A stretch of 64,000 bases of DNA from NCBI GenBank assembly GCA_028818775.1, contig JAPPNE010000052.1, positions 1 through 64,000 of the forward strand, written 5' to 3'. Numbering within the stretch: the stretch's first letter is position 1; every line of letters starts with the position of its first letter. Below are positions 1-64,000 of the stretch, in pieces. Position numbers and translations under genes: made by a program. The notes below the pieces were generated by a model. It saw nothing but the letters and a program-made list of their open reading frames with translations, ran no database searches and was not told the DNA's origin. Source of the stretch: Deltaproteobacteria bacterium. GTDB lineage: Bacteria > Desulfobacterota > Binatia > UBA9968 > JAJDTQ01.

Positions 1-2
1 CG

Positions 3-1187
3 GACGAGGTGACGGGCACGTGGCTGTGGTCCCGGAGCGTCAGCATCACCGCCATTGCGGTGGCCCTGCTGTCCCCGTTCCTGGGCGCCCTTGCCGACCG
101 GGGCGGCTACCGCAAGCGCTTCCTCGGGTTCTTCACGCTGGTGGCCGTCCTCGGCTCCACCGTCCTCTACACCGCCATGCCCGGAGAGGTGGTCAAGGCG
201 CTGTTCTGGTTCACGGTGGCCAACATCGCCTTCGAGATGGGCGGGGTCTTCTACAACGCCTTCCTGCCGGACATCGCCCCGCCGGACCGCATCGGGCGCG
301 TGTCGGGCTACGGCTGGGCGTTGGGCTACGTCGGCGGCCTGAGCGCCCTGGGACTGGCGTTGGTGGGCTTCGTCGACACCGAGACGCCCTGGTTCGGCCT
401 CTCGAAGGAAGGCTACCAGCACATCCGCGCCACGAACCTGCTGGTGGCCGGGTGGTTCGCCGTGTTCAGCCTGCCGCTGTTCCTGTGGGTGCGCGAGCGT
501 CCCGCCCGCCGTGGCGCCACGGGCGCGCCGCTCGCGGATTCCGCGCGCCAGCTTGCCCGCACCCTGCGCGAGATCCGCCGCTACCCGGACATCTTCCGCC
601 TGCTCCTCGCCCGCCTGTTCTACGCCGACGGACTCAACACGATCTTCGCCTTCGGCGGCATCTACGCCGCCGGCACCTTCGGCTTCACCTTCGAGGAACT
701 CTTGTTCTTTGGCCTCGTGCTCAACGTGGCCGCGGGCGCCGGCGCCTTCGGCCTGGGTTTCGTGGACGACTGGCTGGGGGGGAAGCGCACCATCCAGATC
801 AGCCTGCTGGGCTTCATCGCGGCCGCCGTGACGGCCTTGCTCACCGGCCGGCGCGCGCTCTTCTGGGCGGCGGGCCTGCTCATCGGCCTGTGCGGCGGCC
901 CCAACCAGGCGGCCAGCCGCTCGCTCATGGGCCGCTTCGTGCCCGAAGACAAGAAGAACGAGTTCTACGGGCTCTTCGCCTTCTCGGGCAAGGCCACGGC
1001 CTTCATGGGGCCCTTCCTGCTGGGGGAACTGACGCGTCTCTTCGCTTCACAGCGCGCCGGCATGGCCGTGGTGCTGGTCTTCTTCGTCATCGGCCTCGCG
1101 CTGATCCACCGGGTCGACGAGGAGAGGGGGAAGCGGGCGGCGGCGGGGAGGGGACGCCCCGCCGCAGAATCGCCAGGGCGGCCTTGA
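3..1187 (+). CDS. MFS transporter, Atg22/UMF1-like (5' partial)
   Basis: The frame is open from the window edge, so the gene probably starts upstream; a GTG at 9 is the first in-window start codon but lies inside what looks like conserved sequence. The product has about ten hydrophobic segments and the MFS signature A-like loop LADRGGYRKR between early helices, with a second half starting near residue 195. Overall it resembles the UMF1/Atg22-like group of permeases, whose bacterial substrates are mostly unknown. The last 101 bp overlap the 3' end of the convergent response regulator gene, so the Arg/Pro-rich tail of this protein is dictated partly by the opposite gene. The MFS call is firm; the substrate is not inferable. 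Confidence 0.8.
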   Translation, partial: DEVTGTWLWSRSVSITAIAVALLSPFLGALADRGGYRKRFLGFFTLVAVLGSTVLYTAMPGEVVKALFWFTVANIAFEMGGVFYNAFLPDIAPPDRIGRVSGYGWALGYVGGLSALGLALVGFVDTETPWFGLSKEGYQHIRATNLLVAGWFAVFSLPLFLWVRERPARRGATGAPLADSARQLARTLREIRRYPDIFRLLLARLFYADGLNTIFAFGGIYAAGTFGFTFEELLFFGLVLNVAAGAGAFGLGFVDDWLGGKRTIQISLLGFIAAAVTALLTGRRALFWAAGLLIGLCGGPNQAASRSLMGRFVPEDKKNEFYGLFAFSGKATAFMGPFLLGELTRLFASQRAGMAVVLVFFVIGLALIHRVDEERGKRAAAGRGRPAAESPGRP

Positions 1188-1818
1188 CCCGGTTGTCCAC
1201 CTTGAGCTTGGCGAAGATACTGCTCACGTGGGCCTTGACGGTACGCTCGCTGATGAAGGTGCGGGCGGCGATCTCGTCGTTGCTTAGCCCCTCGGCCAAG
1301 AGCTTGAGGACCTCCAATTCGCGCTTGGTCAAGCTTTGCAGCCGGTCGCCATCCTCCCGAGGCGGCTCCACGCCGGTGTGGGAGGCAATGACGGCGAAGT
1401 CGGTGGCACCGGGGAGATCCTGGTCGATCCATACGCCGCCAACGTGAATCGTGCGGATCGCCTGGAGCAAGGTTTCCGGCGTCTCGTCCTTCAACATGTA
1501 GCCGCGTGCTCCCGCCTTGGCCGCGTTGAGGATGCTTTCCCTGTCCCCGGAAGCCGTGAGTATCATCGTCTTGTTGTCGGGATGATCCTCTTTCAGTTGC
1601 AGGAGGGTCTGTACGGTTCCGCGGCCGGGCAATTTGAGATCCAGGAGCAGGACGTCCGCATTCCCCTCCGCCACGGCGGGTCCGACTTCCTCCGACCGCG
1701 CAGCCTCCGCGGTCACGAGAAAGTCCCGTTCCTGAGCCAGAATCCTTTTCAGACCCTCTCTGAACAGGTTTTGATCGTCAGCCAGAACAATCTTGATGGA
1801 GTCGGTCACGAAAAACAC
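1087..1818 (-). CDS. NarL/FixJ-family response regulator (orphan)
   Basis: Predicted cytoplasmic DNA-binding regulator of 243 residues. The N-terminal receiver domain (about 7-125) shows the acidic pair D14/D15, phospho-acceptor D60 in LLLDLKLPG, T88 and K110. The C-terminal LuxR helix-turn-helix (about 160-220) contains LTKRELEVLKLLAEG and ISERTVKAHVSSIFAKL. A short Pro/Arg-rich tail follows, encoded in the overlap with the convergent MFS gene. No sensor kinase is adjacent, so it is an orphan in this window. The HTH resembles those of NarL/DosR-type regulators, which bind palindromes of the GGAC-n4-GTCC kind. One such palindrome lies between the two porin genes, but regulation of the porins is only an inference. 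Confidence 0.88.
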   Translation of the reverse strand: MFFVTDSIKIVLADDQNLFREGLKRILAQERDFLVTAEAARSEEVGPAVAEGNADVLLLDLKLPGRGTVQTLLQLKEDHPDNKTMILTASGDRESILNAAKAGARGYMLKDETPETLLQAIRTIHVGGVWIDQDLPGATDFAVIASHTGVEPPREDGDRLQSLTKRELEVLKLLAEGLSNDEIAARTFISERTVKAHVSSIFAKLKVDNRVKAALAILRRGVPSPPPPASPSPRRPGGSARGR

Positions 1819-1945
1819 CCGCCAATCAGATCAGTTCGCCCGTCGCACAGACACTATCCTTTTCGGCAGGTTTGATGTCAACGTCCTGACAGCCGGTCCA
1901 CGGTCCCGATCACGGCGAAGCTTGCCCGGTGATCGGCCGGTTGGC

Positions 1946-2929
1946 CTATAGAAAGGCGTTCCCGGCGTGGTCGGAGAATGCATCCGCGTCGCGGATATAG
2001 TTCATGACCGTATCCGTGCTGGTGTGGCGGGTCACGGCCATGATCTTGTCGAGGCGTGCGTGGTGCGCCGCGGCGCTGGTGACGAACCCCGCCCGCAACG
2101 AATGCCCGGACAATTCCCTTGGGTCCAGCCCGATCAGCGCACCGTAGCGTTTGACCAGGCGCGGGATGTCCGAATGATGCAGAGGCTTGTCTTGCACGGC
2201 TCCGCCACGTCTCATGGTGCGGAACAAGGGTCCTTGCGTAATGCCCGACACCGAGAGCCACGCCTGCACTCGATCGATGGGCTTGACCGTCTTGCCTTCC
2301 GGGATGGCTATCGTCTGGCCCCTGCCGGTCTGATCCGTCTTGGACCGGCGGATGGTGAGCAACATCCGTCGGGGATGTGGTGGGGTGGATGGGATGATGG
2401 CGACGTCGTCGACATGCAACGCACAGAGTTCGGACCGGCGCAAGGCGCCCGCGAAACCGAGTGCCACGACGGCGGCGTCACGCAAGCCGATCACCGAGTC
2501 GGGGCATCGGGCGATCATGGCGCTGACGTGCCCCTCACGCAGGGCCTTGACCCTTCGCGGTACCGCGCCGGCGAGCCGGCTCAAGCCCTTGAGAGTGGCT
2601 CGGACGGTGGGGTGGTGTGTCGGCGACGGCCTGTTGGCGTCGGCGAATCGTCTGGCGACCGCACTGCTGTAGAGGAAAACCGTGCCCATGGAAAGCGGCA
2701 GGCCGCTTCCGGAACGGGGCCGCGTAGCGCAGTCGAGAAGAAAACGTGCAACCGTTTCGGGGGAGGCGGACAGTGGGTCCGTGACCTGTTCCCTTCTGCA
2801 ATAGTCGGTGAAGCAGGACCAACCCTTGCGGTAGGCCAGTCGCGTGTTGGGCGCAACCGCCGACGACAGGACGAGGTTGTGGATGTCGGATTCGGTGGTC
2901 ATTGCGAGGTCCATTGGATATCGACACAT
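1946..2929 (-). CDS. tyrosine recombinase / phage-type integrase
   Basis: A 327-residue site-specific recombinase. The N-terminal SAM-like core-binding domain covers about 15-120. The catalytic domain keeps the full set: R164 (GALRRSEL), K197 (RRSKTDQ), H276 and R279 (GHSLRAGF), H302 (RHTS) and nucleophile Y311. It therefore looks intact and active. Other in-frame ATG codons at residues 6 and 10 are possible starts. No phage structural genes, excisionase or tRNA attachment site lie nearby, and the closest genes are a response regulator and a porin. It could be a relic of an integrated element, or a recombinase acting on a local invertible segment. Confidence 0.9.
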   Translation of the reverse strand: MCRYPMDLAMTTESDIHNLVLSSAVAPNTRLAYRKGWSCFTDYCRREQVTDPLSASPETVARFLLDCATRPRSGSGLPLSMGTVFLYSSAVARRFADANRPSPTHHPTVRATLKGLSRLAGAVPRRVKALREGHVSAMIARCPDSVIGLRDAAVVALGFAGALRRSELCALHVDDVAIIPSTPPHPRRMLLTIRRSKTDQTGRGQTIAIPEGKTVKPIDRVQAWLSVSGITQGPLFRTMRRGGAVQDKPLHHSDIPRLVKRYGALIGLDPRELSGHSLRAGFVTSAAAHHARLDKIMAVTRHTSTDTVMNYIRDADAFSDHAGNAFL

Positions 2930-2988
2930 CCCTTACGTTCCAGGATGTGGGCCTTGGTCCCAACGCTCCAGTCCCGTTTTTTGGACGG

Positions 2989-3016
2989 ATTTTACAAAAG
3001 AAAAGATTTTAGGCAA
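2989..3016 (-). promoter_or_regulatory. candidate sigma70 promoter for the recombinase gene
   Basis: Read on the minus strand, TTGCCT (3011-3016) is followed by a 16-bp spacer and TAAAAT (2989-2994), about 60 bp before the recombinase start. The segment is clearly AT-rich against the surrounding GC-rich DNA. Assigned by eye only. Confidence 0.4.
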
Positions 3017-3198
3017 CCGGTCAAGTTTGAAGCGAGGCGCAAACTTGAGCTGGGAGCAAAGAGGCATCACAGAGGTTGGAGGCTGCGGAACCGGTCCGGC
3101 AATCGTGGCGTTTGGTGGGCCGGAAAGCAGGTTCGGAAGAGGACGGGTTGAAACCGTGACGGTACGTTCTTCGGCTATCTGCGGACGGCAGAGTGGCA

Positions 3199-3234
3199 GA
3201 AAAAAGGGCCGTTCCGAAGGTGGAACGGCCCTTT
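3199..3234 (-). terminator. rho-independent terminator of porin 1
   Basis: A 13-bp perfect stem (3203-3215 with 3222-3234) around a 6-nt loop. On the minus strand it is followed by a run of U residues formed from the A tract at about 3200-3205. It sits directly downstream of the porin stop codon. Confidence 0.85.
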
Positions 3235-3259
3235 CCGCGGCCCAGTTTAGGCGTAGGTG

Positions 3260-4630
3260 CTAGAACCGGTACTCGACGATCAAGGTGAAGACGTTGGCGC
3301 TGTTGTCGCCCTCGTCCGCCGTAGCGACCGAGCAGCCTTCATGCTCGCAACTGATGCTGTCCCACACGCCATGGATCTGCATCCAGCCACCCGGGACGTT
3401 ATAGACGACCGCGACGCCGTTGTTGTTGCCTTCCTGACCATTCGAATCGATCTCCGTGACGGAGTACATCGGGGAGACGGAGATTCCGCCTTCCGCCTTG
3501 CTTCCGCCCATCATGCCGCTCTTGGGACCCCACAACCACACTTGCGCGGCGATGCGGACTTCGGAAGCCTTAATGTCGTCGGCCGCGCGTCCGCTGGCGG
3601 CATCGGCTTCGTAGTCAGCCACATGCGCGGAAATGCCGAACCACTTCAGGGGCTGCCAAGTAAGATTGTGGTACGTGTAGGTGTGGTCACCGAACACCGC
3701 GCCACCGTCAACGAAAGTAATGCGCTCTTGTGTGGTCGGACCGTATACCTTACCCGGGCCTTCCCTGAGATCACTCATCGACTCGTACGCGAAATTGTAC
3801 GCCAAGCTCGATACGTTGAAACCGCCCATACCCTTCGCGTTTGCTAGAGGCTTAATGCCGAGACCGAAGGCCATACTACGACCATCGGAACGCCCCCTAC
3901 ATTTGCCGGCTGAGTCGGTACCCATGTGGCACGGTGTCCGGCCGTACTCGTCCTGCTCGTCAATACCCATGGCGAGCGCGAGGTGAGTGATCTTGCTGAT
4001 GCCCATGGCGGGGAGCTTGCCCCAATTCAACACCACGCTACCGTCCTGACCACCTCCCATAGCCAGCGCGTTGATGAACGCCGAGTCCTCTGTGCGGCCA
4101 TAACCCTGGTTCTTGTTACCGTTGAACGAAGGGTTGTAGCCAAATCCAACGGTCGGGAGCCACGGGTTGGTCTTCTCGAAGTGAAGGTACGCGTCACCGT
4201 CGAAGGCCACCGAAGTGTTGCCGCTGAAGGTCCACTTGACCTCGTAGAAGCCCTGCTGCGAGGTCACGTTGATGCTGGGCCGGAAGCGCCGGATCCGGAT
4301 CACGCCATTCTGGAATCCCCCTTCGGGGTCGTCATTGGTCAAATACATGCTGGTGTAGACCTGCAGCCTCTGACCGAAATTGATGCTCCAGTTGTTGTCC
4401 GCCGCGGCGATGGTGAGACCCTTGCCGGCGGAGTACTTGAACGACGGCCCCTTCATCTCGGCCGCGAGAGCACTCTCCTGATTCTGCTTCAGTTGCGCCA
4501 ACTCTCGTTCCAGGGCTTGGATCCTCGTATCCACGTCAGACGCCTGGACCGGCGATGCCGCAAGCACCAACCCTGTCGTTAAAACCAAGGCACTTGCGAA
4601 ACCGAGCGCCTTCTTCAACACGTTATTCAT
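3260..4630 (-). CDS. outer-membrane porin, OprP/OprO-like (porin 1)
   Basis: Predicted beta-barrel porin of 456 residues for diffusion of small solutes across the outer membrane. A signal peptide (MNNVLKKALGF...SPVQA, cleavage near residue 30) is followed by a short heptad-rich coiled coil (about 32-60: DTRIQALERELAQLK) of the type that precedes OprP-like barrels. Alternating hydrophobic/aromatic strands then run to a terminal phenylalanine (VEYRF), the usual BAM recognition end. Two cysteine pairs lie in presumed loops (PCHMG...GKC and SCEHEGC). The first 223 bp, counting 26 bp of leader, match porin 2 at all but one base. A consensus-like ribosome site (AAGGAGGGGG) precedes the ATG. Substrate unknown. 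Confidence 0.82.
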   Translation of the reverse strand: MNNVLKKALGFASALVLTTGLVLAASPVQASDVDTRIQALERELAQLKQNQESALAAEMKGPSFKYSAGKGLTIAAADNNWSINFGQRLQVYTSMYLTNDDPEGGFQNGVIRIRRFRPSINVTSQQGFYEVKWTFSGNTSVAFDGDAYLHFEKTNPWLPTVGFGYNPSFNGNKNQGYGRTEDSAFINALAMGGGQDGSVVLNWGKLPAMGISKITHLALAMGIDEQDEYGRTPCHMGTDSAGKCRGRSDGRSMAFGLGIKPLANAKGMGGFNVSSLAYNFAYESMSDLREGPGKVYGPTTQERITFVDGGAVFGDHTYTYHNLTWQPLKWFGISAHVADYEADAASGRAADDIKASEVRIAAQVWLWGPKSGMMGGSKAEGGISVSPMYSVTEIDSNGQEGNNNGVAVVYNVPGGWMQIHGVWDSISCEHEGCSVATADEGDNSANVFTLIVEYRF

Positions 4631-4656
4631 GACCCCCTCCTTGGTAATCAGAGTTA
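4434..4656 (-). repeat. 223-bp inverted repeat, porin 1 copy
   Basis: Covers 26 bp of leader including the ribosome site, the signal-peptide region, the coiled coil and codons up to FKY of porin 1. It matches the porin 2 copy (4986-5208) in opposite orientation with one difference, AAT against AAC in the third codon. Identity stops sharply on both sides. Confidence 0.95.
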
Positions 4657-5011
4657 CGGTGCCGTTTCGGGCGCTTGTCAGGTACCGGCCGGGAGGGTGG
4701 CAGAAGGAGGATCAGCGTGTTCTTCGGTGGCGTAGCTTCGGATGCCGTGGTACGATGGCGAAAAACGACGGCGCAGATCGAGATTGCTGCGGCCCGTTGT
4801 CTCGTTGACGGGGATGGATGTCAGTAACCAAAAAAAGCACTCGGACTTACCGAAAAATTAGGACCTTAGTCCTGGTTTTTGCCTGATATGCACCGCTACC
4901 GGGCAGAAAACCCTACCTAGGGACAATTGCATGGATACCGTCAAAAAAGTAGAAAGCCTTAAGCAGATTCGCTTGCTGTTGCAGATAACTCTGATTACCA
5001 AGGAGGGGGTC
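4631..5011. other. 381-bp divergent intergenic region between the two porins
   Basis: The unique core (4657-4985) lies between the inverted repeats and must carry the promoters of both porins. It holds a GGAC-CTTA-GTCC palindrome at 4861-4872 and A-rich patches at about 4828-4837 and 4852-4859. An in-frame ATG at 4931 would add 27 residues to porin 2. It is probably not used, because the strong ribosome site and the signal peptide both point to 5012. No clear -35/-10 pair was found, consistent with activator-dependent promoters. Confidence 0.6.
4860..4873. promoter_or_regulatory. palindromic operator candidate (DosR/NarL-box-like)
   Basis: AGGAC-CTTA-GTCCT is a perfect inverted repeat of two 5-bp arms around 4 bp, midway between two divergent porin genes. 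It resembles the GGAC-TWWA-GTCC core bound by DosR-type NarL-family response regulators. With the following T-rich stretch it could instead be a weak RNA hairpin. Confidence 0.35.
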
Positions 5012-5208
5012 ATGAACAACGTGTTGAAGAAGGCGCTCGGTTTCGCAAGTGCCTTGGTTTTAACGACAGGGTTGGTGCTTGCGGCATCGCCGGTCCAGGC
5101 GTCTGACGTGGATACGAGGATCCAAGCCCTGGAACGAGAGTTGGCGCAACTGAAGCAGAATCAGGAGAGTGCTCTCGCGGCCGAGATGAAGGGGCCGTCG
5201 TTCAAGTA
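4986..5208 (+). repeat. 223-bp inverted repeat, porin 2 copy
   Basis: Same unit as 4434-4656, in inverse orientation and 329 bp away, with 222 of 223 bases identical by manual alignment. Identity includes the silent third positions across about 65 codons. Confidence 0.95.
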
Positions 5209-6343
5209 TAAGGCGGGTGGTGGTCTGACGATCGCTGCGGCGGACAACAACTGGAGCATTCGCTTCACGCAGAGGCTGCAGGCCTACTACGCCATCTGGC
5301 TGAGCAACGAGAATCCAGAGGCCGGCTACCAGAACCTGGAGCTTTACGTGCGGCGTTTTCGGCCGACGATCAACGTCACGTCCCAGCAGGGGTTTTACGC
5401 GGTCACATGGCTCCTCAACGATGGTAGCGATGGCACCACCTTCGGCGGCGACGGCTACGTCAACTTCGACAAGTTGAACCCGTGGCTCCCGAGCTTCGGT
5501 TGGGGCCTCAGTCCGTCCTTTAGTGGCAATACGCAAGCAGGCGCTTTCCGTACCGATGACAGCCCGTTTCTGGATACCATGGGCATCGGCGGACAGCAGG
5601 ACGGAAGTTTTGTGCTGTCCTGGAAGAAGTTGCCGGGCATGGGCATTGCCAAGATCAGTCACCTGCAACTGGCGTGGGGGCAGGACAACCAGAGCGAAAC
5701 AAGCGGGGGAGACGACGGCAATAGCGTAGGTTTCGCGCTGGGTCTCAAGCCCCTCGCAGGAGCCAAGGGAATGGGCGGCCTCTCCTTGGCGAGCCTTTCG
5801 TACAGCTTGGGTTACCAAGCACATACCGACACGAATACCGGTGTGGGTGCCAGGACCCGGCAGGGGGCCAGGCCGAGATTGATCAATATCGGCGCGACGA
5901 AGTCCGACACCACGTATGTGTCCCACGGCGTGGGTTGGTCGCCGTTGAAGTGGTTGTCGCTCTCAGCCAATTACGCTACCTTTGAGAGGGAGACGGGCGG
6001 AACCGTTGATGCCGAAGCTTCGGACATTCGGCTTGCGGCACGGGTATGGCTGTGGGGGCCCAAGAGCGGAATGATGGGCGGAAGCAAGAGTGAAGGCGGT
6101 GTCTACATATCTCCGCTCTACAACTTGACCGATATCGACTATGACGGCGGAAACTCCGAGGTGACCAACAGCGGTGTGGCGGTCGTCTACAATGTTCCCG
6201 GCGGTTGGATGCAGGTCCACGGTGTGTGGGATACACTCGGTTGTGAGGGTGCCTGCCCCGGCCAAAACTTCAAGGATGTCGTAACTGAAGATGGCGAAGA
6301 CTCTTACAACGTCTTCTCGATCATCCTTGAGTACAGGTTCTAG
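5012..6343 (+). CDS. outer-membrane porin, OprP/OprO-like (porin 2)
   Basis: A 443-residue paralogue of porin 1. The start at 5012 is chosen because AAGGAGGGGG lies just upstream and the signal peptide begins there; the upstream in-frame ATG at 4931 lacks both. Signal peptide and coiled coil are identical to porin 1. The barrel has diverged but shares blocks such as VWLWGPKSGMMGGSK and VAVVYNVPGGWMQ, and ends LEYRF. One cysteine pair is kept near the C terminus (GCEGAC), in the same place as in porin 1; the second pair of porin 1 is missing. Divergent barrels behind identical export modules suggest two substrate or surface variants. Confidence 0.82.
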   Translation: MNNVLKKALGFASALVLTTGLVLAASPVQASDVDTRIQALERELAQLKQNQESALAAEMKGPSFKYKAGGGLTIAAADNNWSIRFTQRLQAYYAIWLSNENPEAGYQNLELYVRRFRPTINVTSQQGFYAVTWLLNDGSDGTTFGGDGYVNFDKLNPWLPSFGWGLSPSFSGNTQAGAFRTDDSPFLDTMGIGGQQDGSFVLSWKKLPGMGIAKISHLQLAWGQDNQSETSGGDDGNSVGFALGLKPLAGAKGMGGLSLASLSYSLGYQAHTDTNTGVGARTRQGARPRLINIGATKSDTTYVSHGVGWSPLKWLSLSANYATFERETGGTVDAEASDIRLAARVWLWGPKSGMMGGSKSEGGVYISPLYNLTDIDYDGGNSEVTNSGVAVVYNVPGGWMQVHGVWDTLGCEGACPGQNFKDVVTEDGEDSYNVFSIILEYRF

Positions 6344-6367
6344 CAGTTTATCCCGAACCGAATGGCA

Positions 6368-6405
6368 AACAGGGCCGCTCCGTCATGGGGCGGCCCTGTT
6401 TTTGT
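6368..6405 (+). terminator. rho-independent terminator of porin 2
   Basis: An 11-bp GC-rich stem (6368-6378 with 6390-6400), extendable inward, is followed by a T run. It lies 25 bp after the porin 2 stop codon. Confidence 0.85.
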
Positions 6406-6583
6406 TTGGACGAAAGGGAGACCGGATTCGCTTGACGAACCGCGACAAGTGGAATAGATACTCGCAACGGCGGCATGGGAAGAATCTTGCGGGTTCCGTA
6501 GCATTGGTTCTTATACGTGCCTGTGACTGGCTCGAGACTGGGTTGGGGTACGGTTGGTGAAACAACGGTTCATGGGGGAGCAA

Positions 6584-7246
6584 ATGGCGCGATTCGGGCA
6601 CGTGACTTGGGGACTGCTCGGTGCGGTTGTGGCTTCGAGTATTCTGGTGACGTCCCTTTCGGGCTGTTGGAGACCCGCGGGTATCGGCGTCGGTGGCAAC
6701 TACAACGACGCGTTGCTGGAGTTGGGCAAGACGCAGCGGGGCGGCGACGTCAAGAAGGCCATCGGGCACCTTGAGTATGTGGTCCGCAGGAACCCGCAAT
6801 ACAAGGACAGCCTCACGCAGCTAGGGCGCGCCTACTACTATGCGGGCAGGTACGGCTCGTCCTTCGAAGTGTTGAAACGGGCGCTGGCCCTGAATCGTGA
6901 GGACGAGATCGGCTGGATCGTCCTGGGTTTGACGCAGATGCAGCAGGGCGCCGACGAGGCCGGCCTGGAAAGCTTCAAGGGAGGTCTGACGTTGCTGGCC
7001 AAGGCGACGAAAGAGGGCTACCAGGAAATCCCGGAGGAGTTCTGGGACTCCAGAGGGATCGTGCGCCGCGCCCTCCGGCGAAGCATTTCATTGGCCCGTA
7101 GGGGTGTCGTGGAGAAGCGCCGGATCATTCAGTCGGGTGAACTCTTGCTGCACCGCGTTGACCGTGAACTCTATGACGCCGAGGAGGATCAAAGCCTCAG
7201 CGAGTACCTGGATTCCCGGCGGGACCCGCAGAAGAAGGACAACTAG
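6584..7246 (+). CDS. TPR-containing lipoprotein
   Basis: Starting at the ATG at 6584 (GGGGGAG lies close upstream; ATG 6572 and TTG 6554 are alternatives), the protein has a type II signal sequence with lipobox LSGC at about residue 28. Two or three tetratricopeptide-like helical pairs follow (NPQYKDSLTQLGRAYYYAGRY and ALALNREDEIGWIVLGL), and the C-terminal third is highly charged. It is likely an envelope lipoprotein acting in protein-protein contacts. It follows the terminator of porin 2, so it is probably transcribed separately. I do not recognise a specific function. Confidence 0.75.
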   Translation: MARFGHVTWGLLGAVVASSILVTSLSGCWRPAGIGVGGNYNDALLELGKTQRGGDVKKAIGHLEYVVRRNPQYKDSLTQLGRAYYYAGRYGSSFEVLKRALALNREDEIGWIVLGLTQMQQGADEAGLESFKGGLTLLAKATKEGYQEIPEEFWDSRGIVRRALRRSISLARRGVVEKRRIIQSGELLLHRVDRELYDAEEDQSLSEYLDSRRDPQKKDN

Positions 7247-7265
7247 TACAGGGCGCGGTCTCCGC

Positions 7266-8009
7266 CTATATATAGAGATAGTGGGGCCTGAGGCTGCCGT
7301 TTCGCAACTGCGTGTCCGTCGCCGCCAGCCGCTCCGGGGTTCCCATATCCTGCCAGTGGCCGTCGAAGGGAAAGCCGCAAAGGCGCTCGGAGCGGGCGAG
7401 CATTCGGGCGTAGGTGGTGCGGGTTATGCTGAAGGGCTCCGGACCTTCCATGTACTGGAAGATCCGGGGCTCCACCACGTGGACTCCGGTGAACATGTAC
7501 TGCTCCAGTGCGGCCGGCGTGGCGCCCGGGGCGTTGTGGTGTAGCAGTTTCCGGATTGTTCCCTCGACATCCGTCCAAATGGCCCCGTACTTGTCGGCCA
7601 ACGGGTCCTTTCTCAGGACCAGCGTCGCGGCGGGTTCGCGAACGCGGTGAAACCGCAGCACCTCGTCGAGCCGGAGATCGATCAGCACGTCGCTGTTCAT
7701 GATCACGAAGGTGTCCTGGTCCAGGAACCTCCTGGCTCCCAGGAGGCCGCCGCCCGTGTCCAGCAGCACGGGTTCCCGGGAATAGGCGATGTCCACGCCG
7801 AAACGCGAGCCGTCGCCCAGGTGCTCCTCCACCCGTTCGGCGTAGTGGTGGACGTTGACCACGATCTCGCGGATTCCGTAGTGGCGCAGCAGCATCAGCG
7901 GGTAGTCGATCATGGGGCGGCCGTTGACCGGGACGAGGCACTTGGGCAGGTTGTCGGTGAGGGGCCGGAGCCGGGTGCCCAGACCGGCGGCGAAGAGCAT
8001 CGCCTTCAC
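7266..8009 (-). CDS. murU: sugar-1-phosphate nucleotidyltransferase, MurU-like
   Basis: A 247-residue NTP transferase. The N-terminal signature AAGLGTRLRPLT with PKCLVPV, and the metal-site segment MNSDVLID, define the family. The GTG start at 8009 is chosen because AGGAGG lies a few bases upstream and the start overlaps the TGA of the preceding kinase gene (GTGA). An AmgK-like kinase gene followed directly by this gene matches the peptidoglycan-recycling pair of Pseudomonas putida, where MurU converts MurNAc-1-phosphate to UDP-MurNAc. A mannose-1-phosphate guanylyltransferase role is the main alternative. Confidence 0.78.
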   Translation of the reverse strand: MKAMLFAAGLGTRLRPLTDNLPKCLVPVNGRPMIDYPLMLLRHYGIREIVVNVHHYAERVEEHLGDGSRFGVDIAYSREPVLLDTGGGLLGARRFLDQDTFVIMNSDVLIDLRLDEVLRFHRVREPAATLVLRKDPLADKYGAIWTDVEGTIRKLLHHNAPGATPAALEQYMFTGVHVVEPRIFQYMEGPEPFSITRTTYARMLARSERLCGFPFDGHWQDMGTPERLAATDTQLRNGSLRPHYLYI

Positions 8010-9076
8010 GAGACCTCCTGGAAGTGCGCCGCCAGGACGGGGAGAAGTCGTTCCAACCCCGGCGCCCGCCTGAGATTCCTGCCGATGCGTCTCAATGTCG
8101 GGGCGATGTATCGCTTGTAGCCGGGCTTTCCCTTTACCAGGTCGAGGTAGCGAAAACGGCCCACCACCTTGAAGTCCCGCTGCAGGGCGGAGAGCAGATA
8201 GGACTCCACGAACTCGTCGCGGCCGCGCGCAGACTCGCCCCATTCTTGCCGGCGTTCGAGATAGTAGTCGATTAGCTGCTCTTCCACTGCCGGCGTGACA
8301 ACTTGATCCGTCTCCCGGTCGTTCAGCAGCGACGCGAGATCGTACTGTGCCGGCGCCAGCAGGGCGTCCTGGAAATCGATGACCACCACGGCATCGTCGT
8401 GCACCATAAGGTTCCAGCTATGGTAGTCGCGGTGGTTGAGCACGCGTGGTTGGCTCGCGAGACGCCCGGCGATGCACTCGAAGGTTTGTTCCAGGCGGCG
8501 TCGTTCGGATGCCGGCAAGCTTCCCTTGCCGCCCGCTTCCAGGCCGTACTCGATGAAGTGATCGAACTCCCAAAGGTATAGCCGTTGGTCGAAGGCCTGC
8601 CGGAAAGCCAGGCATTGGTCGTTCCGGGCTCGGGTGCCGCCGATCTGCAGCACCAGCAACTCGTCAATGGCCTTGCGGTACCACTGGAGCACCTCCGGCT
8701 CGGGCGCCTCCCGCACCCGGTCCCACAGGCTCGTGTCCCCCAAGTCCTCCAGCAGCATCAGGCCCTGCTCCGCCGAATGGCCGTAAACCGTCGGCACCCG
8801 GACCCCGACCGCTTCGAGGAACCGGTGGACGTTCAGGAAAGGAAGCTCCTCCGGGGGCTTGTCGAACACCGCCAGTTCCTCCGACGAGATCGGCAGCCCC
8901 GAGTCGTTCCAGCTCATGACGATGACCGAGGACGGGCCGCCTGGCGCGTCGAGTCCGGCGCGGAAATAGCGGCGGGAAGACGCGTCCCCGGCCAGCGCCT
9001 CCAGGCCCGTAATTCGCGTTCCAGCGCCGAACACTTCGGCCGCCTTGGCCTCTACCCGATCCCTCAGCCCGTACAT
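8006..9076 (-). CDS. amgK: anomeric sugar kinase, AmgK-like phosphotransferase
   Basis: A 356-residue aminoglycoside-phosphotransferase-fold kinase. The N lobe has GDASSRRYFR and the catalytic loop is HRDYHSWNLM followed by the metal-binding DFQDA. The start at 9076 (MYGLRDRVEAK) is favoured, since upstream codons run into the divergent gene. In P. putida AmgK phosphorylates MurNAc or GlcNAc at C1, feeding MurU; here the two genes overlap by 4 bp and are surely co-transcribed. MupP phosphatase is not in the window. The fold is certain; the substrate is inferred from context. Confidence 0.8.
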   Translation of the reverse strand: MYGLRDRVEAKAAEVFGAGTRITGLEALAGDASSRRYFRAGLDAPGGPSSVIVMSWNDSGLPISSEELAVFDKPPEELPFLNVHRFLEAVGVRVPTVYGHSAEQGLMLLEDLGDTSLWDRVREAPEPEVLQWYRKAIDELLVLQIGGTRARNDQCLAFRQAFDQRLYLWEFDHFIEYGLEAGGKGSLPASERRRLEQTFECIAGRLASQPRVLNHRDYHSWNLMVHDDAVVVIDFQDALLAPAQYDLASLLNDRETDQVVTPAVEEQLIDYYLERRQEWGESARGRDEFVESYLLSALQRDFKVVGRFRYLDLVKGKPGYKRYIAPTLRRIGRNLRRAPGLERLLPVLAAHFQEVS

Positions 9077-9188
9077 GGGTCTTGATGTAGCCAATTGGCT
9101 TGCCCAATGCCACAAACGTCGCGGACGCCCCTTGCCGTGGCACAAGCTCGCTTCCTCCCTCCGCGGAAATGTGCTAGCCCCCTCCTTC

Positions 9189-10031
9189 ATGTCGTTCCGT
9201 GTCGGCATGGCGCAGATCAACCCCAGGTTGGGTGACTTGGGCGCCAATATGGCTCTCTACGAGGCCCGGGTGCGCGAGGCCGAGGCCGCCAGCGTGGATG
9301 TCCTCGTGTTCCCGGAGCTGAGCCTCACGGGCTACTTTCTGCGCGACATGGTCCCGGACGTGGCCGTCCGCCTGGAAAGCCCTGAGATGGAGCGGCTCCG
9401 GACGCTCAGCCGGGAAATCTCGCTGGTGGCCGGATTGGTGCTGGAGAGCCCGGACCACCGCTACTTCAACGCCGCGGTCTACCTGGAGGACGGCGAGGTC
9501 CGCCACGTCCACCGGAAGGTGTACCTGCCTACCTACGGCATGTTCGACGAGCAGCGCTACTTCGCCCGGGGCGACCGGGTGCGCGCCTTCGACACCCGCC
9601 ACGGACGGCTTGCGCTGCTCATCTGCGAGGATCTCTGGCATCCGTCCACGGTCTACCTGGCGGCGCTGGACGGGGCCTTGTCCATCATCTGTCCGTCTTC
9701 GAGCCCCCTGCGCGGTGTCACCGACGGAGCGGACCAGGACGACAACGCGCGCTATTGGGAGCTGATCACCCGGAGCTACGCCGAGACCTACGGCCTCTTC
9801 GTAGTGCATGCCAATCGCGTGGGCTTCGAGGACGGCGTGGGCTTCTGGGGCGGGTCCGGCATCCTCGACCCCTTCGGCCAAACGGTGTGCAAGGCCGGCT
9901 ACTACGACGAGGCGTTCGTAACCGGGGAAGTGTCCCACGAGGCGGTGCGCCGCAAACGCACGCGCGCGCCCCTCATGCGCGACGAGGACGTGGACCTCAC
10001 CATCCGTGAGCTGGAGCGTATTCGCCGTTAG
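9189..10031 (+). CDS. nitrilase-family amidohydrolase, glutaminase component of NAD synthetase
   Basis: A 280-residue carbon-nitrogen hydrolase with the catalytic triad visible: E43 ([10 protein letters not shown]), K110 ([18 protein letters not shown]) and C146 ([10 protein letters not shown]). The start [16 protein letters not shown] at 9189 matches the usual beginning of the glutaminase half of bacterial NadE. It is followed after 8 bp by a stand-alone synthetase-domain NadE, so the two probably form a two-subunit glutamine-dependent NAD synthetase, with this subunit releasing ammonia from glutamine. Such proteins are normally one fused chain of about 540-680 residues. Confidence 0.85.
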
Positions 10032-10039
10032 AGCAGCCC

Positions 10040-10855
10040 ATGATTCCCACCAACGTCTCCCTCATGCGCCGCATCCTGGTGGCGTTCATCAAGAACGAGG
10101 TGTGCAAGGTCGGTCTCGAACGGGTGGTGGTGGGCCTTTCCGGCGGGGTGGACTCGAGCCTGAGCGCCATGCTGGCGGCGGAGGCCCTGGGTCCCGGCCA
10201 GGTGCTGGGCATCATGATGCCCTACCGGACCTCCAGCGCCGAGAGCCTGGAGCACGCGCGCCTGGTGGTGGAGGCGAGCGGCATCCGCTCCGAGACGGTG
10301 GAGATCACGCCGCAGATCGACGCCTACTTCGCCGCCTTCCCCGGCGCCGACCCCAAGCGCCGGGGCAACAAGATGGCGCGCGAGCGCATGACCATCCTCT
10401 ACGACCATTCCGCGCGCTGGGACGCGCTGGTGGCCGGCACGAGCAACAAGACCGAGCTGCTGCTGGGCTACGGTACCCTGCACGGGGACATGGCGTCGGC
10501 GCTGAACCCCTTGGGGGACCTCTACAAGACCCAGGTGTGGGCGCTGAGCGAGGCCGTGGGCGTCCCCGACGTCATCATCACAAAGCAGCCCTCCGCCGAC
10601 CTGTGGACCGGGCAGACCGACGAGGCCGAGCTGGGCTTCAGCTACCGCGAGGTGGACGAGCTGCTCTATCTCATGGTGGACCAGCGCTACGGCCGCGCGG
10701 AGCTGATCGACGCCGGGTTCACTCCGGAGTTCATCGACGACATCGCCCGCCGCATCCAGTTCTCGCAGTTCAAGCGCCGCCTCCCGGTCATCGCCAAGGT
10801 CTCCCACCGCACCATCGACCGCGACTTCCGCTACTCGCGCGACTGGGGCAAGTAA
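10040..10855 (+). CDS. nadE: NAD+ synthetase
   Basis: A 271-residue cytoplasmic enzyme making NAD+ from nicotinic acid adenine dinucleotide, ATP and ammonia. The PP-loop SGGVDSS lies at residues 34-40, and [13 protein letters not shown] with [19 protein letters not shown] form the conserved binding segments. Length is that of the ammonia-type single-domain enzyme. The glutaminase-like gene directly upstream suggests ammonia is delivered by a partner subunit. Last gene of a two-gene operon ending at a terminator near 10993. Confidence 0.92.
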
Positions 10856-10888
10856 CTCCGCGCCGTCCCGCGCCGGGGCGTACGAATC

Positions 10889-10930
10889 GTCATTCCCGCG
10901 GAAGCGGGATCCAGGGGTGGTGGTGGGGCG
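10889..10930. repeat. REP-like dispersed repeat, copy A
   Basis: Starts GTCATTCCCGCGGAAGCGGG and continues through ATCCAGGGG to a GTGGTGG-rich end. The first part is a small hairpin (CCCGC/GCGGG). A longer relative with the same two ends lies at 38594-38657. It resembles the very common GTCATTCCCGCG...GGGAATCCAG extragenic palindromes of proteobacterial genomes. Confidence 0.7.
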
Positions 10931-10992
10931 AAGATTGACATCGCGCCCGAAATCTGGAGAAATACCACGACACGAAACGAAGCGGTGTTGGC

Positions 10993-11024
10993 GGCCACCA
11001 TGGCGTCGGCGTGGTGGCCTTTTG
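10993..11024 (+). terminator. putative terminator after nadE
   Basis: GGCCACCA (10993-11000) pairs with TGGTGGCC (11012-11019) and is followed by TTTTGTCGTTTT. It lies between nadE and ilvE. Confidence 0.6.
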
Positions 11025-11076
11025 TCGTTTTAATGCGCGGGCGTAATGGGAACGCGGACCGCGCCGGAGAGTGTCG

Positions 11077-11994
11077 ATGGCCGTGAGGAGCGAGAAGATC
11101 TGGGTGGACGGCGAGTTGGTGAATTGGGATGACGCCAAGGTCCACGTCATGAGCCACGCGCTCCACTACGGTACGGCGTACTTCGAGGGGATTCGCTGCT
11201 ACGCCCTGGACGAGGAACGTTCGGCGGTCTTCCGCTTGGCCGAGCACCTGCGGCGCTTCCGGGATTCCGGGCACATCCTCGGCACGCCGCTGCCCTACGG
11301 CATCGACGAGATGACCGAGGCGGTGCTGGAGGTGATCCGGGTGAACCGGCTGAAGGAGTGCTACATCCGGCCGCTGGCGTTCGTGGGCGACGGCGAGATG
11401 GGACTCTATGCGCTCAACAATCCCGTGAGGGTGATCGTGGCGGCATGGGCATGGGGGGCGTACCTGGGCGACGAGGGGCTCAAGCGAGGTATCCGCGCCA
11501 AGGTCTCCTCGTATACGCGGCATCACGTCAACGTCATGATGACCAACAGCAAGATCTCCGGCAACTACGTCAACTCGGTGCTGGCCAAGCACGAGGTGAA
11601 GGCAGCGGGGTACGACGAAGCCATCATGCTCGACCCCGAGGGGTGCGTCTCCGAGGCGAGCGGGGAGAACCTTTTCATCGTGCAGGACGGGCAGCTCAGG
11701 ACCGCGCCCGTGACCTCCATTCTTCCGGGCATCAACCGGGCCAGCGTCATCGAGCTGGCACGCGCCAAGGGGTACCAGGTGAACGAGGAGCGTTTCTCCC
11801 GCGATGCCCTCTACATCGCCGACGAGGCGTTCCTCACGGGCACGGCGGCGGAGGTCACGCCGATACGGGAGGTGGACGACCGCATCATCGGCGAGGGCAA
11901 GCCGGGCCCCGTGACCCTGGACCTGCAGCAGTCTTTCTTCGACGTCATTCGGGGGCGGACCGAGGGGTACCGCCACTGGCTGACGCCCGTGTGA
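11077..11994 (+). CDS. ilvE: branched-chain amino acid aminotransferase
   Basis: A 305-residue PLP-dependent class IV aminotransferase, catalysing the last step of Val/Ile/Leu synthesis. Recognised from KIWVDGELVNWDDAKVHVMSH, HYGTAYFEGIR, NSKISGNYVNSVLA (catalytic lysine) and EASGENLF. The ATG at 11077 is preferred over the GTG at 11071 because GGAGA sits 6 bp before it. It stands alone between the nadE terminator and the convergent lipoate ligase gene. Confidence 0.92.
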   Translation: MAVRSEKIWVDGELVNWDDAKVHVMSHALHYGTAYFEGIRCYALDEERSAVFRLAEHLRRFRDSGHILGTPLPYGIDEMTEAVLEVIRVNRLKECYIRPLAFVGDGEMGLYALNNPVRVIVAAWAWGAYLGDEGLKRGIRAKVSSYTRHHVNVMMTNSKISGNYVNSVLAKHEVKAAGYDEAIMLDPEGCVSEASGENLFIVQDGQLRTAPVTSILPGINRASVIELARAKGYQVNEERFSRDALYIADEAFLTGTAAEVTPIREVDDRIIGEGKPGPVTLDLQQSFFDVIRGRTEGYRHWLTPV

Positions 11995-12013
11995 CCGGCG
12001 GTTCGGCACTCCA

Positions 12014-12730
12014 TCAACAGCGCTCGTTCCAGCTTCGTGCGGAATACTTGCGAGCCACGAGCGAGGCGATGGCCTCGGCGGAAACGCCGCCGCCATCCGT
12101 GGCGCCCCAGGAGCGTCGCAGCAGGTCCTTGACGTCCGCTGCCGGCAGGCTCAGGTTGGCCAGGAACGCGCCGTGGGCGCGGCGGCCGCGGTAGGCCGGC
12201 GCCTTGGGCGGATACGGCAGCAACTCTTCCACCAAGGGGATCGGGAAATCCAGCAGGAAGGTGCCGTGAAACAGCAGGCAGCGGCGCCGGCGCCGTTGGG
12301 CGTTGCCCGAGAACTTCCGCTGCCCCACCGCCAGGTCGGTGGTTCCCTGCCGCCGGATCGGCAGGCCGGTGGCTCCGGCCAGCGCGCGCCGGTGGCGTTC
12401 CATGACGAACGCGTTGGTGGAATCGATGCGTTCCAGCAGGGCGTTTCCCGCGATGCGCAGCACCAGGGTGTAGCTCAGGCAGCCCGGCCCCTGTACCACG
12501 GTGCCGCCGCCGGTGCAGCGCCGCAGGACGGGGATGCCGCGGGCCTCGCAAGCCGCCAGGTGGACTTCCCGCTCGCGCCGGCTGGCCATGCCCAGGACCA
12601 CGAAGGGCCGGGGAGACTCCCAGAACCGGAGCACCTCCCGATCCGCGCCGGCCTCGCATTCGTCGAGCAGCGCCTCGTCGCACGCCAGGTTCGCTTCGGG
12701 GGTGGGAAGCGTCAGATCGATGCATTGCAT
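12014..12730 (-). CDS. lipoate-protein ligase A family protein
   Basis: About 238 residues of the biotin/lipoate ligase fold, with RRCTGGGTVVQGPGCLSYTL (lipoate loop) and QRKFSGNAQRRRRRCLLFHGTFLL, whose lysine fits the LplA signature. The C-terminal accessory domain of E. coli LplA is missing, so it is the short catalytic form. The ATG at 12730 is preferred; a GTG at 12745 is possible. It is divergent from aceE, whose E2 partner needs lipoylation, which supports a scavenging ligase or lipoyl-transfer role. An octanoyltransferase (LipM-like) activity cannot be excluded. Confidence 0.78.
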   Translation of the reverse strand: MQCIDLTLPTPEANLACDEALLDECEAGADREVLRFWESPRPFVVLGMASRREREVHLAACEARGIPVLRRCTGGGTVVQGPGCLSYTLVLRIAGNALLERIDSTNAFVMERHRRALAGATGLPIRRQGTTDLAVGQRKFSGNAQRRRRRCLLFHGTFLLDFPIPLVEELLPYPPKAPAYRGRRAHGAFLANLSLPAADVKDLLRRSWGATDGGGVSAEAIASLVARKYSARSWNERC

Positions 12731-12736
12731 AAGGAC

Positions 12737-12766
12737 TTGACACACGTGGGCGGGGCTGAATATGTT
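12737..12766 (+). promoter_or_regulatory. candidate promoter for aceE-aceF-lpd
   Basis: TTGACA (12737-12742), an 18-bp spacer and TATGTT (12761-12766) lie upstream of aceE. Two CACGTG palindromes at 12743-12748 and 12775-12780 flank the -10. A perfect TATAAT at 12801-12806 is only 13 bp from the aceE ATG and lacks a well-spaced -35. Confidence 0.4.
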
Positions 12767-12819
12767 GCCTCCCTCACGTGTTGCATCCGCGGTTGTCTCT
12801 TATAATATCTCTGAAGATC

Positions 12820-15555
<2,736 letters not shown>

Positions 15556-15560
15556 ATCTC

Positions 15561-16859
15561 ATGGACGTAACGCTTCCCAAACTGGCTGAAGGGGCCGATT
15601 CCGGCACCGTGGTCAACGTCTTCGTCGTCGAAGGCGAGCAGGTTCAACTGGACCAGACCCTGCTGGAGCTCGAGAACGAAAAGGCGGTGGCGCCCATTCC
15701 GTCCACGGTTGCGGGCACGGTCGTCCGGGTCCATGTCCTGGTGGGCCAGGTCGTTTCGGTGGGTCAGGTGTTGGTGACCATCGAGGAGGGACCGGCGGCA
15801 ACCCCGCACGCGCCGCGAGCGGCGGCGCCGGCCGCGGAAGTGCCCGCCTCCGCGGAAGAGCCGGCCCCGGCGCCCGCCGTAGATGGAAAAGCTCCGGCCG
15901 CGGCCGCGCCGGAGGCACACGTGCACGTTTCCAGCAGCGGCGCGCCGCCGCCGGCCTCGCCCACGATACGCAAGATCGCGCGGGAGTTGGGCATCGATCT
16001 CACACGCGTGAAGGGCAGCCAGCGCGGCGGGCGCATCGTCATGGCCGACGTGCGCGCCTACATCCAGGGGCTTCAGGAAATGGCCCTCAAGCCTGCCGCT
16101 CCGGCCGCCGCCCCCGAGGCCGACGTCCCGCGGACCCTGGACCTCAGCATGTGGGGGCCGAGCAAGCGCGAGCGCATGTCGCCGCTGCGGCGCACCATCG
16201 CGCAGCGCATGACCGAGTCCTGGACCACGGTGCCGCACGTCACCCAGTTCGACGACGCGGACATCACCGACCTCATGGCGCTGCGGAAACGGCACGCGCG
16301 CGCCTACGAGAAGGCGGGCGCCCGTTTGACGCTGACCTCCTTCGCCATCAAGGCGGCGGTGTCCGCGCTGGCGAAGTACCCCGCCTTCAAGACCAGCATC
16401 GACTACCAGGCGCTGGAGATCGTCACACGGGACTACGTCCACATCGGCGTGGCGGTGGACACCGAGGCCGGCCTCATCGCGCCGGTGATCCGCGACGTGG
16501 ACAAGAAGGACCTGCTGGAGCTGTCCAGGGAGCTCGACGAGCTGGCGGAGCGGACCCGGCAGCGCAAGTTGTCGGCGGACGAGATGCAGGGCGCCACCTT
16601 CACCATTTCGAATCTCGGAAGCATCGGCGGCGCCCACTTCACGCCCATCGTCAACAGCCCGCAGGTGGCGGTGCTGGGAATGGGACGGGGCGTGCTCCGT
16701 CCGGTGGTCCGGGAGAAGAAGGTGACGCCGCGGCTGGTGCTGCCGCTGGCGCTCTCCTACGATCACCGGGTCATCGACGGCGCCGACGGCGCGCGCTTCC
16801 TGCGCGAGATCGTGCGCTGCCTGGAAGAATACGCCGAAAACGACATCAAGCCCGACTAG
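15561..16859 (+). CDS. aceF: dihydrolipoamide acetyltransferase (E2 of pyruvate dehydrogenase)
   Basis: A 432-residue core subunit transferring acetyl groups to CoA. Domain order: one lipoyl domain (1-77) with lipoylated K41 in LENEKAVAP; an Ala/Pro-rich linker; the peripheral subunit-binding domain (about 133-170, PTIRKIARELGIDL...GGRIVMADV); a second Ala/Pro linker; and the catalytic domain, with HRVIDGADG near residue 402. E. coli AceF has three lipoyl domains, so this is a compact form. It lies between aceE and lpd in the same operon. Confidence 0.94.
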   Translation: MDVTLPKLAEGADSGTVVNVFVVEGEQVQLDQTLLELENEKAVAPIPSTVAGTVVRVHVLVGQVVSVGQVLVTIEEGPAATPHAPRAAAPAAEVPASAEEPAPAPAVDGKAPAAAAPEAHVHVSSSGAPPPASPTIRKIARELGIDLTRVKGSQRGGRIVMADVRAYIQGLQEMALKPAAPAAAPEADVPRTLDLSMWGPSKRERMSPLRRTIAQRMTESWTTVPHVTQFDDADITDLMALRKRHARAYEKAGARLTLTSFAIKAAVSALAKYPAFKTSIDYQALEIVTRDYVHIGVAVDTEAGLIAPVIRDVDKKDLLELSRELDELAERTRQRKLSADEMQGATFTISNLGSIGGAHFTPIVNSPQVAVLGMGRGVLRPVVREKKVTPRLVLPLALSYDHRVIDGADGARFLREIVRCLEEYAENDIKPD

Positions 16860-16866
16860 GAGATCC

Positions 16867-18315
16867 GTGGAACCCATCCAAACGGAAATCGTCGTCGTGG
16901 GCGCCGGCCCGGGAGGCTATGCCGCGGCATTCTATGCGGCGGACCTGGGCAAGAAGGTGCTCCTGGTGGAGCGGGACGAGCGCCTGGGCGGCGTGTGCCT
17001 CAATCGCGGCTGCATCCCCTCCAAGGCGCTGTTGCACGCCACGCACGTCATCGACGAGGCGGAACTGTCGGCGGAGCGGGGCGTGGCCTTCGGCAAGCCC
17101 AAGGTCAAGCTCGACAAGCTGCGCGAGTGGAAGGAATCCATCATCGACAAGCTGGCTCACGGGCTGGAGGGCTTGTGCGCCCGCCGCGGGGTCCAGCGCA
17201 TCCACGGCCGCGGCCACTTCGAGGACTCCCGCACCCTGCGGGTGGAGACCGCCGAAGGACAGCAGTTCATCAACTATGACAAGGCCATCATCGCGGTGGG
17301 CTCGAAGCCGGCCATGCCGGCGGCCTTCGACCTGGGAAACCGCCGGATCATGACCTCCACCGAGGCGCTGGAGCTGGAGGACGTGCCGGGCCGGCTGCTG
17401 GTGGTGGGCGGCGGCTACATCGGCATGGAGCTGGGCATGGTGTATGCTCGGCTGGGTAGCGAGATCGTCATGGTGGAGGCGTTGGACCAGCTCCTGTCCG
17501 GCGTGGACCCCGACCTGGTACGGCCCGTTGCCAAGGTGGCCGGGGCGGCGTTCAAGGACGTCCGGCTCAAGACCAAGGTGCTGCGCATGGCCACAAGCGG
17601 CAGGAAGATCAAGGTGGCCGTGGAGGTCAACGGCAACACCCGCGAGGAGACCTACGACCGGGTGCTCGTCAGCGTCGGCCGCACGCCGAGCTACGAGGAC
17701 CTAGGCCTCGAGAACACCGGGGTGAGGATCGGCGCCAACGGCTTCATCGAGTGCAACGGTGAGCAGCAGACCGGCGACCCGGCCATCTACGCCATCGGCG
17801 ACGCCAACGGCGGCGCGTTGCTGGCGCACCGCGCCACCAAGGAGGCGCGGGTGGCGGTGGAGGTCATCACCGGCGAGTCGAGCACCATCGCGGACGTGGT
17901 CATCCCGGCGGTGGTCTTCACCGAGCCCGAGGTGGCCTGGTGCGGCCTGACCGAACAGGAGGCCAAGGCCGGGGACGTCGCCGTAGAGGTCGTCAAGTTC
18001 CCCTGGGGCGCTTCCGGGCGGGCGCTTACCCTGGACCGTCCCGAGGGCCTCACCAAGCTGGTGCTCGAACCCGGGACGGAGCGCATCCTCGGCGTGGGCA
18101 TCACCGGCGCGGGCGCCGGTGAGCTGATCGGCGAAGGCGTGCTCGCCGTCGAGATGGGCGCCACCGCCAGGGACCTGGCGGAGTCCGTGCATCCCCATCC
18201 CACGCTTTCCGAGACCCTGATGGAATGCGCCGAAGCGTTCTACGGCACCGCCACCCACACCGCCCCGCGCAAGCGTCCCCGAACCGCCGGGACAGCCGCC
18301 CGGCAGGCCTCCTGA
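16867..18315 (+). CDS. lpd: dihydrolipoamide dehydrogenase (E3)
   Basis: A 482-residue FAD/NAD flavoprotein that reoxidises dihydrolipoamide. The FAD-binding VVVGAGPGGYAAA, the redox disulfide C44/C49 in GGVCLNRGCIPSK, the NAD-binding GGGYIGMELG and the catalytic HPHPTLSE near residue 442 are all present. GTG start with AGGAGA 3-4 bp upstream. The last 25 residues are Arg/Pro/Ala-rich and unusual for the family. Third gene of the pyruvate dehydrogenase operon. Confidence 0.95.
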   Translation: MEPIQTEIVVVGAGPGGYAAAFYAADLGKKVLLVERDERLGGVCLNRGCIPSKALLHATHVIDEAELSAERGVAFGKPKVKLDKLREWKESIIDKLAHGLEGLCARRGVQRIHGRGHFEDSRTLRVETAEGQQFINYDKAIIAVGSKPAMPAAFDLGNRRIMTSTEALELEDVPGRLLVVGGGYIGMELGMVYARLGSEIVMVEALDQLLSGVDPDLVRPVAKVAGAAFKDVRLKTKVLRMATSGRKIKVAVEVNGNTREETYDRVLVSVGRTPSYEDLGLENTGVRIGANGFIECNGEQQTGDPAIYAIGDANGGALLAHRATKEARVAVEVITGESSTIADVVIPAVVFTEPEVAWCGLTEQEAKAGDVAVEVVKFPWGASGRALTLDRPEGLTKLVLEPGTERILGVGITGAGAGELIGEGVLAVEMGATARDLAESVHPHPTLSETLMECAEAFYGTATHTAPRKRPRTAGTAARQAS

Positions 18316-18399
18316 GCGCCTCGCGCTTGACTTGAAAAAGGCGATTTGTTACCGAAAATCTCAGAGCCCGCTGGGGCCGGCATTCCCAGGAGGAAGTGA

Positions 18400-18663
18400 A
18401 TGACCTACGTGATTGCAGAGCCTTGTGTCGACGTGAAGGACACGGCTTGCGTCGATGTCTGTCCCGTCGATTGCATCCACCCGACCAAGAACGACCCCGA
18501 GACATTCGAGAAAGAGAACATGCTCTACATCGATCCGGAGGAGTGCATCGACTGCGGCGCGTGCGAGCCGGTCTGCCCGGTGGAGGCGATCTTCGAGGAG
18601 GCGGCGCTCCCGGAAAAGTGGGAGGAGTACACCCAGATCAACGCCGACTGGTTCCAGAAGTAG
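18400..18663 (+). CDS. fdxA: seven-iron-type ferredoxin
   Basis: An 87-residue electron carrier. The cysteine pattern C9, C17, C21, C25 and C49, C52, C55, C59 matches the [3Fe-4S][4Fe-4S] ferredoxins of Azotobacter FdI type, where C9, C17 and C59 would hold the 3Fe cluster. The acidic sequence ends [19 protein letters not shown], typical of FdxA. A ribosome site AGGAGGAAG precedes the ATG. Its last 26 bp overlap the convergent lipB. Partner enzymes are not evident here. Confidence 0.9.
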
Positions 18664-19378
18664 CCGCGGCATCCGTTCCCGGCGCGTTGCGCGGGCCGGT
18701 ATCATCGTCCGGCCCGTCCGAATCCCCGTCCCGTATCCCGTCCCGCACCACCTCGTCGTACCCGAAGTTCCGGCAGAAGCTCCGCACCAGCAGGGCCTTG
18801 ACTTCATCCATGGAAACGGCCCGGCGCGCCTCCCGCTCAATGGAGGTCACCTCGGCCCAGTCCAGGCCGCAAGGGACGATTCTGCGGAAGTAGTCCAGGT
18901 CCGGCGCCACATTGAGGGCGGCGCCGTGATACGTGACCCCCCGTTTGACGGCGATGCCGATGGCGCAGATCTTGCGCGTGTCGATCCACACGCCGGTCCA
19001 CGGCGGCCGGCGCCCCGCGTCCAGGCCGAAGGACGCCAGGACCTCGATGATGGCCTGTTCGAGTGCGTTCAGGTAAAGGTGGACGGCCCGGCGCTGCCTG
19101 GATTCGAGATCGATAATGGGATAGACGACGAGCTGTCCCGGCCCGTGGTAGGTGACGTCGCCGCCGCGGCTGGTGGCGAGCACGGGAACCTCGCCGGCAT
19201 CGAGGACGTGCGCGCGCGCGTCGCGCCGCCCGGTGGTGAAGACGTGCGGATGCTCGACCAGGATGAGGCAGTCGTCCGCGGCCGCGCGGATCCTGCGCTC
19301 GAGGATACGGTGTTGAACCGCCAGCGCCGCCTCGTATTCGAGGCGCCGCAGGTCGACGACGTGAAGCGATTTGGACAT
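18638..19378 (-). CDS. lipB: lipoyl(octanoyl) transferase
   Basis: A 246-residue enzyme moving octanoate from acyl-carrier protein to lipoyl domains, the first step of lipoate synthesis. [18 protein letters not shown], the catalytic lysine segment RKICAIGI and the catalytic cysteine in [13 protein letters not shown] are present. The start [15 protein letters not shown] at 19378 gives the family's normal N terminus. The Asp/Gly-rich tail is encoded partly over the ferredoxin 3' end. Nearness to the pyruvate dehydrogenase genes suits its role; lipA is not in the window. Confidence 0.92.
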
Positions 19379-19587
19379 TTTCCGAGGGCGGGCGAGGCCG
19401 CGCGTTCCCGGCTTGCGCCGCTCCCTCCACCCATAGCACATCGGCCCGGGAATCAAACCCGCACCGCGGGAGCGTTTGCGCGCCACCGTGGCGCGGCGCG
19501 TTGTTGACTCACCGGCGGCGCCGCATTATGAATCGACACTATCCCTGCTCCCAGGCAGGCAGGCTCAGGCAGAACGGAGCGGATGCA

Positions 19588-19791
19588 GTGACGGGAACCA
19601 TCAAGAAGATCCTCAGGGACAAGGGATTCGGCTTCATCGAGCCGGACGACGGCGGCGACGATGTCTTCTTTCATCGCGGCAGCGGCGCTCCACGAGTCCA
19701 GTTCGAGGATTTCGGCGAGGGCGACAGCGTGCAGTTCCAGACACGGGCGGGCGACAAGGGGCCGGTCGCCTTCGGCTTGAAGCTCCGCTGA
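19588..19791 (+). CDS. cold-shock domain protein
   Basis: A 67-residue single-domain RNA/ssDNA-binding protein of the CspA family, with RNP1-like KGFGFIEP and RNP2-like DVFFH. The GTG start is chosen from GGAG 8 bp upstream and from alignment with TGTIKKIL; an in-frame ATG at 19528 would add 20 residues with no family match. It lies 29 bp before the polyprenyl synthase gene. Confidence 0.85.
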   Translation: MTGTIKKILRDKGFGFIEPDDGGDDVFFHRGSGAPRVQFEDFGEGDSVQFQTRAGDKGPVAFGLKLR

Positions 19792-19820
19792 GTCCTTGTT
19801 TCCGTATCCCCGACTCCATC

Positions 19821-20888
19821 ATGACGCGCGATGACGGGCAGGCGGACGCGGCATACGCGGGCCGGGCGGCAGCGACCCGGACGTTCACGGAGCATTTCGA
19901 GCGCTTGCGGGAACGCTATCTTCCGGAGGTCCTCGTGCTTCTGGAGGACGTCGTTCGCGAGGCCGCGCTGACCGGTTCGGGGCTGGCGGAGATGTGCCGC
20001 TACCAGTTCGACACGGGCGGAAAGCGGCTGCGCGCGTTGCTGCCGCTGCTGGTGGCGGACTGCCTGGAAGAGGATCCCGCCAAGACGCTCGCCATGGGCG
20101 CCGCCTGCGAGATGGTGCACAACGCCACGCTGGTGCACGACGACGTGCAGGACGGGGACGAGGCGCGCAGGGGCCGGGAGACGGTGTGGCGGCGCTTCGG
20201 CGTGCCGCGCGCCATCGACCTCGGCGACGCGATGTTCTATCTGGCGGTGCTGCTGGCGCAGCGCGCGCCGGTGAGCGCCGGGTCGCGGGAGGCGCTGGCC
20301 CGGAGACTCCTGCTGGAGACCCTGAAGGTCATCGACGGACAGGAGCAGGAATTCGCCTTGCACGCCGATCCGCGGCCGACCATGGACCGGTACTTCGCCA
20401 TGGTCGAAGCCAAGACCGCGCGCCTGTTCGTTCTGGCCATGGCGGGCGCCGCCGAGTTGCTCGGCCAGGGTGGCCGCGTCATCGAGGGTCTGACGGAGGC
20501 GGCGCGCCAGCTCGGCATCCTGTTCCAGGTGCAGGACGACGTGCTGGACCTCTACGGGGACAAGGGCCGGAGCGAGCGCGGCAGCGACATCGCCGAGGGC
20601 AAGCGCAGCGTCCTGGCCGTCCATGCCCTGGAGAACGCGGCGCCGGACGACGCCCGGTGGCTGCGCGAGGCGCTCGACAAGGACCGGAAGGCCACGTCCT
20701 CGGCGGACGTGGACCGGGCCGCCGAGCTGTTCGACCGCCTCGGGTCGCTGGCCTTCGCCGTTCGCGAAATGCGCGCGCGCCAGCAAGCGGCGGTGGACGC
20801 GGTGGCGGCGCTGGGGCGGCCGCGGCTTTCGACCATGGTGGAGGGAATGTCCGAAACGGTGCTGGAACCCATCCGCGGTCTCGTATGA
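19821..20888 (+). CDS. trans-polyprenyl diphosphate synthase
   Basis: A 355-residue all-alpha isoprenoid chain-elongation enzyme. It has GGKRLRALLPLL, a first aspartate-rich motif HDDVQDGDEARRG (about residue 106) and a second FQVQDDVLDLYGDKG (about 238). DDVQD, with two residues between the aspartates, fits long-chain or octaprenyl-type synthases better than short-chain farnesyl synthases with four. Likely product: the quinone side chain or a C20+ prenyl diphosphate. Confidence 0.88.
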   Translation: MTRDDGQADAAYAGRAAATRTFTEHFERLRERYLPEVLVLLEDVVREAALTGSGLAEMCRYQFDTGGKRLRALLPLLVADCLEEDPAKTLAMGAACEMVHNATLVHDDVQDGDEARRGRETVWRRFGVPRAIDLGDAMFYLAVLLAQRAPVSAGSREALARRLLLETLKVIDGQEQEFALHADPRPTMDRYFAMVEAKTARLFVLAMAGAAELLGQGGRVIEGLTEAARQLGILFQVQDDVLDLYGDKGRSERGSDIAEGKRSVLAVHALENAAPDDARWLREALDKDRKATSSADVDRAAELFDRLGSLAFAVREMRARQQAAVDAVAALGRPRLSTMVEGMSETVLEPIRGLV

Positions 20889-20921
20889 CGCGCGGCCGGA
20901 GGAGTTCAAGGAGTCACGCTC

Positions 20922-22334
20922 ATGAAGATGTTTCTTGCCGGAGAGTGGGTCGATCGCCCGAGGATGCAGGAGGTCGGCAACCCGTATGATGATTCCGTCA
21001 TCGACAGCGTGCCCAAGGCCGGACGCGACGACGTGGACCGGGCGCTGGCCTTCGCCGAGCGCGGTGCCGCCGTCATGGCACGCATGACCGCGTACGAGCG
21101 CTGGAAGGTGCTCACCCGGGCGGCGGCCCTGATGGCGGAGCGGGTGGACGAGCTGGGTACGCTCATTTCCGCGGAGGAAGGCAAGATCCTGGCGGAAGGC
21201 AAGGGCGAGGTGCGCCGCGCGGTGGAGACCATGACCGCTTCGGCCGAGGAGGCCAAACGGATTCACGGCGAGACCGTGCCGCTGGACGCGGACCCCTCGG
21301 GCGCGGGCAAGCTGGCGTTCACGCTGCGCGTCCCGTGCGGCGTGGTGGTGGCCATCGGCCCCTTCAACTTCCCGCTCAACCTGTTGTGCCACAAGGTCGG
21401 CCCGGCCATCGCCGCGGGCAACGCGGTGGTCATCAAGCCGGCTTCGGATACGCCGCTGTCGGGGCTCAAGCTGACCGAGATCCTGCTCGAGGCCGGGTTG
21501 CCGCCCGAGGGCGTCCAGTGCCTCACCGGCTCCGGCGGCGAGATCGGCGATCCGCTGGTGGCGGACCCGCGCGTGCGCAAGATCACGTTCACCGGCAGCC
21601 GCGAGGTGGGCGAGAACATCTGTCGCGTGGCGGGGATCAAGAAAGTCACCATGGAGCTGGGCTCCAACTGCCCGCTCATCGTGATGCCGGACGCGGACCT
21701 GGACAAGGTGGCCGCGGCGGTGGCTGCGACGGGTTACGCCAACGCCGGCCAGGTGTGCATCTCCACTCAGCGCGTGCTCACCGACCGGCGCGTCTACGGC
21801 GACTTCCTCGGCGTGCTGGCGCCGAAGGTCGAGGCCTTGGCCGTCGGCAGCCAGCTCGACACCGCCACGCAGGTGGGTCCCATGATCAAGGAAGCCGAAG
21901 CCGCGAGGGTGGAGGAATGGGTCAACGAGGCCGTGGGCGAGGGTGCCCGCGTGCTGGCGGGGGGCTCGCGCAACGGCGCGGTGTACGCGCCCACGGTGGT
22001 GGCCGACGTTTCCCGCGACATGCGGCTCTCGCGTGACGAGCTCTTTGGGCCGGCTGTCGCGGTGACGCCTTTCGCGTCCATCGACGAAGCCATCGAATTG
22101 GCCAACGATACCGTCTTCGGCCTTTCAGCGGGAATCTTCACCCAGAACATCGACTGGGCCATGCGCTTCGCCCGCGAGGTGGAGTCCGGCAACCTGCATG
22201 TCAACTGGGGGCCCCAGTGGCGCGCCGACGTGATGCCCTACGGCGGCCTCAAGGAGTCGGGTTTCGGCAAGGAAGGGCCGCGCTACGCCGTCGAGGAGAT
22301 GACCGAGCTCAAGACGGTGGTCTTCCACCTGTAG
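20922..22334 (+). CDS. NAD(P)-dependent aldehyde dehydrogenase
   Basis: A 470-residue ALDH-superfamily oxidoreductase. The Rossmann segment includes GPFNFPLNLLCHKVGPAIAAGN and FTGSREVG; the general base is E in TMELGSNCP (about residue 245) and the nucleophile is the cysteine of NAGQVCISTQR (about 278). It resembles lactaldehyde/glyceraldehyde-3-phosphate-type or semialdehyde dehydrogenases; substrate not determined. AGGAG lies upstream of the ATG. It sits 33 bp after the polyprenyl synthase and 38 bp before RNase PH, so may be in one transcript. Confidence 0.88.
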   Translation: MKMFLAGEWVDRPRMQEVGNPYDDSVIDSVPKAGRDDVDRALAFAERGAAVMARMTAYERWKVLTRAAALMAERVDELGTLISAEEGKILAEGKGEVRRAVETMTASAEEAKRIHGETVPLDADPSGAGKLAFTLRVPCGVVVAIGPFNFPLNLLCHKVGPAIAAGNAVVIKPASDTPLSGLKLTEILLEAGLPPEGVQCLTGSGGEIGDPLVADPRVRKITFTGSREVGENICRVAGIKKVTMELGSNCPLIVMPDADLDKVAAAVAATGYANAGQVCISTQRVLTDRRVYGDFLGVLAPKVEALAVGSQLDTATQVGPMIKEAEAARVEEWVNEAVGEGARVLAGGSRNGAVYAPTVVADVSRDMRLSRDELFGPAVAVTPFASIDEAIELANDTVFGLSAGIFTQNIDWAMRFAREVESGNLHVNWGPQWRADVMPYGGLKESGFGKEGPRYAVEEMTELKTVVFHL

Positions 22335-22372
22335 GGGCGGCAGGGCCGGGCCGTGGGGAGGCTGCCGTAGAC

Positions 22373-23098
22373 ATGCGAGCGGACGGACGCGGACAGGAGG
22401 AGCTGCGCGCGATCAACATCACGCCGGGCTTCATCAAGCACGCCGACGGCTCGGCGTTGATCGAGATGGGCGATACGCGGGTCATCTGCACCGCCGCCCT
22501 GGAGGACCGCGTGCCGCCCTTCCTGCGCAAGACCGGCAGGGGCTGGATCACGGCGGAATACGGCATGCTGCCGTCGTCGTCGCCCGTGCGCATTCCGCGG
22601 GAGGCTTCGCGCGTGGGCGGCCGCACCCACGAGATCCAGCGGCTCATCGGCCGCAGCCTGCGCTCCGTGGCGGACCTGGGCTGCCTGGGCGAGCGCACGG
22701 TGTGGCTCGACTGCGACGTCATCCAGGCCGACGGCGGCACGCGCACGGCCTCCGTCACCGGCGCCTACGTGGCCCTGGCGTGCGCCCTCCGGGGCTGGAC
22801 GGCGCGCAAAACCGTCCCCGAGCGCCTGCTCAAGGACAGCGTGGCCGCGGTCAGCGTCGGGGTGGTCGACGGGGAGGCGGTGCTGGACCTGAACGCGGCG
22901 GAAGACAACGGCGCCGAGGTGGACATGAACTTCGTGATGACCGGGTCGGGGAAGTTCGTGGAGGTGCAGGGGACGGCCGAGAAACAGCCCTTCAGCGCGG
23001 AGCAGCTCAACCGTTTGATCGGCCTGGCGCGGACCGGCATCGGACGCATCCTCGAAATGCAGCAGCGCGTGCTCCAGGAGTGGCGCGCGCCGTCGTAA
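22373..23098 (+). CDS. rph: ribonuclease PH
   Basis: A 241-residue phosphorolytic 3'-5' exoribonuclease that trims tRNA 3' ends. MRADGRG, ITAEYGMLPSSS, RLIGRSLR, LDCDVIQADGGTRTASVTGAYVAL and LDLNAAEDNGAEVDMNFVM are diagnostic. The start at MRADGR is unambiguous from family alignment. A cluster of tRNA genes follows directly, which fits its substrate. Confidence 0.95.
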   Translation: MRADGRGQEELRAINITPGFIKHADGSALIEMGDTRVICTAALEDRVPPFLRKTGRGWITAEYGMLPSSSPVRIPREASRVGGRTHEIQRLIGRSLRSVADLGCLGERTVWLDCDVIQADGGTRTASVTGAYVALACALRGWTARKTVPERLLKDSVAAVSVGVVDGEAVLDLNAAEDNGAEVDMNFVMTGSGKFVEVQGTAEKQPFSAEQLNRLIGLARTGIGRILEMQQRVLQEWRAPS

Positions 23099-23166
23099 GC
23101 GCGTCGGGACGGATTATCCACGGGCTTGATATCGCCGCGCCATGAGGTAGAATCAAGGATTCGTGA

Positions 23167-23243
23167 CGGGGCGTGGCGCAGTCAGGTAGCGCACCTGCCT
23201 TGGGAGCAGGGGGTCGGCCGTTCAAATCGGCTCGCCCCGACCA
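23167..23243 (+). tRNA. tRNA-Pro (anticodon TGG)
   Basis: Acceptor CGGGGCG pairs with CGCCCCG. Anticodon stem CCTGC/GCAGG encloses loop CTTGGGA. T-arm GTTCAAATC. The 3' CCA is encoded. Confidence 0.93.
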
Positions 23244-23246
23244 TGC

Positions 23247-23323
<77 letters not shown>

Positions 23324-23353
23324 TCAATCGGTGTCGGAAGCAGGTTGCGTTCT

Positions 23354-23431
23354 GGTGAGTGTAGCTCAATTGGTTAGAGCACTGGACTGTGGCTCCAGGG
23401 GTTGAGGGTTCAAGTCCCTTCACTCACCCCA
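23354..23431 (+). tRNA. tRNA-His (anticodon GTG)
   Basis: Acceptor GTGAGTG/CACTCAC preceded by an encoded G(-1) facing C73, the histidine identity pair. Anticodon loop CTGTGGC. Encoded CCA. Confidence 0.93.
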
Positions 23432-23457
23432 ACTTTCACTCACCCTCAATCGTGTGC

Positions 23458-23530
23458 GGGCCGCTAGCTCAGTTGGTAGAGCAGCTGACTCTTAATCAGT
23501 TGGTCCGGGGTTCGAATCCCTGGCGGCCCA
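23458..23530 (+). tRNA. tRNA-Lys (anticodon CTT)
   Basis: Acceptor GGGCCGC/GCGGCCC, anticodon loop with CTT, T-loop TTCGAAT. The 3' CCA is not encoded, unlike its neighbours. Confidence 0.93.
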
Positions 23531-23731
23531 CTCTTCCCTCCCCACAAGGCCTCCGGGCCTGCCGACCTCTTGGCGTGCCTCCGCCGGCTCGTGTGCGGGC
23601 GGTCCGATCTTGACTTGCGGTTTGCGGGGTTGTTACACAGAAAACCGGTCTCCGGGGATTCCTTCCGCGGGCTTCGTGAGACGGGTGGTTGACGCGCCAC
23701 GCCGGACACACGACCCCAGCGAATGCGCTGT

Positions 23732-23814
23732 GCGAGAGTGGCGGAACTGGTAGACGCACTAGATTTAGGATCTAGCGGGCAACCGTGGGGGTTCGAGTCC
23801 CCCCTCTCGCACCA
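23732..23814 (+). tRNA. tRNA-Leu (anticodon TAG)
   Basis: Class II tRNA with a long variable arm. Acceptor GCGAGAG/CTCTCGC, anticodon stem CTAGA/TCTAG around TTTAGGA, encoded CCA. The 201 bp before it (from 23531) show no gene. Confidence 0.93.
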
Positions 23815-23878
23815 GGGTGGGAACGGCCCGCGCCCCCGCTGTGAAGCGCACGCGAGGGAACCGTCAGGGACATGAAAC

Positions 23879-25204
23879 ATGGCAGAAGCCCATACAGGCA
23901 TGAAGTGTGACATCGAGGTCTTGACGCCCACGCAGCGAAAGCTGCGCGTGGAGGTCCCGGCGGATCGTGTGGCCAAGACGTTCTCCCGCATCTACCGTGA
24001 GTTCGGGCGCCGCGCGAAGGTGCGCGGGTTTCGCGCGGGCAAGGTGCCGCAACAGGTCCTGCGCGGGCTGTACGGCGCCGACATCCAGGCGCAGGCGCTG
24101 TCCGAGATCGTCGAGGCCTCGCTCGGCGAGGCGGTGAAGGAACAGGGCCTCGATCCCGTCGCGGAGCCGCGGCTCGACGCCGGCGACCTGTCCGAGGCGC
24201 AGCCGTTCACGTTCTCCGCCGTGATGGAGGTGAGGCCGGACATCGAGTTGGGAAACTATCGCGGCATTGCGCTCAACCGGCCGCGCGTCGACGTGGACGA
24301 CGAGCAGGTGGAACGGACGCTGGAGGCCTTTCGGGAGCGCCATGCCCAACTCGAGCCCGTGGAGGAACGGGAGCAGGTGGAGGACGGGGACTACGTGTTC
24401 ATCGACTTCGCCGGCACGGTGGACGGCGAGGCGTTTCCCGGCGGCTCGGCGGAGAACTTCGCGGTGGACATCGGCGCGGGCAAGGCCTTGCCCGAGTTCG
24501 AGCGTGGACTGGTTGGGATGAAGAAGGGCGTGCCGGGGACCCTCGTGGTGGACTTCCCGGCGGATTCAGCCGACTCCGGGCTGGCGGGGCGGAAAGCGGA
24601 GTTCACGGTGACGGTGCGCGACATCCGGCGCAAGGATCTGCCGCCGCTGGACGACGACTTCGCCCAGGACTATGGCGAGTGCGAGTCCCTGGAGGAGTTG
24701 CGCGACAAGGTGCGCGCGCAGTTGCAGGACGAGGTCGAGCGGTTTCAGAACACCCGGTTGCAGGACGAGATCGTGGAACATCTCCTGGACGCGCACTCGG
24801 TGGACACGCCCCCTTCCATGGTGGAGCGGGAGCTGTCGTATCTCGTGCGGCGGGCCGCGACCGAAAGGGAGCCGGCGGGGACGGATGCGCCCGCGCCCAC
24901 CACGGAAGAGCTTCGGGAGGAGTTGACGCCCGCGGCTGAACGCCGGGTTCGGGCCTCCTTGCTCATCGATGAGATCGCCTCCGCCGAGGGTATCACGGTT
25001 TCCGAGGAGGAAGTCGACGGGCGCATCGACGCCGTGGCGCGGGCCGGTGGCGAGCGGGCAGCCTCGGTGCGCGAGCATTACCGTCAGGACTGGGCAAGGG
25101 CCACGCTCCAGTCCCAGATGGTTGCCGACAAGACGCTGGACTTCCTCCTGGAGCAGGCCGCGGTGACGGTGGTGGAGCCGTCGGATCCGTCGGAAACAAC
25201 TTGA
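23879..25204 (+). CDS. tig: trigger factor
   Basis: A 441-residue ribosome-associated chaperone and peptidyl-prolyl isomerase. The ribosome-docking loop is in GFRAGKVPQQV (near residue 48); the FKBP-like domain includes EDGDYVFIDFAGTVDGEAFPGGSAENF (about 165-250); the C-terminal helical arm domain follows. First gene of the classic tig-clpP-clpX-lon order. Confidence 0.95.
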   Translation: MAEAHTGMKCDIEVLTPTQRKLRVEVPADRVAKTFSRIYREFGRRAKVRGFRAGKVPQQVLRGLYGADIQAQALSEIVEASLGEAVKEQGLDPVAEPRLDAGDLSEAQPFTFSAVMEVRPDIELGNYRGIALNRPRVDVDDEQVERTLEAFRERHAQLEPVEEREQVEDGDYVFIDFAGTVDGEAFPGGSAENFAVDIGAGKALPEFERGLVGMKKGVPGTLVVDFPADSADSGLAGRKAEFTVTVRDIRRKDLPPLDDDFAQDYGECESLEELRDKVRAQLQDEVERFQNTRLQDEIVEHLLDAHSVDTPPSMVERELSYLVRRAATEREPAGTDAPAPTTEELREELTPAAERRVRASLLIDEIASAEGITVSEEEVDGRIDAVARAGGERAASVREHYRQDWARATLQSQMVADKTLDFLLEQAAVTVVEPSDPSETT

Positions 25205-25238
25205 TGGCGGTCCCGAAAGGGGCTAGAGTTGAAGCAGC

Positions 25239-25841
25239 ATGAACTTCATTCCTTTCGTCGTTGAGCAGACGGGTCGCGGGGAGCGCGCCTACGACATTTA
25301 CTCGCGTCTTCTCAAGGACCGCATCGTCTTCCTGGGAAGCCCCGTGGTGGACGAGGTGGCGAATCTCATCACCGCGCAGTTGCTGTTCCTCGAGTCCGAG
25401 GACCCCGAGCGCGACATCTACTTCTACATCAATTCCCCGGGCGGATCGGTGACCGCCGGTCTGGCCATCTACGACACCATTCAGTACATCCGTCCCCAGG
25501 TCTCCACCGTGTGCCTGGGTCAGGCCGCGAGCATGGGGGCGGTGTTGCTGGCGGCGGGCGAAAAGGGCAAGCGCTACGCGCTGCCGCACTCGCGCATCAT
25601 GATCCACCAGCCCCTGGGCGGTTTTCAGGGGACCGCCGCGGACGTGGACATCCAGGCGCGGGAGATCCTGAGAATGCGCGAGGAGCTTGGCGCGATCCTG
25701 GTGAAGCACACCGGCCAGTCGCTGAAAAGGATCGAGCGGGACACCGACCGGGACCTGTTCATGACGGGTCAGCAGGCTTTGGAGTATGGATTGGTGGATG
25801 AAGTGATCACCAGCCGCCTTGACGTGTCCGCAAAGGGGTGA
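25239..25841 (+). CDS. clpP: ATP-dependent Clp protease proteolytic subunit
   Basis: A 200-residue serine peptidase with the triad S98 (GQAASMGA), H123 (MIHQPLGG) and D172 (ERDTDRD). It forms tetradecameric barrels fed by ClpX, whose gene begins 12 bp downstream. Length and motifs are standard. Confidence 0.97.
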
Positions 25842-25853
25842 GGGGGAAACTCA

Positions 25854-27107
<1,254 letters not shown>

Positions 27108-27117
27108 GGGGGTACCG

Positions 27118-29583
<2,466 letters not shown>

Positions 29584-29670
29584 CCGGAGGGACATCCCGG
29601 CAACCCGCTTGACGCCCCTCGATGGGGCATGGCGGGTCGAGCGCGTTCGGTTCGGTGTCCCGGGGCCTGT

Positions 29671-29743
29671 GGGCGGTTAGCTCAGTTGGGAGAGCATCGG
29701 CCTTACAAGCCGGGGGTCACAGGTTCAAGTCCTGTACCGCCCA
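29671..29743 (+). tRNA. tRNA-Val (anticodon TAC)
   Basis: Acceptor GGGCGGT/ACCGCCC, anticodon stem TCGGC/GCCGG around CTTACAA, T-loop TTCAAGT. CCA not encoded. Confidence 0.92.
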
Positions 29744-29767
29744 TTGGCCCGTCGGCCCGCCCGCGGG

Positions 29768-29796
29768 TTGCAATTCCGCCGCCCACGGGTTAAACT
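29768..29796 (+). promoter_or_regulatory. candidate promoter for tRNA-Asp-rplM-rpsI
   Basis: TTGCAA, a 17-bp spacer and TAAACT end 13 bp before tRNA-Asp. rplM starts only 14 bp after that tRNA, so a shared transcript is likely. Confidence 0.45.
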
Positions 29797-29809
29797 GTTA
29801 ATTCGATAC

Positions 29810-29886
29810 GGGGTCGTAGTTCAGCTGGTTAGAACGCCGGCCTGTCACGCCGGAGGTCGCGAGTTCGAGTCTCGTCGGCCCCGCCA
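29810..29886 (+). tRNA. tRNA-Asp (anticodon GTC)
   Basis: Acceptor GGGGTCG/CGGCCCC with one T-G pair, anticodon stem CCGGC/GCCGG around CTGTCAC, encoded CCA. Confidence 0.93.
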
Positions 29887-29900
29887 GATTGGTTTCAAGC

Positions 29901-30335
29901 ATGCGCACGGTTCAGATGACGAAGGCCGAGTCTCTGGCCCAGCGTCGGTGGTACGTCATCGACGCGGAGGGCCAAGTGCTTGGAAGGATGGCTACCGAGA
30001 TCGCACGGGTTCTCCGTGGCAAGCACAAGCCATCGTTCAGTCCGCACGTGGACGGCGGCGACTTCGTCATCGTGGTGAACGCCAAGCGCGTCAAGCTGAC
30101 CGGTTCCAAGGAAACGGACAAGCGCTACTACCGGCACAGCGGCTATCCCGGCGGGTTGCGGGTCAGGTCGCTGTCGGAGATGCGGGAGAAGAAACCGGAA
30201 GCGGTGGTGCGATTGGCCGTGAAGGGGATGCTCCCCAAGAACCGGCTCGGAAAAGGACAGCTCGGCAAGCTGAAGGTCTACGCGGGTCCGGAGCATCCGC
30301 ATCAGGCCCAGTTGCCGATGCCTTTGACGGTCTAG
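29901..30335 (+). CDS. rplM: 50S ribosomal protein L13
   Basis: A 144-residue early-assembly large-subunit protein. [37 protein letters not shown] and [12 protein letters not shown] match L13. The ATG at 29901 is preferred over the TTG at 29889. Followed by rpsI, its usual partner. Confidence 0.95.
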
Positions 30336-30358
30336 TTTTACCAGCAGGTTCAGCACTC

Positions 30359-30751
30359 ATGGCGGAAGATCTGTTTTACGCGACAGGCCGACGCAAGACC
30401 TCGGTCGCACGGGTTTACCTGAAGCGGGGCCAGGGCACCATTCGCATCAACAACCGCTTGCTCGAAGACTACTTCGGGCGCGAGACCGCGCGGATGATCG
30501 TGCACCAGCCTTTTCACGTGACCCGGACGCTGGGAGACTTCGACATCGTCGCCAACGTCAAGGGCGGTGGCATCTCGGGTCAGGCCGGGGCCATCCGGCA
30601 CGGCATCACCCGAGCGCTGGTGCAGGTGGACGAAGCTTACCGCACACCGCTGAAGAAGGCCGGTTACGTGACCCGTGACCCCCGTGCCGTGGAGCGCAAG
30701 AAATACGGCAGGCACAAGGCGCGCAAGCGGCCGCAGTTCTCCAAGCGCTAG
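30359..30751 (+). CDS. rpsI: 30S ribosomal protein S9
   Basis: 130 residues, with [34 protein letters not shown] and the basic C-terminal tail [17 protein letters not shown] that reaches the P site. Its TAG shares a CTAG tetramer with the stop of the convergent lptG. Confidence 0.95.
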
Positions 30752-31860
30752 TCCGACCCGGCGTAGAGAAACAGACTCAGGGAGCCCATCACCATGTTGG
30801 GCAACCAGGCCGCCACCCAGGGCTGAATCGCGCCCGCCCTCCCCAAAGACACGCAAAAGCCCAGCAGGACCCAGTACGAGAAGCCGATGGCGGCACTCAG
30901 TGCGAGGTTCAGGGCGATGCTGTCTTTTCGCCCCGGTTTCACGGCAAGGGCCAATGCCAGCAGGATGGTGATGGGGATTGCCAGCGGAACCGCCACCTTC
31001 GTGTGCAAGTTCACCGTGTCGCGCAAGGTGTCGACTCCCTTCCTGCGCAGGTCTTGAATACGCTCCTTCAGCTCGGTGTAGCTGAACTCGTCGGGCGAGC
31101 GTGTGAAGACGCGGAAGTCGTCGGGCCGTTCGTTCAGGGTCAGCCTCCCGCCCAGGGAATGCCGTTCCACGGTACCGTCCTCGAGGAACCGCCACTCGGT
31201 GCCGCCCTCCGGGACCCATCGGTTCCCGTCCCACAGCGCCGCGGGCGATTCGATCAGGCCCGTGAGCGTGAATCGCGGCGTCGTTCGGTAGATCGACAAA
31301 CCGCGCAGCCTCCCCGCCTCCGCGTCGAAGTCGTCGGCGCGTATGAAGGAGTCACCGCTGCGGAGCCAGATCTGCCTATCGTGGAAGACCGATTGAAGCT
31401 GCGCGTTCCGCACCTTGACGTCGTAGACGAACTTGGCTTGGCGAGTGGCGAGTGGAACCGTGGTCTCGTTCCAGAGAAACGTTCCGGCACTGATGGCAAG
31501 GCTGGCCAGCAGCAACGGAACCGCGATCCGGTGCAGGCTGATGCCGCAGGCACCCACGGCGACCAGCTCGTTCCGGCGCGCCAGCGCGCCCAGGCTCAGG
31601 AAGGCGGCGAACAGGGCCGCGAAGCCGATGCTGCGGGATATCATCAAGGGCAGCCGGTAGAGGAAGAACTGGACGGCGTTGGACAAGGTCGCGTCATTGC
31701 CCATCAGGTTGTCGACGCGGCCGAACACGTCACCCATCAAGTGCAACAGGATGACGACGGCCAGCGTTGCGCAAAAGGCCCCCGCGAATCGCCGGAGCAG
31801 ATAGATGTCGAGGGTGCTCCCGAACGCCGGTGCCGACAGACGGTCCGCGAGAAAGATCAT
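30748..31860 (-). CDS. lptG: LPS export permease LptG (YjgQ family)
   Basis: A 370-residue inner-membrane half of the LptB2FG ABC transporter that extracts lipopolysaccharide. Three N-terminal and three C-terminal membrane helices flank a periplasmic jellyroll domain (about 130-290). [18 protein letters not shown] and [22 protein letters not shown] fit the family. The start at 31860 leaves 11 bp after lptF. F/G assignment follows gene order: second gene equals LptG. Confidence 0.85.
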
Positions 31861-31871
31861 CGGAGCCGGTC

Positions 31872-33050
31872 CTACACCGTGGGCCGTTCCGCCGCCACCC
31901 GGCCGCTGCCGCGAAGCCGGGCGCCGGCGCTGAACGGCGATGGCGCATCCATGAGCGTTCGGATGAACAGCCAGACCGCGATGCACCCCACCACCAGGTT
32001 GGGGAGCCACAGCGCCAGCGCGGCCGGAATCTTGCCGTTCTCCCCCATGGCGGTGCCCACGGCGAACAGCGCGTAGTAGGCGAACAGCCAGGCGATGCAT
32101 GCGGCAACGCCGCGGGAACGCCCGGCGGACGAACGATTGGGCGCAAGCACGATGGCGAGACCCAGGACGGCGAAGACCAGAGGCGCGAACGGGAAAGCGA
32201 ACCGCCGGTGCAGTTCCATCATTTCCGGTATGGCGCCGGCGCCTTGCGCCGTCTTCGTGCGAATCGCTTCGCGAAGGCTCCGCATGGACATCTCCTCGGG
32301 ATTCCCGGATTCGTCGTCCAGCGCCGGCAGGTGCTCCAGCTCCAGGTTGAGGTTGTAGACGTTGAACGACGTCTGGCTGAAGTGCGACCGGTCGGGCCGC
32401 CGTTCATGGACCATGCCGTCGTACAGCCGCAGGCTGATGGTGTTGGCGTCGCTGTCGGAATGTAGCAGCGCCACCCTTCCGATGATAAGATGCTCCGCGG
32501 CCGGATCGCGTTGATCGATGATCAGGATGCCCTGGAAGGTATTGCCCGGCGGTACGATGCTGTCGACGTAGACGAGGACCTTGGGGAAGAAGTCGTTGAA
32601 CACCTTCTCCCTGAGCAGGGAGCCGGCGCGGTTCTTGGCCACGGCGTAGATCTCTTTCTTGACGGCCAGGTTGGCGGCGGGACGGACGAGGATCGACAGT
32701 CCGAGGGTGAGGAGAGAGACCGCCAGGCCCAGCAGCAGCACGGGTATCAGGAAGTGGACCGGGCCGACGCCGCAGGCCTTGAACGCCAGGGTTTCGTTGT
32801 CCCGCGCAAGCCGGCCGCAGCCGTAGAGAATTCCCAGGAGGAACGCCATCGGCATCGTCGTTTCGAGCAGCGTCGGCAGGATCAGCGCGAAGAGCTTCGC
32901 GATCTGATCCGGCGGCGCGCCGCGGCTGACCACCAGCTCGATGAGCCGGGTGATGCGGCCGGCAAGGAAAACGAGCGTAAAGGCGAGGAGGCCTACCAGG
33001 AAAGGCGGGATGATCTGACCGGTCACATAGGCGCTCAGGGTCCGATGCAC
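31872..33050 (-). CDS. lptF: LPS export permease LptF (YjgP family)
   Basis: A 392-residue partner of LptG with the same topology: helices at about 8-35, 50-75 and 95-120, a periplasmic domain, and three C-terminal helices. YVTGQIIPPFLVGLLAFTLVFLAGR and FPFAPLVFAVLGLAIVLA are typical. The GTG at 33050 (MHRTLSAYV) is chosen; a TTG at 33086 would overlap the divergent methyltransferase start. Only 23 bp separate the two genes under this choice, so promoters must lie inside coding sequence. Confidence 0.85.
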   Translation of the reverse strand: MHRTLSAYVTGQIIPPFLVGLLAFTLVFLAGRITRLIELVVSRGAPPDQIAKLFALILPTLLETTMPMAFLLGILYGCGRLARDNETLAFKACGVGPVHFLIPVLLLGLAVSLLTLGLSILVRPAANLAVKKEIYAVAKNRAGSLLREKVFNDFFPKVLVYVDSIVPPGNTFQGILIIDQRDPAAEHLIIGRVALLHSDSDANTISLRLYDGMVHERRPDRSHFSQTSFNVYNLNLELEHLPALDDESGNPEEMSMRSLREAIRTKTAQGAGAIPEMMELHRRFAFPFAPLVFAVLGLAIVLAPNRSSAGRSRGVAACIAWLFAYYALFAVGTAMGENGKIPAALALWLPNLVVGCIAVWLFIRTLMDAPSPFSAGARLRGSGRVAAERPTV

Positions 33051-33073
33051 AGGGGCAATGGTAGCCTTCTTTG

Positions 33074-33871
33074 ATGAATTCCACAACGCGGGATACGCCG
33101 GACGGGCAGCGACCGGACCCGGTGCTCATCTACGGGATCCATCCCGTTCTGGAGAAGCTCCGCGCCGCTCCCGGCGACATCATGGAAGTCCTCCTGGTCC
33201 GGGGCAACCGCGGTCCCGCGTTGCGCCGGGTGGAGCAGGTCGCGCACAGGGAGGGCTGCCGTGTGGAGGAGATGGATGGACGGGCGCTGGACGCCCTGAC
33301 GCACGGCGGCCGGCACCAGGGCGTGGCCGCACGTGCCGTCCCGTTCGCCTACCGCACCTTCAACGACCTGCTGTCCGGGCCGGCGGACGCGGCCGCGGAC
33401 TGCGTTCTTTTCCTTGACGGCATCGTCGACCCGCGCAACCTGGGGAGCATTCTCCGCACGGCGGAGGCCACGGGCGTGCGCCGTGTCGTCCTGCCCAAGG
33501 ATCGTGCCGCGGGGGTTACCGGCGCCGTGATCAAGGCATCGGCCGGGGCGGCGCATCATCTTGAAGTCTACCGCGTCCCCAACCTCCCGCGCGCCCTCGC
33601 CGCCCTGCGCGAGCGCGGCTTTTGGGTGGTGGGGCTCGATGCGGGGGCGCCGGACCGGGTTTGGGAGCCCGCTTATCCGGCAAGGCTGGCCGTGGTCCTG
33701 GGGGGTGAGGAACGGGGCCTGAGGCCGCTGGTCCGGCGCGGCTGTGACTATCTGGTCTCCATCCCCATGGACGGCCGGGTCGGGTCGTTGAATGTGGGCG
33801 TGGCGTGGGGTATATTCGCTTATGAGTTGGCGAGACAGCGAACCGGCGCGGCCCTGCCGCCTGCCTGTTGA
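33074..33871 (+). CDS. rlmB: 23S rRNA 2'-O-methyltransferase, RlmB/TrmH-like
   Basis: A 265-residue SPOUT enzyme. The N-terminal substrate-binding domain begins VLIYGIHPVLEKL. The knotted C-terminal domain has NLGSILRTAEATGVRRVVLP (motif 1), VLGGEERGL (motif 2) and IPMDGRVGSLNVGVAWGIFAYEL (motif 3). RlmB methylates G2251 of E. coli 23S rRNA; another TrmH-family target is possible. Confidence 0.9.
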   Translation: MNSTTRDTPDGQRPDPVLIYGIHPVLEKLRAAPGDIMEVLLVRGNRGPALRRVEQVAHREGCRVEEMDGRALDALTHGGRHQGVAARAVPFAYRTFNDLLSGPADAAADCVLFLDGIVDPRNLGSILRTAEATGVRRVVLPKDRAAGVTGAVIKASAGAAHHLEVYRVPNLPRALAALRERGFWVVGLDAGAPDRVWEPAYPARLAVVLGGEERGLRPLVRRGCDYLVSIPMDGRVGSLNVGVAWGIFAYELARQRTGAALPPAC

Positions 33872-33898
33872 CGACGGCCCCAGTTGACATACTCCCCG

Positions 33899-33927
33899 TT
33901 GACATTTGGTCCGCCAGATGCTTTATT
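33899..33927 (+). promoter_or_regulatory. sigma70-type promoter for the tRNA-Thr/Tyr/Gly/Thr-tuf operon
   Basis: A perfect TTGACA (33899-33904), a 17-bp spacer and TTTATT (33922-33927). Two further TTGAC boxes lie 15 and 31 bp upstream (33884, 33868). The downstream leader to 34041 is unusually T-rich for this genome and holds no gene. Confidence 0.6.
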
Positions 33928-34041
33928 TCGCCGATGTGCCTTCTTACCCTGTTTTCCGGAAGAGGGGCAGGGTAAGTGTGGCCTTTTGTTATTTGTTTTC
34001 GTTGTTTTGTTCTTGCGTGCGCGACGGCGACGGACGGTTCC

Positions 34042-34116
34042 GCTGGCGTAGCTCAACGGTAGAGCAGCTGATTTGTAATCAGCAGGTTGTAGGTTCAAGT
34101 CCTATCGCCAGCTCCA
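34042..34116 (+). tRNA. tRNA-Thr (anticodon TGT)
   Basis: Acceptor GCTGGCG/CGCCAGC, anticodon stem GCTGA/TCAGC around TTTGTAA, encoded CCA. First of four tRNAs before tuf, the order of the E. coli thrU-tyrU-glyT-thrT-tufB operon. Confidence 0.94.
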
Positions 34117-34188
34117 CGTGAGCGAACTTGTTGAACGGGGCCGGTCGAAGCCCGTCCGATCCGCGCAAGAACTCGTAGAGCGAATCGG

Positions 34189-34274
34189 GGAGAGGTTCCC
34201 GAGTGGACAAAGGGAGCAGACTGTAAATCTGCCGCCGATCGGCTTCGGAGGTTCGAATCCTCCCCTCTCCACCA
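34189..34274 (+). tRNA. tRNA-Tyr (anticodon GTA)
   Basis: Class II tRNA with long variable arm. Acceptor GGAGAGG/CCTCTCC, anticodon stem GCAGA/TCTGC around CTGTAAA, encoded CCA. Confidence 0.94.
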
Positions 34275-34311
34275 TCAGTTGCAGGACTCTGGAGCGAAGG
34301 AGTCGTTTTTT

Positions 34312-34388
34312 GCGGGAATAGCTCAGTTGGCTAGAGCACGAGCCTTCCAAGCTCGGGGTCGCGGGTTCGAATCCCGTTTCCCGCTCCA
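34312..34388 (+). tRNA. tRNA-Gly (anticodon TCC)
   Basis: Acceptor GCGGGAA/TTCCCGC, anticodon stem CGAGC/GCTCG around CTTCCAA, encoded CCA. Confidence 0.94.
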
Positions 34389-34462
34389 CAGTAATGTCCG
34401 TGGGAAGCGGCGCGCCCGGCGTAAACGGCCGGCGGCGTCCGTCTTCCGTCACGTGGCCCCAT

Positions 34463-34535
34463 GCCCAGGTAGCTCAGTCGGTAGAGCACGTCCTTGGTAA
34501 GGACGAGGTCGGCGGTTCAAGCCCGCTCCTGGGCT
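34463..34535 (+). tRNA. tRNA-Thr (anticodon GGT)
   Basis: Acceptor GCCCAGG/CCTGGGC, anticodon stem CGTCC/GGACG around TTGGTAA. CCA not encoded. tuf begins 62 bp downstream. Confidence 0.94.
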
Positions 34536-34597
34536 TTGCCTGTATGTGAAGGATTGAATCAAACCAAGCCATTATCCACGGGAGGAGAAGAAGAAAG

Positions 34598-35788
34598 ATG
34601 AGCAAGGCCAAATTCGAGCGCACGAAACCGCATCTCAACATCGGCACCATCGGCCACGTCGACCACGGCAAGACCACCTTGACCGCGGCCATCACCAAGG
34701 TGCTGGCGGAAAAGGGGTCGGCGGATTTCGTGCCCTTCGACCAGATCGACAAGGCGCCGGAAGAGCGGGAGCGCGGCGTCACCATCAACATCGCGCACGT
34801 CGAGTACCAGACCGACAAGCGGCACTACGCCCACGTGGATTGCCCCGGGCACGCGGACTACGTGAAGAACATGATCACCGGCGCCGCCCAGATGGACGGC
34901 GCGATCCTGGTGGTGTCGGCGGCCGACGGGCCGATGCCGCAGACCCGTGAGCATATCCTCCTGGCGCGGCAGGTGGGCGTCCCCTCCATCGTGGTCTATC
35001 TCAACAAGGCCGACATGGTGGACGATCCCGAGTTGCTGGAGCTGGTGGAGCTGGAGGTGAGGGAGCTGCTTTCCAAGTACCAGTTCCCGGGCGACGACAT
35101 CCCCGTCGTCACCGGCAGCGCCTTGAAGGCCCTCGACGGCGAGGTGAGCGAGTTGGGCACCGAGTCGGTGGTCAAGCTGATGGATGCCGTGGACGGCTAC
35201 GTACCGGATCCGGTCAGGGACGTCGACAAGCCGTTCATCATGCCGGTGGAGGACGTGTTTACCATCAGCGGCCGCGGCACCGTGGTCACGGGCCGCGTGG
35301 AGCGAGGCATCCTGCACGTGGGGGACCAGGTCGAGATCGTCGGCCTGAAGGAAACCCAGACGACGGTGGCCACCGGTGTCGAGATGTTCCGCAAGCTCCT
35401 CGACGAGGGCCAGGCCGGAGACAACATCGGTGTTCTCCTGCGTGGCATCAAGCGCGACGAGGTGGAGCGGGGCCAGGTTCTCGCCAAGCCCAAGACCGTC
35501 ACGCCTCACACGAAGTTCAAGGCCGAGGCGTACATCCTGACCAAGGAAGAGGGCGGACGGCATACGCCGTTCTTCAACGGCTATCGGCCGCAGTTCTATT
35601 TCCGCACCACGGACGTTACCGGTGTCGCCACCCTGCCCGAGGGGACGGAAATGATCATGCCGGGCGATAACGTTCACATCGATGTCGACCTCATCACCCC
35701 CATCGCCATGGACGATGGCCTGCGCTTCGCCATTCGGGAAGGCGGCCGCACCGTGGGCGCGGGGGTCGTGACCGAGATCGTGCAGTAG
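34598..35788 (+). CDS. tuf: elongation factor Tu
   Basis: A 396-residue GTPase delivering aminoacyl-tRNA. G1 [10 protein letters not shown]3 [13 protein letters not shown]4 NKADMVDD; domains 2 and 3 complete. Ribosome site GGAGGAGAAG. It follows four tRNAs whose charged forms it carries. It is the only tuf in the window, since the str operon lacks one. Confidence 0.97.
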
Positions 35789-35801
35789 GCGGAGGTGAAA
35801 G

Positions 35802-35954
35802 ATGCGTGACCTGGTGGGGCTCGGCTGCGACGTTTGCAAACGCAAGAACTACACGACGACCAAGAACAAGAAGAAAACCACGGACAAGCTGGAGTTCAAG
35901 AAGTTCTGCGCTCACTGTCGCACCCATACGGTCCACAAGGAAATCCGGGTCTGA
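35802..35954 (+). CDS. rpmG: 50S ribosomal protein L33 (zinc-binding form)
   Basis: A short 50-residue gene directly after tuf, with ribosome site GGAGGTG. The product contains NYTTTKNKKKTTDKLEFKKF and four cysteines (C9, C12, C36, C39) for the C+ zinc ribbon. The order tuf-rpmG-tRNA-Trp-secE-nusG is widespread. Confidence 0.93.
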   Translation: MRDLVGLGCDVCKRKNYTTTKNKKKTTDKLEFKKFCAHCRTHTVHKEIRV

Positions 35955-35966
35955 GTCAGCGGAGCC

Positions 35967-36043
35967 GGGTCAGTAGCTCCAATTGGTAGAGCACCGGACT
36001 CCAAATCCGGCTGTTGCAGGTTCGAGTCCTGCCTGACCCGCCA
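35967..36043 (+). tRNA. tRNA-Trp (anticodon CCA)
   Basis: Acceptor GGGTCAG/CTGACCC with G73, anticodon stem CCGGA/TCCGG around CTCCAAA, encoded CCA. Confidence 0.94.
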
Positions 36044-36057
36044 GTTCTTCGCCGCCG

Positions 36058-36270
36058 ATGGAAAAACTGACCGATTCGTTCGCCTCCGTGGGGAGGCTGA
36101 CAGACTTCGTGCGCGAGGCTTGGCAGGAGCTGAAGCGGGTCCATTGGCCCACGCGGCGGGAGACCTACGCCGCCACGGGCGTCGTCGTGCTGGTGGTGAT
36201 CTTCTTCGCCATCTACCTGGGGCTGGTGGACATCCTGCTCTCGTACATGCGGCAATGGCTGATGCGTTGA
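36058..36270 (+). CDS. secE: preprotein translocase subunit SecE
   Basis: A 70-residue inner-membrane subunit that clamps SecY. The conserved amphipathic segment WQELKRVHWPTRRET is followed by one membrane helix (about 40-62). This is the short single-helix form. Next to nusG, as usual. Confidence 0.93.
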   Translation: MEKLTDSFASVGRLTDFVREAWQELKRVHWPTRRETYAATGVVVLVVIFFAIYLGLVDILLSYMRQWLMR

Positions 36271-36309
36271 GACAAGGCGTTGAGACGGGAAACCGGATAG
36301 CGATAGCCC

Positions 36310-36843
36310 ATGGCAAAAAACTGGTACGTCGTCCACACGTTCGCCGGGTTCGAGCAAAAGGCCAAGACCGCCCTGGAAGAACGCGTCAAGGCGCTCGGGG
36401 ACCACAAGGATTGGTTCGGCGAGATCCTGGTGCCGGCCGAGAAGGTCGTCGAACTGGTGAAGGGCAAGAAGCGGATGTCCTCCAGGAAGTTCTTTCCGGG
36501 GTACATCCTGGTGCACATGGAGATGAACGACGAGACCTGGCACGTGGTCAAGTCCACCCCCAAGGTCACCGGGTTCGTCGGCGGGAGCACGCAGCCGCCG
36601 TGGGTCAGCGAGGAGGAGGTGCGGAAGATCACCCAGCAGATGGAGGAAGGGGCGGTCCGTCCGCGGCCGCGGGTGGTCTTCTCCGTGGGCGAGAGCGTCA
36701 AGGTGATCGACGGACCCTTCTCCGAGTTCAACGGCGTGGTCGAGGAAGTCAAGCCGGACAAGGGCAAGCTGCGGGTGCTGATCAGCATCTTCGGGCGGGC
36801 GACTCCGGTGGAGCTGGATTTCATTCAGGTGGAGCGGAGCTAG
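36310..36843 (+). CDS. nusG: transcription termination/antitermination protein NusG
   Basis: A 177-residue NGN plus KOW protein linking RNA polymerase, Rho and the ribosome. [20 protein letters not shown] opens the NGN domain; the KOW motif is [16 protein letters not shown] (about 138-155). Confidence 0.96.
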
Positions 36844-36881
36844 CCCGCGGGCTTCGCCGGCAGTCGTAAGGAGTTCTGGCC

Positions 36882-37304
36882 ATGGCCAAGAAGGTGATCG
36901 GCGAGATCAAGCTGCAAATTCCCGCCGGGCAGGCGAACCCGAGTCCCCCGGTGGGACCGGCGTTGGGCCAGCGGGGCGTGAACATCATGGAGTTCTGCAA
37001 GGCCTTCAACGCGGCCACGCAGAATCAGCCGGGGATGATCATTCCGGTCATCATCACGGTTTACGCCGACCGCACCTTCAGCTTCGTCACCAAGACGCCG
37101 CCGGCGGCGGTGCTGCTGAAGAAGGCGGCGGGACTCGAGAAGGGCGCCGGGGAGCCGGGCAAGGAGACCAAGGGGCAGGTGACCAAGGCGCAGGTGCGGG
37201 AGATCGCCCAGATCAAGATGGCCGACCTGACCAGCGCCAGCATCGAGGCCGCGATGAACACAGTCGAGGGCACCGCCAGGAGTCTCGGCCTCAAGGTCGT
37301 GTGA
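36882..37304 (+). CDS. rplK: 50S ribosomal protein L11
   Basis: 140 residues. [21 protein letters not shown] and GTARSLGL are diagnostic; it binds the GTPase centre of 23S rRNA. GGAG precedes the ATG. A 17-bp gap leads to rplA. Confidence 0.96.
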
Positions 37305-37321
37305 TCCGCTGGAGAGCCGCC

Positions 37322-38026
37322 ATGAAAACGAAGGGCAAGAAGTACCAGAGTGTCGCCGACAAGGTGGACCAGGCGCGCAAGTATCCGCTGGACGAAGGCA
37401 TCCGGATCGTCAAGGAAACCGCCACGGCGAAGTTCGATGAGACGGTCGAGCTGTCCGTGCGGCTCGGGGTCGATCCGCGGCGTGCCGACCAGAACATCCG
37501 CGGTTCCGTGGGGCTGCCCCACGGGCTCGGCAAGCCCGTGCGCGTGCTCGCCTTCGCCAAGGGCGAGAAGGAGCGCGAAGCGCAGGAAGCGGGCGCGGAG
37601 TTCGTCGGCAACGACGACCTGATCAAGAAGATCACCGAGGGGTGGTTGGACTTCGACAAGGTGGTGGCCACGCCCGACATGATGGGCGCGGTCGGCCGCA
37701 TCGGCAAGATCCTGGGGCCGCGCGGACTCATGCCCAATCCGCGCTCGGGCACCGTCGCCATGGAGATCGGCAGGGCGGTGACGGAGATCAAGGCCGGCCG
37801 GCTCGAATACCGGGTGGACAAGGCGGGCATCGTCCATCTGCCCATCGGCAAGGTGTCGTTCGAGGCCGACGCGCTGCTGGACAACGCCAAGGCCGTCGTC
37901 GGGGCGCTGGTCCGGGCCAAGCCCGCCGCCGCCAAGGGCACCTACATCAGGAGCATGGCCGTGGCCGCGACCATGGGACCCGGGGTCAGGATCGACCCCG
38001 CGGAAGTCCGCACCATGGCGATCTAG
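37322..38026 (+). CDS. rplA: 50S ribosomal protein L1
   Basis: A 234-residue L1-stalk protein with [19 protein letters not shown] and [18 protein letters not shown]. In many bacteria L1 represses its own L11-L1 mRNA. Only 16 bp separate its stop from rplJ, leaving no room for the usual L10 leader. Confidence 0.96.
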
Positions 38027-38042
38027 GCGATTGGAGAACAGC

Positions 38043-38558
38043 GTGGCTCGAGAGGAAAAGACGGCGGTCGTCGACGCGTTTCAGGAGAAGTTCAGGAGCG
38101 CCACCATGGCGGTGGTGACCGACTATCGCGGTTTGTCCGTGGGCAAGATGACGCAGCTCCGGAGCGACGTCCGGGAAGCGGCCGGGGAGTACAAGGTCGC
38201 CAAGAACAACCTGGTGCGGCTGGCCATCCGGGACACCGCGTACCAGGCACTCGAAGACTTGCTGACCGGCCCCAACGGCTGGGTGTTCGCCTACGACGAC
38301 CCGGTCGGTCTGTCGAAGGCGCTGGTCAAGTTTGCCGAGGCGAACGAGGCGCTGACCATCAAGGGCGCGGTCCTCGACGGGACCCTGCTCGAGCCGGCGC
38401 AAGTCAAGGGTCTGGCCACGCTGCCGAGCCTGCCGGAGCTGCAAGCGCAGTTGCTGTCGTTGATGCAGGCTCCGGCGAGCCGGCTGTTGCGCACGATCCA
38501 GGAGCCGGGAAGCCAGCTTGTCCGTCTCCTTGACGCTCTCAAGGAAGGCAAGGAGTAA
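38043..38558 (+). CDS. rplJ: 50S ribosomal protein L10
   Basis: A 171-residue anchor for L7/L12 dimers. It shows VVTDYRGLSVGKMTQLR and EYKVAKNNLVRLA; the C-terminal helix carries the L12 sites. The GTG at 38043 is chosen because GGAG lies 6 bp upstream; a TTG at 38031 is unlikely. Confidence 0.94.
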   Translation: MAREEKTAVVDAFQEKFRSATMAVVTDYRGLSVGKMTQLRSDVREAAGEYKVAKNNLVRLAIRDTAYQALEDLLTGPNGWVFAYDDPVGLSKALVKFAEANEALTIKGAVLDGTLLEPAQVKGLATLPSLPELQAQLLSLMQAPASRLLRTIQEPGSQLVRLLDALKEGKE

Positions 38559-38593
38559 GGGGCAGGCATTTCAAGAGTTATCTCCATCTCTCC

Positions 38594-38657
38594 GTCATTC
38601 CCGCGAAAGCATGCCCTCGACGCCGATCGGGGGCGGGAATCCAGGGGTGGTGGGGCG
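38594..38657. repeat. REP-like dispersed repeat, copy B
   Basis: The same ends as copy A at 10889 (GTCATTCCCGCG at one side, GGGAATCCAGGGGTGGTGG at the other), with a longer interior. CATTCCCGC and GCGGGAATC form the arms. It occupies much of the 137-bp rplJ-rplL spacer. Confidence 0.7.
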
Positions 38658-38695
38658 GGGTCGTAGATCACGATAGCTGAAGGGGGAGCGCACCA

Positions 38696-39067
38696 ATGGA
38701 AGTGAATCGGGAGCAAGTCAAGGACTTCATCAAGAACATGTCTTTGATGGAGGCCGCGAGTCTGGTCAAGGAGTTGGAAGAGGAGCTCGGGGTGAGCGCG
38801 GCGGCTCCGGTGGCCATGGCCGCGGCGCCGGCGGCGGCCGCCGAAGTCGAGGAAAAGACCGAGTTCGACGCGGTGCTGACCAGTTCCGGCGAGAAGAAGA
38901 TCCAGGTCATCAAGGTGGTCCGGGAGATCACCGGCCTGGGCCTGAAGGAGGCCAAGGACCTCGTGGACGGGGCGCCGAAGAACGTCAAGGAAGGCGTGTC
39001 GAAGGACGAGGCCGAAGAGATCAAGACGAAGATCGAGGAGGTCGGAGGCAGCGTCGAGGTCAAGTAG
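38696..39067 (+). CDS. rplL: 50S ribosomal protein L7/L12
   Basis: A 123-residue multi-copy stalk protein. N-terminal dimerisation domain, Ala-rich hinge (about 38-52), and the C-terminal domain [42 protein letters not shown] that recruits factors. Start set by GGGGGAG upstream. Confidence 0.97.
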
Positions 39068-39087
39068 CAACGTATTCTTCGGGAACG

Positions 39088-39109
39088 GCCCGGCGACACG
39101 TTGCCGGGC
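39088..39109 (+). terminator. hairpin between rplL and rpoB (possible attenuator)
   Basis: GCCCGGC (39088-39094) and GCCGGGC (39103-39109) enclose 8 nt, followed by a weak GCCGTTTGTC tail. E. coli carries a partial terminator at the same place; here the T run is poor. Confidence 0.4.
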
Positions 39110-39142
39110 GCCGTTTGTCAGGGTCGAGCGAAAGGGGAGCCC

Positions 39143-42100
39143 ATGCCGGTCCAGGTGGCCAACAATGTGAGATTGCGCCGGGATTTCGGGCGGATCAAGA
39201 AGATCATCGATCTTCCTTACCTCATCGAGATCCAGAAGAACTCCTACGACCTTTTTCTGCAGCGGGACGTTCCGGAAGACCAGCGCCAGGACATCGGTCT
39301 GCAGGCGGTCTTCAAGTCCGTTTTCCCCATCAAGGACTTCAACGACACCGCTTCCCTGGAGTACGTCAACTACTCGCTGGGGGAGCCCAAGTACGACGTG
39401 GACGAGTGCCACGAGCGCGGCATGAACTTCGCCGCGCCCCTCAAGGTCACGGTGCAGCTCGTGCTATGGGACGTCGATGCCCAGACCGGCGCGCGCAGCA
39501 TCCGTAACGTCAAGGAGCAGGAAGTCTACTTCGGTGAGGTGCCGTTGATGACGCGCAACGGCACGTTCATGATCAACGGCACCGAGCGCGTCATCGTGAG
39601 CCAGCTCCACCGCTCTCCCGGAGTCTTCTTCGAGCACGACAAGGGCAAGACCCACGCCAGCGGCAAGTTCCTCTACTCGGCCCGGGTCATCCCCTACCGG
39701 GGCTCCTGGCTCGACTTCGAGTTCGACCCGCGGGACATCCTCTTCGTGCGCATCGACCGCCGCCGGAAGTTCCACGTCACGGTTCTGCTGCGCGCCTTGG
39801 GAATGCAGCCCGAGGAGCTTCTCAACTACTTCTACAAGACCGACACGGTGGTGTGTGATGCCGAGCGCCCGATGCTCGACGTCAAGCCGCGCCAGCTCGC
39901 GGGGCTCAGGGCCACCCGCGACGTCAGGGATCCCGAGTCCAACAACCTGATCGTGCGCGAGGGCCGCCGCTTCACGCGCGCGGTCTTGCGCCAGTTGGAC
40001 AACGCCGGCATCCGCCAGATCCCCATCGCCTGGGAAGATGTCCTGGGACGGGTGGCGGCTCACGATGTCGTCGACCCCGAGACCAACCACGTCATCGTCG
40101 AGTGCAACGAAGCCGTCACCGAGGAGAAGCTGGACCAGCTCCGGGACAGCGGCGTGAAGCGGCTGGAGCTGTTCTTTCTCGATGACGCGGATACGGGGCC
40201 GTACCTGCGCAATACGCTCCTGCAGGACAAGATGCAGTCCTGCGACGACGCGTTGCTGGAGATCTATCGGCGCCTGCGGCCCGGCGATCCCCCGACCATG
40301 GAGACCGCCACGACCTTCTTCAACAACCTGTTCTTCAGCCCGGAACGCTACGACCTGTCGAGGGTCGGGAGGCTGAAGCTCAATCACCGGCTCAAGCTGG
40401 ACGTGCCTCTGGAGCACGGAGCGCTGCGCAAGGAAGACATCCTCGAGGTCGTCCGCTACCTGATCACCCTGAGGAACGGCAACGGCTCGGTGGACGACAT
40501 CGACCACCTGGGGAACCGCCGCGTGAGGCCGGTGGGCGAGTTGGTGGAGAACCATTTCCGCGTCGGGCTGGTGCGGATGGAGCGGGCCATCAAGGAGAAG
40601 ATGAGCCTCCAGGACATCGACACGCTCATGCCGCAGGAGCTGATCAACCACAAGCCGGTGTCCGCGGCGTTGAAGGAGTTCTTCGGCTCGAGCCAGTTGT
40701 CGCAGTTCCTGGACCAGACCAACCCGCTGTCCGAGATTACCCACAAGCGGCGGCTGTCGGCGCTCGGCCCCGGCGGGTTGACCCGGGAGCGGGCGGGTTT
40801 CGAGGTACGCGACGTCCATCCCACGCACTACGGCCGGGTGTGCCCCATCGAGACGCCGGAAGGACCCAACATCGGCCTCATCGCCTCCCTGTCCACCTAT
40901 GCGCGGGTGAACGAGTTCGGCTTCATCGAGACGCCCTACCGGGAGGTGGGGGACGGCAAGGTCACCGACCGCATCCACTACCTTTCCGCCCTGGAGGAAG
41001 AGGACCACGTCATCGCCCAGGCCAATGCGGCCCTCGACGACGAGGGCGGGTTCACCCAGGACCTGGTGTCCGCGCGCAAGGCGGGCGAGTTCGTGATGGC
41101 CCGTCCGGAAGACGTCAACTTCATGGACGTGTCGCCCAACCAGCTCGTGAGCGTGGCGGCCTCGCTGATCCCGTTCCTCGAGCACGATGACGCCAACCGG
41201 GCCCTGATGGGCTCCAACATGCAGCGCCAGGCCGTGCCCCTGCTCCGTACGGAGGCGCCGCTGGTGGGTACGGGAATGGAGCGCGTCGTCGCCCGCGACT
41301 CCGGCGCCACGGTGGTGTCCGAGCGCGGCGGCGTCGTCGAGAGCGTCGACTCCACGCGCATCGTCATCAAGGCGGATACCCCCTCCGGCGCCTATGCCGA
41401 CACGGGGGTGGACATCTACGGTCTGGTCAAGTACCAGCGCTCCAACCAGAACACCTGCATCAACCAGCGCCCCATCGTCCGTGTCGGCGATCACGTCGGC
41501 GAAGGGGACGTGGTCGCGGACGGGCCTTCCACCGAGATCGGAGAGCTCGCCCTGGGACGGAACCTGCTCGTGGCGCTGATGCCCTGGGGCGGCTACAACT
41601 TCGAGGACTCCATCCTGATCAGCGAGCGCGTGGTCAAGGAGGACATCTACACTTCGGTGCACATCGAGGAGTTCGAGTGCGTCTCCCGGGACACGAAGCT
41701 GGGGCCGGAGGAGATCACCCGGGACATCCCCAACGCGGGCGACGAGGCCCTCGCGGACCTGGACGAGAGCGGGGTGATCCGCATCGGCGCGGAGGTCAAG
41801 CCCGGCGACGTGCTCGTGGGCAAGATCACCCCCAAGGGGGAGACCCAGCTCTCGCCGGAGGAAAAGCTGCTGCGCGCGATCTTCGGCGAGAAGGCGGGAG
41901 AGGTGCGGGACTCGTCGCTCAAGGTTCCTCCCGGCGTCGAGGGCACGGTCATCAACGTGCGCATCTTCTCGCGCAAGGGCATGCCCAAGGACGAACGCAC
42001 CCTGCTCATCGAGAACGAGGAGGTGGCGCGCCTCGGCAAGGACCAGCACGACCAGATCCGCATTGTCCAGGAGAACGCGGTCAAGCGCCTGAAGGAGTTG

Positions 42101-43237
42101 CTGGTGGGCCGCCGTGCCGGCGCGCGCCTGACCGATGAGAACCGGAAGGTGCTGATCGCCAAGGGAGACGAGCTGACGGAGGAGTTGCTGCAGAGCATTC
42201 CTCTCTCCTTCCTGGCGGACCTCAAGCTGGAGGACCCGGAGCTGGAGAGCGAGGCGGGCCGCATCATCGCGAGCACGTCGGCTCAGGTGGACTCTCTCAA
42301 GATGCGCTTCGAGGACAAGATCAGCCGCATCACCAGCGGAGACGATCTGCCTCCGGGCATGATCAAGATGGTCAAGGTCCTCGTCGCCATCAAGCGCAAG
42401 CTGCAGGTGGGCGACAAGATGGCCGGACGCCACGGCAACAAGGGCGTGATCTCGTGCATCCTGGCCGAAGAGGACATGCCGTATCTGGAGGACGGGACCC
42501 CGGTGGACATGGTGCTGAACCCCCTGGGGGTTCCCTCCCGCATGAACGTCGGGCAGATCCTGGAAGCCCATCTAGGCTGGGCCGCGCGCAGCCTCGGGCG
42601 CCAGATCGACGTGCTGCTCGACCAGAAGTCGTCCGAGCTCGCGGTCCGGCTGAAGGATTGCCTTGGCCAGGACGAGTCGGACAAGGTCGCCCTCGATTCC
42701 CTTCCGGGAACCGACGTACGCCGTCTGGCGGACAAGTACCGCCAAGGCGTTCATCTGGCCTCGCCCGTGTTCGACGGCGCGCGCGAGGGCGAGATCTTCA
42801 ACCTCCTGAAGAAGGCGGACCTGCCGGTGACGGGCCAGGTCACGCTGTACGACGGGCGCAACGGCGAGCCTTTCGACGAAAAGGTGACCGTGGGCGTCAT
42901 GTACATGATGAAGCTGCACCACTTGGTGGACGACAAGATCCACGCGCGTTCCACCGGCCCGTACTCGCTGGTGACCCAGCAGCCGTTGGGCGGCAAGGCC
43001 CAGTTCGGCGGGCAGCGGCTGGGGGAGATGGAGGTCTGGGCCCTGGAAGCGTACGGGGCCGCCTACACGCTGCAGGAAATGCTGACGGTCAAGTCCGACG
43101 ACGTGGCCGGGCGCACGCGCATGTACGAGGGCATCTTCAAGGGCGATCACTTTCTCGAGCCGGGCTTGCCGGAATCCTTCAATGTCATGGTCAAGGAACT
43201 GCAGAGTCTGTGCCTCGACCTGGAGTTGGTGGAGTAA
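39143..43237 (+). CDS. rpoB: RNA polymerase subunit beta
   Basis: 1364 residues. The rifampicin-binding region [31 protein letters not shown], the catalytic-site [12 protein letters not shown]-like segment and the C-terminal [24 protein letters not shown] are intact. The ATG at 39143 is preferred (GGGGAG upstream); a TTG at 39101 is not. rpoC follows after 9 bp. Confidence 0.97.
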
Positions 43238-43246
43238 GGAGGCGTC

Positions 43247-47374
<4,128 letters not shown>

Positions 47375-47377
47375 TAG

Positions 47378-47406
47378 TTGACAACTTACGGAAGTTCCGA
47401 TAAAAT
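47378..47406 (+). promoter_or_regulatory. strong sigma70-type promoter of the str operon
   Basis: TTGACA, 17-bp spacer, TAAAAT, starting 3 bp after the rpoC stop and ending 43 bp before rpsL. Close to consensus in an otherwise GC-rich region. Confidence 0.8.
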
Positions 47407-47449
47407 CGGCGGTTTATTGCAGGTGGCCTGACCACCACGGGAAACGTGT

Positions 47450-48296
<847 letters not shown>

Positions 48297-48320
48297 CCAC
48301 CAGAACAGACATCGTCAGTG

Positions 48321-48350
48321 AAGGAGGCGGTTGAACCGCCTCCTTTTTTT
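48321..48350 (+). terminator. intrinsic terminator/attenuator between rpsG and fusA
   Basis: An 11-bp perfect stem (48321-48331 with 48335-48345), a 3-nt loop and a run of seven T (48344-48350). It lies inside the str operon, 28 bp before the fusA start. Confidence 0.8.
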
Positions 48351-48377
48351 GCCGTCGTCCAGAAGACGCCAACGACC

Positions 48378-50459
48378 ATGAGCAGACAGATACCACTCGA
48401 CCGGACCCGCAACATCGGGATCATGGCCCACATCGATGCCGGCAAGACCACCACGACGGAACGCGTGTTGTTCTACACCGGCATCAACTACAAGCTGGGG
48501 GAAGTGCACGACGGCACCGCGACCATGGACTGGATGGTCCAGGAGCAGGAGCGCGGGATCACCATCACGTCCGCGGCCACCACTTGTCACTGGCGCGACC
48601 ACCGGATCAACATCATCGACACCCCCGGCCACGTGGACTTCACCATCGAGGTGGAGCGTTCGTTGCGGGTGCTGGACGGAGCCATCGCGGTGTTCTGCTC
48701 GGTGGGTGGGGTGGAGCCCCAGACCGAAACCGTGTGGCGGCAGGCGGACAAGTACGGCGTCCCGCGGATCGCGTACATCAACAAGATGGACCGCGTCGGC
48801 GCCGACTATTTCCGGGTGGTGAAGATGATCGAGGACCGGCTCGGAGCCCGGCCGCTGATCATCCAGCTTCCGGTGGGAGCGGAAGACCACTTTCAGGGGG
48901 TGGTGGACCTGGTGCGGATGAAGGCCCTGCTCTGGGACAACGAGAATCTCGGCGCCAGCTACCGGGAAGCACCCATACCGGAGGAGTTGCGCGCCCAGGC
49001 GGACGACTACCGCGATCTTCTGTTGGAGACGCTGTCCGATTGCGACGAAGACATCATGACCGCCTATCTCCAGGGCGAGGAGATCTCCGAGGAGCGGCTG
49101 GTCCGGGCCATTCGCGGCGCCGGGCTGAAGCTGGACATCGTCCCGGTGCTGTGCGGCGCGGCCTTCCGCAACAAGGGGGTGCAGCCCTTGCTGGACGCGG
49201 TCATCGACTACCTCCCCTCGCCGCTGGACGTGCCGCCGATCCAGGGGACCGTTCCCGGCCGTGGCGACGAAGCCGTGCGCGAAACCTCCGACGACGCTCC
49301 GTTCGCCGCCCTGGCATTCAAGATCATGGCCGATCCGTTCGTGGGGTCGTTGACCTTCTTTCGGGTCTATTCCGGGACCCGGAGTTCCGGGGCGTTCGTC
49401 TACAATGCCTCCACCGGCCAGCGGGAGCGTCTCGGCCGCATTCTCAAGATGCACGCCAACAAGCGCGAGGAGATCGACGAGGTCTGCGCCGGGGACATCG
49501 CCGCCGCCGTCGGGCTGCGCAGCGCCAAGACCGGCGACACGCTGTGCGACGAAGCCAACCCCATCCTCCTCGAATCCATCGATTTCCCCGACCCCGTCAT
49601 CGCCATCGCCATCGAACCCAAGTCCCGCGACGACCAGGAAAAGCTGGCCACCTCCCTGCAGAAGCTGGCCAAGGAGGATCCGTCCTTCCGGGTGAGCGTC
49701 GACCAGGAGACCGGCCAGACCCTGATCTCGGGGATGGGCGAGCTGCATCTCGAAGTGATCGTCGACCGGCTGCTGCGGGAGTTCAAGGTGGACGCCAACG
49801 TGGGCAAGCCCCAGGTGGCGTACAAGGAGACGATCCGCCGCGCGGTGGAGCAGGAGGGCCGGTTCGTGCGGCAGTCGGGCGGCCGCGGGCAGTTCGGCCA
49901 CGTGTTCCTGCGCATGGAGCCCCAGCCCACGGGCAGCGGGTCCGAGTTCGTCAGTGCCATCAAGGGCGGCGTCATTCCCCAGGAGTATATCCCCGCGGTC
50001 GAGAACGGCGTCGTCCAGGCCATGAGCAACGGCGGCCTGGTGGGATATCCGGTGGTGGACGTGAAGGTCACGCTGCTCGACGGCAGCTACCACGAGGTGG
50101 ACTCTTCGGAGATGGCGTTCACCATCGCCGGCTCCATGGCGTTCAAGGAGGGGCTGCGCAAGGCCTTGCCGGTGCTGCTGGAACCGGTGATGGACGTGGA
50201 GGTGGTGGTGCCGGAGGAGTTCATGGGCGACGTGATCGGCGACATCAGCTCGCGCCGGGGAAAGGTCCTGGGAATGACCTCCAAGGGAAACTCCCAGGTG
50301 ATCGAGGCGCGCGTGCCGCTGTCGCGGATGTTCGGCTACGCGACCGATTTGCGGTCGCGGACCCAGGGCCGGGCGACCTACACGATGCAGTTCTCGCGCT
50401 ACGAGGAAGTGCCCGAAGGCGTGATGGACGACCGGGCCGGCCGGGAGGCGCGCGCCTGA
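48378..50459 (+). CDS. fusA: elongation factor G
   Basis: A 693-residue translocase GTPase. G1 [14 protein letters not shown]3 [10 protein letters not shown]4 NKMDR; domains II-V complete. The start at 48378 ([14 protein letters not shown]) is after the terminator; an earlier in-frame ATG at 48318 would place the hairpin inside the gene and has no family match. No tuf follows; rpsJ comes next. Confidence 0.96.
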
Positions 50460-50495
50460 CGCGGCCGTGCCACGCGATGCGACAGGGGTGAGGGC

Positions 50496-50804
50496 GTGAA
50501 CGAAAAAATCCGTATTCGGCTCAAGGCCTACGACTATCGGGTCCTGGACCAGTCCGTGGGGGAGATCGTCGAGACCGTCAAGCGGACGGGCGGCCGGGTC
50601 GCCGGTCCCATCCCGCTGCCGACGCGCATCGAGAGGTTCACGGTGAACCGATCGCCGCACGTGGACAAGAAGTCACGCGAGCAGTTCGAAATGCGCACGC
50701 ACAAGCGGCTTCTCGACATCCTCGAACCCACCCAGCAGACCATCGACGCCTTGGGCAAGCTCGACCTGGCCGCGGGCGTCGACGTGGAGATCAAGCTTCA
50801 ATAG
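50496..50804 (+). CDS. rpsJ: 30S ribosomal protein S10
   Basis: 102 residues, [16 protein letters not shown] and [20 protein letters not shown]. It also binds NusB/NusG in transcription coupling. GTG start behind AGGGGTGAGGGC. First gene of the S10 operon. Confidence 0.96.
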
Positions 50805-50814
50805 GGTCACGAAT

Positions 50815-51447
50815 ATGATGGGTCTCATGGGAACAAAGATCGGCATGAGCCAGGTCTTCGACGACACGGGCAACGTGATCCCCGTGACCGTGGTGGAGAC
50901 CGGCCCGTGCGTGGTGGTGCAGAAGAAGGACGTCGCCAGGGACGGATACAACGCGCTGCAGCTTGGCTTCGGCAGGCAGAAGAACCAGCGGGTGAACCGC
51001 CCTCTGCGCGGCCACATGGCCAAGGCGGAGAAGGGTTCCTTCCGGTTCCTGCGCGAGTTCCGGGTGGACGACGTCTCGGGCTACGAGGTGGGCCAGGAGC
51101 TCACGGTGACGGATCTCGCCGGGCCCGGAGACCTGGTGGACGTCACCGGCACCTCCAAGGGGCGCGGCTTCTCGGGGGTCATGAAGCGGTGGGACTTCCG
51201 CGGTGTCTCCCGCACCCACGGCACCCACGAGTATTTTCGCCACGGCGGCTCCATCGGCGCCTGCGCCTATCCCGGGAAGGTGTTCAAGGGAAAGCGGATG
51301 GCGGGGCACTGGGGCAACGAGAGGGTGTCGGTGCAGAACCTGCGGGTGGTGGGCGTGCGTCCCGAGCAGAACCTTCTCCTGGTGAAGGGCGCCGTACCCG
51401 GCGCCAACGGCGGGATGGTCCTCATCCGCCGCGCGGTCAAGGGATAG
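50815..51447 (+). CDS. rplC: 50S ribosomal protein L3
   Basis: 210 residues. MGLMGTKIGMSQVF, TGTSKGRGFSGVMKRW and YPGKVFKGKRMAGHWGNERV are diagnostic. Adjacent ATG codons at 50815 and 50818 leave the exact start open. Confidence 0.96.
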   Translation: MMGLMGTKIGMSQVFDDTGNVIPVTVVETGPCVVVQKKDVARDGYNALQLGFGRQKNQRVNRPLRGHMAKAEKGSFRFLREFRVDDVSGYEVGQELTVTDLAGPGDLVDVTGTSKGRGFSGVMKRWDFRGVSRTHGTHEYFRHGGSIGACAYPGKVFKGKRMAGHWGNERVSVQNLRVVGVRPEQNLLLVKGAVPGANGGMVLIRRAVKG

Positions 51448-51451
51448 GGGC

Positions 51452-52048
51452 ATGGAACTGCGCCGCATCGAGCCCGAGCTGCCGCAAGCCATCTTCGGCG
51501 TGCCGGTTCGCCCCCACCTGTTGCACCAGGCGGTGGTCATGCAGTTGAACAACCGGCGCGCCGGCACGGCCTCCACCAAGACCCGCGGCAAGGTGCAGGG
51601 GAGCGGCAGGAAACCCTGGCGCCAGAAGGGCTCGGGAAGAGCCCGCGCCGGCAGCGTGCGCTCGCCCATCTGGGTCGGCGGCGGCACCGTGTTCGGTCCT
51701 CTGCCGCGGGACTATTCGTACCGCATCCCGAAATCGGCACGCCGCCAGGCGCTGCTCTCGGCCCTCAGCCTGAAGTCCTCGGAAGGGAAGGTCGTGGTGG
51801 TGGAGACGCCGGACGTGCCGGAGATCAAGACCCGGCTCATGGCCGAGGCCGTGGCCGCGCTGGGGGTTGAAAACGCGCTGATCGTCATCGCGGAAAGGGA
51901 CGACCGCATCGAGTTGTCGGCGCGCAACCTGCCGCGCGTCAAGGTCTTGAGGGCGGAGGGGCTGAACGTCTACGACCTGCTCCGGTTCGAGCACCTGGTG
52001 CTGACCCGGGACGCGCTCGGGAAGATCGAAGAGAGGTTGTCGCAATGA
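51452..52048 (+). CDS. rplD: 50S ribosomal protein L4
   Basis: 198 residues. NNRRAGTASTKTRGKVQGSG and RKPWRQKGSGRARAGS form the tunnel-lining extension. In gammaproteobacteria L4 represses the S10 operon; no comparable leader is obvious upstream of rpsJ here. Overlaps rplW by 4 bp. Confidence 0.95.
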   Translation: MELRRIEPELPQAIFGVPVRPHLLHQAVVMQLNNRRAGTASTKTRGKVQGSGRKPWRQKGSGRARAGSVRSPIWVGGGTVFGPLPRDYSYRIPKSARRQALLSALSLKSSEGKVVVVETPDVPEIKTRLMAEAVAALGVENALIVIAERDDRIELSARNLPRVKVLRAEGLNVYDLLRFEHLVLTRDALGKIEERLSQ

Positions 52049-52335
52049 GAGGCGTTCGCGATGCCGTTCTCGGGCCGCTGATCTCCGAAAAGGGCTCGAT
52101 GCTGGCCGAGTCGACCAACCAGGTGATCTTCAAGGTCCGGCCGGATGCCAACAAGATCGAGATCCGGCAGCAGGTGGAGCGGCTGTTCAAGGTGACGGTG
52201 CTGGACGTGCGCACCGCGCGCTATCTGGGCAAGATGCGCCGCGTGGGCAGGAACACCGGACGGCTGCCGTTGTGGAAGAAGGCATACGTGACCCTCAAGG
52301 AGGGTGACCGCATCGACTTCTTCGGTGTCGGTTAA
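52045..52335 (+). CDS. rplW: 50S ribosomal protein L23
   Basis: 96 residues, with [16 protein letters not shown] and the loop [22 protein letters not shown]. It sits at the tunnel exit and docks trigger factor (encoded at 23879) and SRP. Confidence 0.95.
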
Positions 52336-52352
52336 GGATGGGGTCGTAGTCC

Positions 52353-53180
52353 ATGTCCATCAAGAACCACCGCCCGACTTCTCCCGGGCGCCGTTTCGCT
52401 TCCGGCTTCGGGTTCGACGAGGTCACCAAGGATGCGCCGCACAAGCCGTTGTTGCGCCCGCTCCGGGGACACGGCGGACGGAACAACACCGGCCGCATCA
52501 CCAAGGATCATCGCGGCGGCGGGCACAAGCGGCGCTACCGCTTCATCGACTTCAAGCGCGACAAGAAGGGCGTGCCGGGCCGGGTCGAGGCCATCGAGTA
52601 CGATCCGAACCGCTCGGCCCTGGTGGCGCTCATCTGCTACCTCGACGGCGAGCGGCGCTACATTCTCGCGCCCGAAAAGCTCAGGGTCGGCGGCCGGATC
52701 ATCGCCGGAGACCAGGACATCGACATTCAGCCGGGCAACTCCCTGCCGCTGAAGAACATCCCCACCGGCACCCTGGTGCACAACGTGGAGCTCAAGGCCG
52801 GCAAGGGCGGACAGATCGTGCGCAGCGCGGGAGCCTCCGCCCAGGTGATGGCCAAGGAGGGCTCCTACACGCTGCTCAAGCTCCCGTCCGGGGAGCTGCG
52901 CAACGTCCGCTCCGAGTGCCGCGCCACCGTGGGCGAGGTGGGCAACAGCGAGTTCGAGAACATCACCTACGGCAAGGCGGGCCGCTCGCGCTGGCTGGGA
53001 CGCCGGCCGGTGACCCGGGGCATCGCCAAGAACCCCGTGGACCATCCCCACGGCGGCGGCGAGGGCCAGTCCAAGGGCAACCATCCCCAGACTCCCTGGG
53101 GCAAGCCCACCAAGGGTTACCGGACCCGCGGCGTCAAGCCCTCGGACAAGTACATCGTGAAGCGCAGAAAGGGACAGTAG
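52353..53180 (+). CDS. rplB: 50S ribosomal protein L2
   Basis: A 275-residue protein near the peptidyl-transferase centre. [19 protein letters not shown] and the conserved histidine segment [12 protein letters not shown] are present. Confidence 0.97.
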
Positions 53181-53182
53181 GC

Positions 53183-53473
53183 ATGGCGCGTTCGATCAAG
53201 AAGGGTCCTTTCGTGGACGACCACCTGATGCGCAAGATCGAGGAGATGAACCGCGCCCAGGCGCGCCGGGTGGTCAAGACGTGGTCGCGGCGCTCCACCA
53301 TCACCCCGGACATGATCGGCCACACCATCGCGGTCCACAACGGGCGCAAGTTTCTCCCGGTGTTCGTGACCGAGGACATGGTCGGCCACAAGCTCGGAGA
53401 GTTCTCGCCCACGCGCACGTTTCACAGTCACGCAGGCGACCGCCGGGGCGACGCCAGGGGCGTGAGGAGATAG
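53183..53473 (+). CDS. rpsS: 30S ribosomal protein S19
   Basis: 96 residues, [15 protein letters not shown] and [20 protein letters not shown]. It starts 2 bp after rplB. Confidence 0.96.
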
Positions 53474-53476
53474 GCG

Positions 53477-53812
53477 ATGGAGGCGCGCGCTGTCACGAAG
53501 TTCGCCCGGGTCTCGCCCCGCAAGATGCGGCTGGTGGTGGACCAGGTTCGCGGCCGGTCCGTCGAGGACGCGCTGACGATCCTCAAGTTCGTGCCCAAGG
53601 GCTGCGCCGGCATCGTCGCCAAGACCCTGCGTTCCGCGGTGGCCAACGCCGAGAACACGCAGAGCGTCGACGTCGACCTCTTGTACGTCAAGACCGCCGA
53701 AGTCGGACAGGGGGGTATGTGGAAACGCTTCATGCCGCGCGGAATGGGCCGCGCCAACCGGATTCGCAAGCGCCTGAGCCATTTGACCGTCGTGGTGGAT
53801 GAAAGGGTCTGA
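53477..53812 (+). CDS. rplV: 50S ribosomal protein L22
   Basis: 111 residues. [20 protein letters not shown] and the tunnel hairpin before [35 protein letters not shown] is the extended loop. Confidence 0.95.
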
Positions 53813-53814
53813 GG

Positions 53815-54477
53815 ATGGGACAGAAAACGCACCCCAAGGTCTTCCGCATGCGTGTGATCGAGTCGTGGGACTCGAAGTGGTACGCCGGACACGACTACCC
53901 CGAGCTGCTGCACGAGGACCTCAAGATCAAGCAGTTTCTCAAGGGACGGCTGCACCACGCGGGCATCTCGAAGATCGAGATCGAGCGCGCCACCAACAAG
54001 GCCAAGATCAACATCCACACGGCGCGTCCGGGCATCGTCATCGGCAAGAAGGGCGCGGAGATCGAGAAGCTCAAGGAAGAGCTGGCCAAGCTCTCGCCGC
54101 GGGAGGTGTTCATCAACATCCACGAGGTGCGCCGGCCCGATCTCGACGCGCAGTTGGTGGCGGAGAACGTCGCGCTGCAGCTTGAGCGCCGCGTGGCGTT
54201 CCGGCGCGCCATGAAGGAGAGCGTTTCGCGCGCCTTGCGCATGGGCGCGCAAGGGATCCGCATCCAGTGCGGCGGCCGCCTGGGCGGACAGGAGATCGCG
54301 CGCACGGAATGGTACCGGGAAGGGCGCGTGCCGCTGCATACCCTGCGCGCCGACGTGAGTTACGGCCTGGCCGAGGCGAAGACCACCTATGGAGTCATCG
54401 GCGTCAAGGCGTGGATCTTCCGGGGCGAGATCCTGACGAAGCAGGAAGAGCAGCAGAAGGCATCCCTGGGATTATAG
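53815..54477 (+). CDS. rpsC: 30S ribosomal protein S3
   Basis: A 220-residue mRNA-entry protein. [14 protein letters not shown], the KH motif [15 protein letters not shown] and [27 protein letters not shown] are diagnostic. Confidence 0.96.
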
Positions 54478-54489
54478 GGGCGTGAAATC

Positions 54490-54894
54490 ATGCTTGAGCC
54501 GAAGAAGGTCAAATACCGGAAGATACAGAAGGGGCGCAGGGGCGGATCCGCCGGGCGCGGGTCGGAGCTGTCCTTCGGCGACTACGGCCTGAAATCCGTC
54601 GACCGTGGTTACGTCACGGCGCGCCAGATCGAGGCCGCGCGAATCGCGCTGACCCGCTACCTGAAGCGGCACGGCAAGGTGTGGATCCGGGTGTTCCCGG
54701 ACAAGCCCATCACCAAGAAACCCGCCGAGGTGCGCATGGGCAAGGGCAAGGGCCCGCTGCATGCGTGGGTGGCCGTGGTCAAGCCAGGGAAACTCTTGTT
54801 CGAGATGGAAGGGGTTCAGCGGGACGACGCCAGGGAAGCGTTCCGCCTGGCCTCGCGCAAGCTCGGCCTGGCCACCGCGTTCGTGGAACGTTGA
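54490..54894 (+). CDS. rplP: 50S ribosomal protein L16
   Basis: 134 residues. [28 protein letters not shown] and [19 protein letters not shown]. It organises the A site with 23S rRNA. Confidence 0.96.
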
Positions 54895-54912
54895 GCTTGG
54901 GAGAGAAAGTCA

Positions 54913-55143
54913 ATGGACGCCAAGGCAATGCGGGACATGGGTCTCGACGAGTTGCAGCAGAAGCGCGCGGAGTTCAAGGACGAGATCTTTCACCTGACCT
55001 TGCGGCGCGCCACGGGGCAGTTGGAGAGCCCCATGAAGCTGCGCCAGTCGCGCCGCGACTTGGCGCGCCTGGAGACGATCATCGGAGAGCTCCGGCGGGC
55101 CGCGGAGCGGAAAGCCGCGGCGCAGAAAGACGATCATGAGTGA
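54913..55143 (+). CDS. rpmC: 50S ribosomal protein L29
   Basis: 76 residues of helical hairpin: MRDMGLDELQQKRAEFKDEIFHLTL and LRQSRRDLARLETII. It overlaps rpsQ by 8 bp. Confidence 0.93.
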   Translation: MDAKAMRDMGLDELQQKRAEFKDEIFHLTLRRATGQLESPMKLRQSRRDLARLETIIGELRRAAERKAAAQKDDHE

Positions 55144-55411
55144 GCGTGGTGTCACCAAGCAGCGTGAGGGCGTCGTCAGAACGGACCGCATGGCCAAGAC
55201 CGTGGTGGTGGAGCTGGAGCGGATCGTCCTGCATGCGCGGTACAAGAAATACCTCCGGCGCCGGACCCGGGTGAAGGCCCACGACGAGCGCGACGAGTGC
55301 CGGGTGGGCGATCGGGTCCTGATCACCGAGTGCCGGCCCCTCAGCCGCGAGAAGCGCTGGCGCGTGAGCCGGGTCCTGAACCGTGCGGTGACGGGCGCGG
55401 CGGCGGACTGA
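55136..55411 (+). CDS. rpsQ: 30S ribosomal protein S17
   Basis: A 91-residue OB-fold protein. [33 protein letters not shown] and [20 protein letters not shown] match S17. Confidence 0.95.
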
Positions 55412-55434
55412 CACAAAACACAGAGGTCGAGGCG

Positions 55435-55803
55435 ATGATACAAGTGGGGACGGTGCTGGACGTGGCGGACAACTCGGGCGCCCGGCGGGTACAGTGCATC
55501 AAGGTGCTCGGCGGGACAAGGCGGAAGTACGCCTCCGTCGGGGATGTCATCGTCGTGTCCGTCAAGGAGGCGATGCCCAATTCCAAGGTGCCCAAGGGCC
55601 ACGTGGCCAGAGCGGTGGTGGTGCGGACCGCGAAGGAGCTCAGCCGCGTGGACGGCTCCTACATTCGCTTCGACAACAACTCGGCGGTCCTGATCGACAA
55701 CCAGAAGGAGCCGGTGGGCACGCGCATCTTCGGTCCGGTTGCACGGGAGCTGCGCGCGAAACGCTTCATGAAGATCGTCTCGCTGGCCCCGGAGGTCTTG
55801 TAG
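55435..55803 (+). CDS. rplN: 50S ribosomal protein L14
   Basis: 122 residues. [27 protein letters not shown] and [18 protein letters not shown] at 55435 fits the family N terminus exactly. Confidence 0.97.
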
Positions 55804-55805
55804 CG

Positions 55806-56123
55806 ATGAGCCTGTTCGTCCGCAAAGATGACACCGTGATGGTGGTGACCGGCAGGGAGCGGGGGAAGACCGGCAAGGTCATCAAGGTGCTGCCGAAGAA
55901 GAGCCGCGTGTTCATCGAACGGGTGAATCTCGTCAAGCGGCACACCAAGCCGCGCAGTGCCCAGCAGCCCGGCGGAATCGTCGAGAAGGAAGCCTCGATC
56001 CACGTCTCCAACGTCATGCTCATGTGCGACCCGTGCAACGCCCCGGTGCGCGTGGGCTACAAGTTCCTGGAGGATGGAGAGAAAGTGCGCATCTGCCGGC
56101 GTTGCGGCCAGGGGCTCGGCTAG
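55806..56123 (+). CDS. rplX: 50S ribosomal protein L24
   Basis: A 105-residue KOW protein, [24 protein letters not shown]. Four cysteines (CDPC, CRRC) near the C terminus form a zinc-ribbon-like pair seen in some L24 proteins. Confidence 0.95.
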
Positions 56124-56145
56124 ACGGCCCGCAGTTTGGGATTCA

Positions 56146-56709
56146 ATGATGGTAAGGCTGGAACAGAAATACCACGAGGAGATCGTGCCCGCGATGATGG
56201 CGGACTTCGCCTATCGCAACAGGCACCAGGTGCCGCGGCTCAAGAACGTGTCCATCAACGTGTGCGTCGGCGAGGCCGTGCAGAACGCCAAGCTGCTGGA
56301 TGCCGCGGTGGCGGAGCTGGGCGCCATCAGCGGTCAGCGGCCGGTGGTGACTCGGGCGCGGAAGGACATCTCGAACTTCAAGCTGCGCCGCGGCAATCCC
56401 ATCGGGTGCATGGTCACGCTGCGGCGCACGCGCATGTACGAGTTCCTGGACCGGCTCATACAGGTGGCGCTTCCCCAGGTCAGGGACTTCAAGGGGCTCT
56501 CGGACCGCTCGTTCGACGGTTGCGGCAACTATTCGCTGGGCATCCGGGAGCAGATCATCTTTCCGGAGGTGAGGCCGGATTCGGTGGAACGGCTCCACGG
56601 GCTGACGGTGTCCATCGTGACGACCGCGGCGACGGACGAGGAGGGGAGAGCGTTGCTGCGCCGTCTCGGAATGCCGTTCGCCGCGGATGGGAGTAGGACC
56701 AGTGGCTAA
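56146..56709 (+). CDS. rplE: 50S ribosomal protein L5
   Basis: A 187-residue central-protuberance protein. [41 protein letters not shown] and [17 protein letters not shown] are diagnostic. ATG codons at 56146 and 56149 are both possible. The last 8 bp overlap rpsN. Confidence 0.96.
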
Positions 56710-56887
56710 GAAGTGTCTGCGCATCAAGGCGGCCAGGACCCCCAAGTTCAAGGTCCGCCAGTACAATCGCTGCCCCCTGTGCGGCAGGGCCCGGGCGTTT
56801 TACCGGCGGTTCCGCATGTGCAGGGTCTGCCTCAGGCTGTACGCGCGCCGGGGCGAGATCCCCGGGGTGATCAAGGCAAGCTGGTAG
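56702..56887 (+). CDS. rpsN: 30S ribosomal protein S14, type Z
   Basis: A 61-residue short zinc form, with [23 protein letters not shown] giving two CxxC pairs. The GTG start overlaps the end of rplE. Confidence 0.94.
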
Positions 56888-56902
56888 GAGGGGTTGCCGC
56901 GC

Positions 56903-57307
56903 ATGAGTATGACCGATCCCATAGCCGATTTGCTGACGCGGATGCGCAACGCCGGGATGGCGAAGCACGAAACCGTGGACGTTCCATGGTCGCGCCTCAA
57001 GGAAAACATCATGAAGGTGCTGGTGGAGGAGGGGTACGTGCGCCAGATCCGGCGCATCCAGGTGGACGGGCAGGTGCAGGACACGCTGCGCATCCACCTC
57101 AAGTACGACAGGGATCATCAGCCGGTGATGAGCCACCTGAAGCGGGTAAGCCGCCCGGGACGGCGGGTCTATCTCGGCTACAAGGACATCCAGCCGTTGC
57201 ACAGAGGGCTCGGCACGCATGTCCTGTCCACGCCCAAGGGGATCATCGTGGATCGGGAGGCCGTGAAGGCCAAGGTCGGCGGCGAGTTGCTCTGCTCGAT
57301 AAGCTAG
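56903..57307 (+). CDS. rpsH: 30S ribosomal protein S8
   Basis: 134 residues, MTDPIADLLTRMRNA and GLGTHVLSTPKGIIVDREA. The ATG at 56903 is preferred to TTG 56894, which abuts the ribosome site AGGAGGGG. In E. coli S8 is the spc-operon repressor. Confidence 0.95.
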   Translation: MSMTDPIADLLTRMRNAGMAKHETVDVPWSRLKENIMKVLVEEGYVRQIRRIQVDGQVQDTLRIHLKYDRDHQPVMSHLKRVSRPGRRVYLGYKDIQPLHRGLGTHVLSTPKGIIVDREAVKAKVGGELLCSIS

Positions 57308-57335
57308 CGGGCCCCGCTCCTGGAGAGGTTGTCTC

Positions 57336-57881
57336 GTGTCTCGTGTAGGAAAACTGCCGATAGTCGTGCCCGGAACCGTCAAGGTTGTCATGGAAGGCGC
57401 GGAAATTCGGGTGCAGGGCCCCAAGGGGACGCTGGCGCACCGCATTCCGCAAGGCATCGAGGTCAACCTGGACGGCGACAGGCTCGAGGTGAGCCGGAAG
57501 GCGGAGACCAAGGCCGTGAGGTCTCTCCACGGGTTGACGCGAAAGTTGCTCGCCAACATGGTCCAGGGCGTGAGCGAGGGCTTCAGGAAGGTGCTCGAGA
57601 TCAACGGCGTCGGCTACCGGGCCGAGCTCAAGGACAAGTCGCTGCACCTGACACTGGGGTTCTCCCATCCCATCGAGTACCGCCTGCCGGAGGACGTGAG
57701 CGCCTCGGTGGAACGCCAGACGGTGATAACCCTCGAGAGCCACGACAAGCAGGTGCTGGGCCAGGTGGCCGCCGAGGTGCGGCGTTTCCGGCCTCCCGAG
57801 CCCTACAAGGGCAAGGGGATCCGTTATCAGGGCGAGATGGTCATGAGGAAGGCCGGCAAGGCCATGGGCGGTTCCGGATGA
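57336..57881 (+). CDS. rplF: 50S ribosomal protein L6
   Basis: 181 residues, [34 protein letters not shown] and [19 protein letters not shown] start behind GGAGAGG. Confidence 0.96.
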
Positions 57882-57903
57882 GCCGGCGGGATCGGGTGAA
57901 CGC

Positions 57904-58269
57904 ATGCCGATGACAAGCAAGAAGGTTCTGGATCGCAAGCGGCGGCAGCACAGCGTGCGCAAGCGCATCAAGGGCAGCGACGCACGCCCCCGGCTTTGCG
58001 TGTTTCGCAGCTCCAAGCATATCTACGCGCAGATCATCTCCGACGAGCGCGGCGTGACGCTGGCGAGCGCGTCGACCTTGTCGGGGGAGGCCCCCGGAGC
58101 CGACGAGGCCAAGGGCGTGGAGGCGGCCAAGCAGGTGGGACGCAGGATCGCGGAGTTGTGTGAAGCGCGCCAGATCAAAGAGGTGATCTTCGATCGCAAC
58201 GGGTTTCTTTTTCACGGTCGGGTGAAGGCATTGGCGGAAGCCGCGCGCGAGGCCGGCCTTTCCTTCTGA
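57904..58269 (+). CDS. rplR: 50S ribosomal protein L18
   Basis: A 121-residue 5S rRNA-binding protein. [26 protein letters not shown] and [26 protein letters not shown]. Confidence 0.96.
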
Positions 58270-58282
58270 TTCGGGGGTTGCT

Positions 58283-58780
58283 TTGGAACGAGTCGATGCG
58301 CAGGGCCTGGAGCTCAAGGAGAAGGTCATCCACATCAGCCGCGTGGCCAAGGTGGTCAAGGGCGGGCGGCGCTTCAGCTTCAACGCGCTGGTGGTGGTAG
58401 GCGACGAAGCCTCGGTGGTCGGATACGGACTGGGCAAGGCCAACGAGGTGCCCGAGGCGATACGCAAGGGTGTCGAGCACGCGAAGAAGACGCTGCTGCG
58501 GGTGCCCCTGGTGGACGACAGCATCCCGTACGAGGTCACGGGCCGTTACGGCGCCGGGCACGTGCTGCTCAAGCCCGCCGCTCCGGGAACCGGAGTCATC
58601 GCCGGCGCCGGCGTGCGCGCGGTGGTGGAGGCGGCGGGAATCCCCAACGTCCTGAGCAAGTGCATCGGTTCCAACAACCCGCACAACCTGGTGAAGGCGA
58701 CGTTCGAAGCCCTGAAGAGCCTCAAGTCTCCGGAACAGGTGTCCGACTTGCGCGGCAAGACGCTGGCCGAGATTCGGTAA
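58283..58780 (+). CDS. rpsE: 30S ribosomal protein S5
   Basis: 165 residues. [26 protein letters not shown] and [16 protein letters not shown]. The TTG start reproduces the family's usual MER N terminus. rpmD (L30), which normally follows, is missing: rplO begins 12 bp later. Confidence 0.95.
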
Positions 58781-58792
58781 GAGGAAAGGTTC

Positions 58793-59236
58793 ATGGATTT
58801 GAGTGAATTGCGCCCCGCGAAGGGGACGAAACACGCCAAGAAGCGCGTGGGCCGGGGCGAAGCGTCCGGGACCGGCAAGACCAGCGGCCGCGGGCACAAG
58901 GGCCAGGGGTCCCGCTCCGGCGGGGGCGTGAGGCCCGGGTTCGAGGGCGGTCAGATGCCGCTGACCCGGCGCGTGCCCAAGCGCGGTTTCCACAACCTGT
59001 TCCGGACGGAATACACGCCAGTGAACCTCGACGGGCTCGGCGACTTCGAGGCCGGGGCGGAGGTCTCCCCCGAGACTCTCCGGGAGAAGGGGTTGCTCAA
59101 GCGCGGCCTGGTGAAGATCCTGGGCCGCGGCGATATCGACAGGCCGCTGACCGTCAAGGCGCACGGCTTCTCGCAGAGCGCGAGGCGGAAGATCGAAGCC
59201 GCGGGCGGCTCGGTCGAAGTTCTTTCTCATGCTTGA
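58793..59236 (+). CDS. rplO: 50S ribosomal protein L15
   Basis: 147 residues, with the Gly/Arg-rich N-terminal arm [35 protein letters not shown]. It overlaps secY by 8 bp. Confidence 0.96.
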
Positions 59237-60539
59237 AGGTTTCCAGAGCGCGAGCCGCATCCCGGAGCTGAGGCGACGCATCCTGTTCACCTTGGCCATG
59301 CTGGCGGTCTATCGCATCGGCGTGGCGATCCCGACGCCCGGCATCGACCGCGACGGGCTGGCGGCGTTCTTCGCCCAGGTCGAGGGAACGATCTTCGGAC
59401 TGTTCAACCTCTTCTCGGGCGGCGCGCTGGAGCAGTTCTCGGTGTTCTCGCTGGGCATCATGCCCTACATCAGCGCCTCCATCATCCTGCAGCTTCTGAC
59501 GGTGGTCTTTCCCTACCTGGAACGGCTGTCGAAGGAAGGCGACGTCGGGCGCAAGAAGATCACGCAGTACACGCGCTACGGCACCATCATCCTTTCGGTC
59601 ATCCAGGGCCTGATGATCAGCTTCGGGCTGGAGGGAACACGGGGGCCCAACGGCGAAGCCATCGTGCTCGAGCCGGGGTGGAACTTCCGCCTCATGACGG
59701 TGCTGACGCTGACCTCCGGGACGGCCTTCATCATGTGGCTCGGCGAGCAGGTCACGGAGCGGGGCATCGGCAACGGCATCTCGCTGATCATCTTCGCCGG
59801 CATCGTGGCGGCGCTCCCGTCGGCGGTGACCTCCACGTTCCAGTTCGTGCGCGAGGGCGAGTTGAGCATCTTCTTCGTGATCCTGCTGGTGCTCTTCGTC
59901 GTGCTGGTGGTGGGCGTCATCATCTTCATGGAGCGGGGACAGCGGCGCATCCCGGTACAGTACGCCAAGCGCGTGGTCGGCAGGCGCCAGTACGGGGGAC
60001 AGACCTCGCACCTGCCGTTGAAGATCAACACCTCCGGGGTCATCCCGGTGATTTTCGCTTCGTCGGTGCTGATCTTCCCGGCGACGGTCGCCCAGTTCGT
60101 GCAGAACCCGTGGGCGCAGACGCTGGCCGGCTCCATGGCGCCGGGGCAATGGCTGCACGACCTTCTGTACATCGGCCTGATCATGTTCTTCTGCTTCTTC
60201 TACACGGCCATCGTGTTCAACCCCGTGGACGTGGCGGAGAACATGAGGAAGTACGGCGGTTACGTGCCGGGGATCCGTCCGGGCAAGAGGACGGCGGAGT
60301 TCATCGACCGGGTGCTGTCGCGCATCACCCTGGGCGGGGCGATCTACCTGTCCCTGGTGGCGTTGCTGCCGACGATCCTGATCTCGCAGTTCAACGTTCC
60401 GTTTTTCTTTGGCGGGACCGCGCTGCTGATCGTGGTAGGGGTCGCGTTGGACACGGTTTCGCAGATGGAGACCCACATGATCTCGCGCAATTACGAGGGT
60501 TTCATGAGGAGGGGCCGCATACGCGGCCGCAGGGGATAA
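59229..60539 (+). CDS. secY: preprotein translocase subunit SecY
   Basis: A 436-residue ten-helix channel of the Sec translocon. It has IPTPGID, the plug-region [16 protein letters not shown] and cytoplasmic-loop [19 protein letters not shown]. Works with SecE encoded at 36058. adk, a usual neighbour, is absent. Confidence 0.97.
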
Positions 60540-60596
60540 AGGCCGGTTGCCGCGCCGGACAAGGCCTCGACGTTTGGGAATCGCGGGCGCTCGATC

Positions 60597-61355
60597 ATGA
60601 TCTATCTCAAGTCCCGAGCCGAAATCGAGAAGATGCGCCGCGCCAACGTCATCGTGGCGGAGGTGCTGGAGGTGCTCAAGGAGACGGTGCGTCCGGGCAT
60701 GACCACGCTGGAGCTTGACGAATTGGCGGAGCGGCTGACCCTTGAGAAGGGAGCCAGGCCCGCGTTCAAGGGGTACGGGGTCGCCGGCAGGGAGTTCAGG
60801 CACAGCCTGTGCACCTCCGTCAACGAAGAGATCGTGCACGGCGTTCCCTCCAAGCGCGTCCTCAAGGAAGGCGACATCCTGGGGATGGACTTCGGCGTGG
60901 TGTACGAGGGGTTCTACGGCGACTCGGCGGTGACGGTGGGGCTGGGCCAGGTGAGCCCCGAGGCCGAGCGGCTCATGCGGGTCACCGAGACCGCGTTGAG
61001 CGAGGGCATCGAGATGCTGCGCGAGGGCAACCGGCTGGGAGACCTGGGCAGCACCATTCAGGGCATTGCCGAGCGTTCGGGCTACTCGGTGGTGCGCGAG
61101 TTTGTCGGTCACGGCATCGGCAAGAAGCTGCACGAGGAGCCGCCGGTTCCCAACTACGGCGAAGCGGGCAAGGGGCATCGGTTGCGTGCCGGAATGGTCC
61201 TGGCGGTGGAGCCGATGGTGAACGCGGGGAAGAAGGAAATCGCGATCCTGGACGACGGCTGGACGGCCGTCACCAGGGACCGGAGCCTCGCGGCTCATTT
61301 CGAGCATTCCATCGCGGTGACCGCGGATGGGCCGTACGTGCTCAGCCGGCTGTAG
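60597..61355 (+). CDS. map: methionine aminopeptidase, type I
   Basis: A 252-residue di-metal peptidase removing initiator Met. Metal and substrate residues are in [49 protein letters not shown] and VEPMVN, with a final glutamate in GPYVLSRL-preceding FEHSI. Co-directional with secY and rpmJ. Confidence 0.95.
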
Positions 61356-61366
61356 GGAGATCGGAA

Positions 61367-61480
61367 GTGAAGGTACGAGCATCGGTCAAGAAGATCTGCA
61401 ACAAGTGCAAGGTGGTGCGGCGCAACGGGGTCGTACGGGTCATCTGCGTCACCCGCAAGCACGCCCAGCGGCAGGGGTAG
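61367..61480 (+). CDS. rpmJ: 50S ribosomal protein L36
   Basis: A 37-residue zinc protein, [19 protein letters not shown], with C11, C14, C27 and H32. GTG start, 11 bp after map. infA, which usually sits between map and rpmJ, is not there. Confidence 0.94.
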
Positions 61481-61553
61481 CTCCGGCCGCCGGCAAAGAA
61501 GACCCGCGGATCATGCTGCGAATTAACCGGACAGGACACTAGCAGGAGGATTC

Positions 61554-61937
61554 ATGGCACGCATTGCTGGGGTAGACCTGCCCAAGAACAAGAGCATGGA
61601 CATCGCGCTGACCTACATCTACGGCATCGGCGCGACCACGTCACGGAACATCCTCAGGGAAGCGGGGATCGAGTTCCAGGTCAAGTCCGATGACCTCACC
61701 GACGATCAAGTGGTGGTGATACGCCGGATCATCGACCAGGAGATCAAGGTGGAAGGTGATCTGAGGCGCGACGTCACCACGGACATCAAGCGCCACATGG
61801 ACATCGGTACCTATCGCGGACTGAGACACCGGCGCGGCCTGCCGGTCCGGGGCCAGCGAACCCATACCAACGGACGCACCCGGATGGGACCTCGGCGGAC
61901 CATCGCGGGGAAGAAGAAGCCGCCGTCCAAGGGGTAG
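61554..61937 (+). CDS. rpsM: 30S ribosomal protein S13
   Basis: 127 residues, [26 protein letters not shown] and [35 protein letters not shown] precedes the ATG. A repeat-rich 244-bp gap separates it from rpsK. Confidence 0.96.
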
Positions 61938-61948
61938 TGTGGTTTTGC

Positions 61949-62026
61949 TCGGGTGTCGGGTCGGGTCCTCCGGGTGATGGAGGGCGGACCCAACATCACC
62001 CGGAGGACCCGACCCGACACCCGAGG
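61949..62026. repeat. perfect 32-bp inverted repeat (long hairpin)
   Basis: Arms 61949-61980 and 61995-62026 are exact reverse complements around a 14-nt loop. In RNA this would be a very stable 32-bp stem beginning 12 nt after the rpsM stop. No T run follows, so it is not a classical terminator. Confidence 0.95.
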
Positions 62027-62168
62027 AAGTATAAGGGTGGGGTTGAAACCAGAATCACTTGGAGGACCCCCAACCGATACCCGAGGAATTTTAGGGGTAG
62101 GTTGAAACCAGAATTATCCGGAGGGTCTGACCCTATACCCTAGGAATTCTAAGGGTGGGGTGAAACAG
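61995..62168 (+). repeat. 58-60-bp tandem repeat array between rpsM and rpsK
   Basis: The landmark ACCCGAGGAA recurs at 62020, 62080 and (as ACCCTAGGAA) 62138. Each copy continues with an AGGGT-G(A)GG-TTGAAACCAGAAT-type block and a GGAGG(A/G)-type tail. There are two full imperfect copies, a partial third and a preceding tail-only fragment (61995-62019). No reading frame resembling a protein is present. Confidence 0.85.
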
Positions 62169-62181
62169 AACAGGAGCATTC

Positions 62182-62592
62182 ATGGCCCAGGCCGCGAAGA
62201 GAGCGCGCGACGCGCGGGCGCCGAGGAAACGGCGCGGACGAAAGAACATCGCCGAGGGGGTGGCGCACATTCACTCCACCTTCAACAACACGATCATAAC
62301 CATCACGGACACCCAAGGCAACGTGGTGGCATGGTCGAGCGCCGGCGCCATCGGCTTCAAGGGCTCGCGCAAGGGGACGCCGTTCGCGGCGCAGCAGGCC
62401 GCGGACAATGTGGCGCGCAAGGCCATGGATCACGGCATGCATTCCATACAGGTGTACGTGCGCGGCCCGGGCTCGGCGCGGGAGTCGGCGTTGCGGTCGC
62501 TTCAGTCGGCGGGGTTGAACGTCAGCTTGATCAAGGACGTGACCCCCATCCCCCATAACGGCTGCCGGCCGCCCAAGCGCAGGCGCGTTTGA
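62182..62592 (+). CDS. rpsK: 30S ribosomal protein S11
   Basis: 136 residues, [22 protein letters not shown] and [20 protein letters not shown]-type end. AGGAG lies upstream. Its leader is the repeat array, so expression relative to rpsM may be tuned there. Confidence 0.96.
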
Positions 62593-62605
62593 GAGGAGAT
62601 CTTTA

Positions 62606-63232
62606 GTGGCAAGGTATCATGGCCCGGTATGCCGGCTGTGCCGGCGAGAGAACCTGAAGCTGTTTCTCAAAGGAGAGCGGTGCTACACGGACAAGTGCGC
62701 CATCGAGCGGCGCAACTACCCTCCAGGGCAGCATGGACAGAGGCGGCTCAAGTTTTCCGAGTACAGCCTCCAGCTCCGGGAGAAGCAGAAGGTCAAGCGG
62801 ATGTACGGGCTGCTCGAAAAGCAGTTCAGGGGAAGCTTCGAGAGCGCGGAAAAATCCCGCGGCATCACCGGCGAGAACCTGCTGGTGATCCTCGAAAGGC
62901 GGCTCGACAACGTCGTCTACCGTCTCGGCTTCGCGTGTTCCCGGGGAGATGCCCGCCTTCTTGTCCGGCACGGCCACGTGCGGGTCAACGGCCGCCGGGT
63001 GACCATCCCTTCCTATCGCGTGGGCGTCGGCGACGTCGTGGCGGTGGCGGAGAAGAGCCGCAAGTCCGAGCGCGTGCTCACGGCCATGGAAGGAGCCCAG
63101 CGGCGCGGCGTGCCTGACTGGATCGAGGTGGACCGGGAGAACTTCTCCGGCACGGTCAGGATGCTCCCGAGCCGCGGCGACGTCACGACGCCCATCAACG
63201 AGAAGCTCATCGTTGAGTTGTATTCCAAGTAA
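62606..63232 (+). CDS. rpsD: 30S ribosomal protein S4
   Basis: A 208-residue primary 16S-binding protein. [25 protein letters not shown] carries N-terminal zinc-type cysteines; the S4 RNA-binding domain is [33 protein letters not shown]. In E. coli S4 represses the alpha operon. GTG start with GAGGAGA upstream. Confidence 0.96.
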
Positions 63233-63259
63233 CCGGCGGTGAACCGTGTTGGAGATCCC

Positions 63260-64000
63260 ATGTCCAAGCACTGGAGCGAACTGATCAAGCCGGAAGGCAT
63301 CGAGGTTGACGAGAAGAGCCTGAGCTCGACCTATGGGAAGTTTGCCGGCGAACCCTTCGAACGAGGCTTCGGCCAGACCATCGGCAACAGTCTGCGCCGC
63401 ATCCTGCTTTCGTCGCTGAGGGGCGCCGCCATCACTTCCGTTCAGATCGAGAACGCGCTGCATGAGTTTTCCACCATCCCCGGGGCCACGGAGGACGTGT
63501 CCGAGATCATCCTGAACCTGAAGGAGGTGCGGCTCAAGCTGCACGACACGGATCGGGAGGTCGTTCGTATCGATGCAACGGGGCCCAGCGAGGTGCTGGC
63601 CGGGGACATCGTCCGGAGCGCGCAGGTGGAGGTGCTCAACCCGGAGCACCGCATCGCGTTCCTTTCCAAGGAAGGACGCCTGAACGCCAACATGGTGGTG
63701 CGCGCGGGTCAGGGATACGTGCCCGCCGAGCGCAACCGCGAAGAGGAACTGCCGGTCGACACGATCTTCATGGATGCCGTGTTCTCACCCATTCGCAAGG
63801 TCAACTTCACGGTGACCAATGCACGGGTCGGCCAGCGCACGGACTACGACAAGCTGGTTCTGGAGGTGTGGACGGACGGCAGCGAAAAGCCGGAAGACGC
63901 GCTCGCGTACGCCGCGCGGATTCTGCAGGACCAGGTTTCCATCTTCGCCGAGTTCGCCGAGGGGCCGCAGATGGCGGAGGTCGAGGCGGTGACGGAGGCC
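63260..64000 (+). CDS. rpoA: RNA polymerase subunit alpha (3' partial)
   Basis: The first 247 residues of about 330. The N-terminal dimerisation domain is complete, GEPFERGFGQTIGNSLRRILLSSL and RAGQGYVPAERNREE. The C-terminal DNA-binding domain lies beyond the window. ATG at 63260 behind GGAGA. Confidence 0.96.
   Translation, partial: MSKHWSELIKPEGIEVDEKSLSSTYGKFAGEPFERGFGQTIGNSLRRILLSSLRGAAITSVQIENALHEFSTIPGATEDVSEIILNLKEVRLKLHDTDREVVRIDATGPSEVLAGDIVRSAQVEVLNPEHRIAFLSKEGRLNANMVVRAGQGYVPAERNREEELPVDTIFMDAVFSPIRKVNFTVTNARVGQRTDYDKLVLEVWTDGSEKPEDALAYAARILQDQVSIFAEFAEGPQMAEVEAVTEA

Follow-up and report, generated by a model that had tools for sequence, protein, structure and literature searches.

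Head-to-head porin genes with inverted, near-identical 5' ends around a single promoter block: a possible inversion switch beside a tyrosine recombinase

Two divergently oriented porin genes, here called L and R, start with the same DNA in opposite orientation in the window (the whole stretch of 64,000 nucleotides analysed), and the question raised by this locus is whether such a layout serves as a switch between two outer-membrane proteins or is the trace of an ordinary duplication. The 223-bp inverted copies with one differing base described in an earlier note were confirmed: the two arms (Table 1) are identical at 222 of 223 positions, and the sole mismatch, 4625 versus 5017, is synonymous, falling at the third position of codon 2 (Asn, AAT/AAC). 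The identity starts with TAACTCTG, 26 bp upstream of both ATGs, and ends abruptly at the third base of Tyr66 (F64-K65-Y66), while gapless extension of the alignment covers 349 bp at 89%. The arm pair is the top-ranking inverted repeat of the window, far above chance expectation, and a whole-genome search found no third copy. Among other repeats, a self-complementary 82-bp short repeat and a tandem-like 120-bp repeat occupy window positions 61945–62170, and short interspersed inverted-repeat elements with an RHSRGSGNPG-like translation occur in intergenic regions genus-wide (10883–10930 in the window, 6416–6600 and 7742–7938 in L042, and several in L039).

Table 1. Features of the porin locus, in positions of the window
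Feature	Position	Strand	Description
NarL/LuxR-type response regulator	1087..1818	-	Adjoins the locus in every relative whose contig covers it
Tyrosine recombinase, candidate invertase	1946..2929	-	327 aa; Pfam PF00589, E 4.8e-13
Porin L (porL)	3260..4630	-	456 aa, intact; promoter facing L not recognised in the assembled orientation
Left arm	4434..4656	-	Leader, signal peptide, coiled coil and first barrel codons of porin L; 222/223 to right arm
Left innermost 20 bp, TAACTCTGATTACCAAGGAG	4637..4656	-	Candidate crossover site in the 5' untranslated leader; putative role
Spacer, predicted invertible segment	4657..4985		329 bp; predicted to invert
Genus-conserved porin promoter block	4842..4977	+	Faces porin R; 51.8 bits, E 3.4e-15; sole match in the 64-kb window
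Core promoter TTGCAT-17-TAGAAA	4927..4955	+	-35 at 4927-4932, -10 at 4950-4955; spacing kept in seven of seven R-position or single porins
Right arm	4986..5208	+	Leader, signal peptide, coiled coil and first barrel codons of porin R
Right innermost 20 bp, TAACTCTGATTACCAAGGAG	4986..5005	+	Same candidate site
Porin R (porR)	5012..6343	+	443 aa; signal peptide, coiled coil, then beta-strands
TPR lipoprotein	6554..7246	+	R-side border of the locus in nine of nine genus genomes

The signal peptide, coiled coil, C-terminal F and beta-rich prediction are consistent with an outer-membrane porin. No Pfam or NCBIfam family scored above threshold, and a PDB sequence search gave no match; a Foldseek search with the low-confidence model of porin R (pLDDT 45) was led by the trimeric OprP/OprO with an E-value of 6e-6, and other porins were also matched. 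Beyond the arms, the barrels of L and R are 54% identical in amino acids and 61% in nucleotides, with pairwise dS near saturation and no converted tract past codon 66 in the window genome. On its own branch porin L has accumulated 45 synonymous and 18 nonsynonymous changes and no stop codon, and in this it resembles single-copy genes. The intact and constrained state of porin L, despite the lack of a recognised promoter, argues for its expression at some time.

The locus was compared in nine genomes of the genus, the window genome (G000) and eight relatives (G001–G008). Where contigs reach, the gene order comprises an MFS transporter, the NarL-type regulator, the porin or porins, the TPR lipoprotein, a nucleotidyltransferase, a phosphotransferase, a nitrilase and an NAD synthetase. 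A single porin stands straight after the regulator, in the position of R, in G003, G004, G005, G007 and G008, while in G000 and G001 a second, opposite porin and a tyrosine recombinase are located between the regulator and this porin. The near-complete relative G001 carries its head-to-head pair within one 4.09-Mb contig, and the inner repeat boundary lies at the same base as in G000. Between the recombinase and the porin of G001 there is an extra gene (L038, 7235–8827, minus strand) for a predicted lipoprotein with weak similarity to the parallel beta-helix/hyaluronate-lyase family. In G006, the contigs on the recombinase side and on the TPR side (the two being L070 and L071) run out in one and the same 55-bp stretch from the 3' end of an R-type porin (...DSFNTFTFVIEYKF*). 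Such a break would be forced on the assembly by an inverted pair whose 3' ends are identical, so that a head-to-head pair can be inferred from the contig ends in G006 as well. The shared 55 bp equal a common assembler k-mer size, and the porin pair between these ends is absent from the bin. The G002 contig breaks at the porin, and its counterpart side was not found. The trait is patchy, and three genomes with a known or inferable pair are a small number. The earlier note's suggestion of a promoter segment bounded by near-exact inverted copies and open to inversion between them is supported; the layout recurs in G001 and is inferable in G006.

The same note had assumed two porin promoters which the inversion would exchange. 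A nucleotide profile (nhmmer) was built solely on sequences upstream of the porin in the five single-porin species, and it matched the spacer once, facing porin R; in the G001 locus it also gave one match (53.6 bits), facing the TPR-side porin. Towards the other copy of each pair (L/a), no promoter block was detected when either spacer was searched alone, even at an E-value threshold of 1000. An exchange of two promoters was rejected, as only one block was found, and a flip would move only that promoter. According to this homology model, the spacer would carry one promoter for the gene set, facing R, and a missing recognisable L promoter is not equivalent to missing transcription of L. The form TTG...-17-TAG.A. 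of the core promoter is common to all seven R-position or single porins; a scan of the spacer for the strict sigma-70 consensus reported nothing, the core promoter included. Two terminator-like hairpins on the minus strand at 4840–4873 (0.4 expected), directed towards the silent porin, overlap the promoter block and could insulate that porin. The spacers of G000 and G001 were assembled in the same orientation, with a local alignment score of 93 versus 23 for the flipped arrangement and at most 28 for shuffled sequences.

The product of the recombinase gene belongs to the Phage_integrase superfamily (49.7 bits versus the Pfam gathering score of 27.1), and the catalytic residues R164, K197, H276-x-x-R279, H302 and Y311 are present. 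It missed the NCBIfam cut-offs for the equivalogs XerA (41.3 versus 220), XerD (30.2 versus 329.6) and XerC (28.3 versus 335). Within the sampled genus, close relatives were found only in G006 (91% aa identity) and G001 (80%), where they occupy the same position, and the gene is absent from the single-porin genomes G003, G004, G005, G007 and G008; it lies next to the locus in exactly the three genomes with a known or inferable pair. The identity of the recombinase at 4-fold sites is 73% between G000 and G006 and 54% between G000 and G001, versus 67% and 68%, respectively, for the MFS gene. Since this divergence is about that of the surrounding genes, the recombinase is a long-standing part of the locus rather than a passing element. 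Its relatives in other families share at most 42% identity, and neither a long inverted repeat nor a porin was found beside two of them (G046 and G043), the G046 sequence ending just past the gene. Alternatively, the recombinase could be no more than a marker of the duplication event.

The innermost 20 bp of the arms, TAACTCTGATTACCAAGGAG, are exact in four copies, two in G000 and two in G001, always as an inverted pair and although the flanks of the two genomes differ. No further occurrence with up to 3 mismatches was found in G000 or G001; at 3 mismatches one additional place was detected, at the single porin of G008, while a reversed control pattern gave none. Part of this conservation is expected anyway because the 20 bp include the ribosome-binding site. 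They also hold the short dyad TAA-CTCTGA-TTA, whose two halves are 6 bp apart (TAA-N6-TTA). This is a shape known for tyrosine recombinase sites, and the dyad could be taken as a lead to the site of the recombinase. Neither the core site nor the porin was found in viral contigs and phage records.

Taken as a switch, the locus would work as follows. In the assembled state the sole promoter would drive porin R; if the two identical, inverted 5' ends recombined, the spacer would flip, turning the promoter to porin L and silencing R. As the crossover would fall within identical sequence, neither protein would be altered by the inversion. The crossover would most likely take place at TAACTCTGATTACC or close to it, within the leader; the most likely enzyme would be the tyrosine recombinase encoded beside porin L, with RecA-dependent recombination across the 223 bp as a fallback route. 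Alleles that circulate within the genus could take the place of the spare barrel, and the switch would offer a choice of outer-membrane pores, plausibly as a defence against phages or host recognition. The best matches of the window belong to MAGs of Candidatus Binatia, and this phylum has been recorded in sponges as well as in other habitats (PMC12181767). We give an even chance to a working single-promoter inversion switch of the vpma/Xer1 kind at this locus. The fuller proposal, in which a dedicated recombinase flips the promoter between porins sharing 66 codons and interspecies barrel exchange behind the fixed 5' anchor further diversifies the surface, is more tentative and falls somewhat short of that.

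The earlier note had seen the stop at FKY before clearly diverged barrels as a sign of a very recent event or ongoing gene conversion, and had proposed a comparison of 5' identity and 3' divergence in related genomes. The stop after Tyr66 is real, and it is not special to the pair: the single-copy porins of G004 and G005 are 92, 95, 95, 83 and 65% identical in successive windows of 20 codons, a profile like that of L versus R (98, 100, 100, 80 and 68%). In the proposed comparison, the first 65 porin codons of G000 are 92–98% identical in nucleotides to those of G004, G005 and G007 (83–97% at 4-fold sites), near the flanking background set by the MFS, nitrilase and NAD synthetase genes (90–96% and 77–90%) and near the genomic background of 92–95%, and the barrels are indeed unlike; the same contrast is seen between single-copy porins. 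Most barrels fall off the background, unlike alleles being 34–54% identical at 4-fold sites. The L porin of G000 resembles the single porins of G008, G005 and G007 (74–86% aa), and R that of G004 (82%). From these alignments, the abrupt change past FKY is a property of the porin alleles of the genus, with a fixed export and coiled-coil part and exchangeable barrels. Since single-copy orthologues of different species also differ in their barrels, the contrast between the 5' part and the barrel needs no conversion inside the pair. Between related species, barrel alleles are far less alike than the surrounding genes, a sign of strong selection, by phages or host recognition, on the exposed portion. 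The single porin of G003 at the same locus (L007/L039) has about 518 aa with long extra loop insertions, which fits fast change in exposed loops. The regulator and TPR genes have mixed histories too; they are unusually diverged or reshuffled between species (the regulator is 67% identical in amino acids to that of G004, versus 93% for the adjacent MFS gene), and the variable zone is wider than the porins.

What does hold of the claim of a recent event concerns the arm: L and R differ at 1 of 223 positions, versus at least 10 of 223 between either of them and any other species (Fisher p of 0.006–0.011 against the nearest species, G005, and smaller against the others), which makes some homogenisation or a recent shared origin inside the genome likely. 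The simplest account of the 5' end of L and R in the window genome is still that it is duplication-derived or homogenised. As a general explanation, conversion limited to the 5' part was rejected because of the single-copy profile and the even divergence in G001, where the two copies are 92–96% identical over the full gene. Because synonymous divergence in G001 is similar in the 5' part (dS 0.15) and the barrel (dS 0.11), such conversion is not a conserved feature. The recombinase-side copy of G001 has 24 nonsynonymous versus 4 synonymous codon changes, compared with 8 versus 7 in the promoter-side copy, and seems relaxed or under diversifying selection. This pattern argues against equal use of both states in the G001 species, and is more easily reconciled with a copy that is largely silent or degenerating than with even use.

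This apparent relaxation also favours an account without any promoter flip, in which the promoterless porin L is a silent store and conversion via the common 5' end or other conserved blocks renews R. The lack of a promoter block at L/a agrees with it, and long conversion tracts occur or have occurred, as the whole-gene similarity of the G001 copies and the identical 3' ends of G006 indicate. However, conversion could proceed without repeats placed in inverted order exactly on either side of the promoter; the G000 barrels, at 61% nucleotide identity, carry no converted tract beyond codon 66; the store would hold a single donor only, and L is constrained. We consider this cassette explanation unlikely, and hold the same opinion of an ordinary inverted duplication, with both porins expressed or differently regulated, the 5' identity derived from duplication or from homologous barrel replacement, and the recombinase a bystander or relic. 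Conservation of the 5' parts between species near the background, the differing barrels of single-copy loci and the single assembled orientation of the spacer are what such a duplication would predict. It accounts less well for the absence of a recognisable promoter for L, for a recombinase that has stayed intact over roughly the time in which the flanking genes diverged, and for the exact inner boundary and core common to G000 and G001.

An inverted pair could also arise by misjoining of two strains, given that the assembly is a draft of 189 contigs and near-exact 223-bp repeats are hard for short reads. Against this stand the identical layout inside the long G001 contig and the expected repeat break in G006, and the spacer is a unique sequence carrying the genus promoter; an artefact is thus very improbable.

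Returning to the inversion switch, several known systems are built in a comparable way. In Dichelobacter nodosus omp1, according to experiments reportedly by Moses et al. in 1995, inversion puts outer-membrane variants with common 5' ends behind a promoter; that system differs from the porin locus in having more gene copies and another protein family. In Campylobacter fetus sapA, Dworkin and Blaser are said to have found in 1997 a promoter between opposite homologues with common 5' regions, but the invertible segment there is 6 kb long, the genes encode S-layer proteins and inversion is mainly RecA-dependent. References to the omp1 and sapA studies are given in PMC5903667 and PMC8493755, respectively. 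In the invertible promoters of Bacteroides capsule and outer-membrane loci, a promoter segment lies between short inverted repeats and is acted upon by site-specific recombinases (PMC4747536); these usually turn one operon ON or OFF, whereas the porin locus would offer a choice between two homologous genes with common 5' ends.

The closest likeness is to the vpma genes of Mycoplasma agalactiae, which have a conserved 5' UTR and signal peptide, a unique promoter and the adjacent Xer1 tyrosine recombinase (PMC2268961, PMC5634654); the proposed crossover lies between -72 and the ATG (PMC2268961). The porin locus has opposite genes with a common leader and signal peptide and a variable remainder, a recombinase of its own and an identical inverted site as candidate crossover. 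The likeness, which extends to vsp/Mbr of M. bovis, comprises the variable remainder, one promoter for the locus, a tyrosine recombinase beside it and a crossover proposed in the leader. The differences are that vpma consists of six lipoprotein genes and the present locus of two beta-barrel porins, that the porin identity runs through 65 codons, that the organism and genes are unrelated, and that inversion is demonstrated for vpma and predicted for the porin locus. If the spacer flips, an uncultured lineage would have a programmed means of selecting one of two general outer-membrane pores, and the layout shared with mycoplasma surface lipoproteins would be a case of convergent design.
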